Assembly (NCBI RefSeq): GCF_004010955.1
Contig: NZ_CP025227.1
Span: 1,054,001 to 1,118,000 of the forward strand
Length of the DNA: 64,000 nt
Direction: 5' to 3'
Origin: Actinomyces wuliandei
Lineage (GTDB): Bacteria; Actinomycetota; Actinomycetes; Actinomycetales; Actinomycetaceae
The notes under the pieces: model-generated
The model's database searches: none
Told to the model about the DNA's origin: nothing
Seen by the model: only the letters and a program-made list of their open reading frames with translations
Made by a program: the position numbers and the translations under genes
Part shown: positions 1 through 64,000 of the stretch, one piece after another
Numbering within the stretch: the stretch's first letter is position 1
Layout of the letters: each line of letters opens with the position of its first letter

Positions 1-1
1 C

Positions 2-487
2 CTGGCTGTCTACCCTGGTAGCTTTGACCCCCCGACCCTGGGGCACGTCGACCTGGCCGTCCGCGCTGCGAGCCTGTTCGACACGGTAGTCGTCGCCGTG
101 GCCCACAACACCTCCAAGGCTGGGCGCTACCTGCTTGACCTGGACACCCGGGTGGGCCTGGTCCGCCAGGCGGTGGCTGGCCTGCCCAGGACCGAGGTCG
201 ACGTCGTGCCCGGTCTCCTGGCAGACTACTGCCGCGCCCGCAGGGCAGACGCCGTGGTCAAGGGGCTGCGTAGCGGCACCGATCTGGACGCTGAGCTGCC
301 GATGGCCCTGCTCAACCGGGAGCTGGGAGCCCCTGAGACCGTGTTCCTGGTGGCTGCGCCCGCCTACTCCCACGTCTCCTCCTCCCTGGTCAAGGAGGTC
401 GCCACCCACGGGGGGGACGTCAGCTCCCTGGTCCCCGAGGGGGTCGCCGGGGTGCTGAAGGCAACCACCGAGAGGAGCCCGCTGTGA
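2..487 (+). CDS. coaD: Phosphopantetheine adenylyltransferase (5' end cut by window)
   Basis: Transfers AMP from ATP to 4'-phosphopantetheine, the penultimate step of coenzyme A synthesis, in the cytosol. The frame is open from base 2 and probably lacks only the first codon or two: the visible protein starts LAVYPGSFDPPTLGH, the nucleotidyltransferase signature with its TxGH element. YSHVSSSLVKEVA near the end is the counterpart of the ISSTxVR motif. The 161 visible residues match the family's usual length. The stop overlaps the GTG of the next gene (GTGA), so the two are probably translationally coupled. Identity is secure; only the exact start is not visible. Confidence 0.95.
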   Translation: MAVYPGSFDPPTLGHVDLAVRAASLFDTVVVAVAHNTSKAGRYLLDLDTRVGLVRQAVAGLPRTEVDVVPGLLADYCRARRADAVVKGLRSGTDLDAELPMALLNRELGAPETVFLVAAPAYSHVSSSLVKEVATHGGDVSSLVPEGVAGVLKATTERSPL

Positions 488-1056
488 CGACCAGCCACGA
501 CGCCGGAGACAGCCTGCTGCGTATCCTGGCCGAGCTTGACGAGCTTATCACCTCTGCCCGCTCCATGCCTATGAGTGCCTCGGCCATCGTCAACCGTGAG
601 GCTGCTCGTGACCTGGTCCAGCGAGCGCGTGACGCCGTACCTGCCGCGGTGCGCCAGGCCGAGGAGATTATCACCGACGCGGACTCCGTGCTGTCGCAGG
701 GCAGGCAGGAGGCTGAGCGCCTGGTCCGCCACGCCCAGGAGGAGGCCGAGCGCCTGGTCTCCAGCGAGAACGTGGTGCGCATGGCCCACGACAGGGCCGA
801 CGCGATCGTCGCTGCCGCCGAGGAGAAGGCCGCCTCCCTGCGCCACGGTGCCGATGAGTACTCCGACCAGGCCCTGGCGGCGCTGGAGACGGAGGTCGCA
901 CGCATCACCGAGCAGGTTCGCGCAGGCAGGGAGGTCCTGTCCGCACGGCTGGGGTCCCGGGACGGTGCCTCCGGCCAGGCAGCGGTCGGGGAGGTCCAGG
1001 AGCCGGTGCGCCGCCGGGCGGGCTGGGCCGTGGACCCGGAGGCGGCGCGCCGCTGA
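484..1056 (+). CDS. Coiled-coil protein, DivIVA/ATP-synthase-b-like
   Basis: A 190-residue, very charged protein with no signal peptide or membrane segment. Residues of about 35-155 are an almost unbroken Ala/Glu/Arg/Gln helix (for example QEEAERLVSSENVVRMAHDR), typical of a coiled coil and similar in texture to DivIVA or F0 subunit b. The C-terminus is basic (RRRAGWAVDPEAARR). It starts at a GTG overlapping the coaD stop and is followed by DUF177; similar proteins sit between coaD and yceD in many actinobacteria. A structural or scaffolding role in cell envelope growth is a guess; no catalytic motif is visible. Confidence 0.7.
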   Translation: MTTSHDAGDSLLRILAELDELITSARSMPMSASAIVNREAARDLVQRARDAVPAAVRQAEEIITDADSVLSQGRQEAERLVRHAQEEAERLVSSENVVRMAHDRADAIVAAAEEKAASLRHGADEYSDQALAALETEVARITEQVRAGREVLSARLGSRDGASGQAAVGEVQEPVRRRAGWAVDPEAARR

Positions 1057-1255
1057 CCGGTCGGTACCGGCCAGGTTGGTGCCGTGCGCTGGCGCAGGCC
1101 GCAGGACCCTCAGGACAGGTACCCTCCTGTCCGGTACCGCACCACGCCAGGACGACGGGGCGTGGCAGCGGCGCCGTGCGCGCGGTGTGCACAATAGACC
1201 CAGGGTGCACGTGGAGGCCCACGTGGAGGACACAGCGGAGGAGACGAGGAAGACC

Positions 1256-1885
1256 ATGCCCGGTACTACGCCCGGACCCGACGGGCTCGTCGTGGACATC
1301 ACCGACCTGCCGCAGGCCTCTGGCTCGGTCAGGACACTGCAGGTGCGCACGACGGCCCCGGCTGACCTGGGGACCGACATCATCGGTGTCCCCCGGGGAA
1401 GCAGCCTCAGCCTGGAGGTGGCTCTGACCTCGGTGGACGAGGGCGTCCTGGCCAGGGCCAGCGCCGACCTCCACGTCCACGGCCAGTGCGTGCGCTGCCT
1501 GGCGGACCTCGACGAGGACCGCACGATCACCTTTGACGAGCTCTACCTCACCCCGGAGGCGGTCCTGTCCCGGAGCGCCCAGGGCGACCAGGAGGCTGAG
1601 GAGATGCTGACCGTGGAGGGGGCCTCCCTGGACCTGGAGCCTGCGCTGCGCGACGCCCTGGCCCTGGAGCTTCCCTTCCGGCCGCTGTGCCGCCCCGACT
1701 GCCCCGGGCTGTGCCCGCAGTGCGGAGAGCGCCTGGAGGACCTGCCCGCAGACCACGGGCACGACGCTGCCGACCCGCGCTGGGCCGGGCTGGCCGGCCT
1801 CCTGGAGGAGCTGGTCGGCGAGGGGGACGGGGAGGCTCCCGGTGGGCGCCGGGACGGTGGTCAGGCAGGGGCGAGTGATGGCTAG
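1256..1885 (+). CDS. DUF177 / YceD family protein
   Basis: A 209-residue member of the DUF177 (YceD) family, whose genes usually sit next to rpmF or rnc and are linked to ribosome or 23S rRNA metabolism; the biochemical role is not established. The Cys pairs (CVRC near residue 81, then [13 protein letters not shown] near residue 145) look like a metal site, as in actinobacterial members. ATG 1256 was chosen because a purine-rich GAGGAAG precedes it at good spacing and the upstream frame lacks family sequence. The gene overlaps rnc by 8 bases. No rpmF (L32) lies between them, although many relatives carry one there. Confidence 0.85.
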
Positions 1886-2771
1886 GCGTCGTACCGTCCC
1901 GCCCGCCCGCACTGACGTCGAGGCCCTGGTCTACCGGTGGGGGCCCAGTATTGAGCCTGACCTGCTCGGCCTGGCCCTGACCCACCGCTCCTACGCCCAT
2001 GAGAACGGCGGGCTGCCTACCAACGAGCGGTTGGAGTTCCTGGGGGACTCCGTCCTGGGCGTCGTGGTCACCGAGCACCTCTTCCGCTCCCACCCCGACG
2101 TCCCCGAGGGACAGCTGGCCAAGATGCGGGCGGCGACCGTCTCTGAGCCCGCCCTGGCCGCAGCGGCCCGCGACCTGGGGCTGGGGGACTTCATCAGGCT
2201 GGGCAAGGGAGAGACACTGTCGGGGGGCCGGGACAAGGACTCGATCCTCGCTGACACCCTGGAGGCCCTCATCGGCGCCACCTACCTGACCCACGGCCTG
2301 GAGCCGACCCGGACCGTGGTCACCCGCCTGGTCTCCCGGTTCCTGGACACCGCCCGCACCCGGGGTGCTGGCCTGGACTGGAAGACGAGCCTGCAGGAGC
2401 TGTGCGCCGCCCACGGGCTGGGCAGCCCCTCCTACGAGGTCACCAGCCACGGACCCGACCACGAGCGCTCCTTCACGGCCCACGCTGTCGTGGACGGCCA
2501 GCAGGCGGGGCGGGGCAGCGGCACCTCGAAGAAGGCCGCTGAGCACGAGGCCGCTGAGGCAGCCTACGCCACGATCCTGGCCTCCAGGGGTGACGGCGGC
2601 CTGGATCTGCCCGGTGTCCACGACGCGCTGAGGGCCGACCTCCTGGCAGGCCGAGACACCGAGGACGGCACCGAGCACCTCCCCGGCGCCCCGGCACCCT
2701 CCAGCGACCAGCCTGTTGCCCAGGAGGGTGCCGACCTGCGGGGCGGACCAGGTCGCTGCGCACGTGCCTGA
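1878..2771 (+). CDS. rnc: Ribonuclease III
   Basis: Double-strand-specific endoribonuclease that processes rRNA precursors and structured mRNAs. The catalytic domain carries the signature [10 protein letters not shown] (about residue 50) and the second acidic motif [10 protein letters not shown] double-stranded RNA-binding domain follows (about residues 165-240, ending [17 protein letters not shown]). About 55 extra residues at the C-terminus are acidic and look disordered. ATG 1878 overlaps the DUF177 gene by 8 bases and mutM starts 8 bases before this stop, so the three are one transcription unit. Length 297 residues, slightly long because of the tail. Confidence 0.96.
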
Positions 2772-3726
2772 GCTCCCCGAGGTCGAGGTGGTGCGTGCGG
2801 GCCTGGAACGCCACCTCAGGGGCCGTAGGGTCACGGCTGTGGAGGTCCTCGACCCTCGCCCGCTGCGACGTCAGGCGGGCGGGGTGGAGGGCTTGCGCTC
2901 CCAGCTGGTCGGCCGGACCCTGGAGGCCGTGGTGCGACGAGGCAAGTTCCTCTGGGCACCCCTGGGGCGCGACCGGGCGCTGTCGGTCCACCTGGGCATG
3001 AGCGGACAGCTCCTGGTGCGCGACGGTGAGGACCCACGGCGGTGCGAGCCTGGTAGTGCCGGGCAGGCTCCCTCGTCTGGCAGGCCGTTGACTCAGGTGC
3101 CCCAGGGACACCGCCACCTGCGCCTGCGCCTGCACCTGGGGCCGCAGCCCCGGGGACCGCAGACAGCTGCCCGCCTGGACCTGGTGGACCAGCGCATGCT
3201 GGGCGGGATGCACGTCGCGGCACTGGTGCCCACCTGCGACGGCGCCCCGGGCGGGCGGGGCACCAGCGCCGCCCTGCTCCCGGCCGACACCACCCACGTG
3301 GCCAGGGACCTGCTTGACCCCGACCTGGACCGGTCCCGCGTGGTGGAGCGCGTGCGGGCCTCACGTCGCGCGGTCAAGACCCTGCTGCTCGACCAGGGGA
3401 TCGTCTCCGGGGTGGGTAACATCTACGCGGACGAGGGGCTGTGGCACGCGGGCCTCCACGGTGCCCGGCCCGGGACCTCGCTGGGGGAGCACGCGGTCAC
3501 CGGCCTCCTGGAGGCTGTCGCCCAGGTGATGGACCGGGCGCTGGAGGCGGGCGGGACCAGCTTTGACGAGCTCTACGTCGACGCCGAGGGCAGCCCTGGG
3601 TACTTTGCCCGCGCCCTGGAGGCCTACGGCCGGGTCGGCCAGCCCTGCCACCGGTGCCGGGCACTGATGCAGGTGGAGAGGATCGGTGGGCGCTCCCACA
3701 CCTACTGCCCGTGCTGCCAGAGGTGA
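2764..3726 (+). CDS. mutM: Formamidopyrimidine-DNA glycosylase
   Basis: Bifunctional base-excision enzyme that removes 8-oxoguanine and formamidopyrimidines and cleaves the abasic site. GTG 2764 is chosen because it yields the required N-terminus (M)PELPEVE, where Pro2 is the nucleophile and Glu3 the acid. The lysine in RRGKFLW, the helix-two-turn-helix ([16 protein letters not shown]) and a terminal zinc finger with two CxxC pairs (CHRC, CPCC) are all present. A Pro/Gly-rich insertion of about 40 residues after MSGQLLVR makes it long (320 residues against about 270-290). It overlaps rnc by 8 bases and ends the cluster. Confidence 0.95.
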
Positions 3727-3766
3727 CCCGCCCGGGCCGGGCACCACCTTCCTGCCGTGGCAGATG

Positions 3767-3794
3767 TCCCCTGACAGACGTCCCCTGACAGACG
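3767..3794 (+). repeat. Exact 14-bp tandem repeat upstream of response regulator
   Basis: TCCCCTGACAGACG occurs twice head to tail with no mismatch. A partial third unit may be seen in the flanking CAGATG. It lies about 55-85 bases upstream of the promoter-like elements of the response regulator gene and could be a tandem binding site. The regulator bound is unknown. Confidence 0.6.
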
Positions 3795-3850
3795 TCGCGC
3801 TCCTGTCGGGTGAGGTGCCCTGCCCGGGGCGGACCCCGGCGCTACCGTTT

Positions 3851-3879
3851 GTGACGTAGGTCCCCAGGGCTGGTAGGGT
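3851..3879 (+). promoter_or_regulatory. Candidate promoter of the LuxR-type response regulator
   Basis: GTGACG (-35-like, 3851-3856), a 17-base spacer and TAGGGT (-10-like, 3874-3879). The ATG at 3887 is 7 bases past the -10, so the mRNA may be leaderless or nearly so. Sequence resemblance only. Confidence 0.35.
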
Positions 3880-3886
3880 CGTTGGC

Positions 3887-4540
3887 ATGCCAGCTGCGCC
3901 CTCCCCGGAGACGGACCGGGTCATGATCGTGGACGACCACGAGATCGTGCGTCGTGGGATCGCCGAGATCATTGACCGGGCGGACGGGCTGGACGTGGTC
4001 GCCGAGGCGGGCTCGCGCGCGGAGGCCCTGCGCCGTGCCCAGCTGGTCCGCCCCGACGTCATCCTCGTGGACCTCCAGCTCCCCGACGGTACCGGGATCG
4101 AGCTCATGCACGAGCTCAGGGAGCTGGTCCCGGAGACCCTGCCGATCGTCCTGACCTCCTTCGACGACGACAAGGCGCTGGCAGAGGCCCTGGAGGCCGG
4201 GGCCCGGGCCTACCTGCTCAAGACGGTGCACGGCGCCGAGATCAGTGATGTCGTGCGGGCTGTGGCATCCGGCAGGGTCCTGCTGGACGAGCGCACCGTC
4301 ACGCGCCGCCGTGCCGACCACGACGACCCCACCGCAGAGCTGACCAACGCCGAGCGCAAGGTGCTCGACCTCATCGGGGACGGGCTGTCCAACCGGGAGA
4401 TCGGTGAGCGCCTGGGCGTGGCGGAGAAGACGGTGAAGAACCACATCACCTCGCTGCTGGCCAAGATGGGGCTGCAGCGCCGCACCCAGGTGGCCGCGTG
4501 GGTGGCCGGGCAGCGGGCCTCCGGCTGGCGCCGGGGCTGA
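3887..4540 (+). CDS. NarL/LuxR-family response regulator, DevR-like
   Basis: Two-component response regulator of 217 residues. The receiver domain (about 10-130) has the acidic pair MIVDDHE, the phospho-acceptor Asp62 in VDLQLPDGTG, the Thr/Ser in VLTSFDDD and the Lys in AYLLKTV. The C-terminal LuxR HTH (about 148-210) reads LTNAERKVLDLIGDGLSN and AEKTVKNHITSLLAKMG. The ending RRTQVAAWVA resembles DevR/DosR. It converges with a GAF-domain kinase of DevS architecture 62 bases away, its likely partner. Given the cyd genes behind that kinase, a role in oxygen or redox response is inferred. Confidence 0.88.
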   Translation: MPAAPSPETDRVMIVDDHEIVRRGIAEIIDRADGLDVVAEAGSRAEALRRAQLVRPDVILVDLQLPDGTGIELMHELRELVPETLPIVLTSFDDDKALAEALEAGARAYLLKTVHGAEISDVVRAVASGRVLLDERTVTRRRADHDDPTAELTNAERKVLDLIGDGLSNREIGERLGVAEKTVKNHITSLLAKMGLQRRTQVAAWVAGQRASGWRRG

Positions 4541-4602
4541 GCCAGGGCCGGGGTGGGGTGCTCGGGGAGCTGTGCGCGGTGGCAGGGCCGCAGGGAGGGC
4601 TC

Positions 4603-6705
4603 CTAGCCGCCGCGCCCCAGCGGCACCCGCCAGGTGAGGCAGGTGCCGCGATGCCCACCGTCGGACCAGGCCCTCGGGCCGATGACAAAGCTGCCCGAGT
4701 GCCTGCGAGCCCGCTCGGCCATGTTGGCGGTCCCGGAGCGGCGCGTCACCCTCGGGTCCACGCCCACGCCGTCGTCCCGGCAGACGATCTCCACTGATGG
4801 CACACCGTCGTACGGCCAGGCAGCCGACCTCGCCTCCTGCTCACCTGCCGATCGTGTGCCTGGCTGGCAATCCTCCGGCCCTGCATGCGGGGACCGGCTG
4901 GCAGGCAGCACGCCCTGGACCCTCACGTCCACGGTGACCGAGGAGGCGTGGGCGTGGCGGGCGACGTTGCTCAGTCCCTCGCGGACCACCGCCACCATGT
5001 CGTCAGCGACATCGGAGTCGATGGCGGCGTCGACCGCCGCGATCAGCTCGTCCTCCTGCTCCCGGGGTACCTGGGCCATGCCCCGCCCGTCCACGCTGAG
5101 CAGCAGGGAGGGGGCGTAGCCCAGGGAGGTGCGGGCCAGGGAGGCCTCGCGCCGCAGCCGCTCCACCACGCTGACGTCCTCGTCACGGTCCCGCAGGGAG
5201 CGCACGATGGAGCGGATCTGGCGCACCGAGTCGTCCACGGCCTCCAGCGCGGAGGTGAGGACCTCCTCCACCGCATCCTTGTCCAGCATGTCCGTGCCCG
5301 CTGTGCTGTCGGTGGCAGAGGCCTGCGCGGTGTCGTCGGCCGGGCGCAGGCGGGCGTGTGCGGCGGAGATCTGCATCCCGGTGGCAAAGAGCTGCTGGAT
5401 CGCCAGGTCGTGCAGGTCGCGCCCGATCCTGGCCCGCTCGTCCAGGAGGGTGGCCATCTCCTCGGCGTGCTGGGCGTCGGCCAGCTCGAAGGCCATCGTG
5501 GCCTGGCCCGCGACCAGCTCGGCGATCTCCAGGTCCTTGTCGGTGAAGGGAGGCGCGTCGCGGTCCCGCAGCAGGAGCATGACCCCCACCCCCCGGCCGC
5601 GGTGGATCATGGGGGCGTAGAGGGCGGGACCGAACCCCGCCAGCTCGGGCAGCCTCAGGTCGTCGCGGTCCCAGGCCTCGGCCAGGGAGCGCACCGTCAG
5701 TCCTGTGCGGCGGGCCAGCGTGGTCAGTGCCCGGCCCTCGGGGGAGAAGAAGGTGCCGATCAGCTCCTCAGCGTGGCGTCCGTCGGCGATCTCGCAGATC
5801 CACGCCTCGCCCACGCTGGGCAGGATGAGGGCGGCGGTGTCGGCGTGGGCCACCTGGCGGACCCGGCGCGCGATGAGGCTCAGGGCGTCGTCCTCCTCCG
5901 CCCCGGACAGGAGGAGGGTGGTCAGCTCCTGGGAGACCGACATCCACTGCTCCCGGTCACGCGCCTCCCGGTAGAGGCGGGCGTTCTCCACGGCGACGGC
6001 AGCAGCCTCTGCCAGGGTCAGGACCGTGGCGACATCAGCCTCACTGAACCCGGACGGCTTGTCACACAGGTAGAGGCACCCGTAGTCCTGCCCGTGCAGG
6101 CGCAGGGGGGCTGACAGCAGGTTGCCCGCCGTCTCGCCCTCGATAGCACCGGTGAAGGCCGATGCGCCGCACAGGTCGTTGTCGATGACGACGCCGGTTC
6201 CCTCCGGTCCAGCCAGGGGCGCCCTGCCGGCCAGGTGGGCGAGCTCGTCCGGGGAGGCGGTGGGGTGCCCGGTGCTGACTGTGGGACCTGAGGCGCCCGG
6301 GACGGAGGGAAAGGCGGTCCCCGGCACGTCGGCTTGGCTGAGCACAGCGATCGTCCCCCATGAGGCCCCTGTCATGGAGCAGGCCGACTCCACCAGGCGC
6401 TGCAGGGCGTCAGGGACCCTCAGGGAGCTGGTCAGTCTCAGGGCAGCCTGGATGAGGTCGACGGTGGCGGCGTCGAGACGGGGCGACTGCGCTGGTACCT
6501 GCCTGCTGCGGGTGGAGGCCAGCTGGTCCGCGTGGACGGCGTAGGCCAGGTGGCCTACGCCGGCGAGGGCGTCGCCGCCGGGCACGCTCCCCGCCCAGGA
6601 GGAGTCTCCACCAGAGGCGCCAGGCAGCACACCGCCCTGACCTGGGGCGTCGGCTGAGCCGTCCCGGGAGTGCTCCCGGGACGGCTCGTGCATCCTGTCA
6701 CACAT
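4603..6705 (-). CDS. GAF-GAF sensor histidine kinase, DevS-like
   Basis: Soluble sensor kinase of 700 residues. About 70 low-complexity residues are followed by two GAF domains (roughly 75-235 and 245-395), a HisKA_3 dimerisation domain with phospho-acceptor His in RIGRDLHDLAIQQLFATGM, and a HATPase (VREGLSNVARHAHAS, then DDGVGVDP). This is the DevS/DosS order. ATG 6705 is preferred because GGAGG lies 4 bases before it; a TTG 18 codons upstream has no ribosome site. The gene is 144 bases downstream of cydC on the same strand, so it may share the cyd transcript. Whether a GAF binds haem or FAD cannot be told by eye. Confidence 0.88.
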   Translation of the reverse strand: MCDRMHEPSREHSRDGSADAPGQGGVLPGASGGDSSWAGSVPGGDALAGVGHLAYAVHADQLASTRSRQVPAQSPRLDAATVDLIQAALRLTSSLRVPDALQRLVESACSMTGASWGTIAVLSQADVPGTAFPSVPGASGPTVSTGHPTASPDELAHLAGRAPLAGPEGTGVVIDNDLCGASAFTGAIEGETAGNLLSAPLRLHGQDYGCLYLCDKPSGFSEADVATVLTLAEAAAVAVENARLYREARDREQWMSVSQELTTLLLSGAEEDDALSLIARRVRQVAHADTAALILPSVGEAWICEIADGRHAEELIGTFFSPEGRALTTLARRTGLTVRSLAEAWDRDDLRLPELAGFGPALYAPMIHRGRGVGVMLLLRDRDAPPFTDKDLEIAELVAGQATMAFELADAQHAEEMATLLDERARIGRDLHDLAIQQLFATGMQISAAHARLRPADDTAQASATDSTAGTDMLDKDAVEEVLTSALEAVDDSVRQIRSIVRSLRDRDEDVSVVERLRREASLARTSLGYAPSLLLSVDGRGMAQVPREQEDELIAAVDAAIDSDVADDMVAVVREGLSNVARHAHASSVTVDVRVQGVLPASRSPHAGPEDCQPGTRSAGEQEARSAAWPYDGVPSVEIVCRDDGVGVDPRVTRRSGTANMAERARRHSGSFVIGPRAWSDGGHRGTCLTWRVPLGRGG

Positions 6706-6849
6706 CCTTCCTCCCGTGTCTCCTGTTGTTTCTCCTGCCGTGCGGGTCGTGCGCCTCAACCGGCTCGCTGCTGTGGCCCACTGCCTGGTCCGTGGCGTGG
6801 ACCTGGCCTCGGCGGGTCCTGCGGCGGTCCGGCCCTGTCGTCGTGGTCG

Positions 6850-8772
6850 TCATGGTCGTCGTGGTCGCTGTGCTGGCTGCGGGAGGGGGCTTTCCTGGGC
6901 CAGGGACCACCGGTACTCCTGGTGCGTCGCCACCAGCTGCTCGTGGCTGCCGCGGCCGATGACGGTGGCGGGTCCCTGTCCGTCGTGAGGCTCGCCCTGG
7001 GGCCGTCCCATGATGATGACCTCGTCAGCCGCTGCCAGCGCGCTGAGACGGTGGGTGACCAGCAGGACCCCGCGCTCCCGGCCGCCTGCCTGCAGGAGGT
7101 CGGCCACGAGCCTGTCGGCCGTGGCGGGGTCCAGGTGCTCACCGGGCTCGTCCAGGACCATGAGCGGTGCTGGCGCGGCCAGGGCGCGCGCCAGCAGGAG
7201 GCGGCGCCTCTCGCCTCCCGACACGGTGGTCGCGTTGGCACCCACGACGGTGTCCAGGCCCTCGGGCAGACTGTCAAGCCAGTCTCCCAGGCCCGCCTGC
7301 CGCAGCAGGAGCCGTGCCTGCTCAGGGCTGAGGTCCCCGTGAGCCACCCGGAGGTTCTCCAGGACCGTAGTGTCGAAGACGTGGGCGTCCTCGGCGGTGA
7401 CGGTGAGGCTGGCGGCCACCTCCTGGCGGGGGCGCAGCCACGGGGCGGTGCCGTTGAGGGCCAGTGTCCCGCCCCTGGGCTCCAGCATCCCGGCAAGGGT
7501 GAGGACCAGCGTGGTCTTGCCGATCCCGGAGGGGCCGACGAGGGCGATCCGCCTGCCCGGAGCCAGGTCCAGGCTGATCCCCTCGGCGACTGCCGGCCCC
7601 CCGGGCCAGCCGACGGCCAGGTCCTGGGCGTGCAGGTGCGCGCGCGGGAGCCTCCGGGGCGTCCTGCCCGGGCGGGCGGGCGCGCGGTGGTCGCGCGAGG
7701 ACGGCGTGGTCCTGGGCGCCGTCCCGGGTGCAGCCGAGGGCAGTGCCGTGCCTGCCTCGGCGGCCTCGATCATGGCGACTACTCGCCTGGCGGCCCCGGC
7801 GGAGCGGACCAGCTGGACAGTGGCTGGCGCCAAGGAGGAGGTGGTCTCGAAGGCCGCCAGGGGGACCAGCACGATGACAGCCAGCCAGACCTCCCCCAGC
7901 CGCCCTGACTGCACCGCGGGCAGGCCGACCAGCAGGTTACCCAGCACAGCAGCACCCATGGCCAGGGAGTCGACCGCAGTCGCGGCAGCAGCGGGGCGGG
8001 CGGCGCGGTCGCGTGCACCTGCCAGCCTGTCCTCGGTACGGGCGAGGTCGTCCATGACGTCTGCCAGGCGTGACGACACGGCGAGCTCGGGTCCGGACTC
8101 CAGGACTGTCATCACGGTGGAGGACAGGTCGGTGGCCTGCTCCTGGCGGGCCAGCTCGGCCAGGCGGGAAGAGCGGGCTGTCGCCAGGGGGCCGATGATG
8201 CCCGTTGCCAGCAGGCAGACGGACACGACCACAGCCGAGGGCCAGTAGACGGCTGCCAGCCCCAGACAGGTGGCGGCTCCCACCGTGGCCGTCACGGCCA
8301 TCGGCAGGTAGGCGCGCACCACGAGGTCGCCGACGGCGTCGACGTCAGCACCCACCCGGGCCAGCACGTCACCACGCCTGAGGCTGACGACTGCGTCGGT
8401 GCGTGCCGAGGCGAGGATCTCGTAGAGGTGGGTCCGCAGCGCGCTCATGCCCCGCAGGGCCGTGTCGTGGGAGATGAGCCGCTCGCAGTAGCGCAGGACG
8501 GAGCGGGAGATCCCCAGCAGCCGCACCGCCACCGGTGCGACACCCAGGGCGGCGATGTCGGTGGCCAGGGAGGCCTGGGCGATGAGCCAGGCCGCCACGG
8601 CCGACAGCGCGACCGCTGAGGCTGTGCCAGCGGCCCCGGCCAGGACGGCGCCCGCGAAGCGGCGGCAGTCCAGGTCGGTCAGAGCGGTGGCCCGGCGCAG
8701 GGCGTGACGTTCCTGGGACGACAGGACTCCCCGCAGGGTCCCGGCGGTGGCGGCTGTGTCCGTGGGCGTCAT
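6850..8772 (-). CDS. cydC: Thiol reductant ABC exporter subunit CydC
   Basis: One half of the CydDC heterodimer, an inner-membrane type IV ABC exporter needed for cytochrome bd assembly and periplasmic thiol/haem balance. The transmembrane domain spans about residues 40-310. A Pro/Arg-rich linker (about 340-385) precedes the nucleotide-binding domain, with Walker A GPSGIGKTT, signature VSGGERRR, Walker B LMVLDEP and H-loop VTHR. It is 640 residues, somewhat long because of the linker. ATG 8772 has AGGAGG 5 bases upstream and overlaps the cydD stop (ATGA), consistent with coupled synthesis of the heterodimer. Confidence 0.92.
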   Translation of the reverse strand: MTPTDTAATAGTLRGVLSSQERHALRRATALTDLDCRRFAGAVLAGAAGTASAVALSAVAAWLIAQASLATDIAALGVAPVAVRLLGISRSVLRYCERLISHDTALRGMSALRTHLYEILASARTDAVVSLRRGDVLARVGADVDAVGDLVVRAYLPMAVTATVGAATCLGLAAVYWPSAVVVSVCLLATGIIGPLATARSSRLAELARQEQATDLSSTVMTVLESGPELAVSSRLADVMDDLARTEDRLAGARDRAARPAAAATAVDSLAMGAAVLGNLLVGLPAVQSGRLGEVWLAVIVLVPLAAFETTSSLAPATVQLVRSAGAARRVVAMIEAAEAGTALPSAAPGTAPRTTPSSRDHRAPARPGRTPRRLPRAHLHAQDLAVGWPGGPAVAEGISLDLAPGRRIALVGPSGIGKTTLVLTLAGMLEPRGGTLALNGTAPWLRPRQEVAASLTVTAEDAHVFDTTVLENLRVAHGDLSPEQARLLLRQAGLGDWLDSLPEGLDTVVGANATTVSGGERRRLLLARALAAPAPLMVLDEPGEHLDPATADRLVADLLQAGGRERGVLLVTHRLSALAAADEVIIMGRPQGEPHDGQGPATVIGRGSHEQLVATHQEYRWSLAQESPLPQPAQRPRRP

Positions 8773-10550
8773 GGAGCCTCCTGGCCTGGTGCGTGTGCCT
8801 CCTCGGTGCCCGTGCTGAAGTCGGCGGTGCCAGGGGAGTCGGAGGTGCTGGAGGTGACAGTTACGGTGTCCTGGGCCAGGGCGGCCAGGGCAGGACGGTG
8901 CGCGATGACGACCACGGTGCGTCCGGAGGCGTGCAGCGCACGTACCCCGTCGAGCACGTGGGCCTCGCTGGCCGCGTCCAGGTGCGCGGTAGGCTCGTCC
9001 ATGACGACCAGTGCGGCGGGTGCGAGCAGGGCACGGGTCAGGGCCAGGCGCTGGCGCTGTCCCACGCTGAGCCCCACGCCCCCCTGTCCCAGTGGTGTGG
9101 ACCAGCCCTGGGGCAGGGCGGACACGACCTCGTCCAGGCCGGTGGTCCGGGCCGCCTCAGCCAGGGCGGCGGGCACGCTGGCCAGGCGCGTCGAGCCCTC
9201 TGCAAGGGGTGACGAGGTGGCGGTGTCGCGCAGGCCGGTGTCACGCAGGACGTTGTCCAGCACGGTTCCGGGCACGATGACAGGGCGCTGAGGGACCCAG
9301 GAGACCTGCCGCCACCAGGTTGCGGGGTCGATGTCCTCCAGGCGGACTGTGCGGGAGGTCTCCCCCTGGGGGAGGACCGTGACCTCGCCCTTGTCAGCGG
9401 GAAGCAGGCCGAGGAGGACCTGGGTGGTCGTGGTCTTGCCAGCCCCGGAGGCGCCGGTCAGGACGACCAGGCGTCCGGGGCGGATCTGTGCGGACAGGTT
9501 GTGGGGTGCCCAGCGGCCCCGGGCCGACACGCACAGTCCCGTGATGCTGATGGTGCTGGAGGCCAGGTCCGGGCAGGCCTGCTGCCCTCGAGGTTGCACG
9601 GGAGTCTCCAGTACCTCGAAGACGGCGTCGGCAGCGGCCACCCCGTTGGCGGAGGCGTGGAACTGGAAGCCGACCTGGCGGATCGGCTGGTAGACCTCAG
9701 GGGCGATCATGAGCACCAGGAGGCCGGTGGACAGGTCCAGGCTGCCGTAGAGCAGGCGAAAGCCGACCTGGACGGCGACGATGGCCACGGACAGGGTGGT
9801 GATGAACTCCAGGACGGCTCCTGAGAGGAAGGCCACCCGCAGCGTGGACATCGTGGTGCGGTTGTAGGCGCGGCCCAGTGCCCGCACCCGTGCGGCCGGC
9901 CCCTTCTCACGACCGAGGGCCTTGAGCGTGGGCAGCCCGGCGAGCAGGTCGAGAACCTGTCCTCCCAGACGCTCCATGGCTTCCAGCCTCTCCTGGGAGT
10001 AGGCCTGGGTCATCCTGCCGATGAGGACCATGAACACCGGGATCAGGGGGATGGTGCAGATGACGACGACGGTGGAGGGCAGGTCCTGGGTCAGGAGCAC
10101 CACCGTGGTCGCCGGGGTCACGGTGGCTGCCAGCAGCAGCTGGGGCAGGTACCGGACGAAGTAGGGCTCCAGGTCCTCCAGCGCCCGGGTCAGCAGGGTG
10201 GCGGTGTCGGCACCGTGGAGGGCCAGCCAGCGAGGCCCCAGGGCGACCGCGTGCTGGAGGACCTGCCGACGCAGGTCAATGACAGTGCGGGTGGCTGCCC
10301 TGTGGGCAAGGGACTCCTGGAGGTAGAGCACCAGGGGGCGCATGACCACGACCAGCCCCAGGGCCAGCAGCAGGACGGGAACGCTGTGAGTGCTGCCCGA
10401 GCCGACCACTGTCGGAGCCACCACCTGTGAGACCAGCACGGCCTGGGCGATGACCAGTCCAGCCACGACGACGCCGCTGAGCGTGGTCATGGCGATGTAC
10501 CTGCGTGCCGCCCGAGCGTGACGCAGGAGACGTGGGTCAAGAGGCTTCAT
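8769..10550 (-). CDS. cydD: Thiol reductant ABC exporter subunit CydD
   Basis: Partner of CydC in the exporter required for functional cytochrome bd. It is 593 residues: a six-helix transmembrane domain (about 20-320) and a nucleotide-binding domain with Walker A GASGAGKTTTT, signature LSVGQRQRLAL, Walker B LVVMDEPTAHLD and H-loop VIAHR. It lies 52 bases downstream of cydB and overlaps cydC by 4 bases. The gene order cydA-B-D-C is the common actinobacterial one, which supports the D/C assignment. Confidence 0.92.
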   Translation of the reverse strand: MKPLDPRLLRHARAARRYIAMTTLSGVVVAGLVIAQAVLVSQVVAPTVVGSGSTHSVPVLLLALGLVVVMRPLVLYLQESLAHRAATRTVIDLRRQVLQHAVALGPRWLALHGADTATLLTRALEDLEPYFVRYLPQLLLAATVTPATTVVLLTQDLPSTVVVICTIPLIPVFMVLIGRMTQAYSQERLEAMERLGGQVLDLLAGLPTLKALGREKGPAARVRALGRAYNRTTMSTLRVAFLSGAVLEFITTLSVAIVAVQVGFRLLYGSLDLSTGLLVLMIAPEVYQPIRQVGFQFHASANGVAAADAVFEVLETPVQPRGQQACPDLASSTISITGLCVSARGRWAPHNLSAQIRPGRLVVLTGASGAGKTTTTQVLLGLLPADKGEVTVLPQGETSRTVRLEDIDPATWWRQVSWVPQRPVIVPGTVLDNVLRDTGLRDTATSSPLAEGSTRLASVPAALAEAARTTGLDEVVSALPQGWSTPLGQGGVGLSVGQRQRLALTRALLAPAALVVMDEPTAHLDAASEAHVLDGVRALHASGRTVVVIAHRPALAALAQDTVTVTSSTSDSPGTADFSTGTEEAHAPGQEAP

Positions 10551-10602
10551 CAGGACAAGGATAGTGGCCTGGCCCGAGTCCCTGGCTGCTCTGTCAGGCC
10601 GG

Positions 10603-11736
10603 TCAGTGGCCGATGTGCGCCTCCGGCTGGGCAGAGTCGCGGACCCGGGTGGGGTGGAGGCCCCCCTCGTCCGGGTTGACCTGGCTGGCGCTGATCCTGC
10701 CTGAGAAGACCTTGTAGCTCCAGATCGTGTAGGCCAGGACCCCGGGCATAAAGACCACCATGGCAGCCAGCATGATCATCAGCGTCGTGTCCGCGCTGGC
10801 GGCCTGTGTGAGGGTCAGGGAGTAGGCGGGGTCCACGGAGGAGCGCATCACGTCAGGCGCCATGGCGACGAAGATGAAAATGACGGCGAAGGCGATGCCC
10901 GCGAAGTGGAAGGCAAAGGCCTGGGTGCCTCGGTCGGCCCGGTTGGCGGCCAGGGACATGGTCAGCCCCAGCGCAGCCAGGGCCAGCGGGACCCAGGAGA
11001 GCATGCTGGCGGAGTAGACCAGCTGGGCCCACAGCGCCCACACCGCGGTCACGGCTGTCGAGGCCACCCCGAGCCGCTGCGAGGCGTCCTTGGCCCGCCG
11101 GGAGAGCTCTCCATCCGTCTTGATCCTGAGGAAGAGGGCACCGTGGCTGAGGAAGAGCAGGCAGGTGACGGCACCACCCAGGAGGGTGAAAGGGGTGAGC
11201 ATGGACCAGAAGCCGCTGGTGACCTGGTGCGCTGCCCCGCTGACCAGGCTGTCCGCCGGGACCTCGCTGGCGGGGACCACAGCGCCCGAGGCGGTCTCGA
11301 CGACCTCGACGTGCATGCCCTGGACCAGGTTGGCGAAGGTCACGCCCCACAGCACAGAGGGCACCCAGGCGGCCACAGTGTGGACCCAGTCCCAGCGGTC
11401 GCGCCATGACTGGGAGTTGATCTTGGGACGCCACTCGATGGCGCACACCCGGACGATGAGGCACAGGAGGATGAGGAGCAGGGGGATGTAGGCGCCGGAG
11501 AACAGGGTGCCGTACCACTCGGGGAAGGCGGCGAAGATAGTGGCACCGGCTGTAACCAGCCAGACCTCGTTACCGTCCCAGTGGGGGCCGATCGCCGTGA
11601 TCATGGCACGGCGCTCCCGCTCGTCACGGCCCAGGACTTTCAGGAGCATCCCCACTCCGAAGTCGAAGCCCTCCAGGGTGAGGTAGCCGACCCACAGGAC
11701 GGAGATGATGACGAACCACAGGACTGCCAGAGTCAT
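10603..11736 (-). CDS. cydB: Cytochrome bd ubiquinol oxidase subunit II
   Basis: Integral membrane subunit of the bd-type quinol oxidase, which reduces oxygen to water at high affinity without pumping protons. The 377 residues are strongly hydrophobic with about eight to nine helices. The N-terminus LWFVIISVLWVGYLTLEGFD and the following FGVGML are typical of CydB. It starts 19 bases after the cydA stop and is followed by cydD. The C-terminal tail of about 30 residues is polar and cytoplasmic by inference. Confidence 0.95.
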   Translation of the reverse strand: MTLAVLWFVIISVLWVGYLTLEGFDFGVGMLLKVLGRDERERRAMITAIGPHWDGNEVWLVTAGATIFAAFPEWYGTLFSGAYIPLLLILLCLIVRVCAIEWRPKINSQSWRDRWDWVHTVAAWVPSVLWGVTFANLVQGMHVEVVETASGAVVPASEVPADSLVSGAAHQVTSGFWSMLTPFTLLGGAVTCLLFLSHGALFLRIKTDGELSRRAKDASQRLGVASTAVTAVWALWAQLVYSASMLSWVPLALAALGLTMSLAANRADRGTQAFAFHFAGIAFAVIFIFVAMAPDVMRSSVDPAYSLTLTQAASADTTLMIMLAAMVVFMPGVLAYTIWSYKVFSGRISASQVNPDEGGLHPTRVRDSAQPEAHIGH

Positions 11737-11754
11737 GATGTGCCTGCCTTGTGC

Positions 11755-13260
11755 TCAGTAGTCGAAGGACAGGAGCGCCGGCGCGGCCGCGTCGTTGCTG
11801 GGGTCCTGGTCCCTCGGAGGTCTCTGGGTGCGTACGCCCTCACGGACGTAGCGTCGTAGCAGCATGAACCACACCATGCCCAGTGCTGCGTACAGGAGGG
11901 TGAAGATGGTTACTGAGGCCAGGACGGTACCTGCCGAGGCGGCGGTGGAGACCCCGTCAGCGGTGCGCATGTACACCTGGGAGACCGGGTCTGCCAGGTT
12001 GGGCACGACGACCCAGGGCTGGCGCCCCATCTCGGTGAAGATCCAGCCGAAGGAGCAGGCGACGAAGGGGAGCCACATCGTCCACAACGCCGCCCTGCCC
12101 AGCCACGGGCGGGTGATCAGCCTGTCGGACCGTAGCAGCCACAGGGCGAGCGCGCCGATGCCGACTGAGGCCATGCCCAGCCCGATCATGAGGCGGAAGG
12201 ACCAGAAGGTGATCATGACGTTGGGGGTGTAGTCGGCCTCCGCCGCGCCGGGCTCGTGCGCCTGGATGTAGTCGCTGTACATCTGCTGGGCGTCGTCCAG
12301 GCCGGTGAGCTCAGCGTTGACGTCGTTGGTGGCCATGAAGGAGTAGACCCCGGGAACCGAGATGAACCGTGTCATCCCGGTGTCGCAGTCGCCGAAGGCG
12401 ACAGCGGTGAACGGCGCCCGGGACTCGGTGTGGCACAGTCCCTCTGCTGCTGCCATCTTGGCGGGCTGCTCCTCGGTCACCAGGTGGCCCTGGAAGTGTC
12501 CTGACACCGCCGTGGCCAGCCCGGCGGCAAGCATGACGGTGGCGCCCAGCCGGGTGGTGCGCCGCCACAGGTGGCGGGCCTCGTAGTCCTGGTCGGCGCG
12601 CGCGGCCCGGGTCATCCACCACACGGACACCCCCAGGACCACCGTGCCGGCCACGAGGAGGGCCGAGGTGAGGACGTGGGTGGCCGTGGTCCACAGGATG
12701 GGGTTGGACAGCACGGCGACGAAGCCGGAGAAGCCGTCAAGCTCGGCGCGGCCGGTGTCCGGGTTGATGACGGCCCCCACGGGGTGCTGCATCCAGGAGT
12801 TGGCCGCCAGGATGAAGAAGGCCGAGAAGTTGGTCCCTGCGGCAACGGCCCACATGCACAGGTTGTGGAGCCTGGGGGAGAGGCGGTCCCAGCCGAAGAT
12901 CCACAGCCCCAGGAAGGTGGACTCCATGAAGAAGGCGAGCAGGGCCTCGAAGGCCAGAGGGGCACCGAAGATGTTCCCGACGAAGCGAGAGTACTCCGAC
13001 CAGTTCATGCCGAACTGGAACTCCTGGACAAGACCGGTGGCAACTCCCAGGGCGAAGTTGATGAGAAGGATCTTCCCGAAGAACTTCGCGGCGACAAGCC
13101 ACTGCTCGTTGCGCGTGCGCAGCCACAGCGCCTCCATGAGGGCGACCATCGGGGACAGGCCGATGGTGAGAGGCACGAGGATGAAGTGGTAGACGGTCGT
13201 GATGCCGAACTGCCAGCGAGCCAGGTCGAGGGAGTCCAGCGCCAGCGGTGCGATGACCAT
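11755..13260 (-). CDS. cydA: Cytochrome bd ubiquinol oxidase subunit I
   Basis: Haem-bearing catalytic subunit of cytochrome bd, accepting electrons from quinol at the outer face of the membrane. The N-terminal DLARWQFGITTVYHFILVP contains the first haem-ligand His; HVLTSALLVAGT holds the second conserved His region, and the GRQPW motif of the quinol loop is present. ATG 13260 gives 501 residues and has AAAGGTGG upstream; the in-frame GTG 9 bases earlier sits on top of that site. It is the first gene of cydABDC, behind a promoter-like element with an overlapping palindrome. Confidence 0.95.
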   Translation of the reverse strand: MVIAPLALDSLDLARWQFGITTVYHFILVPLTIGLSPMVALMEALWLRTRNEQWLVAAKFFGKILLINFALGVATGLVQEFQFGMNWSEYSRFVGNIFGAPLAFEALLAFFMESTFLGLWIFGWDRLSPRLHNLCMWAVAAGTNFSAFFILAANSWMQHPVGAVINPDTGRAELDGFSGFVAVLSNPILWTTATHVLTSALLVAGTVVLGVSVWWMTRAARADQDYEARHLWRRTTRLGATVMLAAGLATAVSGHFQGHLVTEEQPAKMAAAEGLCHTESRAPFTAVAFGDCDTGMTRFISVPGVYSFMATNDVNAELTGLDDAQQMYSDYIQAHEPGAAEADYTPNVMITFWSFRLMIGLGMASVGIGALALWLLRSDRLITRPWLGRAALWTMWLPFVACSFGWIFTEMGRQPWVVVPNLADPVSQVYMRTADGVSTAASAGTVLASVTIFTLLYAALGMVWFMLLRRYVREGVRTQRPPRDQDPSNDAAAPALLSFDY

Positions 13261-13741
13261 CAGCGCCACCTTTCAAAGATGACAATGGAGTTAGCAGGAG
13301 CGTCGCGACACGAGCCGCGGGGGACTCTGGTCCCAAAGTGTAGCGGCTCACTGACGGTTTGTCACAAACGGAGCGAAGTACAGCTGTGCTGTTACCGCAA
13401 GACCTGTGCCGGCTGTGGGTGCGGGTCAGGGACGTGGGGGGTGCGGGTCGGGGACGTAGGGCGCGCTACTGCCCTGGGGAGAGGGGCGGGTGTGGAATAC
13501 TTGCGCAGGTCCCGGGCGTCCCGTACCGATGTCTGGGGCAGGCACCCTGGGACGACCTCTTCCGGGAGCCTCGCGCCGCTGCAGGCGCCGCCGCGAGCCC
13601 GGCCTGTGCAGGCGTCAGGGGTGTCAGCGCCCACTAGCGGCGTACGCGACAGACTTTGTGGGTGCTCCTTACCGACAGGAGCGTGACCGTGCCGGACCGC
13701 CGGGGGTACGACGGCGGCGACGGCACCCGGACAACCTCGAT
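13261..13741. other. Divergent intergenic region between cydA and rne
   Basis: About 480 bases without a convincing gene. The cydA half holds a promoter-like element and a 13-bp imperfect palindrome (13337-13369). The rne half (about 13380-13741) is GC-rich and contains no reading frame with family resemblance; it may be a long rne leader, as RNase E mRNAs are often autoregulated through their 5' UTR, but no specific structure is claimed. Confidence 0.5.
13337..13369 (-). promoter_or_regulatory. Candidate cydA promoter with overlapping palindrome
   Basis: On the minus strand, GTGACA (-35-like, 13365-13360), a 17-base spacer and TACACT (-10-like, 13342-13337), about 70 bases before the cydA start. 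The -35 hexamer lies inside GTTTG-TGA-CAAAC (13357-13369), an inverted repeat with 5-bp arms. A repressor bound there would block the promoter. The core resembles half of redox-repressor (Rex-type) sites, but the match is partial. Confidence 0.4.
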
Positions 13742-16540
13742 ATGGCACGACGTACAGCAACAGAAGAAGACCACGGCGACCACAGGCCGCAGGAGGTCTC
13801 CCAGGGGTCGGCGACGCAGTCGGCCGACCACCACACGGTGTCAGCTGCGGCACCCCAGGAGGCTCCCGCTGCGGGGCCCCAGGACAAGGGCAACGAGGAG
13901 CCCCCGCGTCTTCCGGCGGCCTCGCTGCTCTTCCAGGCTCCTGACCCCAGCCGGGCGCGTCGCCGCAGGCGGGTCACACAGCAGTCTGTGGCACCAGACC
14001 CGGCCCCTGCCGCCTCCCGGCGTGCCGCGACCGCGCTGCGCGGAGGCTCTGGTGCTCAGCAGCAGGAGCCGACACAGGACAGAGACAGTCAGGACCCCGC
14101 CGCAGATGGTGCTGGCGGGACCGGAGGCTCGGTGGGTGGGAGCTTCTCGGGACCGGGCTCCTCGTCTGGACCCAGGCGGGGCCGCCGTCGCGCAGCCGCG
14201 GAGGAGTGGTCCCCGCAGGGCGAGGAGGAGATGGACGACAGCACGGGCAGCGGCACACGCGCAGACGCTGCCCGTGCTGACGAAGGCGAGCAGCCTGAGC
14301 AGACCGAGCAGGCCGAGTCCAGTGGGAGCCGCAGGCGTCGCCGCGGCAGCCGGGGGCGCCGCTCCCGCTCACGTACCGGTGCCGACGCAGAGGCAGTGGA
14401 CTCAAGCAGCCAGGACAGTCAGGGCAGAAGCCAGGACAGGGGCGGCACGTCGTCGCGGGAACCTGGTGACACCGGGCGGGAGGCTGCCGAGGACGTCCCT
14501 GACGCCTCGGAGGACTCCTCGACCTCCTCGGTCCCACGCCGCCGCCGTCGTTCGCGCACGCGCACGGAGCCAGGTCGGGAGGCCCGTGACGAGGTGACTG
14601 CGCTCAAGGGCTCGACCCGACTGGAGGCCAAGCGTCAGCGCCGTCGCGAGGGACGGGCTGCTGGCCGCCGCCGCAGCGTCGTCACCGAGGCCGAGTTCCT
14701 GGCCCGCCGTGAGAGCGTGGACCGGCAGATGATCGTGCGCGAGGCGGACGGCCTCAACCAGATCGCCGTCCTGGAGGACGGGCTGCTGGTAGAGCACTAC
14801 GTTGCTCGGCACACCCAGACCTCCATGGTCGGCAACGTCTACATGGGCCGGGTCCAGAACGTGCTGCCCTCAATGGAGGCTGCGTTCATCGACCTGGGCA
14901 AGGGGCGCAACGCCGTCCTCTACGCCGGCGAGGTTGACTGGGAGGCGGCCGACGCCGCTGGTCGGCCTCGCCGTATCGAGGACGCCCTGTCCAGCGGGGA
15001 CACGGTCCTGGTCCAGGTCACCAAGGACCCCATCGGGCACAAGGGGGCGCGGCTGACCAGCCAGGTCACCCTGGCCGGGCGCTACCTGGTCCTTGTCCCT
15101 GGGGGCAGCATGACTGGGATCTCGCGCAAGCTCCCCGATACCGAGCGGTCCCGGCTGCGCAAGATCCTTCAGCGCGTGGTCCCCGAGTCCGCAGGCGTGA
15201 TCGTGCGTACCGCCGCCGAGGGCGCCTCGGAGGACCAGCTGGCCGCCGACGTGGCCCGGCTGGTCTCCCAGTGGGAGGCGATCGACAAGAAGGCGGCCTC
15301 AGTGCGTAAGGGCAGCACCAAGGTCCCGGTGCTCCTCAAAGGGGAGCCAGAGCTGGCGGTGCGGGTCGTGCGGGACGTCTTCAACGAGGACTTCCGCAGG
15401 CTGGTGGTCTCCGGGTCCACCGCCTGGAAGACGATCTCCGGCTACGTCAACGACCTCAGCCCCGACCTGGCTGACCGCCTCGAGCACTGGACGAGCCCGG
15501 AGGACGTCTTTAGCGCCCACCGTGTGGACGAGCAGCTGGCCAAGGGCTTCGACCGCAAGGTCTGGCTTCCCTCTGGCGGGACCCTGGTCATTGACCGCAC
15601 CGAGGCGATGACCGTCATCGACGTCAACACCGGTCGGTTCACCGGGGCGGGCGGTACCTTGGAGGAGACGGTCACCCGCAACAACCTTGAGGCGGCCGAG
15701 GAGATCGTGCGGCAGCTGCGGCTGCGCGACATCGGCGGCATGATCGTCATCGACTTTGTCGACATGGTCCTGGAGTCCAACCGCGACCTGGTGCTGCGAC
15801 GTCTTGTCGAGTGCCTGGGCCGGGACCGTACCCGGCACCAGGTCACTGAGGTCACCTCGCTCGGTCTGGTGCAGATGACCCGCAAGCGCGTGGGACAGGG
15901 TCTGGTCGAGGCCTTCTCCACCACCTGCGAGACCTGCAGAGGCCGAGGCTTCATCGTGCACGACGAGCCGGTGGAGAACCAGCAGGTGGACATGTCCGCC
16001 TCCGCCTCGCGGGGAGCGGGCAAGGGGCGCGGACGCAGGAGCAGGGAGACCGGGTCCGGTCGGGACGCGGCACGTGCGTCCACCTCCGGGTCCAAGGCTG
16101 CGGACAGGTCCGCCAAGGAGGCGAGACAGGCCGGTCCCTCTGACCAGGACCAGGCCAAGGACCCGGGGCAGGCTGTGTCAGAGGTCTCCCCGGTGGTCTC
16201 CGTGACCTCCCAGGAGGAGGCGCGCTCCACGGTCCGCGGTGCCCTGGCCCAGATCGCCGCCGCCACCGAGCAGGCCCACCAGGCCCACGGAGACAGTGGG
16301 AACAGTGCGAGCAGCAGTGGGGATGGTGGGAGCAGCGGGAGCAGGACTGGCGCTGGGACTGGGACCCAGGCCAGGAGGCCCCGACGGCGTCGGGTCGTGA
16401 CCACCGAGGTGACCGCACCGCAGCCGGCGGCCCCGTCACCGGCTGTCGCACCCACGACTGCGTCTGCTGGCGCGCGGGCGGCCGGCACGCAGGCTGACGG
16501 CGACAGCGCTGCCAGCACCGTCGGCGACAGCACTGCCTAG
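13742..16540 (+). CDS. rne: Ribonuclease E/G
   Basis: Endoribonuclease central to mRNA turnover and rRNA/tRNA processing. The catalytic core starts near residue 328 with an S1 domain (RQMIVREADGLNQIAVLE, GNVYMGRV). The DNase I-like site has the magnesium aspartates in IDVNTGRF (about residue 625) and IVIDFVDM, followed by the Zn-link TCETCRGRG (about 728). The N-terminal 320 residues and the C-terminal 190 are disordered, Arg/Ser/Gly-rich and acidic-basic mixed, as in high-GC actinobacteria. ATG 13742 (MARRTATEEDHGD) is the best start although no clear ribosome site precedes it; the frame is open further upstream, so the start is uncertain. 932 residues. Confidence 0.93.
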   Translation: MARRTATEEDHGDHRPQEVSQGSATQSADHHTVSAAAPQEAPAAGPQDKGNEEPPRLPAASLLFQAPDPSRARRRRRVTQQSVAPDPAPAASRRAATALRGGSGAQQQEPTQDRDSQDPAADGAGGTGGSVGGSFSGPGSSSGPRRGRRRAAAEEWSPQGEEEMDDSTGSGTRADAARADEGEQPEQTEQAESSGSRRRRRGSRGRRSRSRTGADAEAVDSSSQDSQGRSQDRGGTSSREPGDTGREAAEDVPDASEDSSTSSVPRRRRRSRTRTEPGREARDEVTALKGSTRLEAKRQRRREGRAAGRRRSVVTEAEFLARRESVDRQMIVREADGLNQIAVLEDGLLVEHYVARHTQTSMVGNVYMGRVQNVLPSMEAAFIDLGKGRNAVLYAGEVDWEAADAAGRPRRIEDALSSGDTVLVQVTKDPIGHKGARLTSQVTLAGRYLVLVPGGSMTGISRKLPDTERSRLRKILQRVVPESAGVIVRTAAEGASEDQLAADVARLVSQWEAIDKKAASVRKGSTKVPVLLKGEPELAVRVVRDVFNEDFRRLVVSGSTAWKTISGYVNDLSPDLADRLEHWTSPEDVFSAHRVDEQLAKGFDRKVWLPSGGTLVIDRTEAMTVIDVNTGRFTGAGGTLEETVTRNNLEAAEEIVRQLRLRDIGGMIVIDFVDMVLESNRDLVLRRLVECLGRDRTRHQVTEVTSLGLVQMTRKRVGQGLVEAFSTTCETCRGRGFIVHDEPVENQQVDMSASASRGAGKGRGRRSRETGSGRDAARASTSGSKAADRSAKEARQAGPSDQDQAKDPGQAVSEVSPVVSVTSQEEARSTVRGALAQIAAATEQAHQAHGDSGNSASSSGDGGSSGSRTGAGTGTQARRPRRRRVVTTEVTAPQPAAPSPAVAPTTASAGARAAGTQADGDSAASTVGDSTA

Positions 16541-16631
16541 AGCGGGCCCCGGCCCGTGCGGCTGCCTCCTGTCGACTCCACCGGCTCTACGTACCTGGTA
16601 GTTGTCTGGTAGTGCTGTGGGGTACCCACGT

Positions 16632-16672
16632 CGGGCCGGGAAGGTGCGCTCCGTGTGCTCCTGCCCGGCCCG
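16632..16672. terminator. Hairpin between convergent rne and MFS genes
   Basis: Perfect 9-bp arms CGGGCCGGG (16632-16640) and CCCGGCCCG (16664-16672) with a 23-base loop, lying between two convergent genes. No T-run follows on either strand, so this would be an atypical actinobacterial terminator. Confidence 0.4.
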
Positions 16673-16718
16673 GCGGTAGTGGGTCTGGTGCGTGTGTGCC
16701 CCGGGTCTTCCTCCGGGC

Positions 16719-18107
16719 TCAGATGTCCTCCAGGGAGGTGCCCTTGGTCTCCCGGGCGAACATGTAGGTGATACCCCCGGCGAACAGCATGACCGCGAAG
16801 ATGAGGAAGGGGACCATGACGACCTCGACCGTAGGCTCGTCGCTGCCCATGAGGGCTCCCATGAAGTAGGGGCCGACAACCTTGGCCACCGACCCAATGC
16901 CGTAGCCCAGGCCCAGGCCCGTTGAACGGGCCTGGGTGGGGAACTGCTCGCCCCCGAAGGCGTTGAGGATGCCGAAGGCGCCGTCCCCGAAGGTCATGAT
17001 GATGAAGATGCCGACGAAGAAGACGTACCCGGCCGTGGTGGTCCCGCTGCTGTCAACCATCGTGGTGGACCAGGCGGCGATGAGCGCCCCGGTCCCGCCG
17101 ATCAGGCCACAGCCCAGCATGGTGTAGCGCCGTCCGATACGGTCGGAGATCCACGCCGACCCCAGGCGCCCCAGGAGGTCACCCAGGGAGACCAGCATGA
17201 ACAGCGTGGCCACGGCGGAGACGCTGAAGCCGAAGGACTGCCCCAGCAGGCTCTGCCCCCAGGACTGGACGGTGAAGGAGCCCAGGATAAAGGAGAAAGA
17301 CCCCACGGCCACCACCAGGAGCTGGCGCGGGTACCTGGTGAAGATCGCCGAGTAGGAGGTCGAGGCGGCCTGCTTGATCTCCGGAAGCCCGGCCACGTGC
17401 TCCACGGGGATCTCCATGGCCCAGGCGTAGGCCTGCCGCGCCTCCTGCTCCCGGCCCCGCGACTGCAGGAACCGGGGGGACTCGGGGACGACCCGGGTCC
17501 AGGCGAGCAGCACGATGGGGACACAGCCCACCGCGATCAGGCCCCGCCAGCCCAGGGTGTCACCGAAGTACCTGGTGACCAGGCCTCCGAGGAAGATGCC
17601 GGCCGGGATGAAGACACTGGTCAGCCCCGCCAGCAGGCCCCGCTGCCTGGCCGGGACGAACTCCTGGACGTAGGGCACGGAGGTGATGTTGAGGCCGCCT
17701 ACCCCGATGCCGACGCCAGTGCGCAGGACGGCCAGCAGCACCCAGCCGTTGACCGGGGTCAGGGCGGAGGCGGCGGTGAAGAGCACCAGGACGATGATGC
17801 AGGCGATGAAGGCGGTCCTGCGGCCCAGGCTGTCGGCCAGGCGGCCCCACATCACGGAGCCGATGACGGTGCCCAGGCCTGCGCCTGCCAGGATGACCCC
17901 GGAGTGGAAGCCTGTCAGGTTCCAGCCGGGGGACTCGATCAGCATGTTGACGATGAAGCCGATGAGGAACATGTCGAAGAACTCCGACACGTTGCCGACG
18001 ATAGCCATACCGATGAGGGACCGCTGGTGCCTGGTGAGAGGGTGGTTGTCTATCTGCTCAGGGGCGGTACGCCCCCGGGGAGGGCTTGTGGAGACGAGAG
18101 TGCTCAT
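16719..18107 (-). CDS. MFS transporter, sugar-porter type
   Basis: Twelve-helix major facilitator permease of 462 residues, most likely a proton symporter for a sugar or sugar acid. It has the loop 2-3 motif GRLADSLGRR, its second-half copy WISDRIGRR, and the sugar-porter signature PESPRFLQSRG after helix 6. It is the last gene of a minus-strand operon (lactonase, decarboxylase-like, epimerase, kinase, permease), with 112 bases separating it from the kinase. It thus probably supplies the substrate, taking the place that the UlaABC phosphotransferase system has in enterobacteria. No strong ribosome site is seen before ATG 18107. Confidence 0.82.
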   Translation of the reverse strand: MSTLVSTSPPRGRTAPEQIDNHPLTRHQRSLIGMAIVGNVSEFFDMFLIGFIVNMLIESPGWNLTGFHSGVILAGAGLGTVIGSVMWGRLADSLGRRTAFIACIIVLVLFTAASALTPVNGWVLLAVLRTGVGIGVGGLNITSVPYVQEFVPARQRGLLAGLTSVFIPAGIFLGGLVTRYFGDTLGWRGLIAVGCVPIVLLAWTRVVPESPRFLQSRGREQEARQAYAWAMEIPVEHVAGLPEIKQAASTSYSAIFTRYPRQLLVVAVGSFSFILGSFTVQSWGQSLLGQSFGFSVSAVATLFMLVSLGDLLGRLGSAWISDRIGRRYTMLGCGLIGGTGALIAAWSTTMVDSSGTTTAGYVFFVGIFIIMTFGDGAFGILNAFGGEQFPTQARSTGLGLGYGIGSVAKVVGPYFMGALMGSDEPTVEVVMVPFLIFAVMLFAGGITYMFARETKGTSLEDI

Positions 18108-18219
18108 CGTTGAACCAATCGTTGGTGGGTGCAGAAGGCGTGCCGGGCGCGTGGTCAGCGCCTGGCTGTGGGGCCGGGCGGGCGCCGCGTGGGCGGCGCG
18201 TGCAGAGAGGCTGCTGCCG

Positions 18220-19329
18220 TCAGCGCACGATGTCCCCGCTGAGGGTCAGGTCCAGCTCGCCGGGAGCCACGCGGGTCAGGTCGCCGTGGTGAGTCAGGGC
18301 CAGCGAGGCCGTGCGCAGGCCGGTTGCAATACCTCGGATGACGTCGTCGTCGAGCCACCCGTGGAGGGTCCCGGCCACGAAGGAGTCGCCGGCGCCGGGG
18401 CGGTCCACAATGGGAACCTGCTCGATCTCGAACACCTGGTCACCCTCAGCGGTAGACAGGTAAGTCCCGCGTGCGGCGTCGGTGGACACGACGACGGGCG
18501 GGCCCAGCATCTCGCGCACGGAGCGACAGACCTGCACCCCCTCGCTGTGGGTGAGGCCGAAGACCACCTGAGCGTCTGCCCGTGAGCAGAACAGGATGGA
18601 GGCGGACCGGGCGATGGGCTCCAGCACGGAACGGGCCTGGTCTCCGTCCCACAGCAGGGAGCGGAAGTTGATGTCGAGGGCGATGGCGATGCCTCGCTCC
18701 CGGGCGGCGTCGGCGAAGTAGCGCACCACCTCGGCCGTGCGCTGGGTCAGGGCGGCCGTGATGCCGGTCAGGAACACCACGCGGGTGTCCAGGAGGCTGT
18801 CCCACCTGAAGTCGGCTGGCTCGATATCGCGGAACGGGGTGTACAGGCGGTCGTAGGTGACCCTGCCCGGCAGCGGGTACTCGCCCGGTTCCAGGAAGTA
18901 CTGGGCGACGCGTCCGTGCTGGGTCAGGACCACGTGGGACAGGTCCACGCCCACCGAGCGGTACTCGCTGAGGATCCTGTGGGTCAGCTCACCCTGCGGC
19001 AGCTTGGTGGCCCACGAGGTACGTCGCCCCAGCTGACTGAGCAGGCCGGCGACGTTGGCCTCCGATCCTGCTGCGCTCATCCTCAGGTGCCGGGCGGAGG
19101 CGAGACGGTCCCCGTGCTCGCACGTGAGCCGGATCTGGCCCTCGCCGATCGTGGTCAGGTCAAAGGCGGCCTGGGTGCCGTCACGAGATCCGTACCGTGC
19201 TGCCGTGGCTGCCGTGGCTGCCGTGGCTGCGGCCGCTGTGGCTGCGGCCGCTGTGGTCGTCGTGTCAGTGCTGGTGGTGGCTGCGGTGTCGGTCGTGGTG
19301 GTTGTGGTGGCGGTTGCGGTGTCTGTCAT
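18220..19329 (-). CDS. PfkB-family carbohydrate kinase, KDG-kinase-like
   Basis: Ribokinase-superfamily sugar kinase of 369 residues. The core starts at FDLTTIGEGQIRLTCEHG, as in 2-dehydro-3-deoxygluconokinases (GE.xLRL), continues with a sugar-binding GSEANVAGLLSQLG, and carries the ATP/catalytic motif DRPGAGDSFVAGTLHG with its catalytic Asp. ATG 19329 is chosen for AGGAAG 5-6 bases upstream; an ATG at 19371 overlapping the previous stop is the alternative. Residues 2-45 are almost pure Thr/Ala/Asp, encoded by a short-period repeat, and are absent from the family. In context it probably phosphorylates the imported sugar acid, the role of the PTS in the classical Ula pathway. Confidence 0.82.
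   Translation of the reverse strand: MTDTATATTTTTTDTAATTSTDTTTTAAAATAAAATAATAATAARYGSRDGTQAAFDLTTIGEGQIRLTCEHGDRLASARHLRMSAAGSEANVAGLLSQLGRRTSWATKLPQGELTHRILSEYRSVGVDLSHVVLTQHGRVAQYFLEPGEYPLPGRVTYDRLYTPFRDIEPADFRWDSLLDTRVVFLTGITAALTQRTAEVVRYFADAARERGIAIALDINFRSLLWDGDQARSVLEPIARSASILFCSRADAQVVFGLTHSEGVQVCRSVREMLGPPVVVSTDAARGTYLSTAEGDQVFEIEQVPIVDRPGAGDSFVAGTLHGWLDDDVIRGIATGLRTASLALTHHGDLTRVAPGELDLTLSGDIVR
19199..19328. repeat. Low-complexity GCN/ACN repeat coding kinase N-terminus
   Basis: Imperfect short-period repeats (GCTGCCGTG several times from about 19199, then GCGGCCGCTGTG twice, then GTGGT/CGGTG runs) encode a Thr/Ala tract on the minus strand. Slippage here would change the length or frame of the kinase N-terminus. 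Confidence 0.6.
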
Positions 19330-19367
19330 GGTTGCTTCCTGAGCGTGTCGAGGGGCTGTCGTGAGGG

Positions 19368-20330
19368 TCATGCGGCTGCCTCCCACCGGGGCGTACGCAC
19401 CGAGATTCCTGCGCGGTCAAGCCGGTCCTCAATGAAGTGCCGGGCCGCCACGCAGCGCTCCAGGGAGTCCTTGGCGTCGTCGTTCCACATCTCGATCATC
19501 ATGCGTCCGCTCCAGCGGGCGGCGGCCAGGGTGGCGAAGGCACCGTCGAAGTCGGTGACGCCCTGGCCCATGGGGACGCGCCGCGGCTGCCCAGGGCGGA
19601 CGTCCTTGAGGTGCAGGGCGACAATGCGTGCCAGCCCGGAGGCCAGCTCGGTGGCGGCGTCGCCGCCGTGCTCCGCGATGTTGCCGATGTCGGCGTAGGC
19701 CTGGAGCCAGGGGGAGGGCAGCTCGTCGAGGACAGCGACGACGTCCTGGACGGCGGCGATGTCGTGGCCGTCGACGTTCTCGATCCCGAGGATGACACCC
19801 GCCTCCGCCGCGTGGGGCAGCACCTCGCCCAGCATCTCGACGTAGCGGCTGCGCGCCTGTGGGTTCCGGGGCTCGCCGTGGGCGAAGTACCCGGCTACCT
19901 GGAGCACCGGTGCCCCCAGGTCCACGCACAGGTCGATGCCCTGGTGGTAGATGCTGCGGGCCTGGTCCCGTACCGCAGGGTCGGCCGAGCCGGGGCCGAA
20001 GCGCCGGTGCGCGCTCAGGCACACACCGCCGATGCGCACCCCCGTGTCAGCGGCGGCCTGTGCCACCCGGCGACGCCGTGGGGAGGACCAGCCCAGGCGC
20101 GCCAGGCGCTCGTCGGACTCGTCCACGGAGAGGTCGGTGAAGCTGAACCCCGCCGTGCGTACCTGGGTGAACAGCTCGTCCCAGTCGGTGGTGCCGACCA
20201 GGGCCTTCTCGTAGATACCAAGAGTCACCTCACTGGCTGCACTGGCTGTGCTGGTTGGACGGGAGGTGCGGGTGCCAGCGGACGTCACCCCGCTGGCGGC
20301 CCCGGTGCTGCTGATGCTCCCGGTAGTCAC
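19368..20330 (-). CDS. UlaE-like L-xylulose/L-ribulose 5-phosphate 3-epimerase
   Basis: TIM-barrel sugar-phosphate epimerase of the UlaE/SgbU family. The core opens TLGIYEKALVG and has FTDLSVDESDERLARLGW and GVCLSAHRRFGPGS, all close to E. coli UlaE. The four metal ligands are visible: Glu in LGIENVD, Asp in AYADIGN, His in VALHLKD and Glu in MMIEMWND. GTG 20330 overlaps the upstream stop (GTGA), giving 320 residues and a 34-residue Ser/Thr/Ala-rich extension; an in-frame GTG at 20228 just before the core is the alternative start. It would convert L-xylulose 5-phosphate from the decarboxylase step to L-ribulose 5-phosphate. Confidence 0.85.
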   Translation of the reverse strand: MTTGSISSTGAASGVTSAGTRTSRPTSTASAASEVTLGIYEKALVGTTDWDELFTQVRTAGFSFTDLSVDESDERLARLGWSSPRRRRVAQAAADTGVRIGGVCLSAHRRFGPGSADPAVRDQARSIYHQGIDLCVDLGAPVLQVAGYFAHGEPRNPQARSRYVEMLGEVLPHAAEAGVILGIENVDGHDIAAVQDVVAVLDELPSPWLQAYADIGNIAEHGGDAATELASGLARIVALHLKDVRPGQPRRVPMGQGVTDFDGAFATLAAARWSGRMMIEMWNDDAKDSLERCVAARHFIEDRLDRAGISVRTPRWEAAA

Positions 20331-20983
20331 CGGCCCCACACCCTCTCCATGGCCTCGCGCATCGCACGGGCAGCCTCCAGCGGGTCCTGTGCACCCACGA
20401 TCGCCCGGCCCGCGATGACCACGCCGACCGGGTGCCCTGAGAAGACGTCGAGCCCGCGGGGCGTCACCCCGCCGGTGACCGTCACGGTGAAACCCGTCGC
20501 GGCCAGGTCGTCCACAGTCTCCAGGTCCCCCGGCCCCCAGGACAGGGGGCCGGCAGCCTCGGCGTCGCGGGAGCGGTGGACGATGACGTGCTCGACCCCG
20601 CGCTGGCGCCAGGCGACGGCCTGGTCGTGGTCGTAGTGCCCACCCAGCTCGACCTGGACCTCGCCGCCGTGGTCGGAGGCGACACTGACCACCTGCTCCA
20701 CGGTGGTCAGGGAGGCACCCGCCACGCAGGACACCCAGTCGGCGCCGGCCTCGAAGCACTGGCGCGACAGGATCGAGCCCGCCTCGGCAATACGTGCGTC
20801 GGCGAGGATGGTGGCCTCCGGGTAGAGCGCGCGGATCTCGCGCACGCAGCGCAGCCCCTCGGCCAGCAGGAGCACGGTGCCCACCTCGATGACGTCGACC
20901 GCAGGCTGGCACCGTCCCAGGGCACGCAGCGCGGTGACCAGGTCGGTAGTGTCCAGGGCGACCTGGAGCCGGGGGAGAGTCAT
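20327..20983 (-). CDS. UlaD-like (3-keto-L-gulonate-6-P decarboxylase family) with altered DxKxxD motif
   Basis: Orotidine-decarboxylase-superfamily protein, 218 residues, colinear with E. coli UlaD from the first residue (LQVALD with Asp11; VDVIEVGT with Glu33; HRSRDAEAAG with the His/Arg pair; VTVTGGV). UlaD enzymes decarboxylate 3-keto-L-gulonate 6-phosphate to L-xylulose 5-phosphate using a DxKxxD motif at 62-67. Here that motif reads DARIAE: Asp62 is kept, Lys64 is Arg and Asp67 is Glu (codons CGT and GAG on the minus strand at 20794-20792 and 20785-20783). The fold and place in the pathway are clear, but the exact reaction is therefore uncertain. It overlaps both neighbours by 4 bases. 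Confidence 0.85.
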   Translation of the reverse strand: MTLPRLQVALDTTDLVTALRALGRCQPAVDVIEVGTVLLLAEGLRCVREIRALYPEATILADARIAEAGSILSRQCFEAGADWVSCVAGASLTTVEQVVSVASDHGGEVQVELGGHYDHDQAVAWRQRGVEHVIVHRSRDAEAAGPLSWGPGDLETVDDLAATGFTVTVTGGVTPRGLDVFSGHPVGVVIAGRAIVGAQDPLEAARAMREAMERVWGR

Positions 20984-21990
20984 GACTGGTCACCCCTCAC
21001 GTCCTTCCTCATCGTGAAGAAGCGCTGGCCGTTGCCCACCAGCAGGTCCTCGACGTAGGAGGGGTCGAAGCCCTCGTCCAGCATGCGGGGGCCGTCCACG
21101 GCGGGGTTGAAGTCCACCCCGGTCACGGAGCCGTAGGCCTTCTGGTAGGAGCGCTTGCCGGAGTCGGTGCCCAGGAGGATGCGCCTGCCGTAGCCCAGCT
21201 CGCCCAGCTCGCGCAGCTCCATGATCCGGTTGGCGTCGGGCTGGTACTTGATGCGGTAGGTCCCGTCGATCTCCAGCCACGCCCCGGTGTCCAGGATCTG
21301 GCGCAGGTAGTAGACGTCGGCGTTGCGCTGGATGTGGCCGATAGCGATCTGGTCAGCCGGGACGCCCATGCCGATGAGCTCGCGGGCCTGCTCCAGGCCG
21401 CAGGTGCCGAAGGTGGTGTGGGTGTTGATCGGGGCACCCGTCTCGATTGAGGCGAGCGCGGCCGCCCGCATGCACGTGCGCTCAAAGTTGGTGATCATGC
21501 CGTAGGAGGTGGCGACCTTGATGACTCCAGCCTTGTAGGGTGTGCGCTCCACGATCGGGCCGGAGTAGTCGTGGCGGTCGATGCCCTCGCGGATGTCGGC
21601 GATAAGCAGGTCGGCGATCTGGTCCACGCTGTAGCGGCTCACCCAGTGGCTGCGGGTCTCCAGGTAGACCTTCTCCCGGTGGAAGCCTGTGGAGGCGATG
21701 ATGTGCAGGTCGGGTACGCGCCGACCCACCTCGGCCAGGCGCTCCAGGTCGCGGCCGGAGTTGGCCGGGCACATGTCGACGACAGTGCCGGCCTGGGCCC
21801 AGCGCCGTGACGCCGCCACGAAGTGGGCGGCCTCCTCTACCGCCTTGTCGACGTCGTCCAGCTGGTGGTCGGGGTCGATGTAGACCTCGCCTGCACCGTT
21901 GCGGATGAGGTGGTCGTGGGCGTTGACCACCCCCAGGGTGGCGGGGTCCACGTCTCCAGCAATGGTTCGTGCGAGCGCTGTGTGCGCCAT
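20980..21990 (-). CDS. Phosphotriesterase-family lactonase
   Basis: Amidohydrolase-fold protein of the PTE family, 336 residues. All binuclear metal ligands are visible: HxH in NAHDHLI, the bridging Lys in GVIKVATSYG, His in INTHTTFG, His in IGHIQRN and Asp in LGTDSGKR. PTE homologues from Firmicutes and Mycoplasma hydrolyse phosphorylated sugar lactones, so a sugar-acid lactone is the likely substrate; in this operon it could replace UlaG, the metallo-beta-lactamase-type ascorbate-6-phosphate lactonase. ATG 21990 has AAGGAGG 7 bases upstream. It is the first gene of the operon, divergent from the SorC regulator. Confidence 0.85.
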   Translation of the reverse strand: MAHTALARTIAGDVDPATLGVVNAHDHLIRNGAGEVYIDPDHQLDDVDKAVEEAAHFVAASRRWAQAGTVVDMCPANSGRDLERLAEVGRRVPDLHIIASTGFHREKVYLETRSHWVSRYSVDQIADLLIADIREGIDRHDYSGPIVERTPYKAGVIKVATSYGMITNFERTCMRAAALASIETGAPINTHTTFGTCGLEQARELIGMGVPADQIAIGHIQRNADVYYLRQILDTGAWLEIDGTYRIKYQPDANRIMELRELGELGYGRRILLGTDSGKRSYQKAYGSVTGVDFNPAVDGPRMLDEGFDPSYVEDLLVGNGQRFFTMRKDVRGDQS

Positions 21991-22312
21991 GGAGGGCCTC
22001 CTTGCTACCTCTGTGCTGCTTCTTTGCCGCTGCGGCGGCCCGGGCGCGGTGCCGGGGTGCCGATACGGCCACCCTAGAAGGGCATCGGCCCGCAGGTGTG
22101 GGGGAAAGTGCACGTATGTGCGTCAGTGGTGGCGGGCTGGACGAGGGCGAGCCGGTGCCCGGTGGCTTGGTCCCGAAACCGTTTCTCACTTCCTCGTTTG
22201 GTCTCGCCGGGTCGTGGCTTGGTCTCGCCGAGGGCGCCGCCTGGTCTCGCCGGGGGCGGACGTGGCTCGTGACGGGGCGCGTCAGACTGTTGCCGTGGGA
22301 TAACATGGGAAT
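21991..22312. promoter_or_regulatory. Divergent control region of the sugar-acid operon
   Basis: 322 bases between the lactonase and the SorC gene. It contains an array of four TTGGTCTCGCC-type sites (22166-22252) and a -10-like TAACAT (22301-22306) close to the SorC start. No reading frame with coding character is seen. Confidence 0.6.
22166..22252 (+). promoter_or_regulatory. Array of four TTGGTCTCGCC direct repeats
   Basis: Copies start at 22166 (CTTGGTCCCG, most diverged), 22197 (TTTGGTCTCGCCG), 22218 (CTTGGTCTCGCCG) and 22240 (CCTGGTCTCGCCG). Spacings are 31, 21 and 22 bases, close to three, two and two helical turns, so all copies face the same side of the DNA. This suits cooperative binding by an oligomeric SorC-type regulator encoded 60 bases downstream. 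Confidence 0.6.
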
Positions 22313-23254
22313 ATGTGCGCGGCAGGTGTTGACCGGAACCGGATCCGGCTGCTCCTGGAGGTGTCGCGGATGTACTGGGAGGAGGGGGTGGACCAGGAGG
22401 AGGTGGCCAGGCGTACCGGCTACTCGCGCTCCACGGTCTCCCGGCTCCTGGCCCAGGCGCGCCGGACAGGGGTGGTGACGGTGCGGGTGTCCCACCCGGT
22501 CGAGCGGCTCACTGAGATCGAGGACCGGCTGGTGTCCGCCTACGGCCTGCGCGCCGTGCGGGTGACGGAGCAGGCAGGGGATCAGCTGGGCGCCCAGGCG
22601 GCAGAGCTGCTCCTGGAGCACTGCCGGCCTACCTCGGTCATCGCGGTCTCCAACGGCCGTGAGGTCGGGTCAGTGGTGCGATCGCTCCCCCAGCGCTCCT
22701 GGCCGCGCAGCCTGGTCGTGCAGATGCTGGGACTGGTCGGGCAGTCCAGCGGGCTGGAGGACGGACCCGACATCTGCCGGGACATGGCGATGCGGCTGGG
22801 CGGCAGCCACCAGGCGCTACCGGTCCCGCTCGTCTTCGACACCGTCCAGGCCGCGGACGCGATGCGCCGGGAGGAGCAGGTGGTCATCACCCTGGAGCTG
22901 GCGGCCCGCAGCGACGTGGCCCTGACCGGGGTAGGCGCTGTGGAGAGGGGGGCGGTCAGCCCGATCCTGCGCAGGTGGATGACCCCTGAGCTCCTTGAGC
23001 AGTGCGCGCGGGCGGGAGCGGTGGCCCACATCTGCGGGCACCACATCGACGCCCGCGGGGCGCACGTGCCTACCCCCCTGTGCCGACGTACCGTCTGCCT
23101 GGAGCCGGACCGGTTGCGGGAGGTGCCGCTGGTCATCGGGGTGGCGCATGGCTGGCACAAGGTGGAGGCGATTCGTGCGGTGCTGCGGGGAGGCTACCTC
23201 TCTGGCCTCGTCACCGACGAGGCCACCGCCGCAGCCGTCCTTGGCGACCGGTAG
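22313..23254 (+). CDS. SorC/DeoR-type sugar-binding transcriptional regulator
   Basis: Regulator of 313 residues. The N-terminal HTH (about 8-60) reads RIRLLLEVSRMYWEEGVDQEEVARR and YSRSTVSRLLAQARRTG, typical of the SorC family. The rest is a phosphosugar-binding domain of the SIS-like SorC type (VIAVSNGREVGSVVRSL; ALTGVGAVERG). It is divergent from the lactonase-kinase-permease operon, so it probably senses a phosphorylated intermediate of that pathway. The ATG lies 7 bases after a -10-like TAACAT and no Shine-Dalgarno is seen, so the mRNA is probably leaderless. Confidence 0.87.
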   Translation: MCAAGVDRNRIRLLLEVSRMYWEEGVDQEEVARRTGYSRSTVSRLLAQARRTGVVTVRVSHPVERLTEIEDRLVSAYGLRAVRVTEQAGDQLGAQAAELLLEHCRPTSVIAVSNGREVGSVVRSLPQRSWPRSLVVQMLGLVGQSSGLEDGPDICRDMAMRLGGSHQALPVPLVFDTVQAADAMRREEQVVITLELAARSDVALTGVGAVERGAVSPILRRWMTPELLEQCARAGAVAHICGHHIDARGAHVPTPLCRRTVCLEPDRLREVPLVIGVAHGWHKVEAIRAVLRGGYLSGLVTDEATAAAVLGDR

Positions 23255-23381
23255 GGCGACGCCGGGAACCTGGCTGCGGAAGATAGGTGCGGGACGTGTC
23301 GCGGGGGCACCCCGCAGCCCACCGCCCGGGAGCGCCTCCGGCTTCGTGCCCAAGAACACAGGCTTGACGGTCCTGGCGAGG

Positions 23382-23410
23382 TTGGTCCTGGAAGACGGAT
23401 CACCTAAAGT
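23382..23410 (+). promoter_or_regulatory. Candidate rplU promoter
   Basis: TTGGTC (23382-23387), 17-base spacer, TAAAGT (23405-23410), about 110 bases before the rplU start. Resemblance to a housekeeping promoter only. Confidence 0.4.
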
Positions 23411-23418
23411 TGTTCGCC

Positions 23419-23433
23419 GGTGCATCGTGCACC
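23419..23433 (+). other. Small hairpin at start of rplU leader
   Basis: GGTGCA-TCG-TGCACC, a perfect 6-bp stem with a 3-base loop, falling at the predicted 5' end of the rplU mRNA. Ribosomal protein leaders often carry regulatory structure; no known class is claimed here. Confidence 0.35.
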
Positions 23434-23518
23434 ATACCCGGGAGACCGGCCGTGACGGCTGCTACCAGTGCGGTCCGTGCCGGTGGGTGCCTCAAGACGC
23501 GACAGGAAGAGCAAACAA

Positions 23519-23827
23519 GTGGTCTACGCGATCGTCAAGGCTGGTGGCCGTCAGGAGAAGGTCTCCGTCGGCGACGTCGTGGTTGTTGACAGGCTCGCTG
23601 GCGAGGTGGGCGACCAGGTCACCCTCACCCCGCTGATGGTGGTGGATGGTGACAAGGTGACGACTGGCGCCGCTGACCTGGCCCACAGCTCTGTCACCGC
23701 TGAGATCCTCGGTGAGCAGAAGGGTCCCAAGATCAACATCCTCAAGTTCAAGAACAAGACCGGCTACCGCAGGCGCCAGGGCCACCGGGCCAAGTTGACG
23801 GCGGTCAAGGTCACGTCTATCGACTGA
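23519..23827 (+). CDS. rplU: 50S ribosomal protein L21
   Basis: Large-subunit ribosomal protein that binds 23S rRNA. GTG 23519 gives [18 protein letters not shown], the family's N-terminus, with AGGAAG 9 bases upstream; the frame is open further upstream but that part has no L21 character. The conserved C-terminal [19 protein letters not shown] is intact. 102 residues, normal length. It heads the rplU-rpmA-obg-proB unit. Confidence 0.97.
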
Positions 23828-23889
23828 CTCTCCTGTGGTGCCCTGCAAGGGGCGCCTGGACGCACACGATCGAGAGAGAGAATCCTGAC

Positions 23890-24147
23890 ATGGCACACAA
23901 GAAGGGTCTTGGCTCCTCCCGCAACGGCCGCGACTCCAACGCCCAGCGACTGGGCGTCAAGCGGTTCGGAGGCCAGGTCGTCAAGGCGGGGGAGATCCTC
24001 GTCCGCCAGCGTGGCACCCACTTCCACCCCGGTCGCAACGTGGGTCGCGGTAACGACGACACGCTGTTCGCCACCGCAGCTGGCAGTGTCGAGTTCGGTA
24101 CCTTCCGGGGTCGCCGCGTCGTGAACGTCGTTCTTCCTGAGGCCTGA
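23890..24147 (+). CDS. rpmA: 50S ribosomal protein L27
   Basis: Large-subunit protein near the peptidyl-transferase centre. It starts [20 protein letters not shown] and has the usual 85 residues, with the conserved [15 protein letters not shown] and the phosphate-rich-binding basic tail region. It lies 62 bases after rplU. A long hairpin lies between it and obg. Confidence 0.97.
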
Positions 24148-24173
24148 GCCGCGCGGTATATCGTCTTACGCGG

Positions 24174-24211
24174 GCACGGGGGCGAACGGTTCACACCGTT
24201 TGCCCCCGTGC
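24174..24211 (+). terminator. Strong 16-bp hairpin between rpmA and obg
   Basis: Left arm GCACGGGGGCGAACGG (24174-24189) pairs with CCGTTTGCCCCCGTGC (24196-24211) around the loop TTCACA, with one G-U. It is followed by TGTCTGGG, not a T-run. It is either a rho-independent terminator of actinobacterial type or an attenuator that lowers read-through from the ribosomal genes into obg. Confidence 0.65.
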
Positions 24212-24278
24212 TGTCTGGGCAGACCCGTACGGGTACCTGCCACCTGTCCGCCGCACCTGTCGCCTCTGGGGAGGTTCC

Positions 24279-25871
24279 ATGCCCAGCTTCATCGACCGAG
24301 TGGTTCTTCACGTAGCCGGCGGGGACGGTGGTCACGGCTGTACCTCGGTGCACCGTGAGAAGTTCAAGCCCCTGGCCGGCCCCGATGGCGGTGACGGAGG
24401 GCACGGAGGCGACGTCGTCATCACCACGGACCCCTCGGTGTCAACCCTGCTGGCCTACCACCGCCGACCCCACCGACGTGCCTCCAGCGGGACCCCGGGG
24501 ATGGGGGACTGGCGTCGGGGGGTTGACGGGCAGGACCTGGTCCTGCCCGTCCCGGAGGGCACGGTCGTCAAGGATGTCAACGGGGAGGTCCTGGCGGACC
24601 TGGTGGGCCACCCGGCCTCGGTGGTGGTCGCCCGTGGGGGGACAGGCGGGCGTGGCAACTTCTCCCTGGCCTCGAAGAGGAGGAAGGCCCCCGGCTTCCA
24701 CCTCCTGGGTGAGCCGGGCCAGGCCCGCGACGTGGTCCTGGAGCTCAAGACCGTCGCCGACGTGGCGCTGGTGGGCTACCCGAGCGCGGGCAAGTCCTCC
24801 CTCGTCGCCGCGATGAGCGCTGCCCGCCCCAAGATTGCCGACTACCCCTTTACCACCCTGGTGCCCAACCTCGGGGTGGTCGAGGCGGGCTCCACCCGCT
24901 ACACGGTCGCAGACGTCCCGGGCCTCATCCCCGGGGCCTCCCAGGGCAGGGGCCTGGGCCTGGACTTCCTGCGCCACATCGAGCGCTGCGCCGTCATCGT
25001 CCACGTCCTGGACTGCGCCACCCTGGAGCCGGGTCGTGACCCGCTCAGCGACATGGACACGATCGAGGCCGAGCTGGCGGCCTACGCGGACCGGCTGGGC
25101 AGCCAGGAGTCGGACCCGTCCCTGACGGGGCTCCCGCCGCTGCCGCAGCGTCCCCGTGTCGTCGTCCTCAACAAGGTCGATGTTCCTGAGGCCGAAGAGC
25201 TGGCTGACTTCGTCCGTAGCGACGTCGAGGCCCGGGGGGTGCCGGTCTTCGAGGTCTCAGCCGTCGTGCGCCGCGGACTGAGGCCCCTGTCCTTCGCCTT
25301 GGCGGACCTGGTGGAGCAGGCGCGCGGCCAGGCTCCCTCCCGGAGGGCGGGCAGGGTGGGCCATGACGGCCAGCCTGCCCAGCGTCCGGTCATCCGGCCC
25401 GCCGGGGTCGGCAGGCGGGGCCGGGAGCCAGTGGCGGTGGTCTCCGCCCTCCACCACCCATCGGAGGGGCAGGTCTACCAGGTGCGGGGGGACAAGCCAG
25501 AGAGGTGGGTCCTCCAGACCGACTTCACTAACGACGAGGCGGTGGGCTACCTGGCTGACCGCCTGGCGGCCGCCGGCGTCGAGGACGAGCTGGTCAGGGC
25601 GGGGGCGCACGCCGGTGACACGGTCCTTATCGGTGACGTGGAGCGAGGTGTGCTCTTCACCTGGGAGCCGGCCCTGACCACAGGACCCGAGCTGCTGGGC
25701 GCACGCGGCACCGATGCGCGCCTTCAGGAGGGGCACCGGCGTACCAACGCGGAGCGTCGCCGTCAGTACCACGAGATGATGGACGCCAAGGAGGCAGCCC
25801 GTGCCGAGCTGCGCCAGGAGGCGGCTGAGGGACTGTGGACGGATGCCTCGGTCTGGGAGGAGACGCAGTGA
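24279..25871 (+). CDS. obg: GTPase Obg/CgtA
   Basis: Ribosome-associated GTPase involved in 50S maturation and stress control. The N-terminal Obg fold (1-158) is Gly-rich ([12 protein letters not shown]). The G domain has the P-loop GYPSAGKSS, switch region [20 protein letters not shown] and the NKVD specificity motif. A C-terminal OCT-type domain follows (about 385-470), then a basic tail of about 50 residues. 530 residues, a normal length for actinobacteria. Its stop overlaps the proB GTG. Confidence 0.96.
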
Positions 25872-27022
25872 GCCGTGGGGTTCCGGTGCCGGGGCGACGG
25901 CCTGCCGCGCTGCCCCCCGGGGCACGGATCGTCCTCAAGGTCGGCTCCTCCTCCCTGACGCGGGCCGACGGCGGGCTGGACCTCAACCGCATCGACATCA
26001 TCGCCGGGCTGATCGCCAGGCTGCGCGGCCGTGGGCACGACGTCGTCCTGGTGTCCTCCGGCGCGGTTGCCGCAGGCCTTGTCCCCCTGGGGCTGGAGAG
26101 GCGGCCCGGCGAGCTGCGCCTGCTCCAGGCGGCGGCATCGGTGGGGCAGGGCAACCTCGTGGCGCGGTGGCAGACCGCCATGAGCGCCTACGGGGTGGTG
26201 ACCGCCCAGGTGCTGCTGACCGCCCAGGACGTCGCGGTACGCAGCCACTACCGCACCGTGCGGGCGACGTTTGACGCGCTGCTGTCCCTGGGGGCCGTAC
26301 CTGTGGTCAACGAGAACGACGCCGTGGCCACCACGGAGTTCAGCCTCGGCGACAACGACCACCTGGCCGCGCTGGTGGCCCACCTGGTCAGCGCGGACGT
26401 GCTGGTCCTGCTCACCGACGTGGACGGCTTGTGGACGGCGCCTCCGGGTTCTCCTGGCGCGGTCCCGGTGCGCTACGTGGGCTCTGCCGCCGACCTGGTG
26501 GGCCTCAACGTGTCCGGTCGGGGCTCGACCGTGGGCACAGGGGGCATGGTGACCAAGGTCCAGGCGGCGACGATTTCCTGCGCCTCGGGGACAGCGGTCC
26601 TCATCGCCGGTGCTGATGACGCCCCCCTCTTCCTGGGAGGGCAGGGCATCCCTGCGGACGTGGGCACCTGGTTCGCCCCCACCGGCCCGCGACGCCCCAG
26701 CCGCCGCCTGTGGATGGCCCACGCCTCCCAGCCGGAGGGGCGGCTCCTCATCGACGACGGCGCGGCGCGGGCCATCACCTCCGGCAAGAAGTCCCTCCTG
26801 CTGCCGGGGGTCACCGGGGTTGACGGGGAGTTCGAGTCTGGAGCCGTGGTGGAGGTGGTCGGGCCTGAGCGCACGCTTGCCCGGGGGATCTGCCGCTACA
26901 CCTCCGCCGAGCTGGCGGAGGTCCTCTGTGCCCGGGCGCAGGGTGTGCCCGCACCTGATCACGTGGCCCCGGTGGTCCACCGCGACGACCTGGCCGAGCT
27001 GCCGCGCACGGCGGGGGAGTGA
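25868..27022 (+). CDS. proB: Glutamate 5-kinase
   Basis: Phosphorylates glutamate in the first step of proline synthesis. The amino-acid kinase domain (about 15-270) has [24 protein letters not shown] and [14 protein letters not shown]; a PUA domain follows (about 285-375, [18 protein letters not shown]). GTG 25868 overlaps the obg stop (GTGA) and yields 384 residues. In most genomes proA follows directly, but here it is 6.8 kb downstream beyond an ABC operon on the other strand. Confidence 0.95.
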
Positions 27023-27042
27023 GCCCTTTCTCCCCACCTCTG

Positions 27043-27064
27043 CCGCCCCTCAGCCCTGGGGCGG
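27043..27064. terminator. Hairpin between convergent proB and sugar-binding gene
   Basis: CCGCCCC (27043-27049) and GGGGCGG (27058-27064) form a perfect 7-bp stem with an 8-base loop in the 62-base gap between convergent genes. No T-run is present. Confidence 0.4.
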
Positions 27065-27084
27065 TGAGGCGCTGGGGCTCAGTC

Positions 27085-28254
27085 TCAGTCATAGAGCAGC
27101 TCTGAGATCTGCGCGTCGTCGATGTTCGAGGCGTTGTACCAGTGGGAGCCGGTGTCCACGTCCTCGACTGTCTCGCCGTTGGCCGCCCGGACCGCCAAGG
27201 TGACGGCCTGGTAGCCCATCTGGTAGGGGTCCTGGGTGACTGACCCCAGGAAGGCCCCGGAGCTGACAGCGTCCTTCTGGGACCTCCCCGCGTCGAAGCC
27301 CACGACGAGCAGGTCCTTGTAGGTGCCGCTGGAGCGGTCGAGGGAGGTGGCGTCGCCGGTCGCTGAGATGACGCCGTTGACCGCGTCCTGGTTGGCGGCG
27401 AACAGGGCGACGAGCCCGGTGGTGGACAGGACGGAGGTCGCGGCGGACTGGATGTCCGCCTGGCTGGTGGTCGGCGGGACCGTGACCACGATCCTCACCC
27501 TGGCGGGGTCGGGGGACGCCTGGGTCCACCGCTGCTGGCCGGAGACGTCCACCGCCCCGGCCAGGCCGTCCAGCTCCTCCAGCTCGGCGACAAGCGTGTC
27601 CACGAAGCCGTCCACCCGTTGGACGATCGACCCCGAGGTCGAGTCCTGGGCGAGGACGCCGATGACGGCGGGCGAGTCTGCGGTCGCGGAGGTCACTGCG
27701 GAGACCAGGCTCTTGTCCTGGGCCAGGTTGGTGGCCACGTTGCCGCCCGCCACGGTGTTGTCAGTGGTGGCTGTGGCCAGGACTGCCCCGGAGGCGTCGT
27801 CGGGGACGCCGGAGTCAAAGCCGATGACCGGTATGTCCCGGCTCCTGGCGCTGACCAGGGCGTCCTGGACAGCGTCGGGCTGGCAGGCCGCCAAGGCGAT
27901 AGCGGCAGGTCCCTGGTTGACAGCGGCCGAGAGCTGCTCGACCTGCTGGGAGACGTTGGACTCTGCGTCGGGGCCGTTGGTCTCCAGCTGTACGTTGAGC
28001 TCGTCCGCAGCGTCCTGGGCTCCCCTGAAGGCAGCCTGGTAGAACTGGTTCTGGTAGCTCTTGGCGATGATGATGACCTTCGTCGCCCCGTTCGAGCCGG
28101 ATCCTTGGGAGCAGGCGGACAGCGTCAGGGCGCCGGCGGCTGCCAGGGTGGCTGCCAGCACGGTCCGGCGTGCGGGCGCAGGAGCCGCGTCTGGCACGGG
28201 ACCAGTGGGTGTCGTGCGGGTCGCGAGGGTGGTGGGGGTTGCGGCGGGGTTCAT
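27085..28254 (-). CDS. Ribose-type ABC transporter substrate-binding lipoprotein
   Basis: Extracytoplasmic solute-binding protein of the ribose/galactose (CUT2) family, 389 residues. A Thr/Ala/Pro-rich leader is followed by ARRTVLAATLAAAGALTLSAC, which combines a twin-Arg-like start with a lipobox (Cys at about residue 48). The mature part reads VIIIAKSYQNQFYQAAFRGA and VIGFDSGVPDD, typical of periplasmic binding protein type 1. ATG 28254 has AAAGGA 6-7 bases upstream; longer upstream extensions read into the permease gene and are not coding. The sugar bound is unknown. Confidence 0.88.
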   Translation of the reverse strand: MNPAATPTTLATRTTPTGPVPDAAPAPARRTVLAATLAAAGALTLSACSQGSGSNGATKVIIIAKSYQNQFYQAAFRGAQDAADELNVQLETNGPDAESNVSQQVEQLSAAVNQGPAAIALAACQPDAVQDALVSARSRDIPVIGFDSGVPDDASGAVLATATTDNTVAGGNVATNLAQDKSLVSAVTSATADSPAVIGVLAQDSTSGSIVQRVDGFVDTLVAELEELDGLAGAVDVSGQQRWTQASPDPARVRIVVTVPPTTSQADIQSAATSVLSTTGLVALFAANQDAVNGVISATGDATSLDRSSGTYKDLLVVGFDAGRSQKDAVSSGAFLGSVTQDPYQMGYQAVTLAVRAANGETVEDVDTGSHWYNASNIDDAQISELLYD

Positions 28255-28283
28255 GATGGTCCTTTCACGGTTGCGGAGGCGGG

Positions 28284-29267
28284 TCAGGAGCGTCGGGCGC
28301 GTCTGCTGCGCACGACGTCGAGCAGGACAGCGAGCACCACCACGACGCCGATGAGCACCTGCTGCCACTGCACCGGCAGCCCCATGGACAGCAGGCCGGT
28401 TTTGAGGACGCTGATGACGAAGACGCCGATGATCGTGCCCCACAGGGAGCCGACTCCTCCGGCCAGGGAGGTGCCGCCGATCACGCAGGCGGCGATGGCG
28501 TACATCTCCTGGCCGTTGCCGGTCTGTGGGGTGATGGAGGAGAAGGTCGCCGCGTAGATGACTCCGGCCAGGCCGCAGAAGAACCCGTTGAAGACGTAGA
28601 CCCAGAACTTCCACCGTGGCACGATGACACCGGAGAGCTCGGCAGCCTCCTCGTTGGACCCGATGGCGTAGGTGTAGCGGCCCAGCTTGGTGCGGGTGAG
28701 GACGAACCAGGCCATGGCGAAGAAGGCGGCCAGCCACAGGACGCCGACCGGGAGGTCGCCTGTCCTGTACAGGACCGTCTTGAACCAGCCGTCCTCGGAG
28801 GACAGGCTCGGGTAGGTCTGGGTCTGGACCTGGGCGATGACGGCGCACAGGCCCAGCGAGGCAAACTGCATCCCCAGGGTGGCGATGAACGGGGGCAGGC
28901 GCAGGAAGCCGACAAGGACACCGTTGGCGACGCCGAAGGCGACGCCGGTGGCCAGGACGACCAGGAGCGAGACCAGGATCGGCAGCCCCCACACGTTGTA
29001 CGCCACTCCTCCTACCAGCGCGGCGCCCACCATCACTGTCCCCGAGGACAGGTCAATGCCCGCAGTGATAATGACAAAGGTCATGCCGATGGCCAGGAAG
29101 CCGATGTAGTAGGAGGAGTCGAGGATCGAGACCAGGGTGCTGGGTGACAGGAAGTGGTTGCCGAAGACGGCGAAGAACGCGTAGAGGACGGCGAGGGCCA
29201 CCAGTGCCATGACCTGCTGCATCGGCAGGGTCCTGGAGGCTCCTCGGGTGGTGGTGCCGGTGGTCAT
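28284..29267 (-). CDS. Ribose-type ABC transporter permease
   Basis: RbsC-like integral membrane permease, 327 residues with eight to ten hydrophobic helices. Family motifs include GIDLSSGTVMVGAALVGG, the TM segment GVANGVLVGFLRLPPFIATLG and the EAA-like segment ACVIGGTSLAGGVGSLWGT. It overlaps the ATPase gene by 4 bases and is followed 29 bases later by the binding protein, the usual order ATPase-permease-binding protein. Confidence 0.9.
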   Translation of the reverse strand: MTTGTTTRGASRTLPMQQVMALVALAVLYAFFAVFGNHFLSPSTLVSILDSSYYIGFLAIGMTFVIITAGIDLSSGTVMVGAALVGGVAYNVWGLPILVSLLVVLATGVAFGVANGVLVGFLRLPPFIATLGMQFASLGLCAVIAQVQTQTYPSLSSEDGWFKTVLYRTGDLPVGVLWLAAFFAMAWFVLTRTKLGRYTYAIGSNEEAAELSGVIVPRWKFWVYVFNGFFCGLAGVIYAATFSSITPQTGNGQEMYAIAACVIGGTSLAGGVGSLWGTIIGVFVISVLKTGLLSMGLPVQWQQVLIGVVVVLAVLLDVVRSRRARRS

Positions 29268-30793
29268 GCTGGGTGTCCTTCCTTCTGCCCGGCTGTCTGC
29301 CTGGTCGCCAGCTCCATGACTGAGACGGGGGTCGCCTCGGATATGTCGAGCTCTCCGGTCTTGTGTCCTTCGCGCATGACGACGACGCGGTCAGACAGGT
29401 GGAGGATCTCGTCGAGGTCGGAGGAGACCAGGAGAATGGACTTGCCCTCCTCGACGAGGTCGCGCATCAGCTGGTAGATCTCAGCGCGGGCTCCGATGTC
29501 GATGCCGCGGGTCGGCTCGTCGAAGATGAGGATCTCGACGTCGCGCAGGACCCACTTGGCCAGCACCACCTTCTGCTGGTTGCCGCCTGAGAGGTTGCGG
29601 ACCAGCTGCCGGTGCGAGGGTGTCTTGATCCGTAGCGTGTCGATGTACCTGCGTGCGCAGGCCTGGACGGCCCGCTCGTGGAGGAGGGGGCCGGTGCACA
29701 GAGCGTCGTAGGAGGCCAGGGCGATGTTGTGTGCGACAGACAGGCGGGTCGCGAGGCCGTAGCGCTTGCGGTCCTCGGAGAGGTAGGCAATGCCGGCCCT
29801 GATGGCGTCCCTGGGGTGCCGGAAGGACACGTCGTGGTCGTGTACCCGTATGCTGCCGGAGGATGCCCGGTCGGCACCGGCCACGATGCGCATGGTCTCG
29901 GTACGTCCGGCGCCGACCAGGCCCGCGAAGCCGAGTATCTCGCCGGCGTGCAGGGTGAAGGAGACGCCGTGGACGGCCTGCGAGGTGAGGTTCCTGGCCT
30001 CGAGGACGACCGCCGCGTCCTGGGCCAGCGTGGAGCGCTCCTTGGGGGCGTTGACCACCTGGCGCCCGACCATGAGCTCGATGATCTCCTCCTGGGAGGA
30101 GCCGGAGGCCGGAAGCGTCCCGACATTGGCGCCGTCGCGCAGCACGGTGACGCGGTCGGCAACCGTCATGACTTCGTGCATGCGGTGGGAGATGTAGATG
30201 ACTGACACCCCCTGCTCGCGCAGTCGGCCGATGCGCTGGAGAAGGTCGGTGCTCTCACTGCGCGTCAGGGCGGCGGTCGGCTCGTCGAGGATGAGGACCT
30301 TCGTCGTCGGGAAGGACAGGGCGCGCGCGATCTCGACGAGCTGGGCCTTGGAGACCGTCAGGTCGCGCAGGAGGGTGGAAGGTGAGACTCCGATGTCGTA
30401 CTCCTCAATGAGGGACTGCGCCCTGCGGTTGAGGTGACGGTCTGACACCAGTAGCGAGGAGGACTCCCGCCCGATGAAGATGTTCTGGGCCACGGTGAGG
30501 TCAGGCATCATGTTGAGCTCCTGGTGGACGATCGAGATCCCGGCGTGCTGCGCGTCCCGGACGGAGCGGAAGCGGGCGGGTGCGCCGTCGTAGTCGTAGC
30601 GTCCCTCGAAGTCGGGGTGGATCCCGGTGAGAACCTTGACGAGGGTGGACTTGCCCGCACCGTTCTCGCCGACCAGGGCGTGGACCTCACCAGGAAGAAG
30701 GTCGAAGGTGATCCCACTCAGGGCCTGGACCCCTGGGAACGACTTGGAGACGCCACGGAGTCGGAGGCGGGGATGGGGCGCTTGAGGTGGCAT
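29264..30793 (-). CDS. Ribose-type ABC transporter ATP-binding protein (two NBDs)
   Basis: RbsA/MglA-type fused ATPase, 509 residues. The first NBD has Walker A GENGAGKSTLVKVLTG and a signature-free LTVSKAQLVEIARAL typical of this subfamily, with LILDEPTAAL. The second has the degenerate P-loop GLVGAGRTE, signature NLSGGNQQKV and ILIFDEPTRGIDIG. The degenerate second site is normal for the family. It is the first gene of the operon; a 24-bp palindromic LacI-type operator lies about 175 bases upstream. Confidence 0.92.
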   Translation of the reverse strand: MPPQAPHPRLRLRGVSKSFPGVQALSGITFDLLPGEVHALVGENGAGKSTLVKVLTGIHPDFEGRYDYDGAPARFRSVRDAQHAGISIVHQELNMMPDLTVAQNIFIGRESSSLLVSDRHLNRRAQSLIEEYDIGVSPSTLLRDLTVSKAQLVEIARALSFPTTKVLILDEPTAALTRSESTDLLQRIGRLREQGVSVIYISHRMHEVMTVADRVTVLRDGANVGTLPASGSSQEEIIELMVGRQVVNAPKERSTLAQDAAVVLEARNLTSQAVHGVSFTLHAGEILGFAGLVGAGRTETMRIVAGADRASSGSIRVHDHDVSFRHPRDAIRAGIAYLSEDRKRYGLATRLSVAHNIALASYDALCTGPLLHERAVQACARRYIDTLRIKTPSHRQLVRNLSGGNQQKVVLAKWVLRDVEILIFDEPTRGIDIGARAEIYQLMRDLVEEGKSILLVSSDLDEILHLSDRVVVMREGHKTGELDISEATPVSVMELATRQTAGQKEGHPA

Positions 30794-30966
30794 GCGTGCT
30801 CCGTTGCTTGGCTGTGCCCGGAGGCACCGGACGGTGGGGACCGGGACCGGGCGGGTGGACAGGGTGGGTGACAGCCGACGGCCCGTCCGAGGAGGGCTGA
30901 CGCCGGTGAGAAGAGGTGTGCGGGCTGCGTGGTGACAGGACGGGGTGTGTTGGATCAGCGCCCCGT

Positions 30967-30990
30967 CTGGTTGACAACGATGTCAACCAG
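30967..30990. promoter_or_regulatory. Perfect palindromic LacI-type operator
   Basis: Ten-base arms CTGGTTGACA (30967-30976) and TGTCAACCAG (30981-30990) are exact reverse complements separated by ACGA. It lies between the divergent ABC operon and the LacI-family gene. Each arm also contains TTGACA on its own strand. This is most likely the operator of the adjacent LacI regulator, controlling both directions. Confidence 0.75.
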
Positions 30991-31041
30991 GTAGCCACTA
31001 CACTATGCCAACTGTCGTGAGCGGTCAAGTAGGCTGGGGGA

Positions 31042-32109
31042 GTGAGTGAGGACTCTGTGCTGCTGCGGTCGGCGGCCGCAGCAGGTGGGCATCGGAGCCG
31101 TCCCACCATGAAACAGGTTGCCAGGCTGGCGGGAGTTGGCGTCAAGACCGTCTCCCGGGTGGTCAACGGGGAGCCGAACGTGGCCGAGGACACCGCGCGC
31201 CGGGTGTGGGACGCAGTGCAGGAGCTCGACTACCACGTGGACGTCCGGGCCGGCAGCCTCCGTCGCCCGGGCGGGGCGACAAGGACCATAGCCCTGCTTG
31301 TGGCCAGCGTGGACAACCCGTTCGCGGGCGAGCTCCACCGCGGCGTGGAGGACGTCGCCCGCGAGCGCGACGTGGCTGTCCTGGCCTCCAGCCTCGACGA
31401 GGAGCCCCAGCGCGAGGTCGCCGCCGTCGAGGACTCGATCCGACGGCATGTGGACGGGATCATCGTCAATACCACGACTGTGGACGGAGCCGCCCTGGAG
31501 CGCGTGCTGCACCTGGGGGTGCCCATCGTGTTCGTGGACAGGGCGCCCCAGACAGTCACGGCGGACTGCGTCACCAGTGACACCGTTGCCGCTGCTGAGC
31601 GCGCCACCCGGCACCTTCTGGACCAGGGGCACCGCCGGATCGTGCTGCTGACGGAGCGGCTCAACGTCGCTACCGCTCTTGAACGGCGTCAGGGGTTCCT
31701 TGAGGCGTTCCGAGGGACACGCACTGAGGAGTCCGGGGCGCTGGTCGTGTCAGGGCTAGTTGGTGCCGAGGCGGCTGACCGGGCGCTCACGGACACCATG
31801 ACCTCGCCGGACCCGCCTACGGCAGTGTTCAGCGGGCAGAACCTCCTCACAGAGGGTGCGCTGCACGCCCTTGGGCGCCTCGGGCTGCGTGGGGCCGTGG
31901 CGCACATCGGCTTTGACGACCTTCCCCTGGCCGACATGCTGGAGCCCGCCCTGACGGTGGTGCGTCAGGACCCCAGGACCATGGGTGGCCTTGCCGCTCG
32001 GCGCCTGTTCTCCCGGCTGGACGGGGACCGTGGTGCACCAGAGCGCCTTCTTGTGCCTACCGAGCTGGTCTGCCGAGGCAGCGGGGAGATCCCGCCTCCT
32101 GGTACCTGA
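31042..32109 (+). CDS. LacI-family transcriptional regulator
   Basis: Sugar-responsive repressor, 355 residues. The HTH reads TMKQVARLAGVGVKTVSRVVNGE followed by the hinge helix AGSLRR. The ligand domain begins RTIALLVASVDNPFAGEL, a ribose/galactose-binding-protein fold. GTG 31042 lies just after GGGGG; an ATG at 31108 is possible but would trim the start of the HTH. It is divergent from the ribose-type ABC operon and faces a perfect palindrome, so autoregulation and control of the importer are likely. Confidence 0.88.
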   Translation: MSEDSVLLRSAAAAGGHRSRPTMKQVARLAGVGVKTVSRVVNGEPNVAEDTARRVWDAVQELDYHVDVRAGSLRRPGGATRTIALLVASVDNPFAGELHRGVEDVARERDVAVLASSLDEEPQREVAAVEDSIRRHVDGIIVNTTTVDGAALERVLHLGVPIVFVDRAPQTVTADCVTSDTVAAAERATRHLLDQGHRRIVLLTERLNVATALERRQGFLEAFRGTRTEESGALVVSGLVGAEAADRALTDTMTSPDPPTAVFSGQNLLTEGALHALGRLGLRGAVAHIGFDDLPLADMLEPALTVVRQDPRTMGGLAARRLFSRLDGDRGAPERLLVPTELVCRGSGEIPPPGT

Positions 32110-32196
32110 GGGTCGTGGCCTCGGTGATGTGTCGGGGTCTCAGCCTCCTTGGACCTGCAGGAGGTGGTTGCGTATCTCGGGCAGGCGGTGGATCTG

Positions 32197-33361
32197 TCAC
32201 GAGCGCCTGCCCCGTGCCGCCTGCAGCAGGCTGTCAAGATCCTGCGGCTCGGTCAGGCCACTGACGATGTCGGACAGGGGCAGCCCCAGGCTGATGTCGT
32301 CCACTGCCTCGGGAAGCGAGGAGAGGAGGTCTGCCCGTGTCCCGTCGTCGGTCACCCTGAGCACGAGGACTTCCTCGGGGAGGACGCCTTCGTCGTCAAG
32401 TATCTCGGGGGCGTGGGTGGACAGGACTACTTGAAGGTCGCTGGAGCGCTGCGCTGAGGCCAGCACGGAGGGGAGCAGGCGGACGATGGCGGAGTTAAGG
32501 GAGGGCTCAGGCTCCTCCAGGAGAAGGGTCCCAGCGCCGGCGGGCGCCTTGATGACGGTCCACAGCAGGCCGATGAGCCGCAGGGTGCCGTCGGAGAACT
32601 CGGTCTCGTACTGGGCTGACGGCGTGGAGCGCCAGTTGCGGTAGCCGGCCCGCAGGTGGGGCCTGCCGGCTGAATCCACCTCGATCGCCAGGGACTCAAA
32701 CTCTGGGACGGCGGCCTGGAGCGCGCTCTGCATCCGCCGCATCCAGGCGTCGCGGGTCCGTGGGGGCGTCGCGTTCATCTGGGCGATGAAGTCACCGCCG
32801 AAGGGGTCGTTGCTAGTCAGGCCGCTCCTGGAGGGGTCGCGGATGACCTGGGGGACCAGGTGGAAGTACTGGACCTTGCCAAAGTGATCCGCGACGCTCC
32901 TGAAGCTCTGGTTGGCCCCGATCTGCTCCAGGTGGGTCTGGGTCAGCCGCTCCGGGTCGGCCTGGTCCTCGGGGGCGGGGCGGTGGAGCAGCAGGGTACC
33001 GTCACGCTCGACGCGCTCCTCGTCCACGACCGGACGGTTGAGGCCCCCCGACTCCCCCTTGATGGACAGCCGGTAGCGCCAGGTGGTACCACCCTCCTCC
33101 AGGTGGACGTCCACAATGAGCCGACCTCTGTGGGTAGCTGCGCGCGAACAGGCTGCGGACCCGACTGAGCCCGCCGCGCGAGCTGATTGCGCTGGTCAGG
33201 CCGCCTCCGGGTCTGGCGATGTCACCGAGGAAGCGGAACAGGTCCAGCAGGTTCGACTTTCCCGCCGCGTTGGGGCCGACGACAAACAGCCGCCGGTCAA
33301 GCCGAAGGTCGAGGGACTTGAAGTTCCTCCAGTTGCTGGCGGATACCTGGGTGATCCTCAT
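32197..33361 (-). pseudogene. AAA ATPase (RecF/OLD-like), frameshifted
   Basis: Predicted 388-residue AAA_21-type ATPase split over two frames. The first part (from ATG 33361) starts MRITQVSASNWRNFKSLDL and has Walker A GPNAAGKSN. After LFAR the protein continues only in the +1 frame as AATHRGRLIVDVHLEEGG. The C-terminal half contains Walker B-like LLLEEPEPSLN and STHAPEILDD. The break coincides with CGCGCG at 33141-33146; adding one CG unit restores one uninterrupted frame (LFARAATHRG). It could be a true inactivation, a phase-variable tract or a sequencing error. Such ATPases occur in defence and DNA-repair settings; no partner nuclease gene is adjacent. Confidence 0.75.
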
Positions 33362-33851
33362 GTGTACCTCCGTCCTGCCTCAGACCGGTCTGCTGGCTGC
33401 GGTGCTGTGTCCCGCGTCAATGTTACTGGCTGTGCTGCGCGTGGCTGCAGGAGGTGGCACCGCGTTGACTGCACGGGTGGGGCTGCACATCTTCAACGGG
33501 TCGGCAGAAGACAGGACGCTGGAATGGTGCGGGTTCGTGGCCAGGACACCTGGATCAGGGGGCTGAAGATGTGCAACGGAGTTGCTACTGCACATCTTTG
33601 GGTATGGACTGGATGCCTGGAAGATGGTTCCCCGCGCCAAGTCGCTGCTTCCTCCTCCCAGACCTGTCTGAAGATGTGCAGCAGGAGGGGCGAGGGGCTA
33701 GGACTGCTCCCCAGCTTGGCCTGGGCAGGGGGACGCGGTTGGGTGCACGTTGCGGGACCTGAGCGGTGGGACGTGGCGCCCAGGTGGATGTCCCGGACAC
33801 AGGTGTCGAAGAAAGTTCCGTAGGCCCCTGGGTCCCTCGTATGGTAGTTAC
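33362..33851. other. 490-base gene-free region upstream of proA
   Basis: No reading frame with family resemblance. Its main content is two 92-bp units bounded by inverted repeats (33484-33680). Short open frames on both strands here are disrupted low-quality candidates without ribosome sites. The proA promoter must lie near its right end (33780-33845). Confidence 0.5.
33484..33680. repeat. Two 92-bp units with TGCACATCTT inverted ends
   Basis: Unit 1 (33484-33575) begins TGCACATCTTCA and ends TGAAGATGTGCA, a perfect 12-bp inverted repeat. Unit 2 (33589-33680) begins TGCACATCTT and ends AAGATGTGCA. Both are exactly 92 bases and separated by 13 bases, so like ends recur every 105 bases. Interiors are not clearly related. 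They may be a small non-autonomous element, paired regulator sites or hairpin RNA ends. Confidence 0.7.
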
Positions 33852-35156
33852 ATGAGTAACGATTTCGTTCCGCAGGCCGCCGGGCTGGTTCAGGTGGCCG
33901 CTCGCGCTGCCCGGGAGGCGCAGCGTGTGCTTGCTGCCGCGCCACGGGGGGTCAAGGACGCCGCCCTGGAGGCCATGGCCACGGGTCTGCTGACTGACAG
34001 CGCGACGATCCTGGAGGCCAACACCCGTGACACCGAGCGGGAGCGGGCTGCGGGCATGAGCCCGGGGCTCCTGGACCGCCTGACGCTGGACGAGCCCCGC
34101 CTGGCAGGGATCGCCGGATCGCTGCGTGACGTCGCCGCGCTGCCGGACCCAGTCGGGGAGGTCGTGGATGGGTCAGTCATGCCCAACGGGCTGCGGGTAC
34201 GTCGAGTGCGGGTGCCCATGGGCGTGGTCGGCATGATCTATGAGGCCCGGCCCAACGTGACTGTGGATGTAGCCGCCCTTGCGGTCAAGTCCGGTAACGC
34301 CGTCCTCCTGCGGGGAGGAAGCGCTGCCCAGGAGTCCAACGCCGCGATCGTTGCCAGCCTGCGACGGGCGCTTGAGTCCCAGGGCCTGCCTGCCGACCTG
34401 GTGGCCAGTGTCGATGCTGCCGGGCGGGAGGGAGCGCGCGCCCTCATGCATGCCCGTGGTCTGGTCGACGTGCTGGTGCCCAGGGGCGGGGCGGGGCTCA
34501 TCCGCACCGTCGTGGAGGAGTCCACGGTGCCGGTCATCGAGACCGGCTCGGGCAACTGCCACGTCTACGTGGATGCCTCCGCCGACCTGGAGGCGGCGGT
34601 GGAGATCATCGTCAACGCCAAGACGCAGCGTGTGGGCGTGTGCAACGCTGCCGAGACCCTCCTGGTCCACGCCACGGTCGCCGACACCTACCTGCCCCGG
34701 GCGGCGGCAGCCCTGTGGGAGGTCGGGACCACCCTGCACGTCGACCCTGCGGCCCACCGCCTCCTGGCCGGGCCTGCTGGTGCCTCTGGCCACGGGCACC
34801 TGCTGGTGGAGGCCACTGAGGAGGACTGGGGCACTGAGTACGGCTCCCTAGACCTGGCGGTCGCGGTGGTGGAGGACCTGGACCGTGCCATCAAGCACAT
34901 CCGTACCTATACCACGGGACACACTGAGGCTGTCGTGGCCCAGGACGTTGCCGTCATCAACGCCTTTGTCGCCGGGATGGACTCCGCAGCTGTCATGGTC
35001 AACGCCTCCACCCGCTTCACTGACGGCGGCCAGCTGGGGCTGGGGGCCGAGCTGGGTATTTCCACCCAGAAGCTGCACGCGCGTGGGCCGATGGGGCTGG
35101 CCGAGCTGACCACGACGACGTGGATCGTCGAGGGAGACGGCCACGTCCGCGTCTGA
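33852..35156 (+). CDS. proA: Glutamate-5-semialdehyde dehydrogenase
   Basis: NADPH-dependent reduction of glutamyl 5-phosphate, the second step of proline synthesis. 434 residues with [41 protein letters not shown] and the catalytic Cys in [13 protein letters not shown] 33852 ([20 protein letters not shown]) gives the family N-terminus; upstream extension is Arg/Trp-rich non-family sequence. It is separated from proB by an opposite-strand ABC operon, a LacI gene and a broken ATPase gene. Confidence 0.96.
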
Positions 35157-35188
35157 CCCCTGTCTCCTGTACCTGAGGAGGACACCGT

Positions 35189-35725
35189 ATGCGTACCATG
35201 ATCGCCATGACGAGCCGGGGCACCCGGGTCGCTGCCGCTATCGTCGCCGTGACCGGGATGCTCCTGACCTGGATGGTCTGGCTGGCGCTCAACGGTCCGG
35301 CTGCCTCGACCAGCGAGCCCGGGCTTGTCCTGACCGCGACCCCGACGCCGCTGGCCACTGGCAGCCCGACTGCCTCGCCGTCTCCTTCCCCGACGCCGAC
35401 TTCTCAGGCCGAGGGCACACACACCAGTCCCCAGCCGGTGGAGCCCGCGCAGCCGGTGGAGGTTGACCCGGGCCAGGACGCTGGCGGCGGCCAGGCGGGC
35501 TCGGGTAGTCAGGGTGGTGCGGGTGGCCAGGCAGGTACTGGAGGCCAGGCGGGCTCGGGCGGCCAGGGTGGTGCGGGTGGTGCCCAGAACGGATCGGGCT
35601 CCCAGCAGCAGGCCCCAGGTGGGGGTGTCAGCGACGGCGGGGACACTGACAGTGACAACGACGTGGACAGTGAGGGAGACAGTGACAGCGATGACGACGG
35701 GGAAGGTGACAGTGATGACGACTGA
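35189..35725 (+). CDS. Membrane-anchored Gly-rich protein with acidic tail
   Basis: A 178-residue protein of unknown function. One hydrophobic segment (about residues 13-33, VAAAIVAVTGMLLTWMVWLAL) probably anchors it with the rest outside. Then come a Thr/Pro/Ser stalk, a Gly/Gln/Ser repeat region (GGAGGQAGTGGQAGSGGQGG-like) and a final 30 residues of almost pure Asp/Ser/Glu. The acidic tail resembles calcium-binding or Sdr-type wall-spanning tracts. ATG 35189 follows GGAGG at good spacing, 32 bases after proA, so it may be cotranscribed. It precedes the large adhesin. Confidence 0.65.
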   Translation: MRTMIAMTSRGTRVAAAIVAVTGMLLTWMVWLALNGPAASTSEPGLVLTATPTPLATGSPTASPSPSPTPTSQAEGTHTSPQPVEPAQPVEVDPGQDAGGGQAGSGSQGGAGGQAGTGGQAGSGGQGGAGGAQNGSGSQQQAPGGGVSDGGDTDSDNDVDSEGDSDSDDDGEGDSDDD

Positions 35726-36166
35726 CGGCGGCAGACGGGGACGAGTCCTGAGGCGTCCCTGCGGTGGCGTAGCCAGGAAGCGAAGTGCCGGCCTGACCCT
35801 GTGCGGTGTGCCTCGTGGCGGGTGCGGGAAGCGCCCGCCGATCTGGCCCCGTTTCCTCCTGCTCCCGGTCCTGTCCTGTGTGCCCGCTGCTGACAGTGGT
35901 GTCGGTGCCCTCCCCGGAGGCTCCAGACGTTTCTCGCGGTGCTCCGGGGTGCAGGACTATAGGTAGGTTCACTGATGCGGGGAGAATTCTGCTGGTGGCC
36001 CTGTAAACGGGTTCTGGTGGCGCCGACCACTGGCTGTGTATCGGTTCTGTAAAAGTGTCTTCTTTTTGGTGTTGAGTGGTTGCGGTCTTTGCTGGGGCGT
36101 CAATACTGTTGGTTGTCCGGTGCCTGCGGCGTCGCGGGCGTGCTTGGTCTCGAAAAGGTCTTGTCT
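35726..36166. other. Intergenic region upstream of adhesin
   Basis: About 440 bases without a convincing gene and lower in GC than its surroundings near 35960-36170. It holds a hairpin (35817-35839) that may end the preceding transcript and a weak promoter-like pair TTGCGG (36080-36085) and AATACT (36102-36107) with a 16-base spacer before the adhesin start. Confidence 0.45.
35817..35839 (+). terminator. Hairpin after the acidic-tail gene
   Basis: GGCGGGTGC and GCGCCCGCC form a 9-bp stem with one G-U pair around loop GGGAA. There is no T-run behind it. Confidence 0.35.
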
Positions 36167-39100
36167 ATGAAGTCTATTGCCGTCCGTGCGGCTGTGTCCT
36201 GTGGGGGGGCCGTCCGTGCTGGTGCCTGTTTGGTCCTGCTGGTCATGGTGGTGGCCGTGGTGGTGCCGGTCCTGGCGCCTGCGCCTGCGCATGCTGATGT
36301 CAACACAGGTATCAAGGTCACTAACCTGGCGCTGGTCAAGACGGACTCTGCGGAGAACCCGCTGTCTGGAAGGATGGAGACTGAGTCCATCGCGCTGCTG
36401 ACCTTTGACTGGGACGCTGGTGGCGCTGATCTCAAGGACGGGGACTCATTCTCCATCGACCTGCCTGAGGAGCTCAGGTTCCGGGTTCCCCAGACGCGTG
36501 CCTTCACCCACTTTGTTGATGGGGTGGAGACGGAGGTCGGCACTTGTGTCATTGGTCAGGCCAGCATGGTCTGTACCTTTAACGAGGTGCTGCCCAGGCT
36601 TATCGGGCAGGGGTACAAACAGCCGTCGGGGTCTGGCAAGATCCAGGTGTACGCGGCCAAGGCGACCACGCAGGAGGAGCTGTCCTTCACTGTCAACGGC
36701 TCCGAGACCGTCATGGTGGACCTGCCTGGTGAGGGTGGTATTGGGGTTCGGGGGCGGAGGTACACGCCTGAGACCCTGCTCAAGGGTGCCAACGCTATGT
36801 CTGAGCAGTCGACGGGGGTGACCTGGAGCATTATCTTCAGCACTGACAGGCTCCAGCCAGAGTACGCCAGGAACGGGGTGGACGTGACCTTTGACGGCCG
36901 GACCGTTCACGAGATCGAGCTCACTGACGTCATAGGGCCAGGACAGACCTACCCTGAGGACCTGAGTCGGTGGCGCCTCACCCGGCACAACTCTGCCGAC
37001 GAGCCGAACCCGCAGACAGCCGAGGTGGTCCTGGCCAGTGCTGCGGAGGGCTCGCGGGTCACTGACATGGGTGAGTTCAGCATCAAGGTGACCTACAGTG
37101 AGGAGGCGGACTCCGGCCAGAGCGCCCGGATTGTGCTGACCGGCCCGTTCGCTCCCCAGACTAACTACCGGGTGATCTACGAGTCCAGGGCCACGACTGA
37201 GGACGGCAAGGCTGTGCCCGGGTTCGTCTATGAGAACTACGCGTCTATTGACGGCACCAGCTTTGAGCGTGACGCGACCAAGTCCTTCCTGGACTCCTTC
37301 TCCCTGACGGTCAATATGCAGGCGGGCTATGGGACCTTCTCCCTGGACAAGTACGTGACCGGTCCGGCTTCTGACCAGGTGCCTGCGGGCTCCACCTTCA
37401 CGGTCAACCTGAGCTACCAGCTGCCTGAGGGCGCGACGCGGTCGACCTACCCGGAGTGGGAGCCGCCGGGGACCCTCAACGCGGACCAGACCGGGGGGAC
37501 TGCCTCCTTTGAGGTGGTCATGGGGCGTAAGAACGTCTTCGTGGGGCCGAACCCGTCGGTGACCTTCCCGGCGGGGACTGTGGTCACCTTGAGCGAGGCC
37601 GCCCCGTCGGTGGTCCTGCCTGAGGGCTACAGCTGGGGTGAGGGCCTGTTCGTGGTGGGTGGTGTGCCCACCACCACCTTGACGATCGCTGACCAGCAGG
37701 TCGTGGGTGCCTCGCTGACCAACCAGGTCAGGGCCGAGCCGTCCACCTTCGAGGTCGTCAAGACCGTTGACGGTGCCCCGGGCGCGGAGTCCAAGGACTA
37801 CTCCTTCACCTACACCTGCTCCGACGGCACCGAGGGTGCCCTGACAGCCAAGGGTGACGGCACCCCGGTGCGCGCCACCGACTCCTTCGAGGTCGGCACC
37901 ACCTGCACCATCGCGGAGTCCACTGAGGGTGCTGAGGTCAGTGGCTACGACCTGGAGGCCCCCCTGTCCCAGCGTGTGCGTGTCACTGCTGGGACCACCA
38001 GCGTGGCCCGGGCTGAGTTCACCAACACCTACACGCCCCGCACGGGTACTTTCACGGTGGCTAAGACGGTGGCTGGTGAGGGTGACTTCGCCCTGGAGAA
38101 GTTTGCTTTTGACTATGTCTGCTCTGATGGTAGTGAGGGCAGGCTGGAGGTCTATGGCACTGGTCGTGCGGTGAGCAGTCCTGAGGTTGCTGAGGGTGCT
38201 GTCTGTGAGATCAGTGAGGACGCGGACTCTGCTGCCAGGCAGGGCTACTCCCTGGAGAGCGAGCTGTCGGCCTCGACGGTGACCATCTCCCAGGACGCTC
38301 CTGTGGCTGTGACTGCGGTCAACACCTACACCAGGGAGGAGGGCACCTTCTCGGTGGCCAAGTCCGTGGCTGGTGACGGTGACTTCTCCGGTGACACCTT
38401 CGCCTTCGACTACACCTGCTCCACGGGTGAGAGCGGCACCCTCCAGGTCCCGGCCGACGGGACCGCGGTGACATCGCCTGAGCTGCCCGCAGGCGCCCAG
38501 TGCGAGGTGAGCGAGCAGGCTGACTCCGCCGCCAGGCAGGGCTACTCCGTGGAGTCGGGGCTGTCCAGCGGCCAGGTGACTGTCGTCAAGGGCGAGGACA
38601 CGCCCGTGACCGCCACCAACACCTACTCCCAGGACACGGGGACCTTCTCGGTGGCCAAGTCTGTGGCTGGTGACGGTGACTTCGGGGGCGCCACGTTCTT
38701 GGTGGCCTACCAGTGCGTGCTGCCTGACGGGTCCACCAGCGCCGACACGCTCAGCGTCACTGGCGGCTCCTCCGTGGCCGGCCCGGTCCTGCCGGTGGGC
38801 ACCCAGTGCGTGGTGAGCGAGGAGGACGCCTCCCGGGCTGGCTACGCCCTGGCGGCCAGCACGAGCGTGGACGGCCAGGTGGGCTCCTCCTTCGTCATCG
38901 CCAAGGACGCTGTCTCCGAGGTGGTGGTGACCAACACCTACGCCCAGCAGAGGGGCGGCTTCCAGGTGGCCAAGACGGTGGAGGGTGACGCCTCCGCCGC
39001 TGCGCCGGAGGAGTTCGTCTTTGACTACGCCTGCACCACCGATGACGGTACCAACCCTTCTGGTGAGGTGGCCCTCAGGGGCGGGGAGGTCGTGGGCGTG

Positions 39101-40363
39101 GAGGTGCCCGTGGGTGAGTGCGTGGTCACCGAGCGTGACGCCTCGGTGGGCGGGGCCGACCTGGCCACCACGGTCACCGTGGACGGCCAGGCCACCCAGG
39201 GGGAGGCTGACCAGGCCACGGTGACCGTGACCGAGGGGGCTGCTGTGGCGGTGGAGGTCACCAACACCTACACCGCCCACCGGGGCACCTTCTCGGTGGC
39301 CAAGACCACCGAGGGGCTGGCCGAGGGTGACGGGCTGGGTGAGCGGGAGGTCTCCTTCTCCTACACCTGCACCGACGGCTCCCAGGGCAGCCTGGGTGTC
39401 AGGGCTGGTGGCCAGGCCGTCCAGGCCGGGCAGAGCTTCGCGGTGGGTACTGAGTGCACCGTCACCGAGGTCGAGGGCTCGGCCCAGGTCGAGGGCTACG
39501 ACCTGGCCGCGCCCGGGCCCCAGACGGTCTCGATCTCGGAGCAGGGTCAGGTGGCGGCCACCTCCTTCACCAACACCTACACCCCTGACACCGGCAGCCT
39601 CACGGTCACCAAGGCCGCCACCGGGGCCGACGAGGAGGTCGAGGGCAAGGAGTTCTCCTTCTCCTACACCTGTGACGACGGCTCCCAGGGCAGCCTGGTG
39701 GCCAGGGCCGACGGACAGGCCGTGGACGCCGGGGCCAGCATCGCCCTGGGCAGCCAGTGCACGGTCTGGGAGGACACCGACGCCGCGGCCATCGAGGGCT
39801 ACGACCTGCAGGCCCCACAGGACCAGAAGGTCACCGTGGACTCCACCGACACCCCCGGCGTGGTCAACATGACCAACACCTACACCAAGCAGGCAGACCC
39901 GGAGCCCAGCCCGGGTGACGAGACGACTCCCCCCTCGCAGGAGCCCACCAGCGAGCCGACCACACAGCCAACCGGCCAGGACGGTCAGGACGGCCAGAAT
40001 GGTCAGGACGGCCAGGACGGTCAGGACGGCCAGGACGGCCAGGACGACCAGAATGGCCAGAATGGTCAGGACGGCCAGAATGGTCAGGGCGGCCAGAATG
40101 GTCAGGACGGCCGGGACGGCCAGGACGGCCAGAATGGTCGGGACGGGCAGAATGGTCGGGACGGCTCGTCGGCCTCACCCAGCCCGGCCCCCTCAGCAGC
40201 GGCGGGTGGCCCAGCCACCGGCTCGGATGAGCCCCGGACGACCTCACCGGCCCGTCCCACGGGGTCCCTGGCCAGGACTGGTGCCACGGTCCTGCTCCCG
40301 GTCGCCGTCGCCCTGGCAGCAATTGCCGGAGGGGTCGCGCTCCTGCGCCGCCGCCGGTCGTGA
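36167..40363 (+). CDS. Large cell-wall-anchored repeat adhesin with LARTG sorting signal
   Basis: Surface protein of 1398 residues. The signal peptide ends APAHA (about residue 45). The N-terminal 480 residues resemble bacterial adhesin/collagen-binding folds (SIDLPEELRF, TYRVIYESRATTEDG-type strands). From about residue 525 to 1241 there are seven domains of about 100 residues, each opening near TNTYT and GTFSVAKTV, with two Cys and a closing NTYT; these match DUF5979-type stalk domains. A Gln-Asp-Gly-Asn tract follows (1268-1332). The end is LARTG (1368-1372), a hydrophobic segment and RRRRS. LAxTG is the motif of class E sortases; no sortase gene is in the window. ATG 36167 has AAAAGG upstream. 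Confidence 0.85.
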   Translation: MKSIAVRAAVSCGGAVRAGACLVLLVMVVAVVVPVLAPAPAHADVNTGIKVTNLALVKTDSAENPLSGRMETESIALLTFDWDAGGADLKDGDSFSIDLPEELRFRVPQTRAFTHFVDGVETEVGTCVIGQASMVCTFNEVLPRLIGQGYKQPSGSGKIQVYAAKATTQEELSFTVNGSETVMVDLPGEGGIGVRGRRYTPETLLKGANAMSEQSTGVTWSIIFSTDRLQPEYARNGVDVTFDGRTVHEIELTDVIGPGQTYPEDLSRWRLTRHNSADEPNPQTAEVVLASAAEGSRVTDMGEFSIKVTYSEEADSGQSARIVLTGPFAPQTNYRVIYESRATTEDGKAVPGFVYENYASIDGTSFERDATKSFLDSFSLTVNMQAGYGTFSLDKYVTGPASDQVPAGSTFTVNLSYQLPEGATRSTYPEWEPPGTLNADQTGGTASFEVVMGRKNVFVGPNPSVTFPAGTVVTLSEAAPSVVLPEGYSWGEGLFVVGGVPTTTLTIADQQVVGASLTNQVRAEPSTFEVVKTVDGAPGAESKDYSFTYTCSDGTEGALTAKGDGTPVRATDSFEVGTTCTIAESTEGAEVSGYDLEAPLSQRVRVTAGTTSVARAEFTNTYTPRTGTFTVAKTVAGEGDFALEKFAFDYVCSDGSEGRLEVYGTGRAVSSPEVAEGAVCEISEDADSAARQGYSLESELSASTVTISQDAPVAVTAVNTYTREEGTFSVAKSVAGDGDFSGDTFAFDYTCSTGESGTLQVPADGTAVTSPELPAGAQCEVSEQADSAARQGYSVESGLSSGQVTVVKGEDTPVTATNTYSQDTGTFSVAKSVAGDGDFGGATFLVAYQCVLPDGSTSADTLSVTGGSSVAGPVLPVGTQCVVSEEDASRAGYALAASTSVDGQVGSSFVIAKDAVSEVVVTNTYAQQRGGFQVAKTVEGDASAAAPEEFVFDYACTTDDGTNPSGEVALRGGEVVGVEVPVGECVVTERDASVGGADLATTVTVDGQATQGEADQATVTVTEGAAVAVEVTNTYTAHRGTFSVAKTTEGLAEGDGLGEREVSFSYTCTDGSQGSLGVRAGGQAVQAGQSFAVGTECTVTEVEGSAQVEGYDLAAPGPQTVSISEQGQVAATSFTNTYTPDTGSLTVTKAATGADEEVEGKEFSFSYTCDDGSQGSLVARADGQAVDAGASIALGSQCTVWEDTDAAAIEGYDLQAPQDQKVTVDSTDTPGVVNMTNTYTKQADPEPSPGDETTPPSQEPTSEPTTQPTGQDGQDGQNGQDGQDGQDGQDGQDDQNGQNGQDGQNGQGGQNGQDGRDGQDGQNGRDGQNGRDGSSASPSPAPSAAAGGPATGSDEPRTTSPARPTGSLARTGATVLLPVAVALAAIAGGVALLRRRRS
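39973..40165 (+). repeat. 9-bp-period minisatellite in adhesin
   Basis: Tandem units of the type GGCCAGGAC GGT and CAGAATGGT encode QDG/QNG tripeptides for about 190 bases. All units keep the frame, so gain or loss changes only stalk length. Such tracts are prone to copy-number change. Confidence 0.8.
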
Positions 40364-40453
40364 CGCCCGCCCTGTGAGGACGACCGCGCGACCACCTGCG
40401 GGCCCAGGACCGTGACCCAGACACCCTGGCAACGGTACTGAGCCCCACACCAA

Positions 40454-40496
40454 GGAGGGGGCCGCCCACCACCCACCGGTGAGCGGCCCCCCTCCC
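40454..40496 (+). terminator. GC-rich hairpin after the adhesin
   Basis: GAGGGGGCCGC (from 40455) pairs with GCGGCCCCCCTC (to 40494) with a one-base bulge and a 17-base loop, about 90 bases past the adhesin stop and before the convergent membrane-protein gene. It could serve both strands. Confidence 0.5.
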
Positions 40497-40600
40497 CATC
40501 CCCGTACCACCAGCGGGGCATGGGCTAGCAGTTGGTGTGACTGAGCGCCCGGCCGCACCTCTCGTGTCTGGCTGCCCTGCCGTGGGTGGGTGTCGCGCCG

Positions 40601-42304
40601 TCATGTCGCGGAAGGTGCGGTGCAGTTGTTGCGCCACATCCAGGGGGTGTCGGAGAGCTCGTCGGGGGTGGGTTCCAGGGTGGCCAGGACGTGGGTCAGC
40701 GCCTCCCGGGGCTGGTCCAGGGGGGCGCGGTTGCGGGGGCGCCGGTAGGTGGTGATCAGGCGGTCGAGCTGGCGCATGCTGAGGGGGAGGTGGCTGACGG
40801 GCAGACCGTGCTCCTGGCCGCGTGTGGCCAGGAGTGCCAGGCCCAGGCGTACGCCGACAAGCTGGGGCTCGTGGTCCCAGGGCAGGAGGTGGGTCTGGCC
40901 GTTGACGTGGGTCAGCTCCATGCCCTTGCGGGTCAGGGCGACCTCCTGGGGGCGGGGCAGGCCGGGACCCAGGCGCGCGAGTGTCTCGGCACCGGTGTAC
41001 AGGCTCAGGGCGCCCAGCGCGTTCACGACGAGGGACGCCCCCGGTTCCTGGACAGTGCGCATGAGGACGCTCATGAGCAGTGCCAGCACGGTGATGGTTG
41101 CGGGCAGGCAGGCCTCCCACCAGGCCATCTCACGCGGGGGTGTCATGACCACGCAGCGTCGCCGCTCGTCCCAGTGCCACAGGCTGCGCCACCGTGACAG
41201 GGCCGCCACCAGTCGCCACCGGGCCAGTGCCAGGGAGACCAGGACCAGGGACGTGACGGCAAGGAGGGCTGCCGTGCCGGGCATGGCGGCGCGTAGTGCC
41301 AGGACGGCTGCCACCGAGGCCGCCAGGGCGAGGGCAGCGCGCACCGGTCCGCCGCGTCTTCTCCTCTGGTCGGTCCTGTCTGGTGGGAGCCACGGGATCC
41401 ACTCCCTGCCCTGTGGGCGTGGGCTCCTGGGGGCTGGTGCGTCTGGGAGGGGTGGGCTGGGTGGTTGTGGGGTGTGCTGCCACATCCAGGGGGTGTCGGC
41501 GAGCTCGTCGGGGGTGGGCTGGAGGGTGGCTAGGACGTGGGCCAGGGCCTGGGGCTGGTCCAGGAGGGTGCGGTTGCGGGCGGGCTGGTAGGTGGCCAGC
41601 AGACGGTCGAGCTGGCGCATCCCGATAGGCAGGTAGACATGAGAGAACCTGTGGTCCTGGCCTCGGGCGGTCAGGAGCACGTGGCTGCGCTGGACTCCGG
41701 TGAGGCGGGGGCGGTGCCCCCAGGGCAGGAGGAGGGTCTGGCCGTTGACGTGGGTCAGCTCCATGCCCCTGCGGGTCAGAGCGACCTCCTGGGGGCGGGG
41801 ACGGCCATGACGCAGGTGTGAGAACGTCTCGGCGCCGGTGTACATGCCCAGGGCGCCCAGCCCGCCCACGGCAATGGAGGAGTCCAGGGGCTGGAGGGAG
41901 AAGACCACGACGGCGACCGGCGGGGCCAGGACGGTGATAGCCAGGGACAGGCCGACCTCCCACCAGACCATCTCGCGCGGGGGTGTCAGGACCACGCAGC
42001 GCCTGGCGGGGTCCCAGGACCACAGGTCCGGCCAGCGTGACAGGGCCACCAGCACCCGCCACTGGGCCACAGTCGCCCCGATCATGAGCAGGGTCATGAA
42101 GGCGAAGAAGACGACCATGCCGTACATCGCCCCGGCAGACGTCAGGACCGTCGCCGCCGCCGTCAGCACGGCAAGGGTGGCAATAAACGGAACTCCTCGT
42201 CTCCTGCCCCGGTCGGCCTTCTCCGGTGGGACCAGTGTGTTCCAGCCCCAGCCCCTGCTCCGGGGGCGAGACCTCCTGGCCCGTCTCAGACCTAGGCGAG
42301 GCAC
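40601..42304 (-). CDS. Tandemly duplicated membrane protein of unknown function
   Basis: A 567-residue protein made of two copies of one module. Each has four hydrophobic segments in two pairs, RRCVVxTPPREMxWWE between them, GAL(G/S)xYTGAET, then a soluble part RPQEVALTRxGMELTHVNGQT and MRQLDRLxxTY, ending with PTPDELxDTPWMW. The soluble part has the texture of a bacterial PH domain. The copies are also alike at DNA level, offset by about 850 bases, so the duplication is recent. GTG 42304 has GGAGGGG upstream. It is the last gene of the WXG/LXG-like cassette, 81 bases behind it; an immunity or secretion-accessory role is inference. Confidence 0.7.
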   Translation of the reverse strand: MPRLGLRRARRSRPRSRGWGWNTLVPPEKADRGRRRGVPFIATLAVLTAAATVLTSAGAMYGMVVFFAFMTLLMIGATVAQWRVLVALSRWPDLWSWDPARRCVVLTPPREMVWWEVGLSLAITVLAPPVAVVVFSLQPLDSSIAVGGLGALGMYTGAETFSHLRHGRPRPQEVALTRRGMELTHVNGQTLLLPWGHRPRLTGVQRSHVLLTARGQDHRFSHVYLPIGMRQLDRLLATYQPARNRTLLDQPQALAHVLATLQPTPDELADTPWMWQHTPQPPSPPLPDAPAPRSPRPQGREWIPWLPPDRTDQRRRRGGPVRAALALAASVAAVLALRAAMPGTAALLAVTSLVLVSLALARWRLVAALSRWRSLWHWDERRRCVVMTPPREMAWWEACLPATITVLALLMSVLMRTVQEPGASLVVNALGALSLYTGAETLARLGPGLPRPQEVALTRKGMELTHVNGQTHLLPWDHEPQLVGVRLGLALLATRGQEHGLPVSHLPLSMRQLDRLITTYRRPRNRAPLDQPREALTHVLATLEPTPDELSDTPWMWRNNCTAPSAT

Positions 42305-42385
42305 ATTCCCCTCCAGGGGTGCTCCAGACGGCGCGCACGGGAAGATACTGGGGGTGCTGGCCGGGCGGTGGGCTGGCCCCGCCTG

Positions 42386-43567
42386 CTAGCCGAAGACATG
42401 GCGCCAGGCCGAGGTGGCCTTGTCCGAGACCCAGCTCCCCGCGTCCCTGAGGCCCTCGTCAATCTTCTCCCGCGTGCGCAGGGGCACCAGGCTCTCATAG
42501 GCCCACCTCGCACCGATGCCAGCAACAGTGCCACCTGCAATGGCTGCTGCGGCTAGCAGCCAGGCGGGAGCCGTCGTCAGGGTCAAGGCTGTCGCCACTG
42601 CACCTACCGCCGCTACTGCTGCAGCTCCTCCCGCTGCTCCTGCAACGGTCTTCACCGCCACGGAGCTGGGGGAGTCGCCCTGGGAGATCTCCCAGCCGGA
42701 CATGGCCAGGGACAGGACGACCCCGCCTGCCGTGGCCGCCCGGGAGGCGGCCGTGGCTACGGGTCCCATCTTGGAGGCGGCCGAGGCCTGAGCCCTCCGG
42801 GCCACGTTGTCCGACTTGGGGGCTTGTTTCCCCGCCTGTACCTTCGGGTTACCCGAGGCTGCCGCCGCCCGGGCGGTGGCTCCTGGGGTGGCCTTCTTGA
42901 CCAGGGAGTAGTAGGCCGCACCCAGGTAGGCGTTCTCGATCCCGTTCTGCGCCACCTGGGACGCGGTCTGCGACAGGGCCTCCATGGCCACCTCGAAGAG
43001 GGGCGACTCCCCGCTGACCACCATGTTGGTCTCCGCCCAGGTGGTGAGCTTGTCGCGCACGTCCTGCACGTCACCGGAGAGCCTGTTGAAGAGCTCGACC
43101 TTCTTCAGGTAGGCCTCATAGGCGGTGTTGTCCGCCTCCCACTGCGTCTTCTGCGCGGCTGTGGCGTCCTTGGCCAGCTCTCCCGGGGAGCCCACTGGGT
43201 AGGGGGCCTCGATCAGCATGCCGCTGACCGTCAGGCCGCCCTGGGTGGCCTCGTCGCGGTAGCCCGCCATGTCCTCCTTGCGCCAGGTGATCTGGTCGCC
43301 CCAGGAGTGGATGACGTCGATGAAGGTGCCCAGCTCGTCACTGGCACTGTCACAGGCGGAGGACAGCTCTGTCGCGTAGTCCTCCACGGCCTGGCCGAAC
43401 TCGCCGGAGATCTCCGTCCAGTAGGTGGAGGAGTCGCACAGGTCGGTGTCGGCGTCACTGAAGCCCGTCTGGAGCTTCTCCAGCCAGTCCGCCGCAGAGT
43501 GGACCTCCTGCGCGCTGGCGTCGATCTCCGTGTCGATCGTGGCCACGCACACACTCGTGTCAGTCAC
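42386..43567 (-). CDS. LXG/WXG-like protein with C-terminal glycine-zipper region
   Basis: A 393-residue protein with a helical N-terminus (about 1-215: TYWTEISGEFGQAVEDY, WGDQITWRKEDMAGY) like type VII secretion substrates of the long WXG/LXG kind, an Ala/Lys/Gln linker (about 225-280) and a hydrophobic Gly/Ala-rich segment (about 310-360: AGAAGGAAAVAAVGAVA, IAGGTVAGIGARWAYESL) of glycine-zipper type. No classical signal peptide. GTG 43567 has AGGAGGTG 6 bases upstream and overlaps the preceding small gene by 8 bases. A membrane-inserting secreted effector is a plausible but unproven role; no known toxin domain is recognised. Confidence 0.6.
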   Translation of the reverse strand: MTDTSVCVATIDTEIDASAQEVHSAADWLEKLQTGFSDADTDLCDSSTYWTEISGEFGQAVEDYATELSSACDSASDELGTFIDVIHSWGDQITWRKEDMAGYRDEATQGGLTVSGMLIEAPYPVGSPGELAKDATAAQKTQWEADNTAYEAYLKKVELFNRLSGDVQDVRDKLTTWAETNMVVSGESPLFEVAMEALSQTASQVAQNGIENAYLGAAYYSLVKKATPGATARAAAASGNPKVQAGKQAPKSDNVARRAQASAASKMGPVATAASRAATAGGVVLSLAMSGWEISQGDSPSSVAVKTVAGAAGGAAAVAAVGAVATALTLTTAPAWLLAAAAIAGGTVAGIGARWAYESLVPLRTREKIDEGLRDAGSWVSDKATSAWRHVFG

Positions 43568-43859
43568 CGGACACCTCCTGCGCCAGCGCCCTCAGGTCGG
43601 CGGCGACGTCCTCATCAACCCCGGAGACCAGGTCCACGCCCGTGCGCGTGCTGCTGGCACCGTGGGCTGCCGCCTGCCCGAAGGTCCCCGCCGCCTCAGC
43701 AAAGAGCGTGAGCGCGTAGGCGATGTAGCCGGTACCCTCCCCACCGTTGACTGAGGAGGGCATGGTCGCGGCGTTGGCCTCCAGGCTGTCCTGCGCGTTG
43801 TCAAAGGACCTGGCCACCTGGCTGGCTGCGGCGTAGTCGATCTCCAGCTGGCTGCTCAC
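43560..43859 (-). CDS. WXG100/EspC-like small helical protein
   Basis: A 99-residue all-helical protein (SSQLEIDYAAASQVARSFDN ... TRTGVDLVSGVDEDVAADL). Size, N-terminal helix and central turn (SVNGGEG) fit WXG100/EspC-type partners of type VII systems, although the Trp of WxG is absent. GTG 43859 has GGAGGAGG upstream and overlaps the stop of the preceding gene (GTGA). It likely pairs with the long protein encoded by the next, overlapping gene. Confidence 0.55.
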   Translation of the reverse strand: MSSQLEIDYAAASQVARSFDNAQDSLEANAATMPSSVNGGEGTGYIAYALTLFAEAAGTFGQAAAHGASSTRTGVDLVSGVDEDVAADLRALAQEVSGD

Positions 43860-44212
43860 CGCAGGGCCTCCTCCGTGCTGGGCGCCTGGGGCGGCGCCTG
43901 CCGCCACAGCTCGCGAGGCATCTCCATGTCCAGGTAGATGACGTCATAGGGCTGGGTGGCTTCCAGCTCGTGCAGCCTGTCGGTACGGCACAGCACCCAG
44001 GGCTGGTGCGGCCCCATGCACTGGGCGAGGCGGTCCAGCGCCGTGTAGGCCAGTAGCGCCACACGGCCGTCCTTGGTCTGACGCATCTCAACATCGGTGC
44101 CCCAGTTGGTCGTCTGGCCGGTGGAGGGCAGGTAGAGGACCGGTGGCACCGGCCTGCCCGCTGCTCCTACGGGGGGTGGCTGCTGACCGTCGAGGAAGAG
44201 AGGTGACTCCAT
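43856..44212 (-). CDS. SAV_915-like protein
   Basis: A 118-residue soluble protein reading PPVLYLPSTG, VEMRQTKDGRVALLAYTALDRLAQCMG, QPWVLCRTDRL and YDVIYLDMEMP. This matches the SAV_915/SseB-like small proteins of actinobacteria, which often sit beside type VII-type WXG genes; the molecular role is unknown. It is the first gene of the four-gene cassette, directly behind a promoter-like element with CGCTACGC direct repeats. Confidence 0.65.
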   Translation of the reverse strand: MESPLFLDGQQPPPVGAAGRPVPPVLYLPSTGQTTNWGTDVEMRQTKDGRVALLAYTALDRLAQCMGPHQPWVLCRTDRLHELEATQPYDVIYLDMEMPRELWRQAPPQAPSTEEALR

Positions 44213-44220
44213 GCCGGTGA

Positions 44221-44247
44221 CGCTACGCCATTGTTATATCGCTACGC
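44221..44247 (-). promoter_or_regulatory. Promoter-like element flanked by CGCTACGC repeats
   Basis: On the minus strand TATAAC (44238-44233) lies about 20 bases before the cassette's first ATG. It is bracketed by direct repeats CGCTACGC at 44221-44228 and 44240-44247. The window here is unusually AT-rich for the region. The repeats could bind a regulator that controls the cassette. Confidence 0.4.
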
Positions 44248-44410
44248 AACCGTTACTCACGATTTCCTGTCTCTTCCCTCCCGTCCTGGGCACCAGGTAC
44301 GGGCAGAGGCCCCCAGCGGGGCGCTGGGGGCTGGGGCCGGGGCTGGATCGAGACCGTGAGGCACCACAGGCAGGTGCTTGCGGCGCTGGACCTCACCACC
44401 TGACAGGCTC

Positions 44411-44454
44411 TGTTGGCACTCTGTCGGCACTCAGTCGGCACTCAGTCGGCACTC
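44411..44454. repeat. 11-bp tandem repeat, four units
   Basis: TGTTGGCACTC, TGTCGGCACTC and two of AGTCGGCACTC run head to tail, ending 11 bases before the response regulator stop codon on the other strand. Function unknown. Confidence 0.75.
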
Positions 44455-44465
44455 ACTGCCCCCGC

Positions 44466-45134
44466 CTACGCCAGCCGGTAGCCCATGCCGCGCACGGTCT
44501 GGACCCGCTCCTTGCCGAGCTTGCTGCGCAGGTAGGACACGTAGACCTCCACCACGTTGGAGCCTGGGTCAAAGTCATACCCCCACACGGTGCTGAGGAG
44601 CTGCTCGCGGCTGAGCACCTGGCCCGGGTGGCGCATGAAGGTCTCCGCCAGCGCGAACTCCCTGGCGGACAACTCTACCGTGTCCCCGGCGACCTCCATG
44701 GTTCGGCCCCGCAGGTCAAGCACCAGGTCCCTGTGGGTGAGCCTCACCGGGTCGGCAGGCTCGGCGGAGGCTGCCTCGGAGCGCAGGCGCACCCGTACCC
44801 GCGCCAGGAGCTCCTCGAAGGAGAACGGCTTGGGCATGTAGTCGTCTGCCCCCCGCTCCAGGCCCGCGACCCGGTCCGCCACGGAGGAGCGCGCCGTGAG
44901 CATGATGACGGGAGTGGACACCCCCTGCCCCCGCAGGCGCTCCAGGACCTCGAACCCGTCGATGTCAGGCAGCCCGATGTCGAGGACCACCAGGTCGATG
45001 TCCTCCTGGAGGACCACCTCCAGGGCCTCGGCCCCTGAGGCGGTGACCCGGGCGGTGTAGCCGGCTGCGCGGAGGCCCTTGGCGAGGAAGGAGGCGATCC
45101 GGGCCTCGTCCTCGACCACCAGGATGGTGCTCAT
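44466..45134 (-). CDS. OmpR-family response regulator
   Basis: Response regulator of 222 residues. The receiver has ILVVEDEARI, the phospho-acceptor Asp in LVVLDIGLPDIDG, Thr in IMLTARS and Lys in MPKPFSFEEL. The winged-helix domain ends SREQLLSTVWGYDFDPGSNV and YVSYLRSKLG, TVRGMGYRLA, close to the MprA/TcrA type. ATG 45134 overlaps the kinase stop (ATGA). It ends a nine-gene minus-strand run and may control that glycan-export set. Confidence 0.93.
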   Translation of the reverse strand: MSTILVVEDEARIASFLAKGLRAAGYTARVTASGAEALEVVLQEDIDLVVLDIGLPDIDGFEVLERLRGQGVSTPVIMLTARSSVADRVAGLERGADDYMPKPFSFEELLARVRVRLRSEAASAEPADPVRLTHRDLVLDLRGRTMEVAGDTVELSAREFALAETFMRHPGQVLSREQLLSTVWGYDFDPGSNVVEVYVSYLRSKLGKERVQTVRGMGYRLA

Positions 45135-46678
45135 CGGTCTGTGTCCTCCCTTGGGCTCACACTGCGGTCAGTCATAGTGTGAAGGGGGATCCTCAGGGAG
45201 AACAAGGACCCCAGCCCCAGGAAGGAGCGTATCTCCAGGCAGCCGTGGTGGGCCACGGCGATGCTGTCCACGATGCTCAGGCCCAGCCCCGTGCCCGACG
45301 CCTTCTGCGCCGCCGCCGCAGTGCGGCCAAAACGCTTGCGCACCAGGGGCAGGTCCTCCTCCGCGATGCCGATGCCCTCGTCCCTGACCCACATGAGCAG
45401 GCTGGAGCCGTCCACCCGGGAGCCCAGGCGCACCCGGGACCCGGGGTCGGAGTACTTGACAGCGTTCGCCGCCAGCTGCAGCCAGGCCTGGGTGATCCGG
45501 GTCGGGTCCACCATGCAGCAGATGCCCGCGACCTCCTCCAGCTGCCAGCGGCGGTCCCCCAGGCCCTGAGCCTTCTCGAAGACCTGCTGAGTGAGGACGG
45601 AGACGTCCACCTGCTGGGGGTTGATGACGTTGGTCTCGGACACGTCGGCCAGCAGGAGGAGGTCGTTGACCAGGGTGCCCATCCTGTCCACCTCGTCGAT
45701 GGCCAGCTCCCGGGTCTGGGCGACGTCCTCGGCGTCGTCAGGGTCGAGGAGCTCGAGGTGGCCACGGACCACGGTGATGGGCGTGCGCAGCTCGTGGCCG
45801 ACGTCGTCAAGCAGGTCGCGCTGGGCCTCGACCGAGCGCTGGACACGGTCCAGCATCCAGTTGATGGCCACAGCCAGCGTGGTCAGGTCGTCGCGCCCGC
45901 GCACGGGTACGCGGGAGGTCAGGTCGTTCTCACCGATGGCCTCAGTCGCCTCACGCAGCTGGCCGATCGGCCGCAGCAGCCGCTCCACGGCGAACCACGC
46001 CAGCGCCGCCACGAGCGCCACGGTAAAGACCGCGCTGGCTGCGTACATCACCATGGTGCGGCGCAGGTCCGCGTAGGCGGCGTCCAGGTCCACCACGTGG
46101 ACCAGGGCCGCCCCTGTCGCCGAGCCGGACGCGGTCCTGGTCGGGGCGACCATGACGCGGTACCTCGCCTGGGAGGTCCGGACCTCCTCAATGACCACCT
46201 TGTCGCCGGTCACGTGGGACTCCAGGTGGTGGACCAGCTCCAGGTCGTTCTCGGGAGCGAAGGCTGCCTGGGTGGGAGGCAGCAGCGTCAGCTCGGAGCC
46301 GACGAAGCCCAGCCCGGCCTCGTCAGGCCCCAGGACCGACTGCTGGATGTAGGTGTAGACCGCCTGGGAGGGCTCGGAGAAAGGAGCCCCCGTGTCCGGG
46401 TCCACCCCCTGGTCGACCAGCTCCTTGAACCTGTCCCGGCTGCGCTCCAGCTGGGCGTTGACGTCGTTGCTGATGCTGTTCTGGCCCAGCAACCACACGA
46501 AGAGCCCGGAGACCCCCAGGGCCACTCCCGCCACCACGACGATGGCGACCATCACCCGGGTGCCGATGGTGACAGACGCGACAACCTGGGGCTCCTTGGC
46601 GGGGTTCCCGGCGTCCTCACCGCCCGCCCACTCAGGGGGGTGGGGGTGTCCAGCCCCTGGGCGGCGAGGCAGGCGCAT
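45131..46678 (-). CDS. Membrane sensor histidine kinase (HAMP, HisKA)
   Basis: Sensor kinase of 515 residues. TM1 (about 40-65, VMVAIVVVAGVALGVSGLFVWLL), an extracytoplasmic domain of about 130 residues, TM2 (about 200-220), HAMP, then HisKA with the phospho-acceptor in LLDDVGHELRTPITVV and a HATPase (LAANAVKYSD, DEGIGIAEEDL, GTGLGLSIV). ATG 46678 has AGGGGG upstream and starts 12 bases after the dehydrogenase stop. It partners the overlapping OmpR-type regulator; the signal sensed is unknown. Confidence 0.93.
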   Translation of the reverse strand: MRLPRRPGAGHPHPPEWAGGEDAGNPAKEPQVVASVTIGTRVMVAIVVVAGVALGVSGLFVWLLGQNSISNDVNAQLERSRDRFKELVDQGVDPDTGAPFSEPSQAVYTYIQQSVLGPDEAGLGFVGSELTLLPPTQAAFAPENDLELVHHLESHVTGDKVVIEEVRTSQARYRVMVAPTRTASGSATGAALVHVVDLDAAYADLRRTMVMYAASAVFTVALVAALAWFAVERLLRPIGQLREATEAIGENDLTSRVPVRGRDDLTTLAVAINWMLDRVQRSVEAQRDLLDDVGHELRTPITVVRGHLELLDPDDAEDVAQTRELAIDEVDRMGTLVNDLLLLADVSETNVINPQQVDVSVLTQQVFEKAQGLGDRRWQLEEVAGICCMVDPTRITQAWLQLAANAVKYSDPGSRVRLGSRVDGSSLLMWVRDEGIGIAEEDLPLVRKRFGRTAAAAQKASGTGLGLSIVDSIAVAHHGCLEIRSFLGLGSLFSLRIPLHTMTDRSVSPREDTDR

Positions 46679-46690
46679 GCTCAGCACCCC

Positions 46691-48007
46691 CTAGCGCCCG
46701 ACTCCCACGTACTGCCACCCGGCCTCGCGCCAGGCGGCCGGGTCCAGGGCATTACGGGCGTCGATGACGACCTGGCGGGCGACGTGCGCGGCCACCAGGG
46801 CGGGGTCGAGCTCCACGAACTGGTCCCACTCGGTGAGCAGCAGGACCAGCTCAGCCCCCTCCAGCGCCGTGGACACGTCCTCCTCACGCCTGACGTGAGG
46901 GTGGGTACGTGCCACCACGGGCAGGGCGTGGGGGTCGCAGACGGTGACCACGGCCCCGAGGTCTGACAGGCGAGAGGCCACGTCCAGGGCGGGGGAGTCG
47001 CGTACGTCGTCACTGTCCGGCTTGAAGGCCGCACCCAGGATGGTGACGGGTACCTCGCTGAGGTCCCCGCCCACGTGCTCCAGGGCCAGGGCCACCACCC
47101 GCTCCCGCTGGGCCTGGTTGACCGAGTCCACTGTCTCCAGGAGGCTGGCCAGGCCCTCGGCGCCGTGTGCCCGGGCACTGGCCTGCAGCGCCCTGATGTC
47201 CTTAGGGAGGCAGCCTCCCCCGAATCCCACGCCCGCCCGCAGGAAGCGGTGTCCGATGCGGGCGTCGTAGCCGATGGCCTGGGCCAGCACAGTGACGTCC
47301 GCCCCGGCTGCCTCGCACAGCCCCGCCATCGCGTTGATGAAGCTGATCTTGGTGGCCAGGAAGGAGTTCGCCGCAGTCTTGACCAGCTCGGCGGTGGCGT
47401 AGTCGGTGAGGATCCGCGGGATCCCCTCAGCCAGGAGAGGGGCGTAGACAGCGTCAAGGACCTGCTGGGACTCCAGCGCCTCCTGGGGCTCCTCGGCAAG
47501 CCCGTAAACGATGCGGTCAGGGTGCAAGGTGTCCCTCACGGCGAAGCCCTCTCGGAGGAACTCTGGGTTCCAGGCTGTGCGCGCCCGCCCGGCCAGACGC
47601 TCGCTGACCTCATGGGCCGTGCCCACCGGGACCGTGGACTTGCCGACGACCAGCGGCCCGTGGCCCTCGGGAAGAACAGACCGCAGCAGCTCGACGGCGG
47701 AGCGCACCTGAGACAGGTCGGCCTGGCCCCCGTCGGCGGACTGGGGGGTGCCCACGGCGATGAAGTGGACCTCCACGGCCGCCATCTCCTCCCGCGAGGG
47801 GCTGGCGGTGAAGCGCAGGCGACCGCCCTCCACCTGGGAGGCCAGCAGCTCGGGCAGGCCCGGCTCGTAGAAGGGGGCCTCGCCCCGTGACAGCGCAGCC
47901 ACCCGCTCGGGGTCGGTGTCGATCCCCAGGACGTCGTGGCCCAGGGAGGCCATGGCGGCGGCGTGGACGGCACCGAGGTAGCCGCATCCGATCACTGACA
48001 GCTGCAT
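46691..48007 (-). CDS. UDP-glucose/GDP-mannose dehydrogenase family
   Basis: NAD-dependent nucleotide-sugar dehydrogenase, 438 residues, most like UDP-glucose 6-dehydrogenase, which makes UDP-glucuronate for polysaccharides. It has the Rossmann start GCGYLGAVHAAAMASLGHDV, the catalytic Cys in GFGGGCLPKDI and the C-terminal motif LGAAFKPDSDDVRDSPALDV. ATG 48007 is used; ribosome site weak (GGAA). It overlaps the upstream phosphotransferase by 16 bases. In this cluster it would supply the donor for one of the glycosyltransferases. Confidence 0.9.
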   Translation of the reverse strand: MQLSVIGCGYLGAVHAAAMASLGHDVLGIDTDPERVAALSRGEAPFYEPGLPELLASQVEGGRLRFTASPSREEMAAVEVHFIAVGTPQSADGGQADLSQVRSAVELLRSVLPEGHGPLVVGKSTVPVGTAHEVSERLAGRARTAWNPEFLREGFAVRDTLHPDRIVYGLAEEPQEALESQQVLDAVYAPLLAEGIPRILTDYATAELVKTAANSFLATKISFINAMAGLCEAAGADVTVLAQAIGYDARIGHRFLRAGVGFGGGCLPKDIRALQASARAHGAEGLASLLETVDSVNQAQRERVVALALEHVGGDLSEVPVTILGAAFKPDSDDVRDSPALDVASRLSDLGAVVTVCDPHALPVVARTHPHVRREEDVSTALEGAELVLLLTEWDQFVELDPALVAAHVARQVVIDARNALDPAAWREAGWQYVGVGR

Positions 48008-49062
48008 GATGAGTTCCAATCAATGGTACGTGACATGGACAGGGTATCTTCCAGGCGGCGCGACACCCAGGCAGGAAGCCAGGTGTGGGCCGCAGGCCTG
48101 AAGGCATGGACGAAGACCAGGCGCAGGGCGGCGGCGTGGCGGTACACCCGCAGCCTAGAGGCGCTGGTGGGAAGGGAGCGGGCCAGGTCGTCAAGGAGGC
48201 CGCTGACCACCTGGAGGCCGTGCAGGCTCAGGCGGCCGTGGACGGTCATCAGCTCGAGGTGGGCCATGAGGTTGCCCAGGTCGAGGGCGGGCTCGGCAAG
48301 CGCGGGAGTGTCCAGGTCCAGCAGCGACGCCTCGGTGCCGTCCCACAGGACCTGACCGTCGTGGAGGTCGCGGTGGGCGACGATGACTGCGCCCGGGTCC
48401 TGCCCCAGCTCGGCACAGGTGACCTCGACCTCCTCCTCCAGGCGTGACAGGCTGGTGCCCTCCGGAAGGAGGGGCTCCAGCAGGCCGTGCCCGGCTGCCC
48501 GGTCGAACCAGCGGCGCAGCACCTGGGCCTCCTGACGGGGGCCGTGGACGGGAAGGTTCGCCCTGACCTGGGCCAGCGCGGCCCAGGCCTGCGTCAGGTG
48601 CTCCCAGCCGACCAGGCCGTCGTCACCAAGGTCGCGCAGGCTGCGCCCGGGAAGCAGCTCCAGGTCGACGTGGCAGTGCGAGGAGCCCAGGACCCGGGCG
48701 GTGCGTAGTCCCGTGGCGGCGAAGGCGCCCGCCCCCGCCGGGCTGGCCAGAGGCGTGGCCCGGCCCCGCCGCACCGCCTTGCGGACGCTGTCACTGCCGA
48801 TGGTGACGGCACGTCGGCCGTAGCGGTGCACCACGAGCCGTCCCGGGGCCGTGGGGGACAGGGCGGGCAGCGCGGGGTCCGTGCCGTAGGGGAGGAGGTG
48901 GACCTCTCCCTGGGCGCTCAGCTCGCCGGCTCTGAGGCGCTCCTCCTGGTCGCGGCACTCGATACTGACGGCCCCGTCCCGTCCCGGCCAGGCCCGCAGC
49001 AGCCCGGGGACGGCCTGCAGGCGCTCCAGGGTGCCTGCCTGCCCGGGTGTCACCGCTTCCAT
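47992..49062 (-). CDS. APH-fold phosphotransferase (first of two)
   Basis: A 356-residue aminoglycoside-phosphotransferase/choline-kinase-fold protein. Catalytic HRDLHDGQVLWDG (about residues 260-270) is followed by LLDLDTPALAEPALDLGNL, the metal-binding Asp region. ATG 49062 has GGAGGAGG 7 bases upstream. It overlaps both neighbours. Because it sits between another APH-fold gene and a sugar dehydrogenase in a glycan cluster, it more likely phosphorylates a sugar, lipid or polyol than an antibiotic. Substrate unknown. Confidence 0.78.
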   Translation of the reverse strand: MEAVTPGQAGTLERLQAVPGLLRAWPGRDGAVSIECRDQEERLRAGELSAQGEVHLLPYGTDPALPALSPTAPGRLVVHRYGRRAVTIGSDSVRKAVRRGRATPLASPAGAGAFAATGLRTARVLGSSHCHVDLELLPGRSLRDLGDDGLVGWEHLTQAWAALAQVRANLPVHGPRQEAQVLRRWFDRAAGHGLLEPLLPEGTSLSRLEEEVEVTCAELGQDPGAVIVAHRDLHDGQVLWDGTEASLLDLDTPALAEPALDLGNLMAHLELMTVHGRLSLHGLQVVSGLLDDLARSLPTSASRLRVYRHAAALRLVFVHAFRPAAHTWLPAWVSRRLEDTLSMSRTIDWNSSCSCQ

Positions 49063-50312
49063 GGGCACGCCTCCTCCAGGTAGGTGAGCGTCTCGTCGAT
49101 GTCCTGGCGCCACGTGGGGGCCGCCTGGTGCAGCGGCTCGGCCAGCCGGGACAGGCGGGCCAGGGCGAGGGCTGTGCCCAGCTCCTCCCTGCCGGGAACC
49201 GTGCCCCCGCCGTGGGCATAGCCTGACAGGAAGGCCTGCGAGACCCCGGGCGGGGCCACCGACAGGTAGGCACCCAGGTCGGTGGCCGCAGGTGCCAGGC
49301 GTGCCCGGTCAAAGTCCGTCAGCCACACCTGGCCGGTGGACGGGTCGTGCAGGAACTGGTCGGCGGAGGCGTCGCCGTGCACCAGGAGAGGTGTCCCGGG
49401 CAGGTGGCGGGGCAGCGCGGCGCCCACGGACACGGCCCGCGCGGCCAGGTCCGGGGCTACGGCCTCCAGCACGCTGGCGTGCGCCCGGGCAAGGTCACCG
49501 GGGCTGGGGTGCCCGTCGGGCAGCCGCTGGCGCAACCGTGCGGGTAGTTGCGGGGTGCCCGCGTGCAGGGCGGCCAGGAGCGCCCCTGCCTGGTAGTGGT
49601 CACCCGGCTGGCTGGAGGCGGCGAGGTCCTGGCGACCGCAGCGCTGCTGGACGCTGACGTGCCCGGGGTCCGCCTGCCCCAGGTCCTCCTCCAGCCTGGG
49701 GACGGGGACCAGACTGCCCGCGAATCGGTGGACCTCCTCGAGCAGAAGGCCCTTGTCCACCTCCCCGGCACGTATCCGGGCCACCGTGTGCTCCTGGCGG
49801 ACCACCAGCCGACGGGCCGGGTTGTAGCGCAGCACGTCATCAGGCTCCCAGGAGCCCACCGCCCCATGGTGCAGGGCACGGTCCAGGTGGGGCAGGAGCC
49901 AGGGGTCGTCGGCCACCTGGCCCACCAGCAGGACCAGTCCGCCGCCCAGGCAGGAGGTGGTGGCGCTACGGCCTGTCCTGGCGAGCTGACGCAGGGTCTT
50001 GCGCGCCTTGGAGGTGGAGACGGGCCACAGGATCCTCGCCCAGCCGCTTGCGTGGCCTGTCCGGCGGTCCTCCAGGGACATCAGCATCGAGACCTCAGGC
50101 TTGACCCTGAGGTGGGCGGCGCGCACCTGGGCACCGGTGCGCGCGCTGAGCCAGTCGGCGTCCAGGACCCGCTCCAGGACCCCGGTAGTCGAGGTGTCAC
50201 CCAGGCAGGCGCCGTCGAGTGGGTAGCTGGCCGGGGGCAGGTCCTCCCAGGAGACAGGTGCTGGGGAGACGGGTACTGAGGAGGGGGAGGGAAACGTGCT
50301 CGTCCCGCTCAT
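49050..50312 (-). CDS. APH-fold phosphotransferase (second of two)
   Basis: A 420-residue APH-fold kinase with LLVHGDASADQFLHD (catalytic loop) and VWLTDFDRARLAPAATDLGAYL (metal-binding loop). The N-terminal 60 residues are extra. It differs clearly from its neighbour and is not a simple duplicate. ATG 50312 overlaps the ABC-transporter stop (ATGA) and has GGGAGG upstream. It overlaps the next kinase gene by 13 bases. Substrate unknown; context suggests a glycan or glycolipid precursor. Confidence 0.78.
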   Translation of the reverse strand: MSGTSTFPSPSSVPVSPAPVSWEDLPPASYPLDGACLGDTSTTGVLERVLDADWLSARTGAQVRAAHLRVKPEVSMLMSLEDRRTGHASGWARILWPVSTSKARKTLRQLARTGRSATTSCLGGGLVLLVGQVADDPWLLPHLDRALHHGAVGSWEPDDVLRYNPARRLVVRQEHTVARIRAGEVDKGLLLEEVHRFAGSLVPVPRLEEDLGQADPGHVSVQQRCGRQDLAASSQPGDHYQAGALLAALHAGTPQLPARLRQRLPDGHPSPGDLARAHASVLEAVAPDLAARAVSVGAALPRHLPGTPLLVHGDASADQFLHDPSTGQVWLTDFDRARLAPAATDLGAYLSVAPPGVSQAFLSGYAHGGGTVPGREELGTALALARLSRLAEPLHQAAPTWRQDIDETLTYLEEACPWKR

Positions 50313-52468
50313 GCCACGTCCTCCCTGCTGTGCAGGCGCAGCCTGCCCTCCGTGTGCTTTGCCGGGTCTGTCACCGCGTTCTTCGCCGCCTCCTCGGTGT
50401 CTATGTCCTTGGGGTCTACGGTGCCGTCCCCGGCGTCGTGCCCCGCTGTGTCGTCTCCGTCGTCTTCCGCCATGCCGTCCAACGCGTCGTGGGCAGCGTT
50501 CCTCTCCACGTCCTGAGTGAGTCCGGACAGCGCCATAGGTGGTGGGCTCTGCGTGCCTCCTGCCGACGCCCAGGCACGGAAGGCCTCGGAGGACTTCAGA
50601 AGCCTGCTGGGCCTGTCCGCCAGGCGGATGTGCCCGTCCTCGACCCACACCACCCGGTCGGCCCGCATGGCGACCTCCGGGTCGTGGGTGACGGTCAGGG
50701 TGGTGCGGCCCTCGACCAGCCGGTCGATGGCGTTGAGCACCAGGGTGGTAGAGGCCGGGTCCAGGCCGGTGGTCGCCTCGTCGAGGATGACGACCGGGGA
50801 GTTACGCAGCAGGGCGCGGGCGATGGCCACCCGTTGGCGCTGGCCGCCCGACAGCGTCCCGCCCCGCTCGCCCACGACAGTGTCGTAGCCCTCAGGCATC
50901 TGGGTGATGAAGTCGTGGGCGTGAGCCGCGCGCGCGGCCTCCTCGACCTCCTCGTCAGTGGCGTCCTGCCTGCCCAGGCGGATGTTGTCACGGATCGACC
51001 CGGTCAGCAGGACCGCCTCCTGGTGGAGGACGGAGACCTGGGAGCGCAGGTAGGCCAGGTTGATCTCCTCCAGGGGGTGCCCGTCGAGGGTGACCTGCCC
51101 GCTGACAGGGTCCATGGCCCGGGTGACCAGGGAGGTCAGTGTCGACTTGCCCGACCCTGAGGGGCCGACCAGCACGACGTGCTGGCCCGGAGTCACCGTC
51201 AGGTCCACCCCGTGGAGCACCTCGGTGCCCTCGTAGGCGGCACGCACCGCTGAGAAGCGGATCAGGCCGCGCACCCGGGCAGGAGTCAGCCCCGGCTCGG
51301 CAGAGACGATGTCGGGGGTGATCTCCAGCAGCGTAGCCACCCTCTCGCCGGAGGCTGCGGCCCGGGCGATGCGCCCGGTGTACTTGGCCATGTCCCGCAG
51401 GGGCTTCATGGTGGTACGCAGGTAGGTGGTGAACAGCACCAGGTCCCCGGGCGACATGGCCCCGGCCAGGACCCTCATCCCGCCGCCAACCATGACCACG
51501 GCCGTGGCGACCCCGACGATGACGTCGGTGGTGCGCTCCAGCCTGGCGGCGATGCGACGAGAGCGGACCCCTTCCGTGAGCGACTTGGCGTTGGCGCCGG
51601 TGAACCGTTTCTGGATCAAGGGCTCCAGCCCGTAGGACTGGACCACCTTGATGGCCCCTAGCGCCTCCTGGGCGGTGTTGGCCAGGTGGCCCTCAGCCTT
51701 GCGTGAGCGCATGGAGGCGGACGTGATGTGCCGGGAGGTCCCGGAGGACGCCAGGACGAAGGCGCCTACGGCCAGCACGACGACGACTGCCAGCAGCGGG
51801 TCCAGCACCACCATGACCACCAGCATCACCACCAGGGTGAGCAGGTTGGCCGCCAGCGGCATGCCCGCTGTGACCGCTACCTCCTGCATCCGGTTGATGT
51901 CGGCGATGAGGCGCTGGACGGTGTCGGCGCTGCGGTTGCGGGAGTGGAACTGCTGGGACAGTCCCTGCACGTGGCTGAAGACCCGGACGCGCAGGGCTGC
52001 GGCGGTGCGCGAGCCCACCAGGGCGAAGGCGACGGTGGCCAGGTAGCTGCACAACGCCCTGGCGGAGACCACGGCGACCTGCAGCGCGCCCAGCCCTAGC
52101 AGCCCCGGCAGGCCGACCGGGGCCGTGCCCGTGTCGGTCCCCAGGGAGGACACCACCGAGTCGATGACGATCTTGAGGGGCCAGGGCTCCAGCACCCTGA
52201 ACCCGACCTCGGCCAGGAGGGCGACGATGCCGCCCAGCAGGAGCGGCCACATGGGCCTGGCATCGCGCCACACCATCCTCAGGGTGCGCCGCATGGGGGC
52301 GGGGGTCTCCTCCTCCACTGCCTGTGCCGCCCCGGCCACCTGTGTCCCGGGCGGGGTACGGTCGTGCTGAGTAGTCCTGCGCTGAGTGCTGTCGCGCCGG
52401 GCAGCGTGCTGGGCGTTGTCGTCGCTGCCACGCCCCGGGGTGCTGTCAGGTACTGGCTGCTCAGGCAC
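50309..52468 (-). CDS. ABC exporter (TMD-NBD half-transporter)
   Basis: A 719-residue type IV ABC exporter. About 60 disordered residues precede the six-helix membrane domain (about 65-365). The NBD has Walker [11 protein letters not shown], signature [18 protein letters not shown], Walker [13 protein letters not shown] and VTHD. A 75-residue Asp/Glu-rich tail ends the protein. It probably works as a homodimer, as no second half-transporter is present. GTG 52468 overlaps the glycosyltransferase stop by 8 bases. In context it exports or flips the glycosylated product. Confidence 0.88.
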
Positions 52469-53621
52469 GGCCTACCCCCGCAGCGTCCAGGATGGTGGCG
52501 ACCACGCCCGCCCACGAGTGGCGCTGCTCCGCCCGGCGGCGTCCCAGCGCGCCCACCTGGGCGCGCTGGGAGGGGTCTGCGGCCAGGGCGTCGATGGCTT
52601 GTGCCAGGCTGTGGGGGTCCGAGGGCGGCACCAGGGTGCCCAGCCCCTCCAGCAGCTGGGGCACCTGCCCCACGGCTGAGGCCACGACCGGCAGCCCGCA
52701 GGCCAGGTACTCCAGGACCTTGAGGGGGGAGAAGTACTGCTGCTCCTCCCCGCCCAGGTCCGGGTAGGGGGCCACTCCGATTGCCGACCCGGCCAGGTGG
52801 TCGGGCATGTCCTGGGGGGCGACGGCACCGCGGAAGTCGACGTCCAGGCCCAGCTCGGCCGCCTGTGACCGCAGGGCTGGCATCTGGGGGCCGGAACCGA
52901 TGATCCTCAGGCTCCACGGGACCTGGGCCAGGGAGGCGGCCGAGAGCAGGTCGCTCACCCCGTGCCAGGGCTTGAGCGTGCCCACGAAGGTCACCACCAC
53001 CTGGTGGGGGTCCTCCGGCTGAGGCTGGATACGGCGCACGCTGACGCCGTTGGGCACGGTGATGACCCGCCTGCTCCCCGCGTCGGCGTGACCGGGGTCG
53101 GCGGCTCGCGCGTGCTGCCGCACCCAGGCGGCGACCGGCTCCGAGACGCAGGCGGTGGCCGAGGCGGCGCCCACCTGGGCGGCGAGGACATCCCAGGCAC
53201 GCTCCTGGTCCACCAGCTCACGGTGCTGACGCTGCTCCTCCACGAGGGGAGAGTTGACCTCCAGGACGCCGGAGATCGTCTCCGAGCCGGTGACGACACG
53301 GGCCAGGGTGTCGCTGAACAGGGAGTAGCGCTCATAGACCAGGTCGGCGCCGTCGGCGGCCACCATCTGGGCCACCTGCTGGGCCGCCCGGCCCTGCGCC
53401 TGCTCACGCTCCGCGGTGGTGGCTCCGGTCACCTCCACGGTGCGCACCGGCAGGTCCGTGAGGTCATCGGGTACGTGCTCGCCCAGGCGTGCCGTGTAGA
53501 GGACGACGTCGTGCCCCAGTGCCCGCAGCTCGCGCAGGACCTCCTGGACGTGGACCGAGGCCCCCTTGGTCCCGAAGACGGGGATCCCGGGGTCAAGACA
53601 GATGTAGGCGACTCGCATCAT
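52461..53621 (-). CDS. GT4-family glycosyltransferase
   Basis: A 386-residue GT-B fold retaining glycosyltransferase. The acceptor half starts MRVAYICLDPGIPVFGTKGASVHVQEV with the Gly-rich loop; the donor half has VVTFVGTLKPWHGV and the E(x7)E-type SPLKVLEYLACGLPVVAS. It starts at tandem ATGs overlapping the previous stop (ATGA). One of three glycosyltransferases in the run; donor and acceptor sugars unknown. Confidence 0.88.
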   Translation of the reverse strand: MMRVAYICLDPGIPVFGTKGASVHVQEVLRELRALGHDVVLYTARLGEHVPDDLTDLPVRTVEVTGATTAEREQAQGRAAQQVAQMVAADGADLVYERYSLFSDTLARVVTGSETISGVLEVNSPLVEEQRQHRELVDQERAWDVLAAQVGAASATACVSEPVAAWVRQHARAADPGHADAGSRRVITVPNGVSVRRIQPQPEDPHQVVVTFVGTLKPWHGVSDLLSAASLAQVPWSLRIIGSGPQMPALRSQAAELGLDVDFRGAVAPQDMPDHLAGSAIGVAPYPDLGGEEQQYFSPLKVLEYLACGLPVVASAVGQVPQLLEGLGTLVPPSDPHSLAQAIDALAADPSQRAQVGALGRRRAEQRHSWAGVVATILDAAGVGRA

Positions 53622-54829
53622 GCTCCTCCCCAGCTGTCGGACTGCCAGGCTGACAGCGCCGCAGCCTGGTGGCGGGAGTCGAACTGCTCCTCAATGAGGG
53701 CGCGCGCGCCCTGCGCCAGCTTGAGGGTGTCGGTCGTGCCGTCAGCGATCCTGTGCAGCGCCCGGGCCAGATCGCCGGGGCTGCCCGGCGGCAGCAGCAC
53801 ACCGGTCTCCCCGTCGCGCACCACTTCCGGCAGGCCGGAGACGGCGGTGGCGACCACAGGGGTCCCTGAGGCCATCGCCTCCAGCACCACCGTGGGCAGG
53901 CCGTCAATGTTGCCGTCCTCGGCCTCGACGCACGGCGCGGCGAACACGTCGCAGCGGGACAGCAGGCAGCGCACCTCGGCCTGGGTCATCGGCCCGAGCA
54001 GGCGCACCTGGCCACTGAGGCCCAGCTCGGTGACCTGGGACTCAAGATTGTCGCGCTCCTCCCCGTCCCCGGCGATGTCCAGCTGGACCGGGACCGAGGC
54101 GTCGGCCAGGAGCCTGACGGCATCGACCAGGTCGGCAAACCCCTTCTTGGGCACCAGGCGGCCCACGGCAGCGACCTGGAGGGGGAGGGTCGGCCGGGTC
54201 GGGGGCGAGTAGGGGAAGCGCTCCAGCTCCAGGGCGTTGTAGCGCAGGGAGACTGTCGCGCCTGTGCCCGCCAGCAGGGTGCGCAGGTGGGCCTCGTTGT
54301 ACTGGCTGATGGCGATGACTCTCTCGGCGTCGGTGCACACCCGACGCAGCCACTGGGGGTCCACCGAGTTGTGGTAGATGTCCTTGGCGTGGGTCGTGAC
54401 CGTGTAGGGCACGCCGGTCAGGGTGGAGGCGATCCAGGTGACGCGGGCGGACAGGGAGGCGAAGTGCGCGTGCAGGTGGGTGATGCCGTCGGCACGCACC
54501 CTGCTGGCCAGCTCGACGCCCTGTGCCACCTCGTCGCCAGGCAGGGTCGCCAGGACCGGCATGATCTGGGCAAAACGCTCCCGCTCCTCCTCGCTGGCCA
54601 GGTAGCCGGTGAGCTGGGCCCACATGTCGCTGGCCTTGAGCGGGCGGCTCACCCACTGCACCCTGGCCCGGACCCTGGCGATCTCGGGGTGGAAGCGTGC
54701 GTCCGTGGTGGGGCGCAGCGCGTAGATGGACAGGTCGTCCCCCAGGGCCTCGCGGGCCAGGATCTCCGTGACGACGAAGGTCTCGGAGAAGCGGGGGTAG
54801 ACCTTGAGGACGTAGCCGATGCGCTTCAT
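53618..54829 (-). CDS. GT4-family glycosyltransferase
   Basis: A 403-residue GT-B glycosyltransferase resembling colanic-acid/WcaL-type enzymes: KRIGYVLKVYPRFSETFVVTEI at the N-terminus, HLHAHFASLSARVTW, VAAVGRLVPKKGFADLVDA and the donor-site DGLPTVVLEAMASGTPVVAT. ATG 54829 overlaps the previous stop (ATGA) and has AAGGAG about 10 bases upstream. The WcaL-like start suggests exopolysaccharide or glycolipid assembly. Confidence 0.88.
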   Translation of the reverse strand: MKRIGYVLKVYPRFSETFVVTEILAREALGDDLSIYALRPTTDARFHPEIARVRARVQWVSRPLKASDMWAQLTGYLASEEERERFAQIMPVLATLPGDEVAQGVELASRVRADGITHLHAHFASLSARVTWIASTLTGVPYTVTTHAKDIYHNSVDPQWLRRVCTDAERVIAISQYNEAHLRTLLAGTGATVSLRYNALELERFPYSPPTRPTLPLQVAAVGRLVPKKGFADLVDAVRLLADASVPVQLDIAGDGEERDNLESQVTELGLSGQVRLLGPMTQAEVRCLLSRCDVFAAPCVEAEDGNIDGLPTVVLEAMASGTPVVATAVSGLPEVVRDGETGVLLPPGSPGDLARALHRIADGTTDTLKLAQGARALIEEQFDSRHQAAALSAWQSDSWGGA

Positions 54830-56148
54830 GAGGCACGAGCTCCTTCTGCCGGGAGGGCCACGGCAGCCGCAGACGTACGCACGAGTCCGTCCCGGCATGT
54901 CGGGGAGGCCAGGAGAGAGCTGGCGAGCCGGGGCACGCTGCTCAGGCCGTCAAGGTCGAGGTGCTCACGGTCCTGCCGGCCTTCTACGGCCTGGGCGGCC
55001 CACCGGCTCAGGGCCTCAGGAGTCAGGGAACCCAGGTCCAGGTGGTCCAGCGCGCCTGCCCGCGACAGGGCCCTGGCACGGATGGCCTGCTCCTGACGGG
55101 GCACCTCGCGGGGAACCAGCAGCGCCGGGGTAGAGGTGGCCAGGATCTCGCAGACCGTGTTGTAGCCAGCCATCGCGATGACAGCGGCGGCCTCAGCGAT
55201 GTGGTGGCTCATTCCCGGCAGCGAGCGCCGCACCCGGGTCCGAGGGCCGGCTGAGTCCTCAGCCTGCCGCAGCTCCTCCTCGCTCATCTGGGGGCCGGCG
55301 ACCACGACGTGGTCGTGACCTGGGGGTGGGGTCATGGACACGGCAGCCCGAAGGAGCGTGTAGCCGTCCGAGCCGCCACCCACCGTGGTCAGCACGAATG
55401 GGCGGTCAGCGTGCTCGGGACGGGCCTCCACGGCCTGCCGCCCGTGGGCCAGGTAGCCGGTGAAGCACACACGGTCGTTGAGCGCCCAGGGGCTCTCTCC
55501 GGTGGAGATGATGTTGTGGACCTCCGGGTCGCCGTACACCCAGACCTGGTCGATCAGGCGCCTCATCTGCGAGGCTGACCCCAGGCTGTCCCACTCGCGG
55601 ACCAGGGTCCGGGGGGTGTCGAGGACCTCGCGCAGCCCGAGGACCACCCGGGCGGAGGGGCGCTCGCGCCGCAGTGTGCGCAGTGGCTCCCGCAGCTCGT
55701 GGCGCACCCCGTAGGGGTGTCTGTCGATGATGACCAGGTCCGGGGCGAAGGCTGTGACCGCCGCGCCCAGCATCTGGGAGCGCAGCTGGCCCAGGTGGCT
55801 CCTGGTGATGCGCAGGTGGCGAGGCTGGTAGCCGTTGCTTGACTTGGCCACGCCCGGCAGGACGAGCCAGTCGAAGCCGGGTGGCAGGGTGTAGTCCTCG
55901 GCCGGTGGGAGCCCGGTGACCACCATGCCGGTGACCTCCTGGCCGGTCAGGCCGGGAAGCAGCCGGGCCAGGTGGTGGGCCAGCGCCAGGTTGCGCCTGA
56001 GGTGGCCCAGCCCCAGGGCGTCGTGGCTGTAGAGCATCACCCTGATCGGTGCGGTGGTTGCGGTTGGTGCGGTGGTCGTGGCCGCCGTCTGTGCAGACGG
56101 CACGGCTAGTGCCGCAGTCGCCGTCGTGTCTGGCGTCGTGGTTAGCAT
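54826..56148 (-). CDS. MurG/GT28-like glycosyltransferase
   Basis: A 440-residue GT-B protein. A Thr/Ala-rich leader (about 35 residues) is followed by VMLYSHDALGLGHLRRNLALA, the nucleotide-sugar-transferase loop, and a C-terminal half with FVLTTVGGGSDGY, MAGYNTVCEIL and VPREVPRQEQ, as in MurG-like enzymes. ATG 56148 (GGGAGAGAAG upstream) is preferred; an ATG at 56226 has no ribosome site. It is the first gene of the nine-gene run and probably acts on a lipid- or protein-linked acceptor in the cytosol. Confidence 0.8.
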   Translation of the reverse strand: MLTTTPDTTATAALAVPSAQTAATTTAPTATTAPIRVMLYSHDALGLGHLRRNLALAHHLARLLPGLTGQEVTGMVVTGLPPAEDYTLPPGFDWLVLPGVAKSSNGYQPRHLRITRSHLGQLRSQMLGAAVTAFAPDLVIIDRHPYGVRHELREPLRTLRRERPSARVVLGLREVLDTPRTLVREWDSLGSASQMRRLIDQVWVYGDPEVHNIISTGESPWALNDRVCFTGYLAHGRQAVEARPEHADRPFVLTTVGGGSDGYTLLRAAVSMTPPPGHDHVVVAGPQMSEEELRQAEDSAGPRTRVRRSLPGMSHHIAEAAAVIAMAGYNTVCEILATSTPALLVPREVPRQEQAIRARALSRAGALDHLDLGSLTPEALSRWAAQAVEGRQDREHLDLDGLSSVPRLASSLLASPTCRDGLVRTSAAAVALPAEGARAS

Positions 56149-56495
56149 CGGCGTGCTTCTCTCCCTCGTTGTCTCCCCGTCGGGCAGGTCTGCCCACCCG
56201 TCGGCAGACAGGCAGGGGACGTTCATGAGACAAGGCTGTCAAGGCTGGGCGAGACCACGATGAGGGACAGATGAGAAAGCTCTTATCTTTAAGTAGATCT
56301 CGATTGTGTCATAGGACCTATGGGTGCCGGGTGGGAGGGCCTGGTGCGGGCCGCGCCAGCCGGGGCGATTCGCTCCGGGCGTTGCGAAGGCCCACGAGCG
56401 GTGCGCCTCATGGCAGTATGTCCAGCAGCTGCACGTACCCGTACCGGCAGAGGAGAGGCAGACGTGACCGCCAGTAGTGATGCGAGGCACAGGGC
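56149..56495. other. Divergent intergenic region upstream of nadD
   Basis: About 350 bases with no convincing gene; an AT-rich island (56270-56330) is unusual for this genome. It contains a perfect 13-base palindrome (56310-56322) and, on the minus strand, ATGACA and TAAAGA 15 bases apart, a possible promoter for the glycosyltransferase run. Confidence 0.5.
56310..56322. promoter_or_regulatory. CATAGG-A-CCTATG palindrome
   Basis: Perfect 6-bp arms around a single A, inside the AT-rich island between nadD and the divergent glycosyltransferase run. It partly overlaps a -35-like ATGACA on the minus strand, so an operator is plausible. Confidence 0.45.
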
Positions 56496-57179
56496 TTGAG
56501 CGCGCCTGAACGCCCGCTGCGCATCGGCGTCATGGGCGGAACCTTCGACCCGATCCACCACGGTCACCTCGTGGCTGCCAGCGAGGTCCAGAACGTCTTC
56601 GGCCTGGACGAGGTGCTCTTCGTCCCCACCTGGGCGCAGCCCTACAAACGGGACAGGCGTGTCTCTCCGGCGGAGCACCGCTACCTCATGACGGTCATCG
56701 CCACGGCGTCCAACCCGCGCTTCACCGTCTCCCGGGTGGACATCGACCGGGGCGGTACCACCTACACCATTGACACTCTCCACGACATCGGGGCAGAGTA
56801 TCCTGGGGCGGAGCTGTACTTCATCACGGGTGCGGACGCCCTGGCGCAGATCCTCACCTGGAAGGACAGTGGGGAGATCTTCGACCTGGCGCACCTGGTC
56901 GGCGTGACCAGGCCCGGCCACGTCCTGACAGGCTCAGGAGTGCCTCAGGACCGTATCTCCCTGGTGGAGGTGCCCGCCATGGCCATCTCGTCAACCGACT
57001 GCCGTCAGCGGGTTGGACGGGGAGAGCCCGTGTGGTACCTGGTCCCGGACGGCGTCGTGCAGTACATCCGGAAGTACGGGCTCTATCGTATGGCCCTGCG
57101 TCCGTCGTCGACGACGTCGATGACGGCGCGGGTGGCCCGCGAGCAGTCCCTGAGGAAGGAGAACGACGGTGAGCACTGA
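56496..57179 (+). CDS. nadD: Nicotinate-nucleotide adenylyltransferase
   Basis: Adenylates nicotinate mononucleotide in NAD synthesis. The 227-residue protein has [21 protein letters not shown] (nucleotidyltransferase signature), FITGADAL and the ISSTxxR-type [12 protein letters not shown] stop codon lies in frame at 56478, so the start must be TTG 56496 (giving [10 protein letters not shown]) or an inner codon; the TTG fits the family's N-terminus. It overlaps the next gene by 11 bases. nadD-rsfS is a standard pair. Confidence 0.95.
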
Positions 57180-59058
57180 CCAGACCGGCGTCAGCAGCCC
57201 TACGTCAGACGAGACGACGGAGGGCGCGCGGCGGGCTCCACGTAGCAGCCGACGTGCCATCCGCCAGGCGGAGAGGGCTGCCGAGCGGGAGGCGATCCTG
57301 ACCGGGCAGCAGCCGCTCCTGACCCGTCGTGAGATGCGGCGCTTGCGGGAGGAGGCCAAGGCGCTGCAGGCTGCGGTCGAGGCAGGTGAGATCACCGAGG
57401 AGCAGGCCCGCGCACTCCAGGACCCGCTGGCGGAGCAGCCGGTTGTCGAGGACCGTACCCAGTCTGCTGACAGCGGCAGCGGTGTCACCAGTACGGCACC
57501 GCAGGAGGAGCAGGACCCGCAGGAGCAGGCCTCCGAGGCGGACCAGTCCCTCACAGGTGCTGCGGTGGCAGGTGCCCAGGATGCCTTTCAGGGTGATGAG
57601 CACCCCGGGGCCGGGGGGGTGCCTGGGGGCGGTGCTGCCGAGGGGCCTGGGGGCCAGTCAGACTGGTTCGACCTGGCCGCTCCCGCGACGTCTGCCGCGT
57701 CCTCGGGGGCGGGAACGGGTTTCCAGCCAGACCCTCAGGGGAGGCAGCCGCAGGGCGGTGAACCCGGCGGCCCTGGTGGCCCTGCTGACAGCGGTGCCGT
57801 CCCGGGCGGTGCTGCCGACCAGGCTCCTGGCGCAGAGGGCTCGCCCAGCTGGCGGGCGTTGACGGCGGATGAGGCGGTCGCCCTGTCAGAGATCCCCACG
57901 GGGCTCATGGACGCCGTTGACCTGCCGATCGTGGCCGAGGGGCAGTGGTCCGCCCCAGAGGAGGACTCGGGTCCCGCCCCGGTCCCGGCACGGGCCTCGC
58001 TGCGTGAGCGGCTGGAGACCGGTCAGACGCCGATGGTGCCCGGGGCGGGGGCAGCCTCTGGCGGCTATTCTGGTGGTGTCGGCGGTGACGGCGCGTCGGC
58101 TCCGGGGGCGCAGGCTGGTGCCAGCCCAGGAGGTGCCGCTGCCCAGCCTGCCTCGGACTCTGCCGCCTGGCAGGGGCCGTCCCAGGGTGGTCAGGACGGC
58201 GAGGTCAGTGAAGACGGCGGCGAGCGCTACGGAAGCTATGGCGGCTACGGACGCCCGGGTGGCTATGGTGCTGGTGGCTCCAGTGACGCTGGCTACGACG
58301 CTGGCTATGGTGACTACGAGGCTTCCCAGGGGGCTGCGGGTCCCGCAGGTACCCCTGCCAGGCCCGACGCCTCCACCCGGCTCCAGGGCGGGGCGGAGGC
58401 GTCCTCGGTGCAGCCGACGAGCGGCGGGCAGGGACAGGCTGCGGGTGCGGCCTCCGCGCCCTCCTCGGCAGTGCGCCGTCCTATCGTGCGGATCCCGGCG
58501 GCGGCCCAGGGCGTGCGCACGGTCAACGCCTCCACCGGTGAGCTCAGCGCCGTGCAACCGGTGGGCTCGGACGAGGAGGCTGGGCAGCAGCCGGTTGGCG
58601 GCCCGTTCCCGGCTGCGGACGCGGTGACCTTTGAGGACGAGACCAGTGTGATTCCTGCGGACATCGCCACGGACTTCGAGGACGACGCTCCTCAGTGGCC
58701 CTCACTGCGCCAGGACGCCTCTGCTGCCGAGGCCGCCGCCGGTCAGCCAGTGAGCCCCTACAGCCTCCCCGACCAGCCCGGCTCTGACAGGGCGCAGGAG
58801 GCTGCTGCGGGTGCCTTCACCTCCACCGAGTGGGACACCGTCGCCGCGCCACGCAGTGCTGTCGCCCTGGAGGACTCCTCGGCGCAGGAGCCCTCGCGGA
58901 CAGGACGGGTCCTGCTGATCGCCCTGATCGTCCTGGTCGTCGTCCTGGTCGTCGCCGCAGTGGTCTGGTTCATCGTGTCCCAGACGGGGGGCAGCTCTGA
59001 GGCCACAGGGTCTGCGGCGCTGGCGGGCAGGGCCGCGGACGCCAGTCGGCTCCTGTGA
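57169..59058 (+). CDS. Disordered tail-anchored protein of unknown function
   Basis: A 629-residue protein. Residues about 20-90 are charged and helical ([32 protein letters not shown]). Residues 95-570 are Gly/Pro/Ala/Gln-rich and probably disordered, with a Tyr/Gly stretch ([14 protein letters not shown]). One strong membrane helix lies at about 583-605 ([23 protein letters not shown]), leaving about 25 residues outside. GTG 57169 overlaps the nadD stop, and rsfS follows. Similar long disordered proteins occupy this slot in related actinobacteria. No function can be assigned. Confidence 0.75.
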
Positions 59059-59104
59059 ACGCCGGAGGTCCCCGAGGGGTCCCGGAGGAGGAGAAAGGAG
59101 ATCC

Positions 59105-59515
59105 GTGCCAGCCAGCGCCAGTGACCACGCCGTGGGGCTGACCCTCACCGCAGCACGTGCCGCTGCCGACCGCAAGGGGTACGGGGCAGTTGCCATCGAC
59201 GTCTCCCAGCGTCTCGGCCTGACGGACGTCTTCCTCGTCCTCACGGCCTCCAACGACCGGCAGGTGCGTGCGGTCGTTGACGCCGTCGATGAGGCCCTGC
59301 ACGGCGCGGGTGCGGTGCGCCGTGCCCGGGAGGGGCTGAGCGAGGCCCGCTGGGTGCTGCTTGACTACGGCGACCTGGTCGTCCACGTGCTCCGGGAGGA
59401 GGACCGGGAGTTCTACGGCCTGGAGCGCCTGTGGAAGGACTGCCCTCTCATCGCGCTGCCGGACGAGGCTGGACCAGGCTTCGACGCGGGGCAGGCTCCT
59501 GAGGAGCAGAGGTGA
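59105..59515 (+). CDS. rsfS: Ribosome silencing factor
   Basis: Binds uL14 and blocks subunit joining under starvation. 136 residues with VSQRLGLTDVFLVLTASNDRQVRA, WVLLDYGDLVVHVL and REFYGLERLW, the defining RsfS/Iojap motifs. GTG 59105 has a long purine-rich ribosome site (GAGGAGGAGAAAGGAG). The stop overlaps the following phosphatase GTG (GTGA). Confidence 0.95.
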   Translation: MPASASDHAVGLTLTAARAAADRKGYGAVAIDVSQRLGLTDVFLVLTASNDRQVRAVVDAVDEALHGAGAVRRAREGLSEARWVLLDYGDLVVHVLREEDREFYGLERLWKDCPLIALPDEAGPGFDAGQAPEEQR

Positions 59516-60159
59516 TAGAGGTCGTCCTGTGGCGCCACGGCCAGACCGACTACAACCTGGCCGGGCGCGTCCAGGGCCAGGTGGACGTCCCCCTCAACGA
59601 CACCGGTGCGCAGCAGGCGCGCCAGGCCGCTGCCGCCGTCGCGGCCTTGGGACCGACCCGGATCGTCTCCTCCCCGCTGGGCCGTGCCTGGGCCACGGCT
59701 CAGGTCCTGGCCCAGGAGGTGGGGCTGCCCGTCGAGACTGAGGCCAGGGTCGCGGAGCGCTCCTTCGGGCAGTGGGAGGGGCTCACCCGCAAGCAGATCA
59801 AGGCGGGGTGGCCCGACCTGTACCGTCGCTGGCGGGAAGGGCGCGACGTGCCTGAGGTGGGTGTGGAGGCAAGAGACCAGGTCGCCCGGCGCGTCGGCGC
59901 GGCAGTCGCCGAGCTGGTGGTGCCTGGTCGCGCGGACATGACTGACGGGGGCGCGGCTGACGGGGACGTGGTCGTGGTGGTCTCGCACGGCTCGGCCACC
60001 CGCCTGGGAGTCTGCCACCTGCTGGGGCTGGACCCCACGACGTGGTTCGGCCTGCGCGGCATGGCCAACGGGCACTACGCGAGGCTACAGACACAGAAGC
60101 ACGAGCCCGGGTGGGCGCTCCAGGGGTGGGACCTGTTCCCGCAGGTGCACCAGGCCTGA
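59512..60159 (+). CDS. Histidine phosphatase (phosphoglycerate-mutase-like)
   Basis: A 215-residue member of the histidine phosphatase superfamily with the phospho-His motif LWRHGQTDYN, RSFGQWEGLT and the second catalytic His in VVVVSHGSATR. Genes of this type follow rsfS in most actinobacteria; some act as glucosyl-3-phosphoglycerate or broad-range phosphatases, so the substrate is left open. It is coupled to rsfS by GTGA. Confidence 0.9.
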   Translation: MIEVVLWRHGQTDYNLAGRVQGQVDVPLNDTGAQQARQAAAAVAALGPTRIVSSPLGRAWATAQVLAQEVGLPVETEARVAERSFGQWEGLTRKQIKAGWPDLYRRWREGRDVPEVGVEARDQVARRVGAAVAELVVPGRADMTDGGAADGDVVVVVSHGSATRLGVCHLLGLDPTTWFGLRGMANGHYARLQTQKHEPGWALQGWDLFPQVHQA

Positions 60160-60297
60160 GCACCCTGGGACTGGGAGCACTGAGAGCCCGGTGGAGGCAG
60201 CCGGGGGCTGAGAGATAGGCCATACCAGGCGGATTTGCCTGACGGGCCTTGCCTTCATACAGTTGCCTGTGTCGCCCGTGTGGGTGGGCGTCCCGAC

Positions 60298-60373
60298 GGG
60301 GCTATGGCGCAGTTGGTAGCGCGCTTCCATGGCATGGAAGAGGTCGGGGGTTCGAATCCCCCTAGCTCCACCA
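60298..60373 (+). tRNA. tRNA-Ala (GGC), CCA encoded
   Basis: Acceptor GGGGCTA pairs with TAGCTCC; the anticodon stem CTTCC/GGAAG encloses the loop ATGGCAT with anticodon GGC. The T arm is GGGGG-TTCGAAT-CCCCC. A genomic CCA follows the discriminator A (60371-60373). Confidence 0.95.
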
Positions 60374-60414
60374 CCTGTGGTATCTGGCCCTGCGTAGGGG
60401 CTGCTGCGGGTGTC

Positions 60415-60487
60415 GGGGCTATGGCGCAGTTGGTAGCGCGCTTCCATGGCATGGAAGAGGTCAGGGGTTCGAATCCCCTTAGCTCCA
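60415..60487 (+). tRNA. tRNA-Ala (GGC), second copy, no CCA
   Basis: Nearly identical to the copy 117 bases upstream, with the same acceptor, D arm and anticodon GGC. The T stem differs by a paired change: AGGGG/CCCCT instead of GGGGG/CCCCC. After discriminator A60487 the genome reads CCC, so CCA must be added enzymatically. Confidence 0.95.
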
Positions 60488-60686
60488 CCCACGGGGGTCA
60501 GGCCGGGCTGGTGCGCTCGGCCTTATGTGTGTATGTGGCGGGTCCGACACAGGCTGGGGGAGCGGCACGACCGGGAGATGCTGGGAGCGGGCACTGCCTG
60601 GGCGCCGGGTTCCCGTGCCCGAGGCGGCGAGCCTGAGACGGTCTCTACGTCCACACAGCGGACCAGGGCTAGAAAGAAACAGCCGC

Positions 60687-60705
60687 TGAGGGTAGCCTCA
60701 CCTCT
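60687..60705 (+). promoter_or_regulatory. DtxR/IdeR-like iron box
   Basis: TGAGGGTAGCCTCACCTCT matches the remembered DtxR consensus (TTAGGTTAGSCTAACCTAA) at 14 of 19 positions, including the central TAGCCT and the ACCT half. It lies about 75 bases before the DUF2470/HugZ-like gene. Confidence 0.45.
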
Positions 60706-60779
60706 AGGTCGGGGCCTCCGACCAGGGTGGTTGTGCTGGCGTGCCAGGACACCCCAGGACACAGCAGGAAGGCACGCGC

Positions 60780-61715
60780 GTGACGTCACTCCAGGCTGGG
60801 AGCGCCAAGGTTCCCCACATGGCCGACCGCACCCGCCGTACTGCGCGCAGGCTCCTGTCCGGCGCGGGCAGCGCGGCTGTCACGGCCTATCGCGTCGACC
60901 CCTCCGCGCCCTCGACCTACGTGGCCCACGCCCTGAGCAAGGACGGGCACGTCCTGGTGGCTGCCTGCCCTGCTCCCGGATCACCCCTGGCGGTGGTCCC
61001 GGTGGGCTCCTCCACCGAGGTGCGGGTGGACATCACCCTGGACGCCGCTGAGCCGGGCGTGCGCATCACCGCAGCCACAGCCCACCTGCTGGGCCGCCTC
61101 ACCTGGGTGAGCGTGGAGGAGGCCGCCGGTGTCCTGGACTCGGCGCGCACCCCCGCCTGCCACTGCGCGATCACGGGGGAGGACCCCCTGGAGCGGCTCG
61201 CCCAGGTGGCGGGCGCACCCGGTGGGCGCCTGGGAGTCGTCTCCACCGAGCGTGTCATGCTCCACTGCGTGACCGGTGTGTCCAGCCACACGATGTCGGA
61301 GGTCCTCGGTGTTGAGGCGGCTGGAGGGACCGCTGCAGCCCACAGCGTCCCGACGCATCCTACGCATCCAGCCTCGGGGGCGTGGAGCGCCCAGGGGGTC
61401 CTGGCCGCCCACGAGGCCGTCAGCGCCGTGGGGCAGCTCGGGCTGCGGGCCGTGTGCGACGCGGTCCGCCAGGGGGAGGCTCACGGGTGGGTGTGCTCCA
61501 GCCGGCCTTCCGTCGGCGTGTGCGCCAGCCTGTGGGACCGCATCCTGTGCGTCGACGTCGACGTGCACGGAGCCACCCTCATGCACATCACGGGTGAGGA
61601 GGTCACCACCCTGGTGGTTGCCTTCTCCGAACCGCTCCAGGCGGCTGCCGAGGCCGGGCAGCACCTGGAGCAGATGGCCGCCGAGCTCCTGCCCCGGCGT
61701 CTGTCGCGCCCCTGA
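60780..61715 (+). CDS. DUF2470 / HugZ-like protein
   Basis: A 311-residue soluble protein. The N-terminal half (about 15-120) has the pattern of FMN-binding split-barrel proteins (AYRVDPSAPSTYVAHALS, VLVAACPAPGSPLAVVPVG). The C-terminal 90 residues (LCVDVDVHGATLMHITGEEV, TTLVVAFSEPLQ) fit DUF2470, which is often fused to haem-degrading HugZ-type barrels. GTG 60780 has AGGAAGG 8 bases upstream. The DtxR-like box ahead of it supports a link to iron or haem. The family call is by eye and moderately sure. Confidence 0.5.
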   Translation: MTSLQAGSAKVPHMADRTRRTARRLLSGAGSAAVTAYRVDPSAPSTYVAHALSKDGHVLVAACPAPGSPLAVVPVGSSTEVRVDITLDAAEPGVRITAATAHLLGRLTWVSVEEAAGVLDSARTPACHCAITGEDPLERLAQVAGAPGGRLGVVSTERVMLHCVTGVSSHTMSEVLGVEAAGGTAAAHSVPTHPTHPASGAWSAQGVLAAHEAVSAVGQLGLRAVCDAVRQGEAHGWVCSSRPSVGVCASLWDRILCVDVDVHGATLMHITGEEVTTLVVAFSEPLQAAAEAGQHLEQMAAELLPRRLSRP

Positions 61716-61956
61716 CCCCGGGCGGGCTGGTGGCAGGGCGCGTGGCCCTGCCACGGGCGCTGCCTCGCTGCGGACTCGCGACCACCCGCGACACGCCTCG
61801 CAGCCGCCTGTCCCTGCCACTAGGACGCAGCCCCACGGTCGTTAGCAGGTACGGCTGGGAAGGGGACGGTAGGTGCACTGACAGCCTTCGTTGTGGCAGC
61901 CTGTACTTGCTACGACAGTCGTCAGCTCGACTCCGCTCGCACGGAAGGTGAGCACC

Positions 61957-62148
61957 ATGCCTGCACCCACCAAGCCCACGCCCGCTCGGCGTGTTCTGAG
62001 GCTGGTTCTTGGTATTGTACTTGTAACGGTCTCGGTGAGAAATTTTATGGACAACGAGATCATGCTGGGGATTGTGTCGCTGCTGGCGGGCGTTGCCTTT
62101 ATCGGAGTGGCCGCACTCCGTGCCGGCGGCGGCCACCGTCAAGACTAG
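61957..62148 (+). CDS. Small two-helix membrane protein
   Basis: A 63-residue protein with a basic N-terminus (PAPTKPTPARR) and two hydrophobic segments (VLRLVLGIVLVTVSV and IMLGIVSLLAGVAFIGVAAL) separated by RNFMDNE. ATG 61957 has GGAAGGTG upstream. Base composition is lower in GC than around it. It lies 66 bases before an ABC ATPase and permease, so it may be a cargo peptide (bacteriocin-like), an accessory subunit or a holin-like protein; no family is recognised. Confidence 0.55.
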   Translation: MPAPTKPTPARRVLRLVLGIVLVTVSVRNFMDNEIMLGIVSLLAGVAFIGVAALRAGGGHRQD

Positions 62149-62214
62149 GTGTGCGCAACTAGTAGTGGACATCATGAATGTCGATTCTCCGTCGGACCAG
62201 CGAGGTGAGGCCGC

Positions 62215-62910
62215 GTGAGCCACATGCTGGAGGTCGAGCACCTCAGTGCCTGGTACCACCGGAAGAACCCGGTGGTACGGGAGGCCTCGTTCAGCATCGA
62301 CTCCGGTGAGGCCGTGGGGCTCATTGGTGTCAACGGCGCTGGCAAGACGACGATGCTCAAGGCGTTGTGTGATGCGCACCGGGGCTGCTCGGTGGGGGCG
62401 CTGCGCTACCGGGGCAGGCCGGTGACACCGGCCACGGCCGCGTTCAAGCGTCAGCGCTACCTCGCCCTGGCCGAGGACTCCTCGTTCCCGACCTGGTCCC
62501 TGGACACGTTTGTCCGCTTCCTCGGCAGGGCCTACGGTGCCAGGCGGCGCGCGCGGCTGCTCGACGAGCTGGTCGAGGGCTTCGACTTCGGCCGCTACCG
62601 GGGCGCGCCCTTCGCGAGCCTGTCCAGTGGTTCGCGCAAGAAGGCCAGCCTCATCGCGGCCTTCCATGCCCAGGTGGACATTCTCCTCCTGGACGAGCCG
62701 GTCGACTTCCTGGACTTCTCCGCCACGGAGTACCTCTACCAGCGCATACTTGCCGCGAAGGAGCACGGGCAGGCCGTGCTGCTCAGCTCCCATGTCGCGG
62801 AGTCGTTCACGCGGTGCACCTCCCGCCTGCTCGTCCTGTCCGCCGGCCTGCTGTCCGCCCCCGTTCCCACCCCCGCTGACTCCCGTGACGTCGCCTCGCT
62901 CATCGCCTAG
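62215..62910 (+). CDS. ABC transporter ATP-binding protein
   Basis: A 231-residue single-NBD ATPase with Walker A GVNGAGKTTM, a degenerate signature LSSGSRKKA (in place of LSGGQ) and Walker B ILLLDEPVDFLD, then SSHV as H-loop. GTG 62215 has AGGTGAGG 4 bases upstream. It overlaps the permease start by 26 bases, so the pair forms one ABC-2-type transporter. Substrate unknown; the small membrane protein ahead of it is a candidate. Confidence 0.85.
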   Translation: MSHMLEVEHLSAWYHRKNPVVREASFSIDSGEAVGLIGVNGAGKTTMLKALCDAHRGCSVGALRYRGRPVTPATAAFKRQRYLALAEDSSFPTWSLDTFVRFLGRAYGARRRARLLDELVEGFDFGRYRGAPFASLSSGSRKKASLIAAFHAQVDILLLDEPVDFLDFSATEYLYQRILAAKEHGQAVLLSSHVAESFTRCTSRLLVLSAGLLSAPVPTPADSRDVASLIA

Positions 62911-64000
62911 CGCCCCGCCCCGCCCGCTGTCCGGCACCTCGCCCCGCTCGCTGCCTGGCGTCGTCGCCGTTGAGGCGGTCGTCGGCCAGTTTCTGGGGCG
63001 GCGCACCCTGGTGTCCGGGCTGGTCCTCACAGTGGTCGCGGCCTGGGCGGGGTACCAGCTGGAACCTCAGGGGGAGGGAGGCCTTGTCACCACGGGTGTC
63101 CTCCTGGCGACCGCCGGGACGGTGTCCTCCATCGCCTGGACCTGGGTCCTCAGCCCACGTTGGACCACCATGGCGCTGCTGCCGGTGCGCTCCAGGGACC
63201 TGGCCCGCGCCGTCTACCTGGTGGGCACACTCGTCACGCTCATTGAGGTGAGTGCTCCTGCGGCCGTCTTCATGCTGACAGGCCTGGGTGCCTCGTCCAC
63301 CACCGCCACCACCGTCGTCGTGACGGCCTGCCTGGGCCTGGGGGCTGCGCCCTTCGTCATCCTGCTCTGGAGCGCGACGTCCTCCTGGCACCGGCTCGGG
63401 GCCGGAACCACGCTGGCGGCACTCGCCGTCGTGGCGGTCCGTGCGGGTCCTGTCTACGGGGCCGTCACGGCACTGGTCGCGTTTGGGCTGTGCCTCATCA
63501 CCGGCCCGGAGGTCGGCACCGACAGGACCCGGCAGCCCAGGGCAGGACGCCTCGCCGGGTCCTCCCTGGTCCTGGGCGAGCTCCTGCGCTCTCCCATGAC
63601 CCAGGTCAACTCGCTCGTGCTCCTCGGTGCCGGGACGGTGCTCAACCTGGCTCTCCAGCGTCACGGCTCGCCCTGGCTGCCCGGCTGCGTGCTCGTGGTC
63701 GTCAACACCCCGCTGAGCTCGTACTTCTCCAGGCACCCCAGCACCTGGCTCACGGTCAGGACCTGCCCCCGCACCTGGCTGTCCTACTGGCGGTTCGGCG
63801 CCCAGCTCGCCGTCTTCTACGCAGCCTGCGCCGCCGCTGTGACGCTCACCCCAGGCTGGTCGCCCCGTATCCCTGCCAACCTGGCTGCAGCCCTGATGGC
63901 TGCCGTCGCGGCCGCTGGGACTGCCGCCGCCACGGAGATGCACCGGCCGTTCACGGACTGGAAGTCGCAGCGTGAGGTCCTGCGCCACCCTCGCAAGTAC
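62885..64000 (+). CDS. ABC transporter permease (3' end cut by window)
   Basis: The frame is open from GTG 62885 to the last base (372 codons). After a Pro/Ser-rich start come VVAVEAVVGQFLGRRTLVSG and several hydrophobic segments (GLVLTVVAAWAGY, AVYLVGTLVTLIEVSAPAAVF, TTVVVTACLGLGAAPFVILL, AALAVVAVRAG, ALVAFGLCLI, VNSLVLLGAGTVLNLAL), typical of ABC-2 permeases. It overlaps the ATPase gene by 26 bases. An opposite-strand frame over this region is a shadow. The start is provisional, as no strong ribosome site precedes it. Confidence 0.75.
   Translation, partial: MTSPRSSPSAPPRPLSGTSPRSLPGVVAVEAVVGQFLGRRTLVSGLVLTVVAAWAGYQLEPQGEGGLVTTGVLLATAGTVSSIAWTWVLSPRWTTMALLPVRSRDLARAVYLVGTLVTLIEVSAPAAVFMLTGLGASSTTATTVVVTACLGLGAAPFVILLWSATSSWHRLGAGTTLAALAVVAVRAGPVYGAVTALVAFGLCLITGPEVGTDRTRQPRAGRLAGSSLVLGELLRSPMTQVNSLVLLGAGTVLNLALQRHGSPWLPGCVLVVVNTPLSSYFSRHPSTWLTVRTCPRTWLSYWRFGAQLAVFYAACAAAVTLTPGWSPRIPANLAAALMAAVAAAGTAAATEMHRPFTDWKSQREVLRHPRKY

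Follow-up and report, generated by a model that had tools for sequence, protein, structure and literature searches.

Four open reading frames (ORFs) on the minus strand occupy positions 40601-44212 of the window, the 64,000-nt stretch of Actinomyces wuliandei DNA that was analysed, and all four lie where the earlier note had placed them. From the upstream end they are:

43856-44212, minus strand: SAV_915-domain protein, 118 aa, with a match to NF042914
43560-43859, minus strand: small helical partner, 99 aa, EspC/WXG100-like
42386-43567, minus strand: candidate effector, 393 aa, with a WXG100-like head (residues ~10-187) and a hydrophobic, Ala/Gly-rich C-terminal tip (~281-382)
40601-42304, minus strand: candidate immunity protein, 567 aa, two fused membrane-protein copies

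The SAV_915 stop and the start of the small gene overlap by 4 bp (GTGA), and the small gene overlaps the 393-aa gene by 8 bp. The description of the genes as packed with overlaps fits these three but not the membrane gene, which starts 81 bp after the end of the 393-aa gene.

Two further copies of the four-gene order are present in the same genome. Among relatives, the same genes in the same order surround 25 of the 27 ORFs that combine this head with this C-terminus, more than expected by chance; this is the co-occurrence on which the earlier note had made its reading depend. A homologue search with the single effector sequence returned 3 proteins, the query included, and a search with a 27-row alignment returned 93; relatives of the long protein occur in three further bacterial families of the class. 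Seventy-two ORFs matched the head; eight whose match spanned no more than about 90 residues were removed, and of the remaining 64, this tip was found in 27 and not found in 37. Among these 37, 29 exceed 300 aa and three are split genes of this class; the other eight do not exceed 300 aa, and some ORFs lie at contig ends (L100, L101, L107), so the tip or the membrane gene may be missed there. The loci (L069-L128) were picked from effector-search matches and are not a random sample.

The 393-aa protein had been called LXG-like. PF04740 (LXG) gives no match to it at E<=1 and is absent from the seven families matched by its 50 aligned members (E<=0.01), and LXG membership was rejected. Judged by its homologues, the head is WXG100-like: 29 of the 50 aligned head homologues match PF06013 (WXG100) at E<=0.01 (best 3.7e-06), 15 match PF21725 (T7SS_signal) at the same threshold, and a PDB search with the head profile hits ESAT-6-like and EsxA chains (E 4e-05 to 0.0015). 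No Pfam family passes for the window effector itself, which has no PF06013 match at E<=1. Its WXG position reads I53-S54-G55, so the hairpin turn lacks W-x-G; in the 50-member alignment the W of this column is nearly invariant and G55 is invariant. The predicted model has pLDDT values of 63-98 in ten-residue blocks across residues 11-180. A fold search with it returned nothing at E<=0.001, and BAR and PPE rows were equal in Z in the fold comparison. The export motif [YWF]xxx[DE] is present on the effector (W95-D99) and in just 23 of 62 heads, so it is not claimed.

The label WXG/EspC-like for the small protein finds backing in some relatives, 5 of 31 aligned members matching EspC (PF10824; E<=0.05, best 7.5e-06); the window protein itself matches no Pfam family at E<=0.05. 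The small-protein profile finds EsxA/EsxB chains in the PDB at E 0.004-0.008, outscored by designed and coiled-coil rows. The C-terminal arm of the window protein carries an export signature of the HxxxD/ExxhxxxH type, as defined in the accessible text of PMC10765036. Across 58 small proteins, D/E occupies the signature column in 57, the whole signature is present in 31, and the hydrophobic triad at slid anchors is found in at most 19. In 21 of the 58, a [YWF]xxx[DE] motif lies close to the end of the chain; this motif is not claimed.

The SAV_915 assignment of the first gene was confirmed by NF042914, which matches residues 41-97 with 81.7 bits (cut-off 40). The SseB N-terminal domain is matched by 13 of 29 aligned SAV_915 members at E<=0.05, with the window protein below the cut-off, and the SAV_915 profile found a single weak row in the PDB, a putative glycerophosphodiesterase (E 0.0026). 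At 17 of 20 SAV_915 loci outside the family there is no head-bearing gene nearby, so SAV_915 is not bound to this system everywhere.

Co-variation splits the cassette. In partial Mantel tests on 25 cassettes (head, toxN; tip, toxC; the effector gene of L081 is split and its head partial), which are liberal on related sequences, the small protein correlated with the head given the tip (0.88) and not with the tip given the head (0.01, not significant). SAV_915 behaved in the same way (0.62 with the head; 0.05, p 0.33, not significant, with the tip), and the membrane protein correlated with both the head given the tip (0.67) and the tip given the head (0.43, p 0.0005). Tracking of the head by the small protein and SAV_915 points to export partners, and the additional tracking of the tip by the membrane protein points to immunity. 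The presence of SAV_915 fits the tree of the head with two changes and extends to five cassettes that gave no match to this tip (L106, with an ORF of just 152 aa, L114, L117, L119, and L123). SAV_915 behaves as a head partner rather than a tip partner, which amends the earlier reading; from sequence comparison, it is a candidate export chaperone for the effector's head. Alternatively, SAV_915 could act as an immunity protein, soluble in the cytoplasm, that shields the tip before export much as ExiAB and TipE do for EsxX and TelE, with the membrane protein guarding against attack from outside. EsxX has such pairs of soluble and membrane immunity proteins (PMC12744356, accessible text), SAV_915 is small, adjacent, and located upstream of the effector ORF in 26 of the 27 cases with this tip, and the tips of L114, L117, L119, and L123 also look Gly-rich, as would suit a soluble protein that serves Gly-rich tips of any kind. 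We consider this role unlikely because SAV_915 tracks the head and shows no link to the tip after correction for the head, and because it follows the head's tree even into cassettes that gave no match to this tip.

An export route for such a head is encoded elsewhere in the genome. As noted from the sequence, no EccC-type ATPase is matched in the window; two EccC matches in the genome lie above the family cut-off, one of them at 702 bits. The ESX/T7SS core whose presence the earlier note had called for is of the T7SSa type, at about 167-180 kb, and further includes EccB, EccD, two WXG100 proteins over cut-off, and an S8 protease; one EccD match is over its cut-off and one under. The window cassette lies ~0.9 Mb from this core, and the effector gene of a paralogous cassette lies ~16 kb from the 702-bit EccC match. 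Genomes were counted at E thresholds of 1e-3 for the effector, 1e-5 for the membrane protein, and 1e-60 for EccC. Among 213 genomes of the family, EccC is present in 31 of 33 carriers, the exceptions being G015 and G042, versus 42 of 180 non-carriers. Within the genus, carriers make up 12 of 13 genomes with a high-scoring EccC type and none of nine with the 490-530-bit type alone, a comparison that omits three genomes with weaker or partial EccC. In 14 genomes with a match and EccC on one contig, the nearest effector match falls within 20 kb of EccC in five (0.74 expected); head-only matches are counted here, and G000 and G017 are near-copies.

The tip of the window effector contains two predicted TM-like segments (312-330 and 335-353). 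Among the 27 proteins with this tip, such a segment is found in the tip of 26, against 14.0 expected by shuffling, and in the head of one. One strict motif (residues 342-350) corresponds to the proposed C-terminal glycine zipper, a pattern barely commoner in the family than composition alone would give: 19 of 27 tips have the motif versus 14.2 in composition-matched shuffles. Relatives with other tips have it in 26 of 29 cases versus 24.1 in shuffles. The tail motif of the hydrophobic tip is conserved; the tip model is mostly below 50 pLDDT (most of residues 304-393). In agreement with the earlier statement that no known toxin domain is present, the tip has neither a Pfam domain above cut-off nor an NCBIfam domain. 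A Pfam scan (E<=0.01) of 20 of the 37 head-bearing proteins that gave no match to this tip found no enzymatic toxin domain; Gly-zipper, WXG100, RTX, C19orf12, and DUF6861 rows appeared, each below its own cut-off. The tip is best read as a hydrophobic, putatively toxic module that would form pores or depolarise membranes.

The membrane protein is indeed duplicated, with an internal duplication whose halves are 53% identical. Each copy has four long helices, predicted to be of TM type, and ends in a beta domain, and the model of the first half has a pLDDT of 83. An alignment search returned four proteins, the window's own included. Pfam gave no convincing match among 28 membrane proteins: ten families, DUF443 not among them, were each matched by one member. 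A fold search with the model found nothing at E<=0.001, and a second look ranked ZnT/YiiP transporters, a designed channel, and ferritin-like bundles; TsaI, ExiC, and ExiD rows did not surface in this comparison, which excludes nothing. The tracking of the head by the membrane protein is as expected from common descent alone.

The membrane gene accompanies this tip in 26 of 27 ORFs versus 4 of the 37 head-bearing ORFs that gave no match to this tip, and two of these four are split genes of this class. Relatives carry tandem and orphan membrane genes, up to six membrane ORFs per locus, and orphan tips between tandem membrane genes (for example, L084, L091, and L095). With 24 genomes scored as having this tip from the match ranges of the effector search, the membrane gene is found in 14 of the 189 genomes without it, and seven of these 14 have no EccC at 1e-60. 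The membrane match in G038 is partial (E 9e-7). Because the head bears other tips, tips are orphaned, and membrane genes occur without an effector, the locus resembles a polymorphic toxin with its immunity genes, and the membrane protein is the candidate immunity protein.

The long protein might instead be a structural or signalling ESX substrate that stays anchored in the membrane of its producer, with the membrane protein as its receptor or assembly partner. The hydrophobic tip with its conserved tail motif could serve as the anchor, and the beta domain of the membrane protein is well modelled. We find this quite improbable, as it leaves unexplained the tandem membrane genes, the orphan tips, the exchange of tips on one head, and the membrane genes in effector-less genomes, some of them without detected EccC. 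Mycobacterial ESX systems act on hosts, and many Actinomyces are host-associated, so that host cells rather than bacteria could be the target. Dedicated membrane genes that track the tip, come in multiples, and also occur as orphans nevertheless suit protection from attack by kin, and the relatives of the long protein in other bacterial families also make a host target very unlikely.

The evidence favours an effector with an export partner, an immunity protein, and a secretion system encoded elsewhere, as the earlier note had supposed. The locus is probably a polymorphic-toxin cassette served by the T7SSa, with a small protein that pairs with the head, a SAV_915 chaperone, a membrane-inserting tip, and a membrane immunity protein. 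The small EspC/WXG-like protein and the WXG100-like head would form a helical bundle bearing the export signal; SAV_915 would act as its dedicated cytoplasmic chaperone by binding this head complex, in a role like that of EspG or EsaE, and the complex would be secreted through the EccC channel of the T7SSa. The hydrophobic tip would insert into a neighbouring bacterium's membrane, where it would form a small channel or cause depolarisation, and the polytopic membrane protein would block the tip in the producer's membrane; tandem or fused copies may broaden the range of tips resisted. By analogy, the protein is best read as an antibacterial effector that would work like EsxX, TelE, and TspA of Bacillota with unrelated parts. 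More tentatively, and somewhat doubtfully, Actinomycetaceae may use their T7SSa to fight other bacteria with membrane-inserting toxins that make up a large family, SAV_915 being a new class of T7 chaperone that does for these heads what EspG does for PPE proteins, and the tandem and fused membrane proteins a new four-helix immunity family.

Several of the closest parallels come from Bacillota. In the accessible text of PMC12744356, the EsxX/LapX3-4/ExiAB/ExiCD system of the Staphylococcus aureus T7SSb shares a helical-head effector with a hydrophobic tip (depolarising in EsxX), small helical partners, a soluble partner, and polytopic membrane proteins (immunity proteins in EsxX) that also occur as orphans. 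The present cassette differs in its WXG100-type head, its single EspC-like partner, SAV_915 in place of DUF5085, a T7SSa core, and a membrane family without a convincing Pfam match. TspA/TsaI of the same T7SSb, as far as described in the accessible parts of PMC7456083 and PMC9484751, likewise lies far from the T7SS core and has 2-16 membrane immunity genes strung downstream of the toxin, with a toxin fragment within the string; TsaI is a DUF443 protein, a family unmatched here, and the immunity candidates here are fused and multi-copy. The Gly-rich C-terminus of TelE, from the Streptococcus gallolyticus T7SSb, damages membranes and weakly resembles bacteriocin IIc, and one of our 50 aligned effector members matches Bacteriocin_IIc weakly (E 0.0076); in contrast, TelE has an LXG head, and its immunity protein, TipE, is a soluble DUF5085 protein (PMC10434224, accessible text).

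In the accessible text of a 2023 review (PMC10765036), no LXG proteins are associated with T7SSa, and PE and PPE proteins can carry variable C-termini. That of PMC11217815 links Rhs toxins to T7SSa and T7SSc-j to candidate toxins; its substrates are Rhs, LXG, and other proteins, not this WXG-headed family, and the name Actinomyces does not occur in it. PE-PPE-EspG of mycobacteria also counts among the nearest known systems. Among the titles and abstract openings of the best matches listed from the accessible literature, there is no account of this cassette. Characterised T7 effectors that depolarise membranes and come with immunity arrays belong to the T7SSb of Bacillota. With a compact four-gene unit repeated in Actinomyces, it would become possible to test whether ESX serves competition outside mycobacteria, and a branch of SAV_915 proteins as well as unannotated membrane proteins would gain a function.

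The WXG-headed polymorphic toxins of Actinobacteria (Zhang et al. 2012, PMC3482391) share the plan of a WXG head, a variable tip, and immunity genes, and include Ntox38, an actinobacterial WXG-linked tip that is non-catalytic. The pore-forming tip named in the accessible text of that study is Tox-WTIP, from proteobacteria with T2SS/PVC; this tip, the SAV_915 partner, and the membrane family are not encountered in that text. The same study names oral Actinomyces for immunity proteins that outnumber toxins, an excess that a cassette of this kind could in part account for.

The four-gene cassette probably encodes a T7SSa-exported antibacterial effector, the long protein, whose hydrophobic C-terminal tip would insert into membranes and whose immunity protein would be the membrane protein. 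Its ORFs lie on the minus strand of a 3.1 Mb, single-contig genome, where the earlier note had located them, in the order SAV_915, small, long and membrane gene:

43856-44212, minus strand: SAV_915 gene, 118 aa, over its NCBIfam cut-off
43560-43859, minus strand: small-protein gene, 99 aa
42386-43567, minus strand: long-protein gene, 393 aa
40601-42304, minus strand: membrane-protein gene, 567 aa

The first three genes are packed with overlaps (4 and 8 bp), as had been described, but the membrane gene begins 81 bp further on. The SAV_915 score bears out the identity proposed for that protein; the small, long and membrane proteins passed no Pfam or NCBIfam cut-off when the proteins of the window were scanned. 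A response regulator/histidine kinase pair is located upstream of the cassette. Downstream and convergent with it is the gene of a 1427-aa surface protein (window 36080-40363, plus strand) that contains eight stretches of DUF5979 and a Gly-rich, collagen-like region and has an LPXTG-like C-terminus.

In the predicted structure of the long protein, a helical hairpin (residues 19-50 and 55-109) with the invariant G55 at its turn is accompanied by a short beta hairpin and a long helix (137-187). PPE chains can be superposed on the model at an rmsd of about 3 across some 156 residues, but BAR domains score equally. A PDB search with a profile of the long protein returned ESAT-6-like chains and EsxA chains. 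The window protein has lost the W of the WXG motif and has no WXG100 or T7SS_signal match at E<=0.01; at the same threshold, 29/50 members of an alignment of this protein and 49 homologues match WXG100 and 15/50 match Pfam T7SS_signal. The tip comprises a hydrophobic Ala/Gly-rich stretch, which includes two TM-like segments, followed by a tail with AYExxVPLExRExIDEG in its 27-row consensus. A TM-like segment is present in 26/27 C-terminal parts (14.0 by shuffling) and in 1/27 heads, the WXG100-like N-terminal parts. Among 29 relatives with other tips, 21 tips (9.1 by shuffling) and no heads contain one. The glycine zipper proposed earlier hardly stands out: its strict pattern occurs in 19/27 tips vs 14.2 by shuffling, and in 26/29 vs 24.1 in the relatives with other tips. 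Because the pattern barely exceeds shuffling, we do not rely on it. Striking Gly-rich repeats are seen in some of the relatives whose tips differ.

The cassette recurs beyond chance. Two more copies are present in the same genome, one near 184-187 kb and the other near 2.047 Mb, and the long protein is matched, whole or in part, in 33/213 genomes of the family. We read gene order in 70 stretches (the window, L026-L034 and L069-L128) and counted 64 head-bearing ORFs, each matching the head over more than about 90 residues. All 27 that bear the window-type tip have the small gene upstream, 26/27 have SAV_915 upstream and 26/27 the membrane gene downstream. The earlier note had staked its proposal on the four genes co-occurring in relatives, and all four are present in 25/27. 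In a class-wide sample, a long-protein match at E<=1e-8 is found in 16/394 genomes, the window's own included. Twelve extra-family loci were read (11 plus L168), and the four-gene order was found in three, L168, L195 and L197; at L195 the membrane match is weak (E 4.5e-5) and the window-type tip was not found.

A T7SS core, on which the proposal was likewise made to depend, is encoded in the same genome outside the window. An EccC match at 167-169 kb (702 bits) is accompanied by EccB, an S8 protease, two WXG100 proteins over cut-off and two EccD matches, of which one exceeds the Pfam cut-off and the other falls short of it. The second cassette has its effector gene ~16 kb from this EccC match. 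A second EccC over cut-off (282 kb, C1:282304-284949) and a further EccC-like ATPase, below cut-off and inside a 1746-aa frame (C1:2800627-2802723), each have WXG100 hits, below threshold, no more than about 15 kb away and are possibly other T7SS variants. Across the family, EccC at E<=1e-60 is found in 31/33 carriers of the long protein (all but G015 and G042) vs 42/180 non-carriers. Within the genus Actinomyces, long-protein presence is associated with one EccC type: carriers are 12/13 genomes with the high-scoring type vs 0/9 with only the 490-530-bit type, a count that leaves out three genomes, including one carrier, whose EccC is weaker or partial. Where a long-protein match and EccC share a contig (14 genomes), the nearest match is <=20 kb from EccC in five; random placement expects 0.74. 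Because the genomes are related, the p-values of these comparisons overstate independence.

Several features are those of a polymorphic toxin, among them that one head serves different tips. The window-type tip was not found in 37/64 head-bearing ORFs, of which 29 exceed 300 aa and three are split genes of the cassette effector class. Split effector genes of this class are seen in relatives L071, L073, L077, L081 and L083, each with its membrane genes retained. Detached window-type tips sit between membrane genes, e.g. at L084, L091 and L095; a toxin fragment inside a membrane-gene string is also a feature of TsaI strings (PMC9484751). Loci hold up to six membrane ORFs, sometimes fused (proteins of e.g. 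567, 651, 844, 900 or 916 aa). One half of the membrane protein is predicted (pLDDT 83) to fold into four long helices, with a beta domain and further helices at the C-terminus; searches returned no convincing Pfam family and no clear PDB match. The membrane gene is present in 23/24 genomes with the window-type tip vs 14/189 without; ten of these 14 have no long-protein match and seven no EccC at E<=1e-60. Nine orphan membrane-gene loci (L201-L209) contain no SAV_915, small or effector match within the stretch. Membrane genes placed in this way behave as ExiCD (PMC12744356) and the TsaI strings (PMC9484751) are reported to do. From the immunity-like arrays and the orphan membrane genes, we infer that bacteria, rather than a host, are the target.

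Among the SAV_915, small and membrane proteins, only the last appears tied to the tip. Across 25 cassettes, distance matrices compared with the head controlled show a correlation of the tip with the membrane protein (0.43, p 0.0005) but none for SAV_915 (0.05, p 0.33) and none for the small protein (0.01, p 0.44). With the tip controlled, correlations of the head are 0.88 for the small protein, 0.62 for SAV_915 and 0.67 for the membrane protein. SAV_915 presence changes twice on a tree of 61 heads vs 20.6 times with shuffled labels, and SAV_915 is retained in five cassettes in which the window-type tip was not found. By these results, SAV_915 and the small protein both act like partners of the putative exported head. 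The chaperone role proposed for SAV_915 is less certain than the effector and immunity reading and, taken on its own, evenly balanced. The C-terminal arm of the small protein carries an HxxxD/ExxhxxxH-type signature, as given in the excerpted text of PMC10765036, with the acidic residue in 57/58 and the full signature in 31/58.

SAV_915 is present in 46/394 genomes of the class-wide sample. At 20 extra-family SAV_915 loci, a head-bearing gene is absent from the stretch in 17 and present in three (L168, L172, L177). The cassette SAV_915 model matches these three and L158 at E 1e-10 or better and the rest at 1e-7 or worse; one SAV_915 branch thus seems to accompany the cassette, although L158 is an exception. 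At L159, L161, L162, L165, L166 and L167, from genomes of 6.8-9.7 Mb that all belong to one other family, SAV_915 adjoins a 443-452-aa gene with similar N-termini, which may be a second context for SAV_915.

The cassette would work as EsxX, TelE and TspA do. The long protein, earlier labeled LXG-like, falls outside the LXG family. WXG-headed polymorphic toxins were predicted for Actinobacteria in 2012 (PMC3482391), and a 2024 survey of T7SS variants mentions a reported link of Rhs toxins with T7SSa (PMC11217815); "Actinomyces" is absent from the text of the survey. No description of the window-type tip, the membrane family or the SAV_915 partner was found among the titles and abstract openings listed in the literature searched.

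In the same genome, the S8 protease of the T7SSa core is immediately followed (L027:3351-7636, about 179.9-184.1 kb) by genes of 132 and 446 aa and a run of genes for small membrane-like proteins of 181, 185, 133 and 192 aa, a layout that resembles a further effector with its immunity genes in tandem. Neither Pfam (E<=0.1) nor the head model gives a match to the 446-aa protein; the 181- and 185-aa proteins have near-identical starts. Also in this genome, at about 2.328-2.337 Mb, two consecutive gene sets 4641 bp apart (L031:6135-9870 and 10776-14508) each comprise a 102-aa gene, a 445-aa head-bearing gene, a lipoprotein-like gene (187/186 aa) and a 307-aa gene, and are alike in their gene starts and nearly so in lengths, as read from unaligned sequences.
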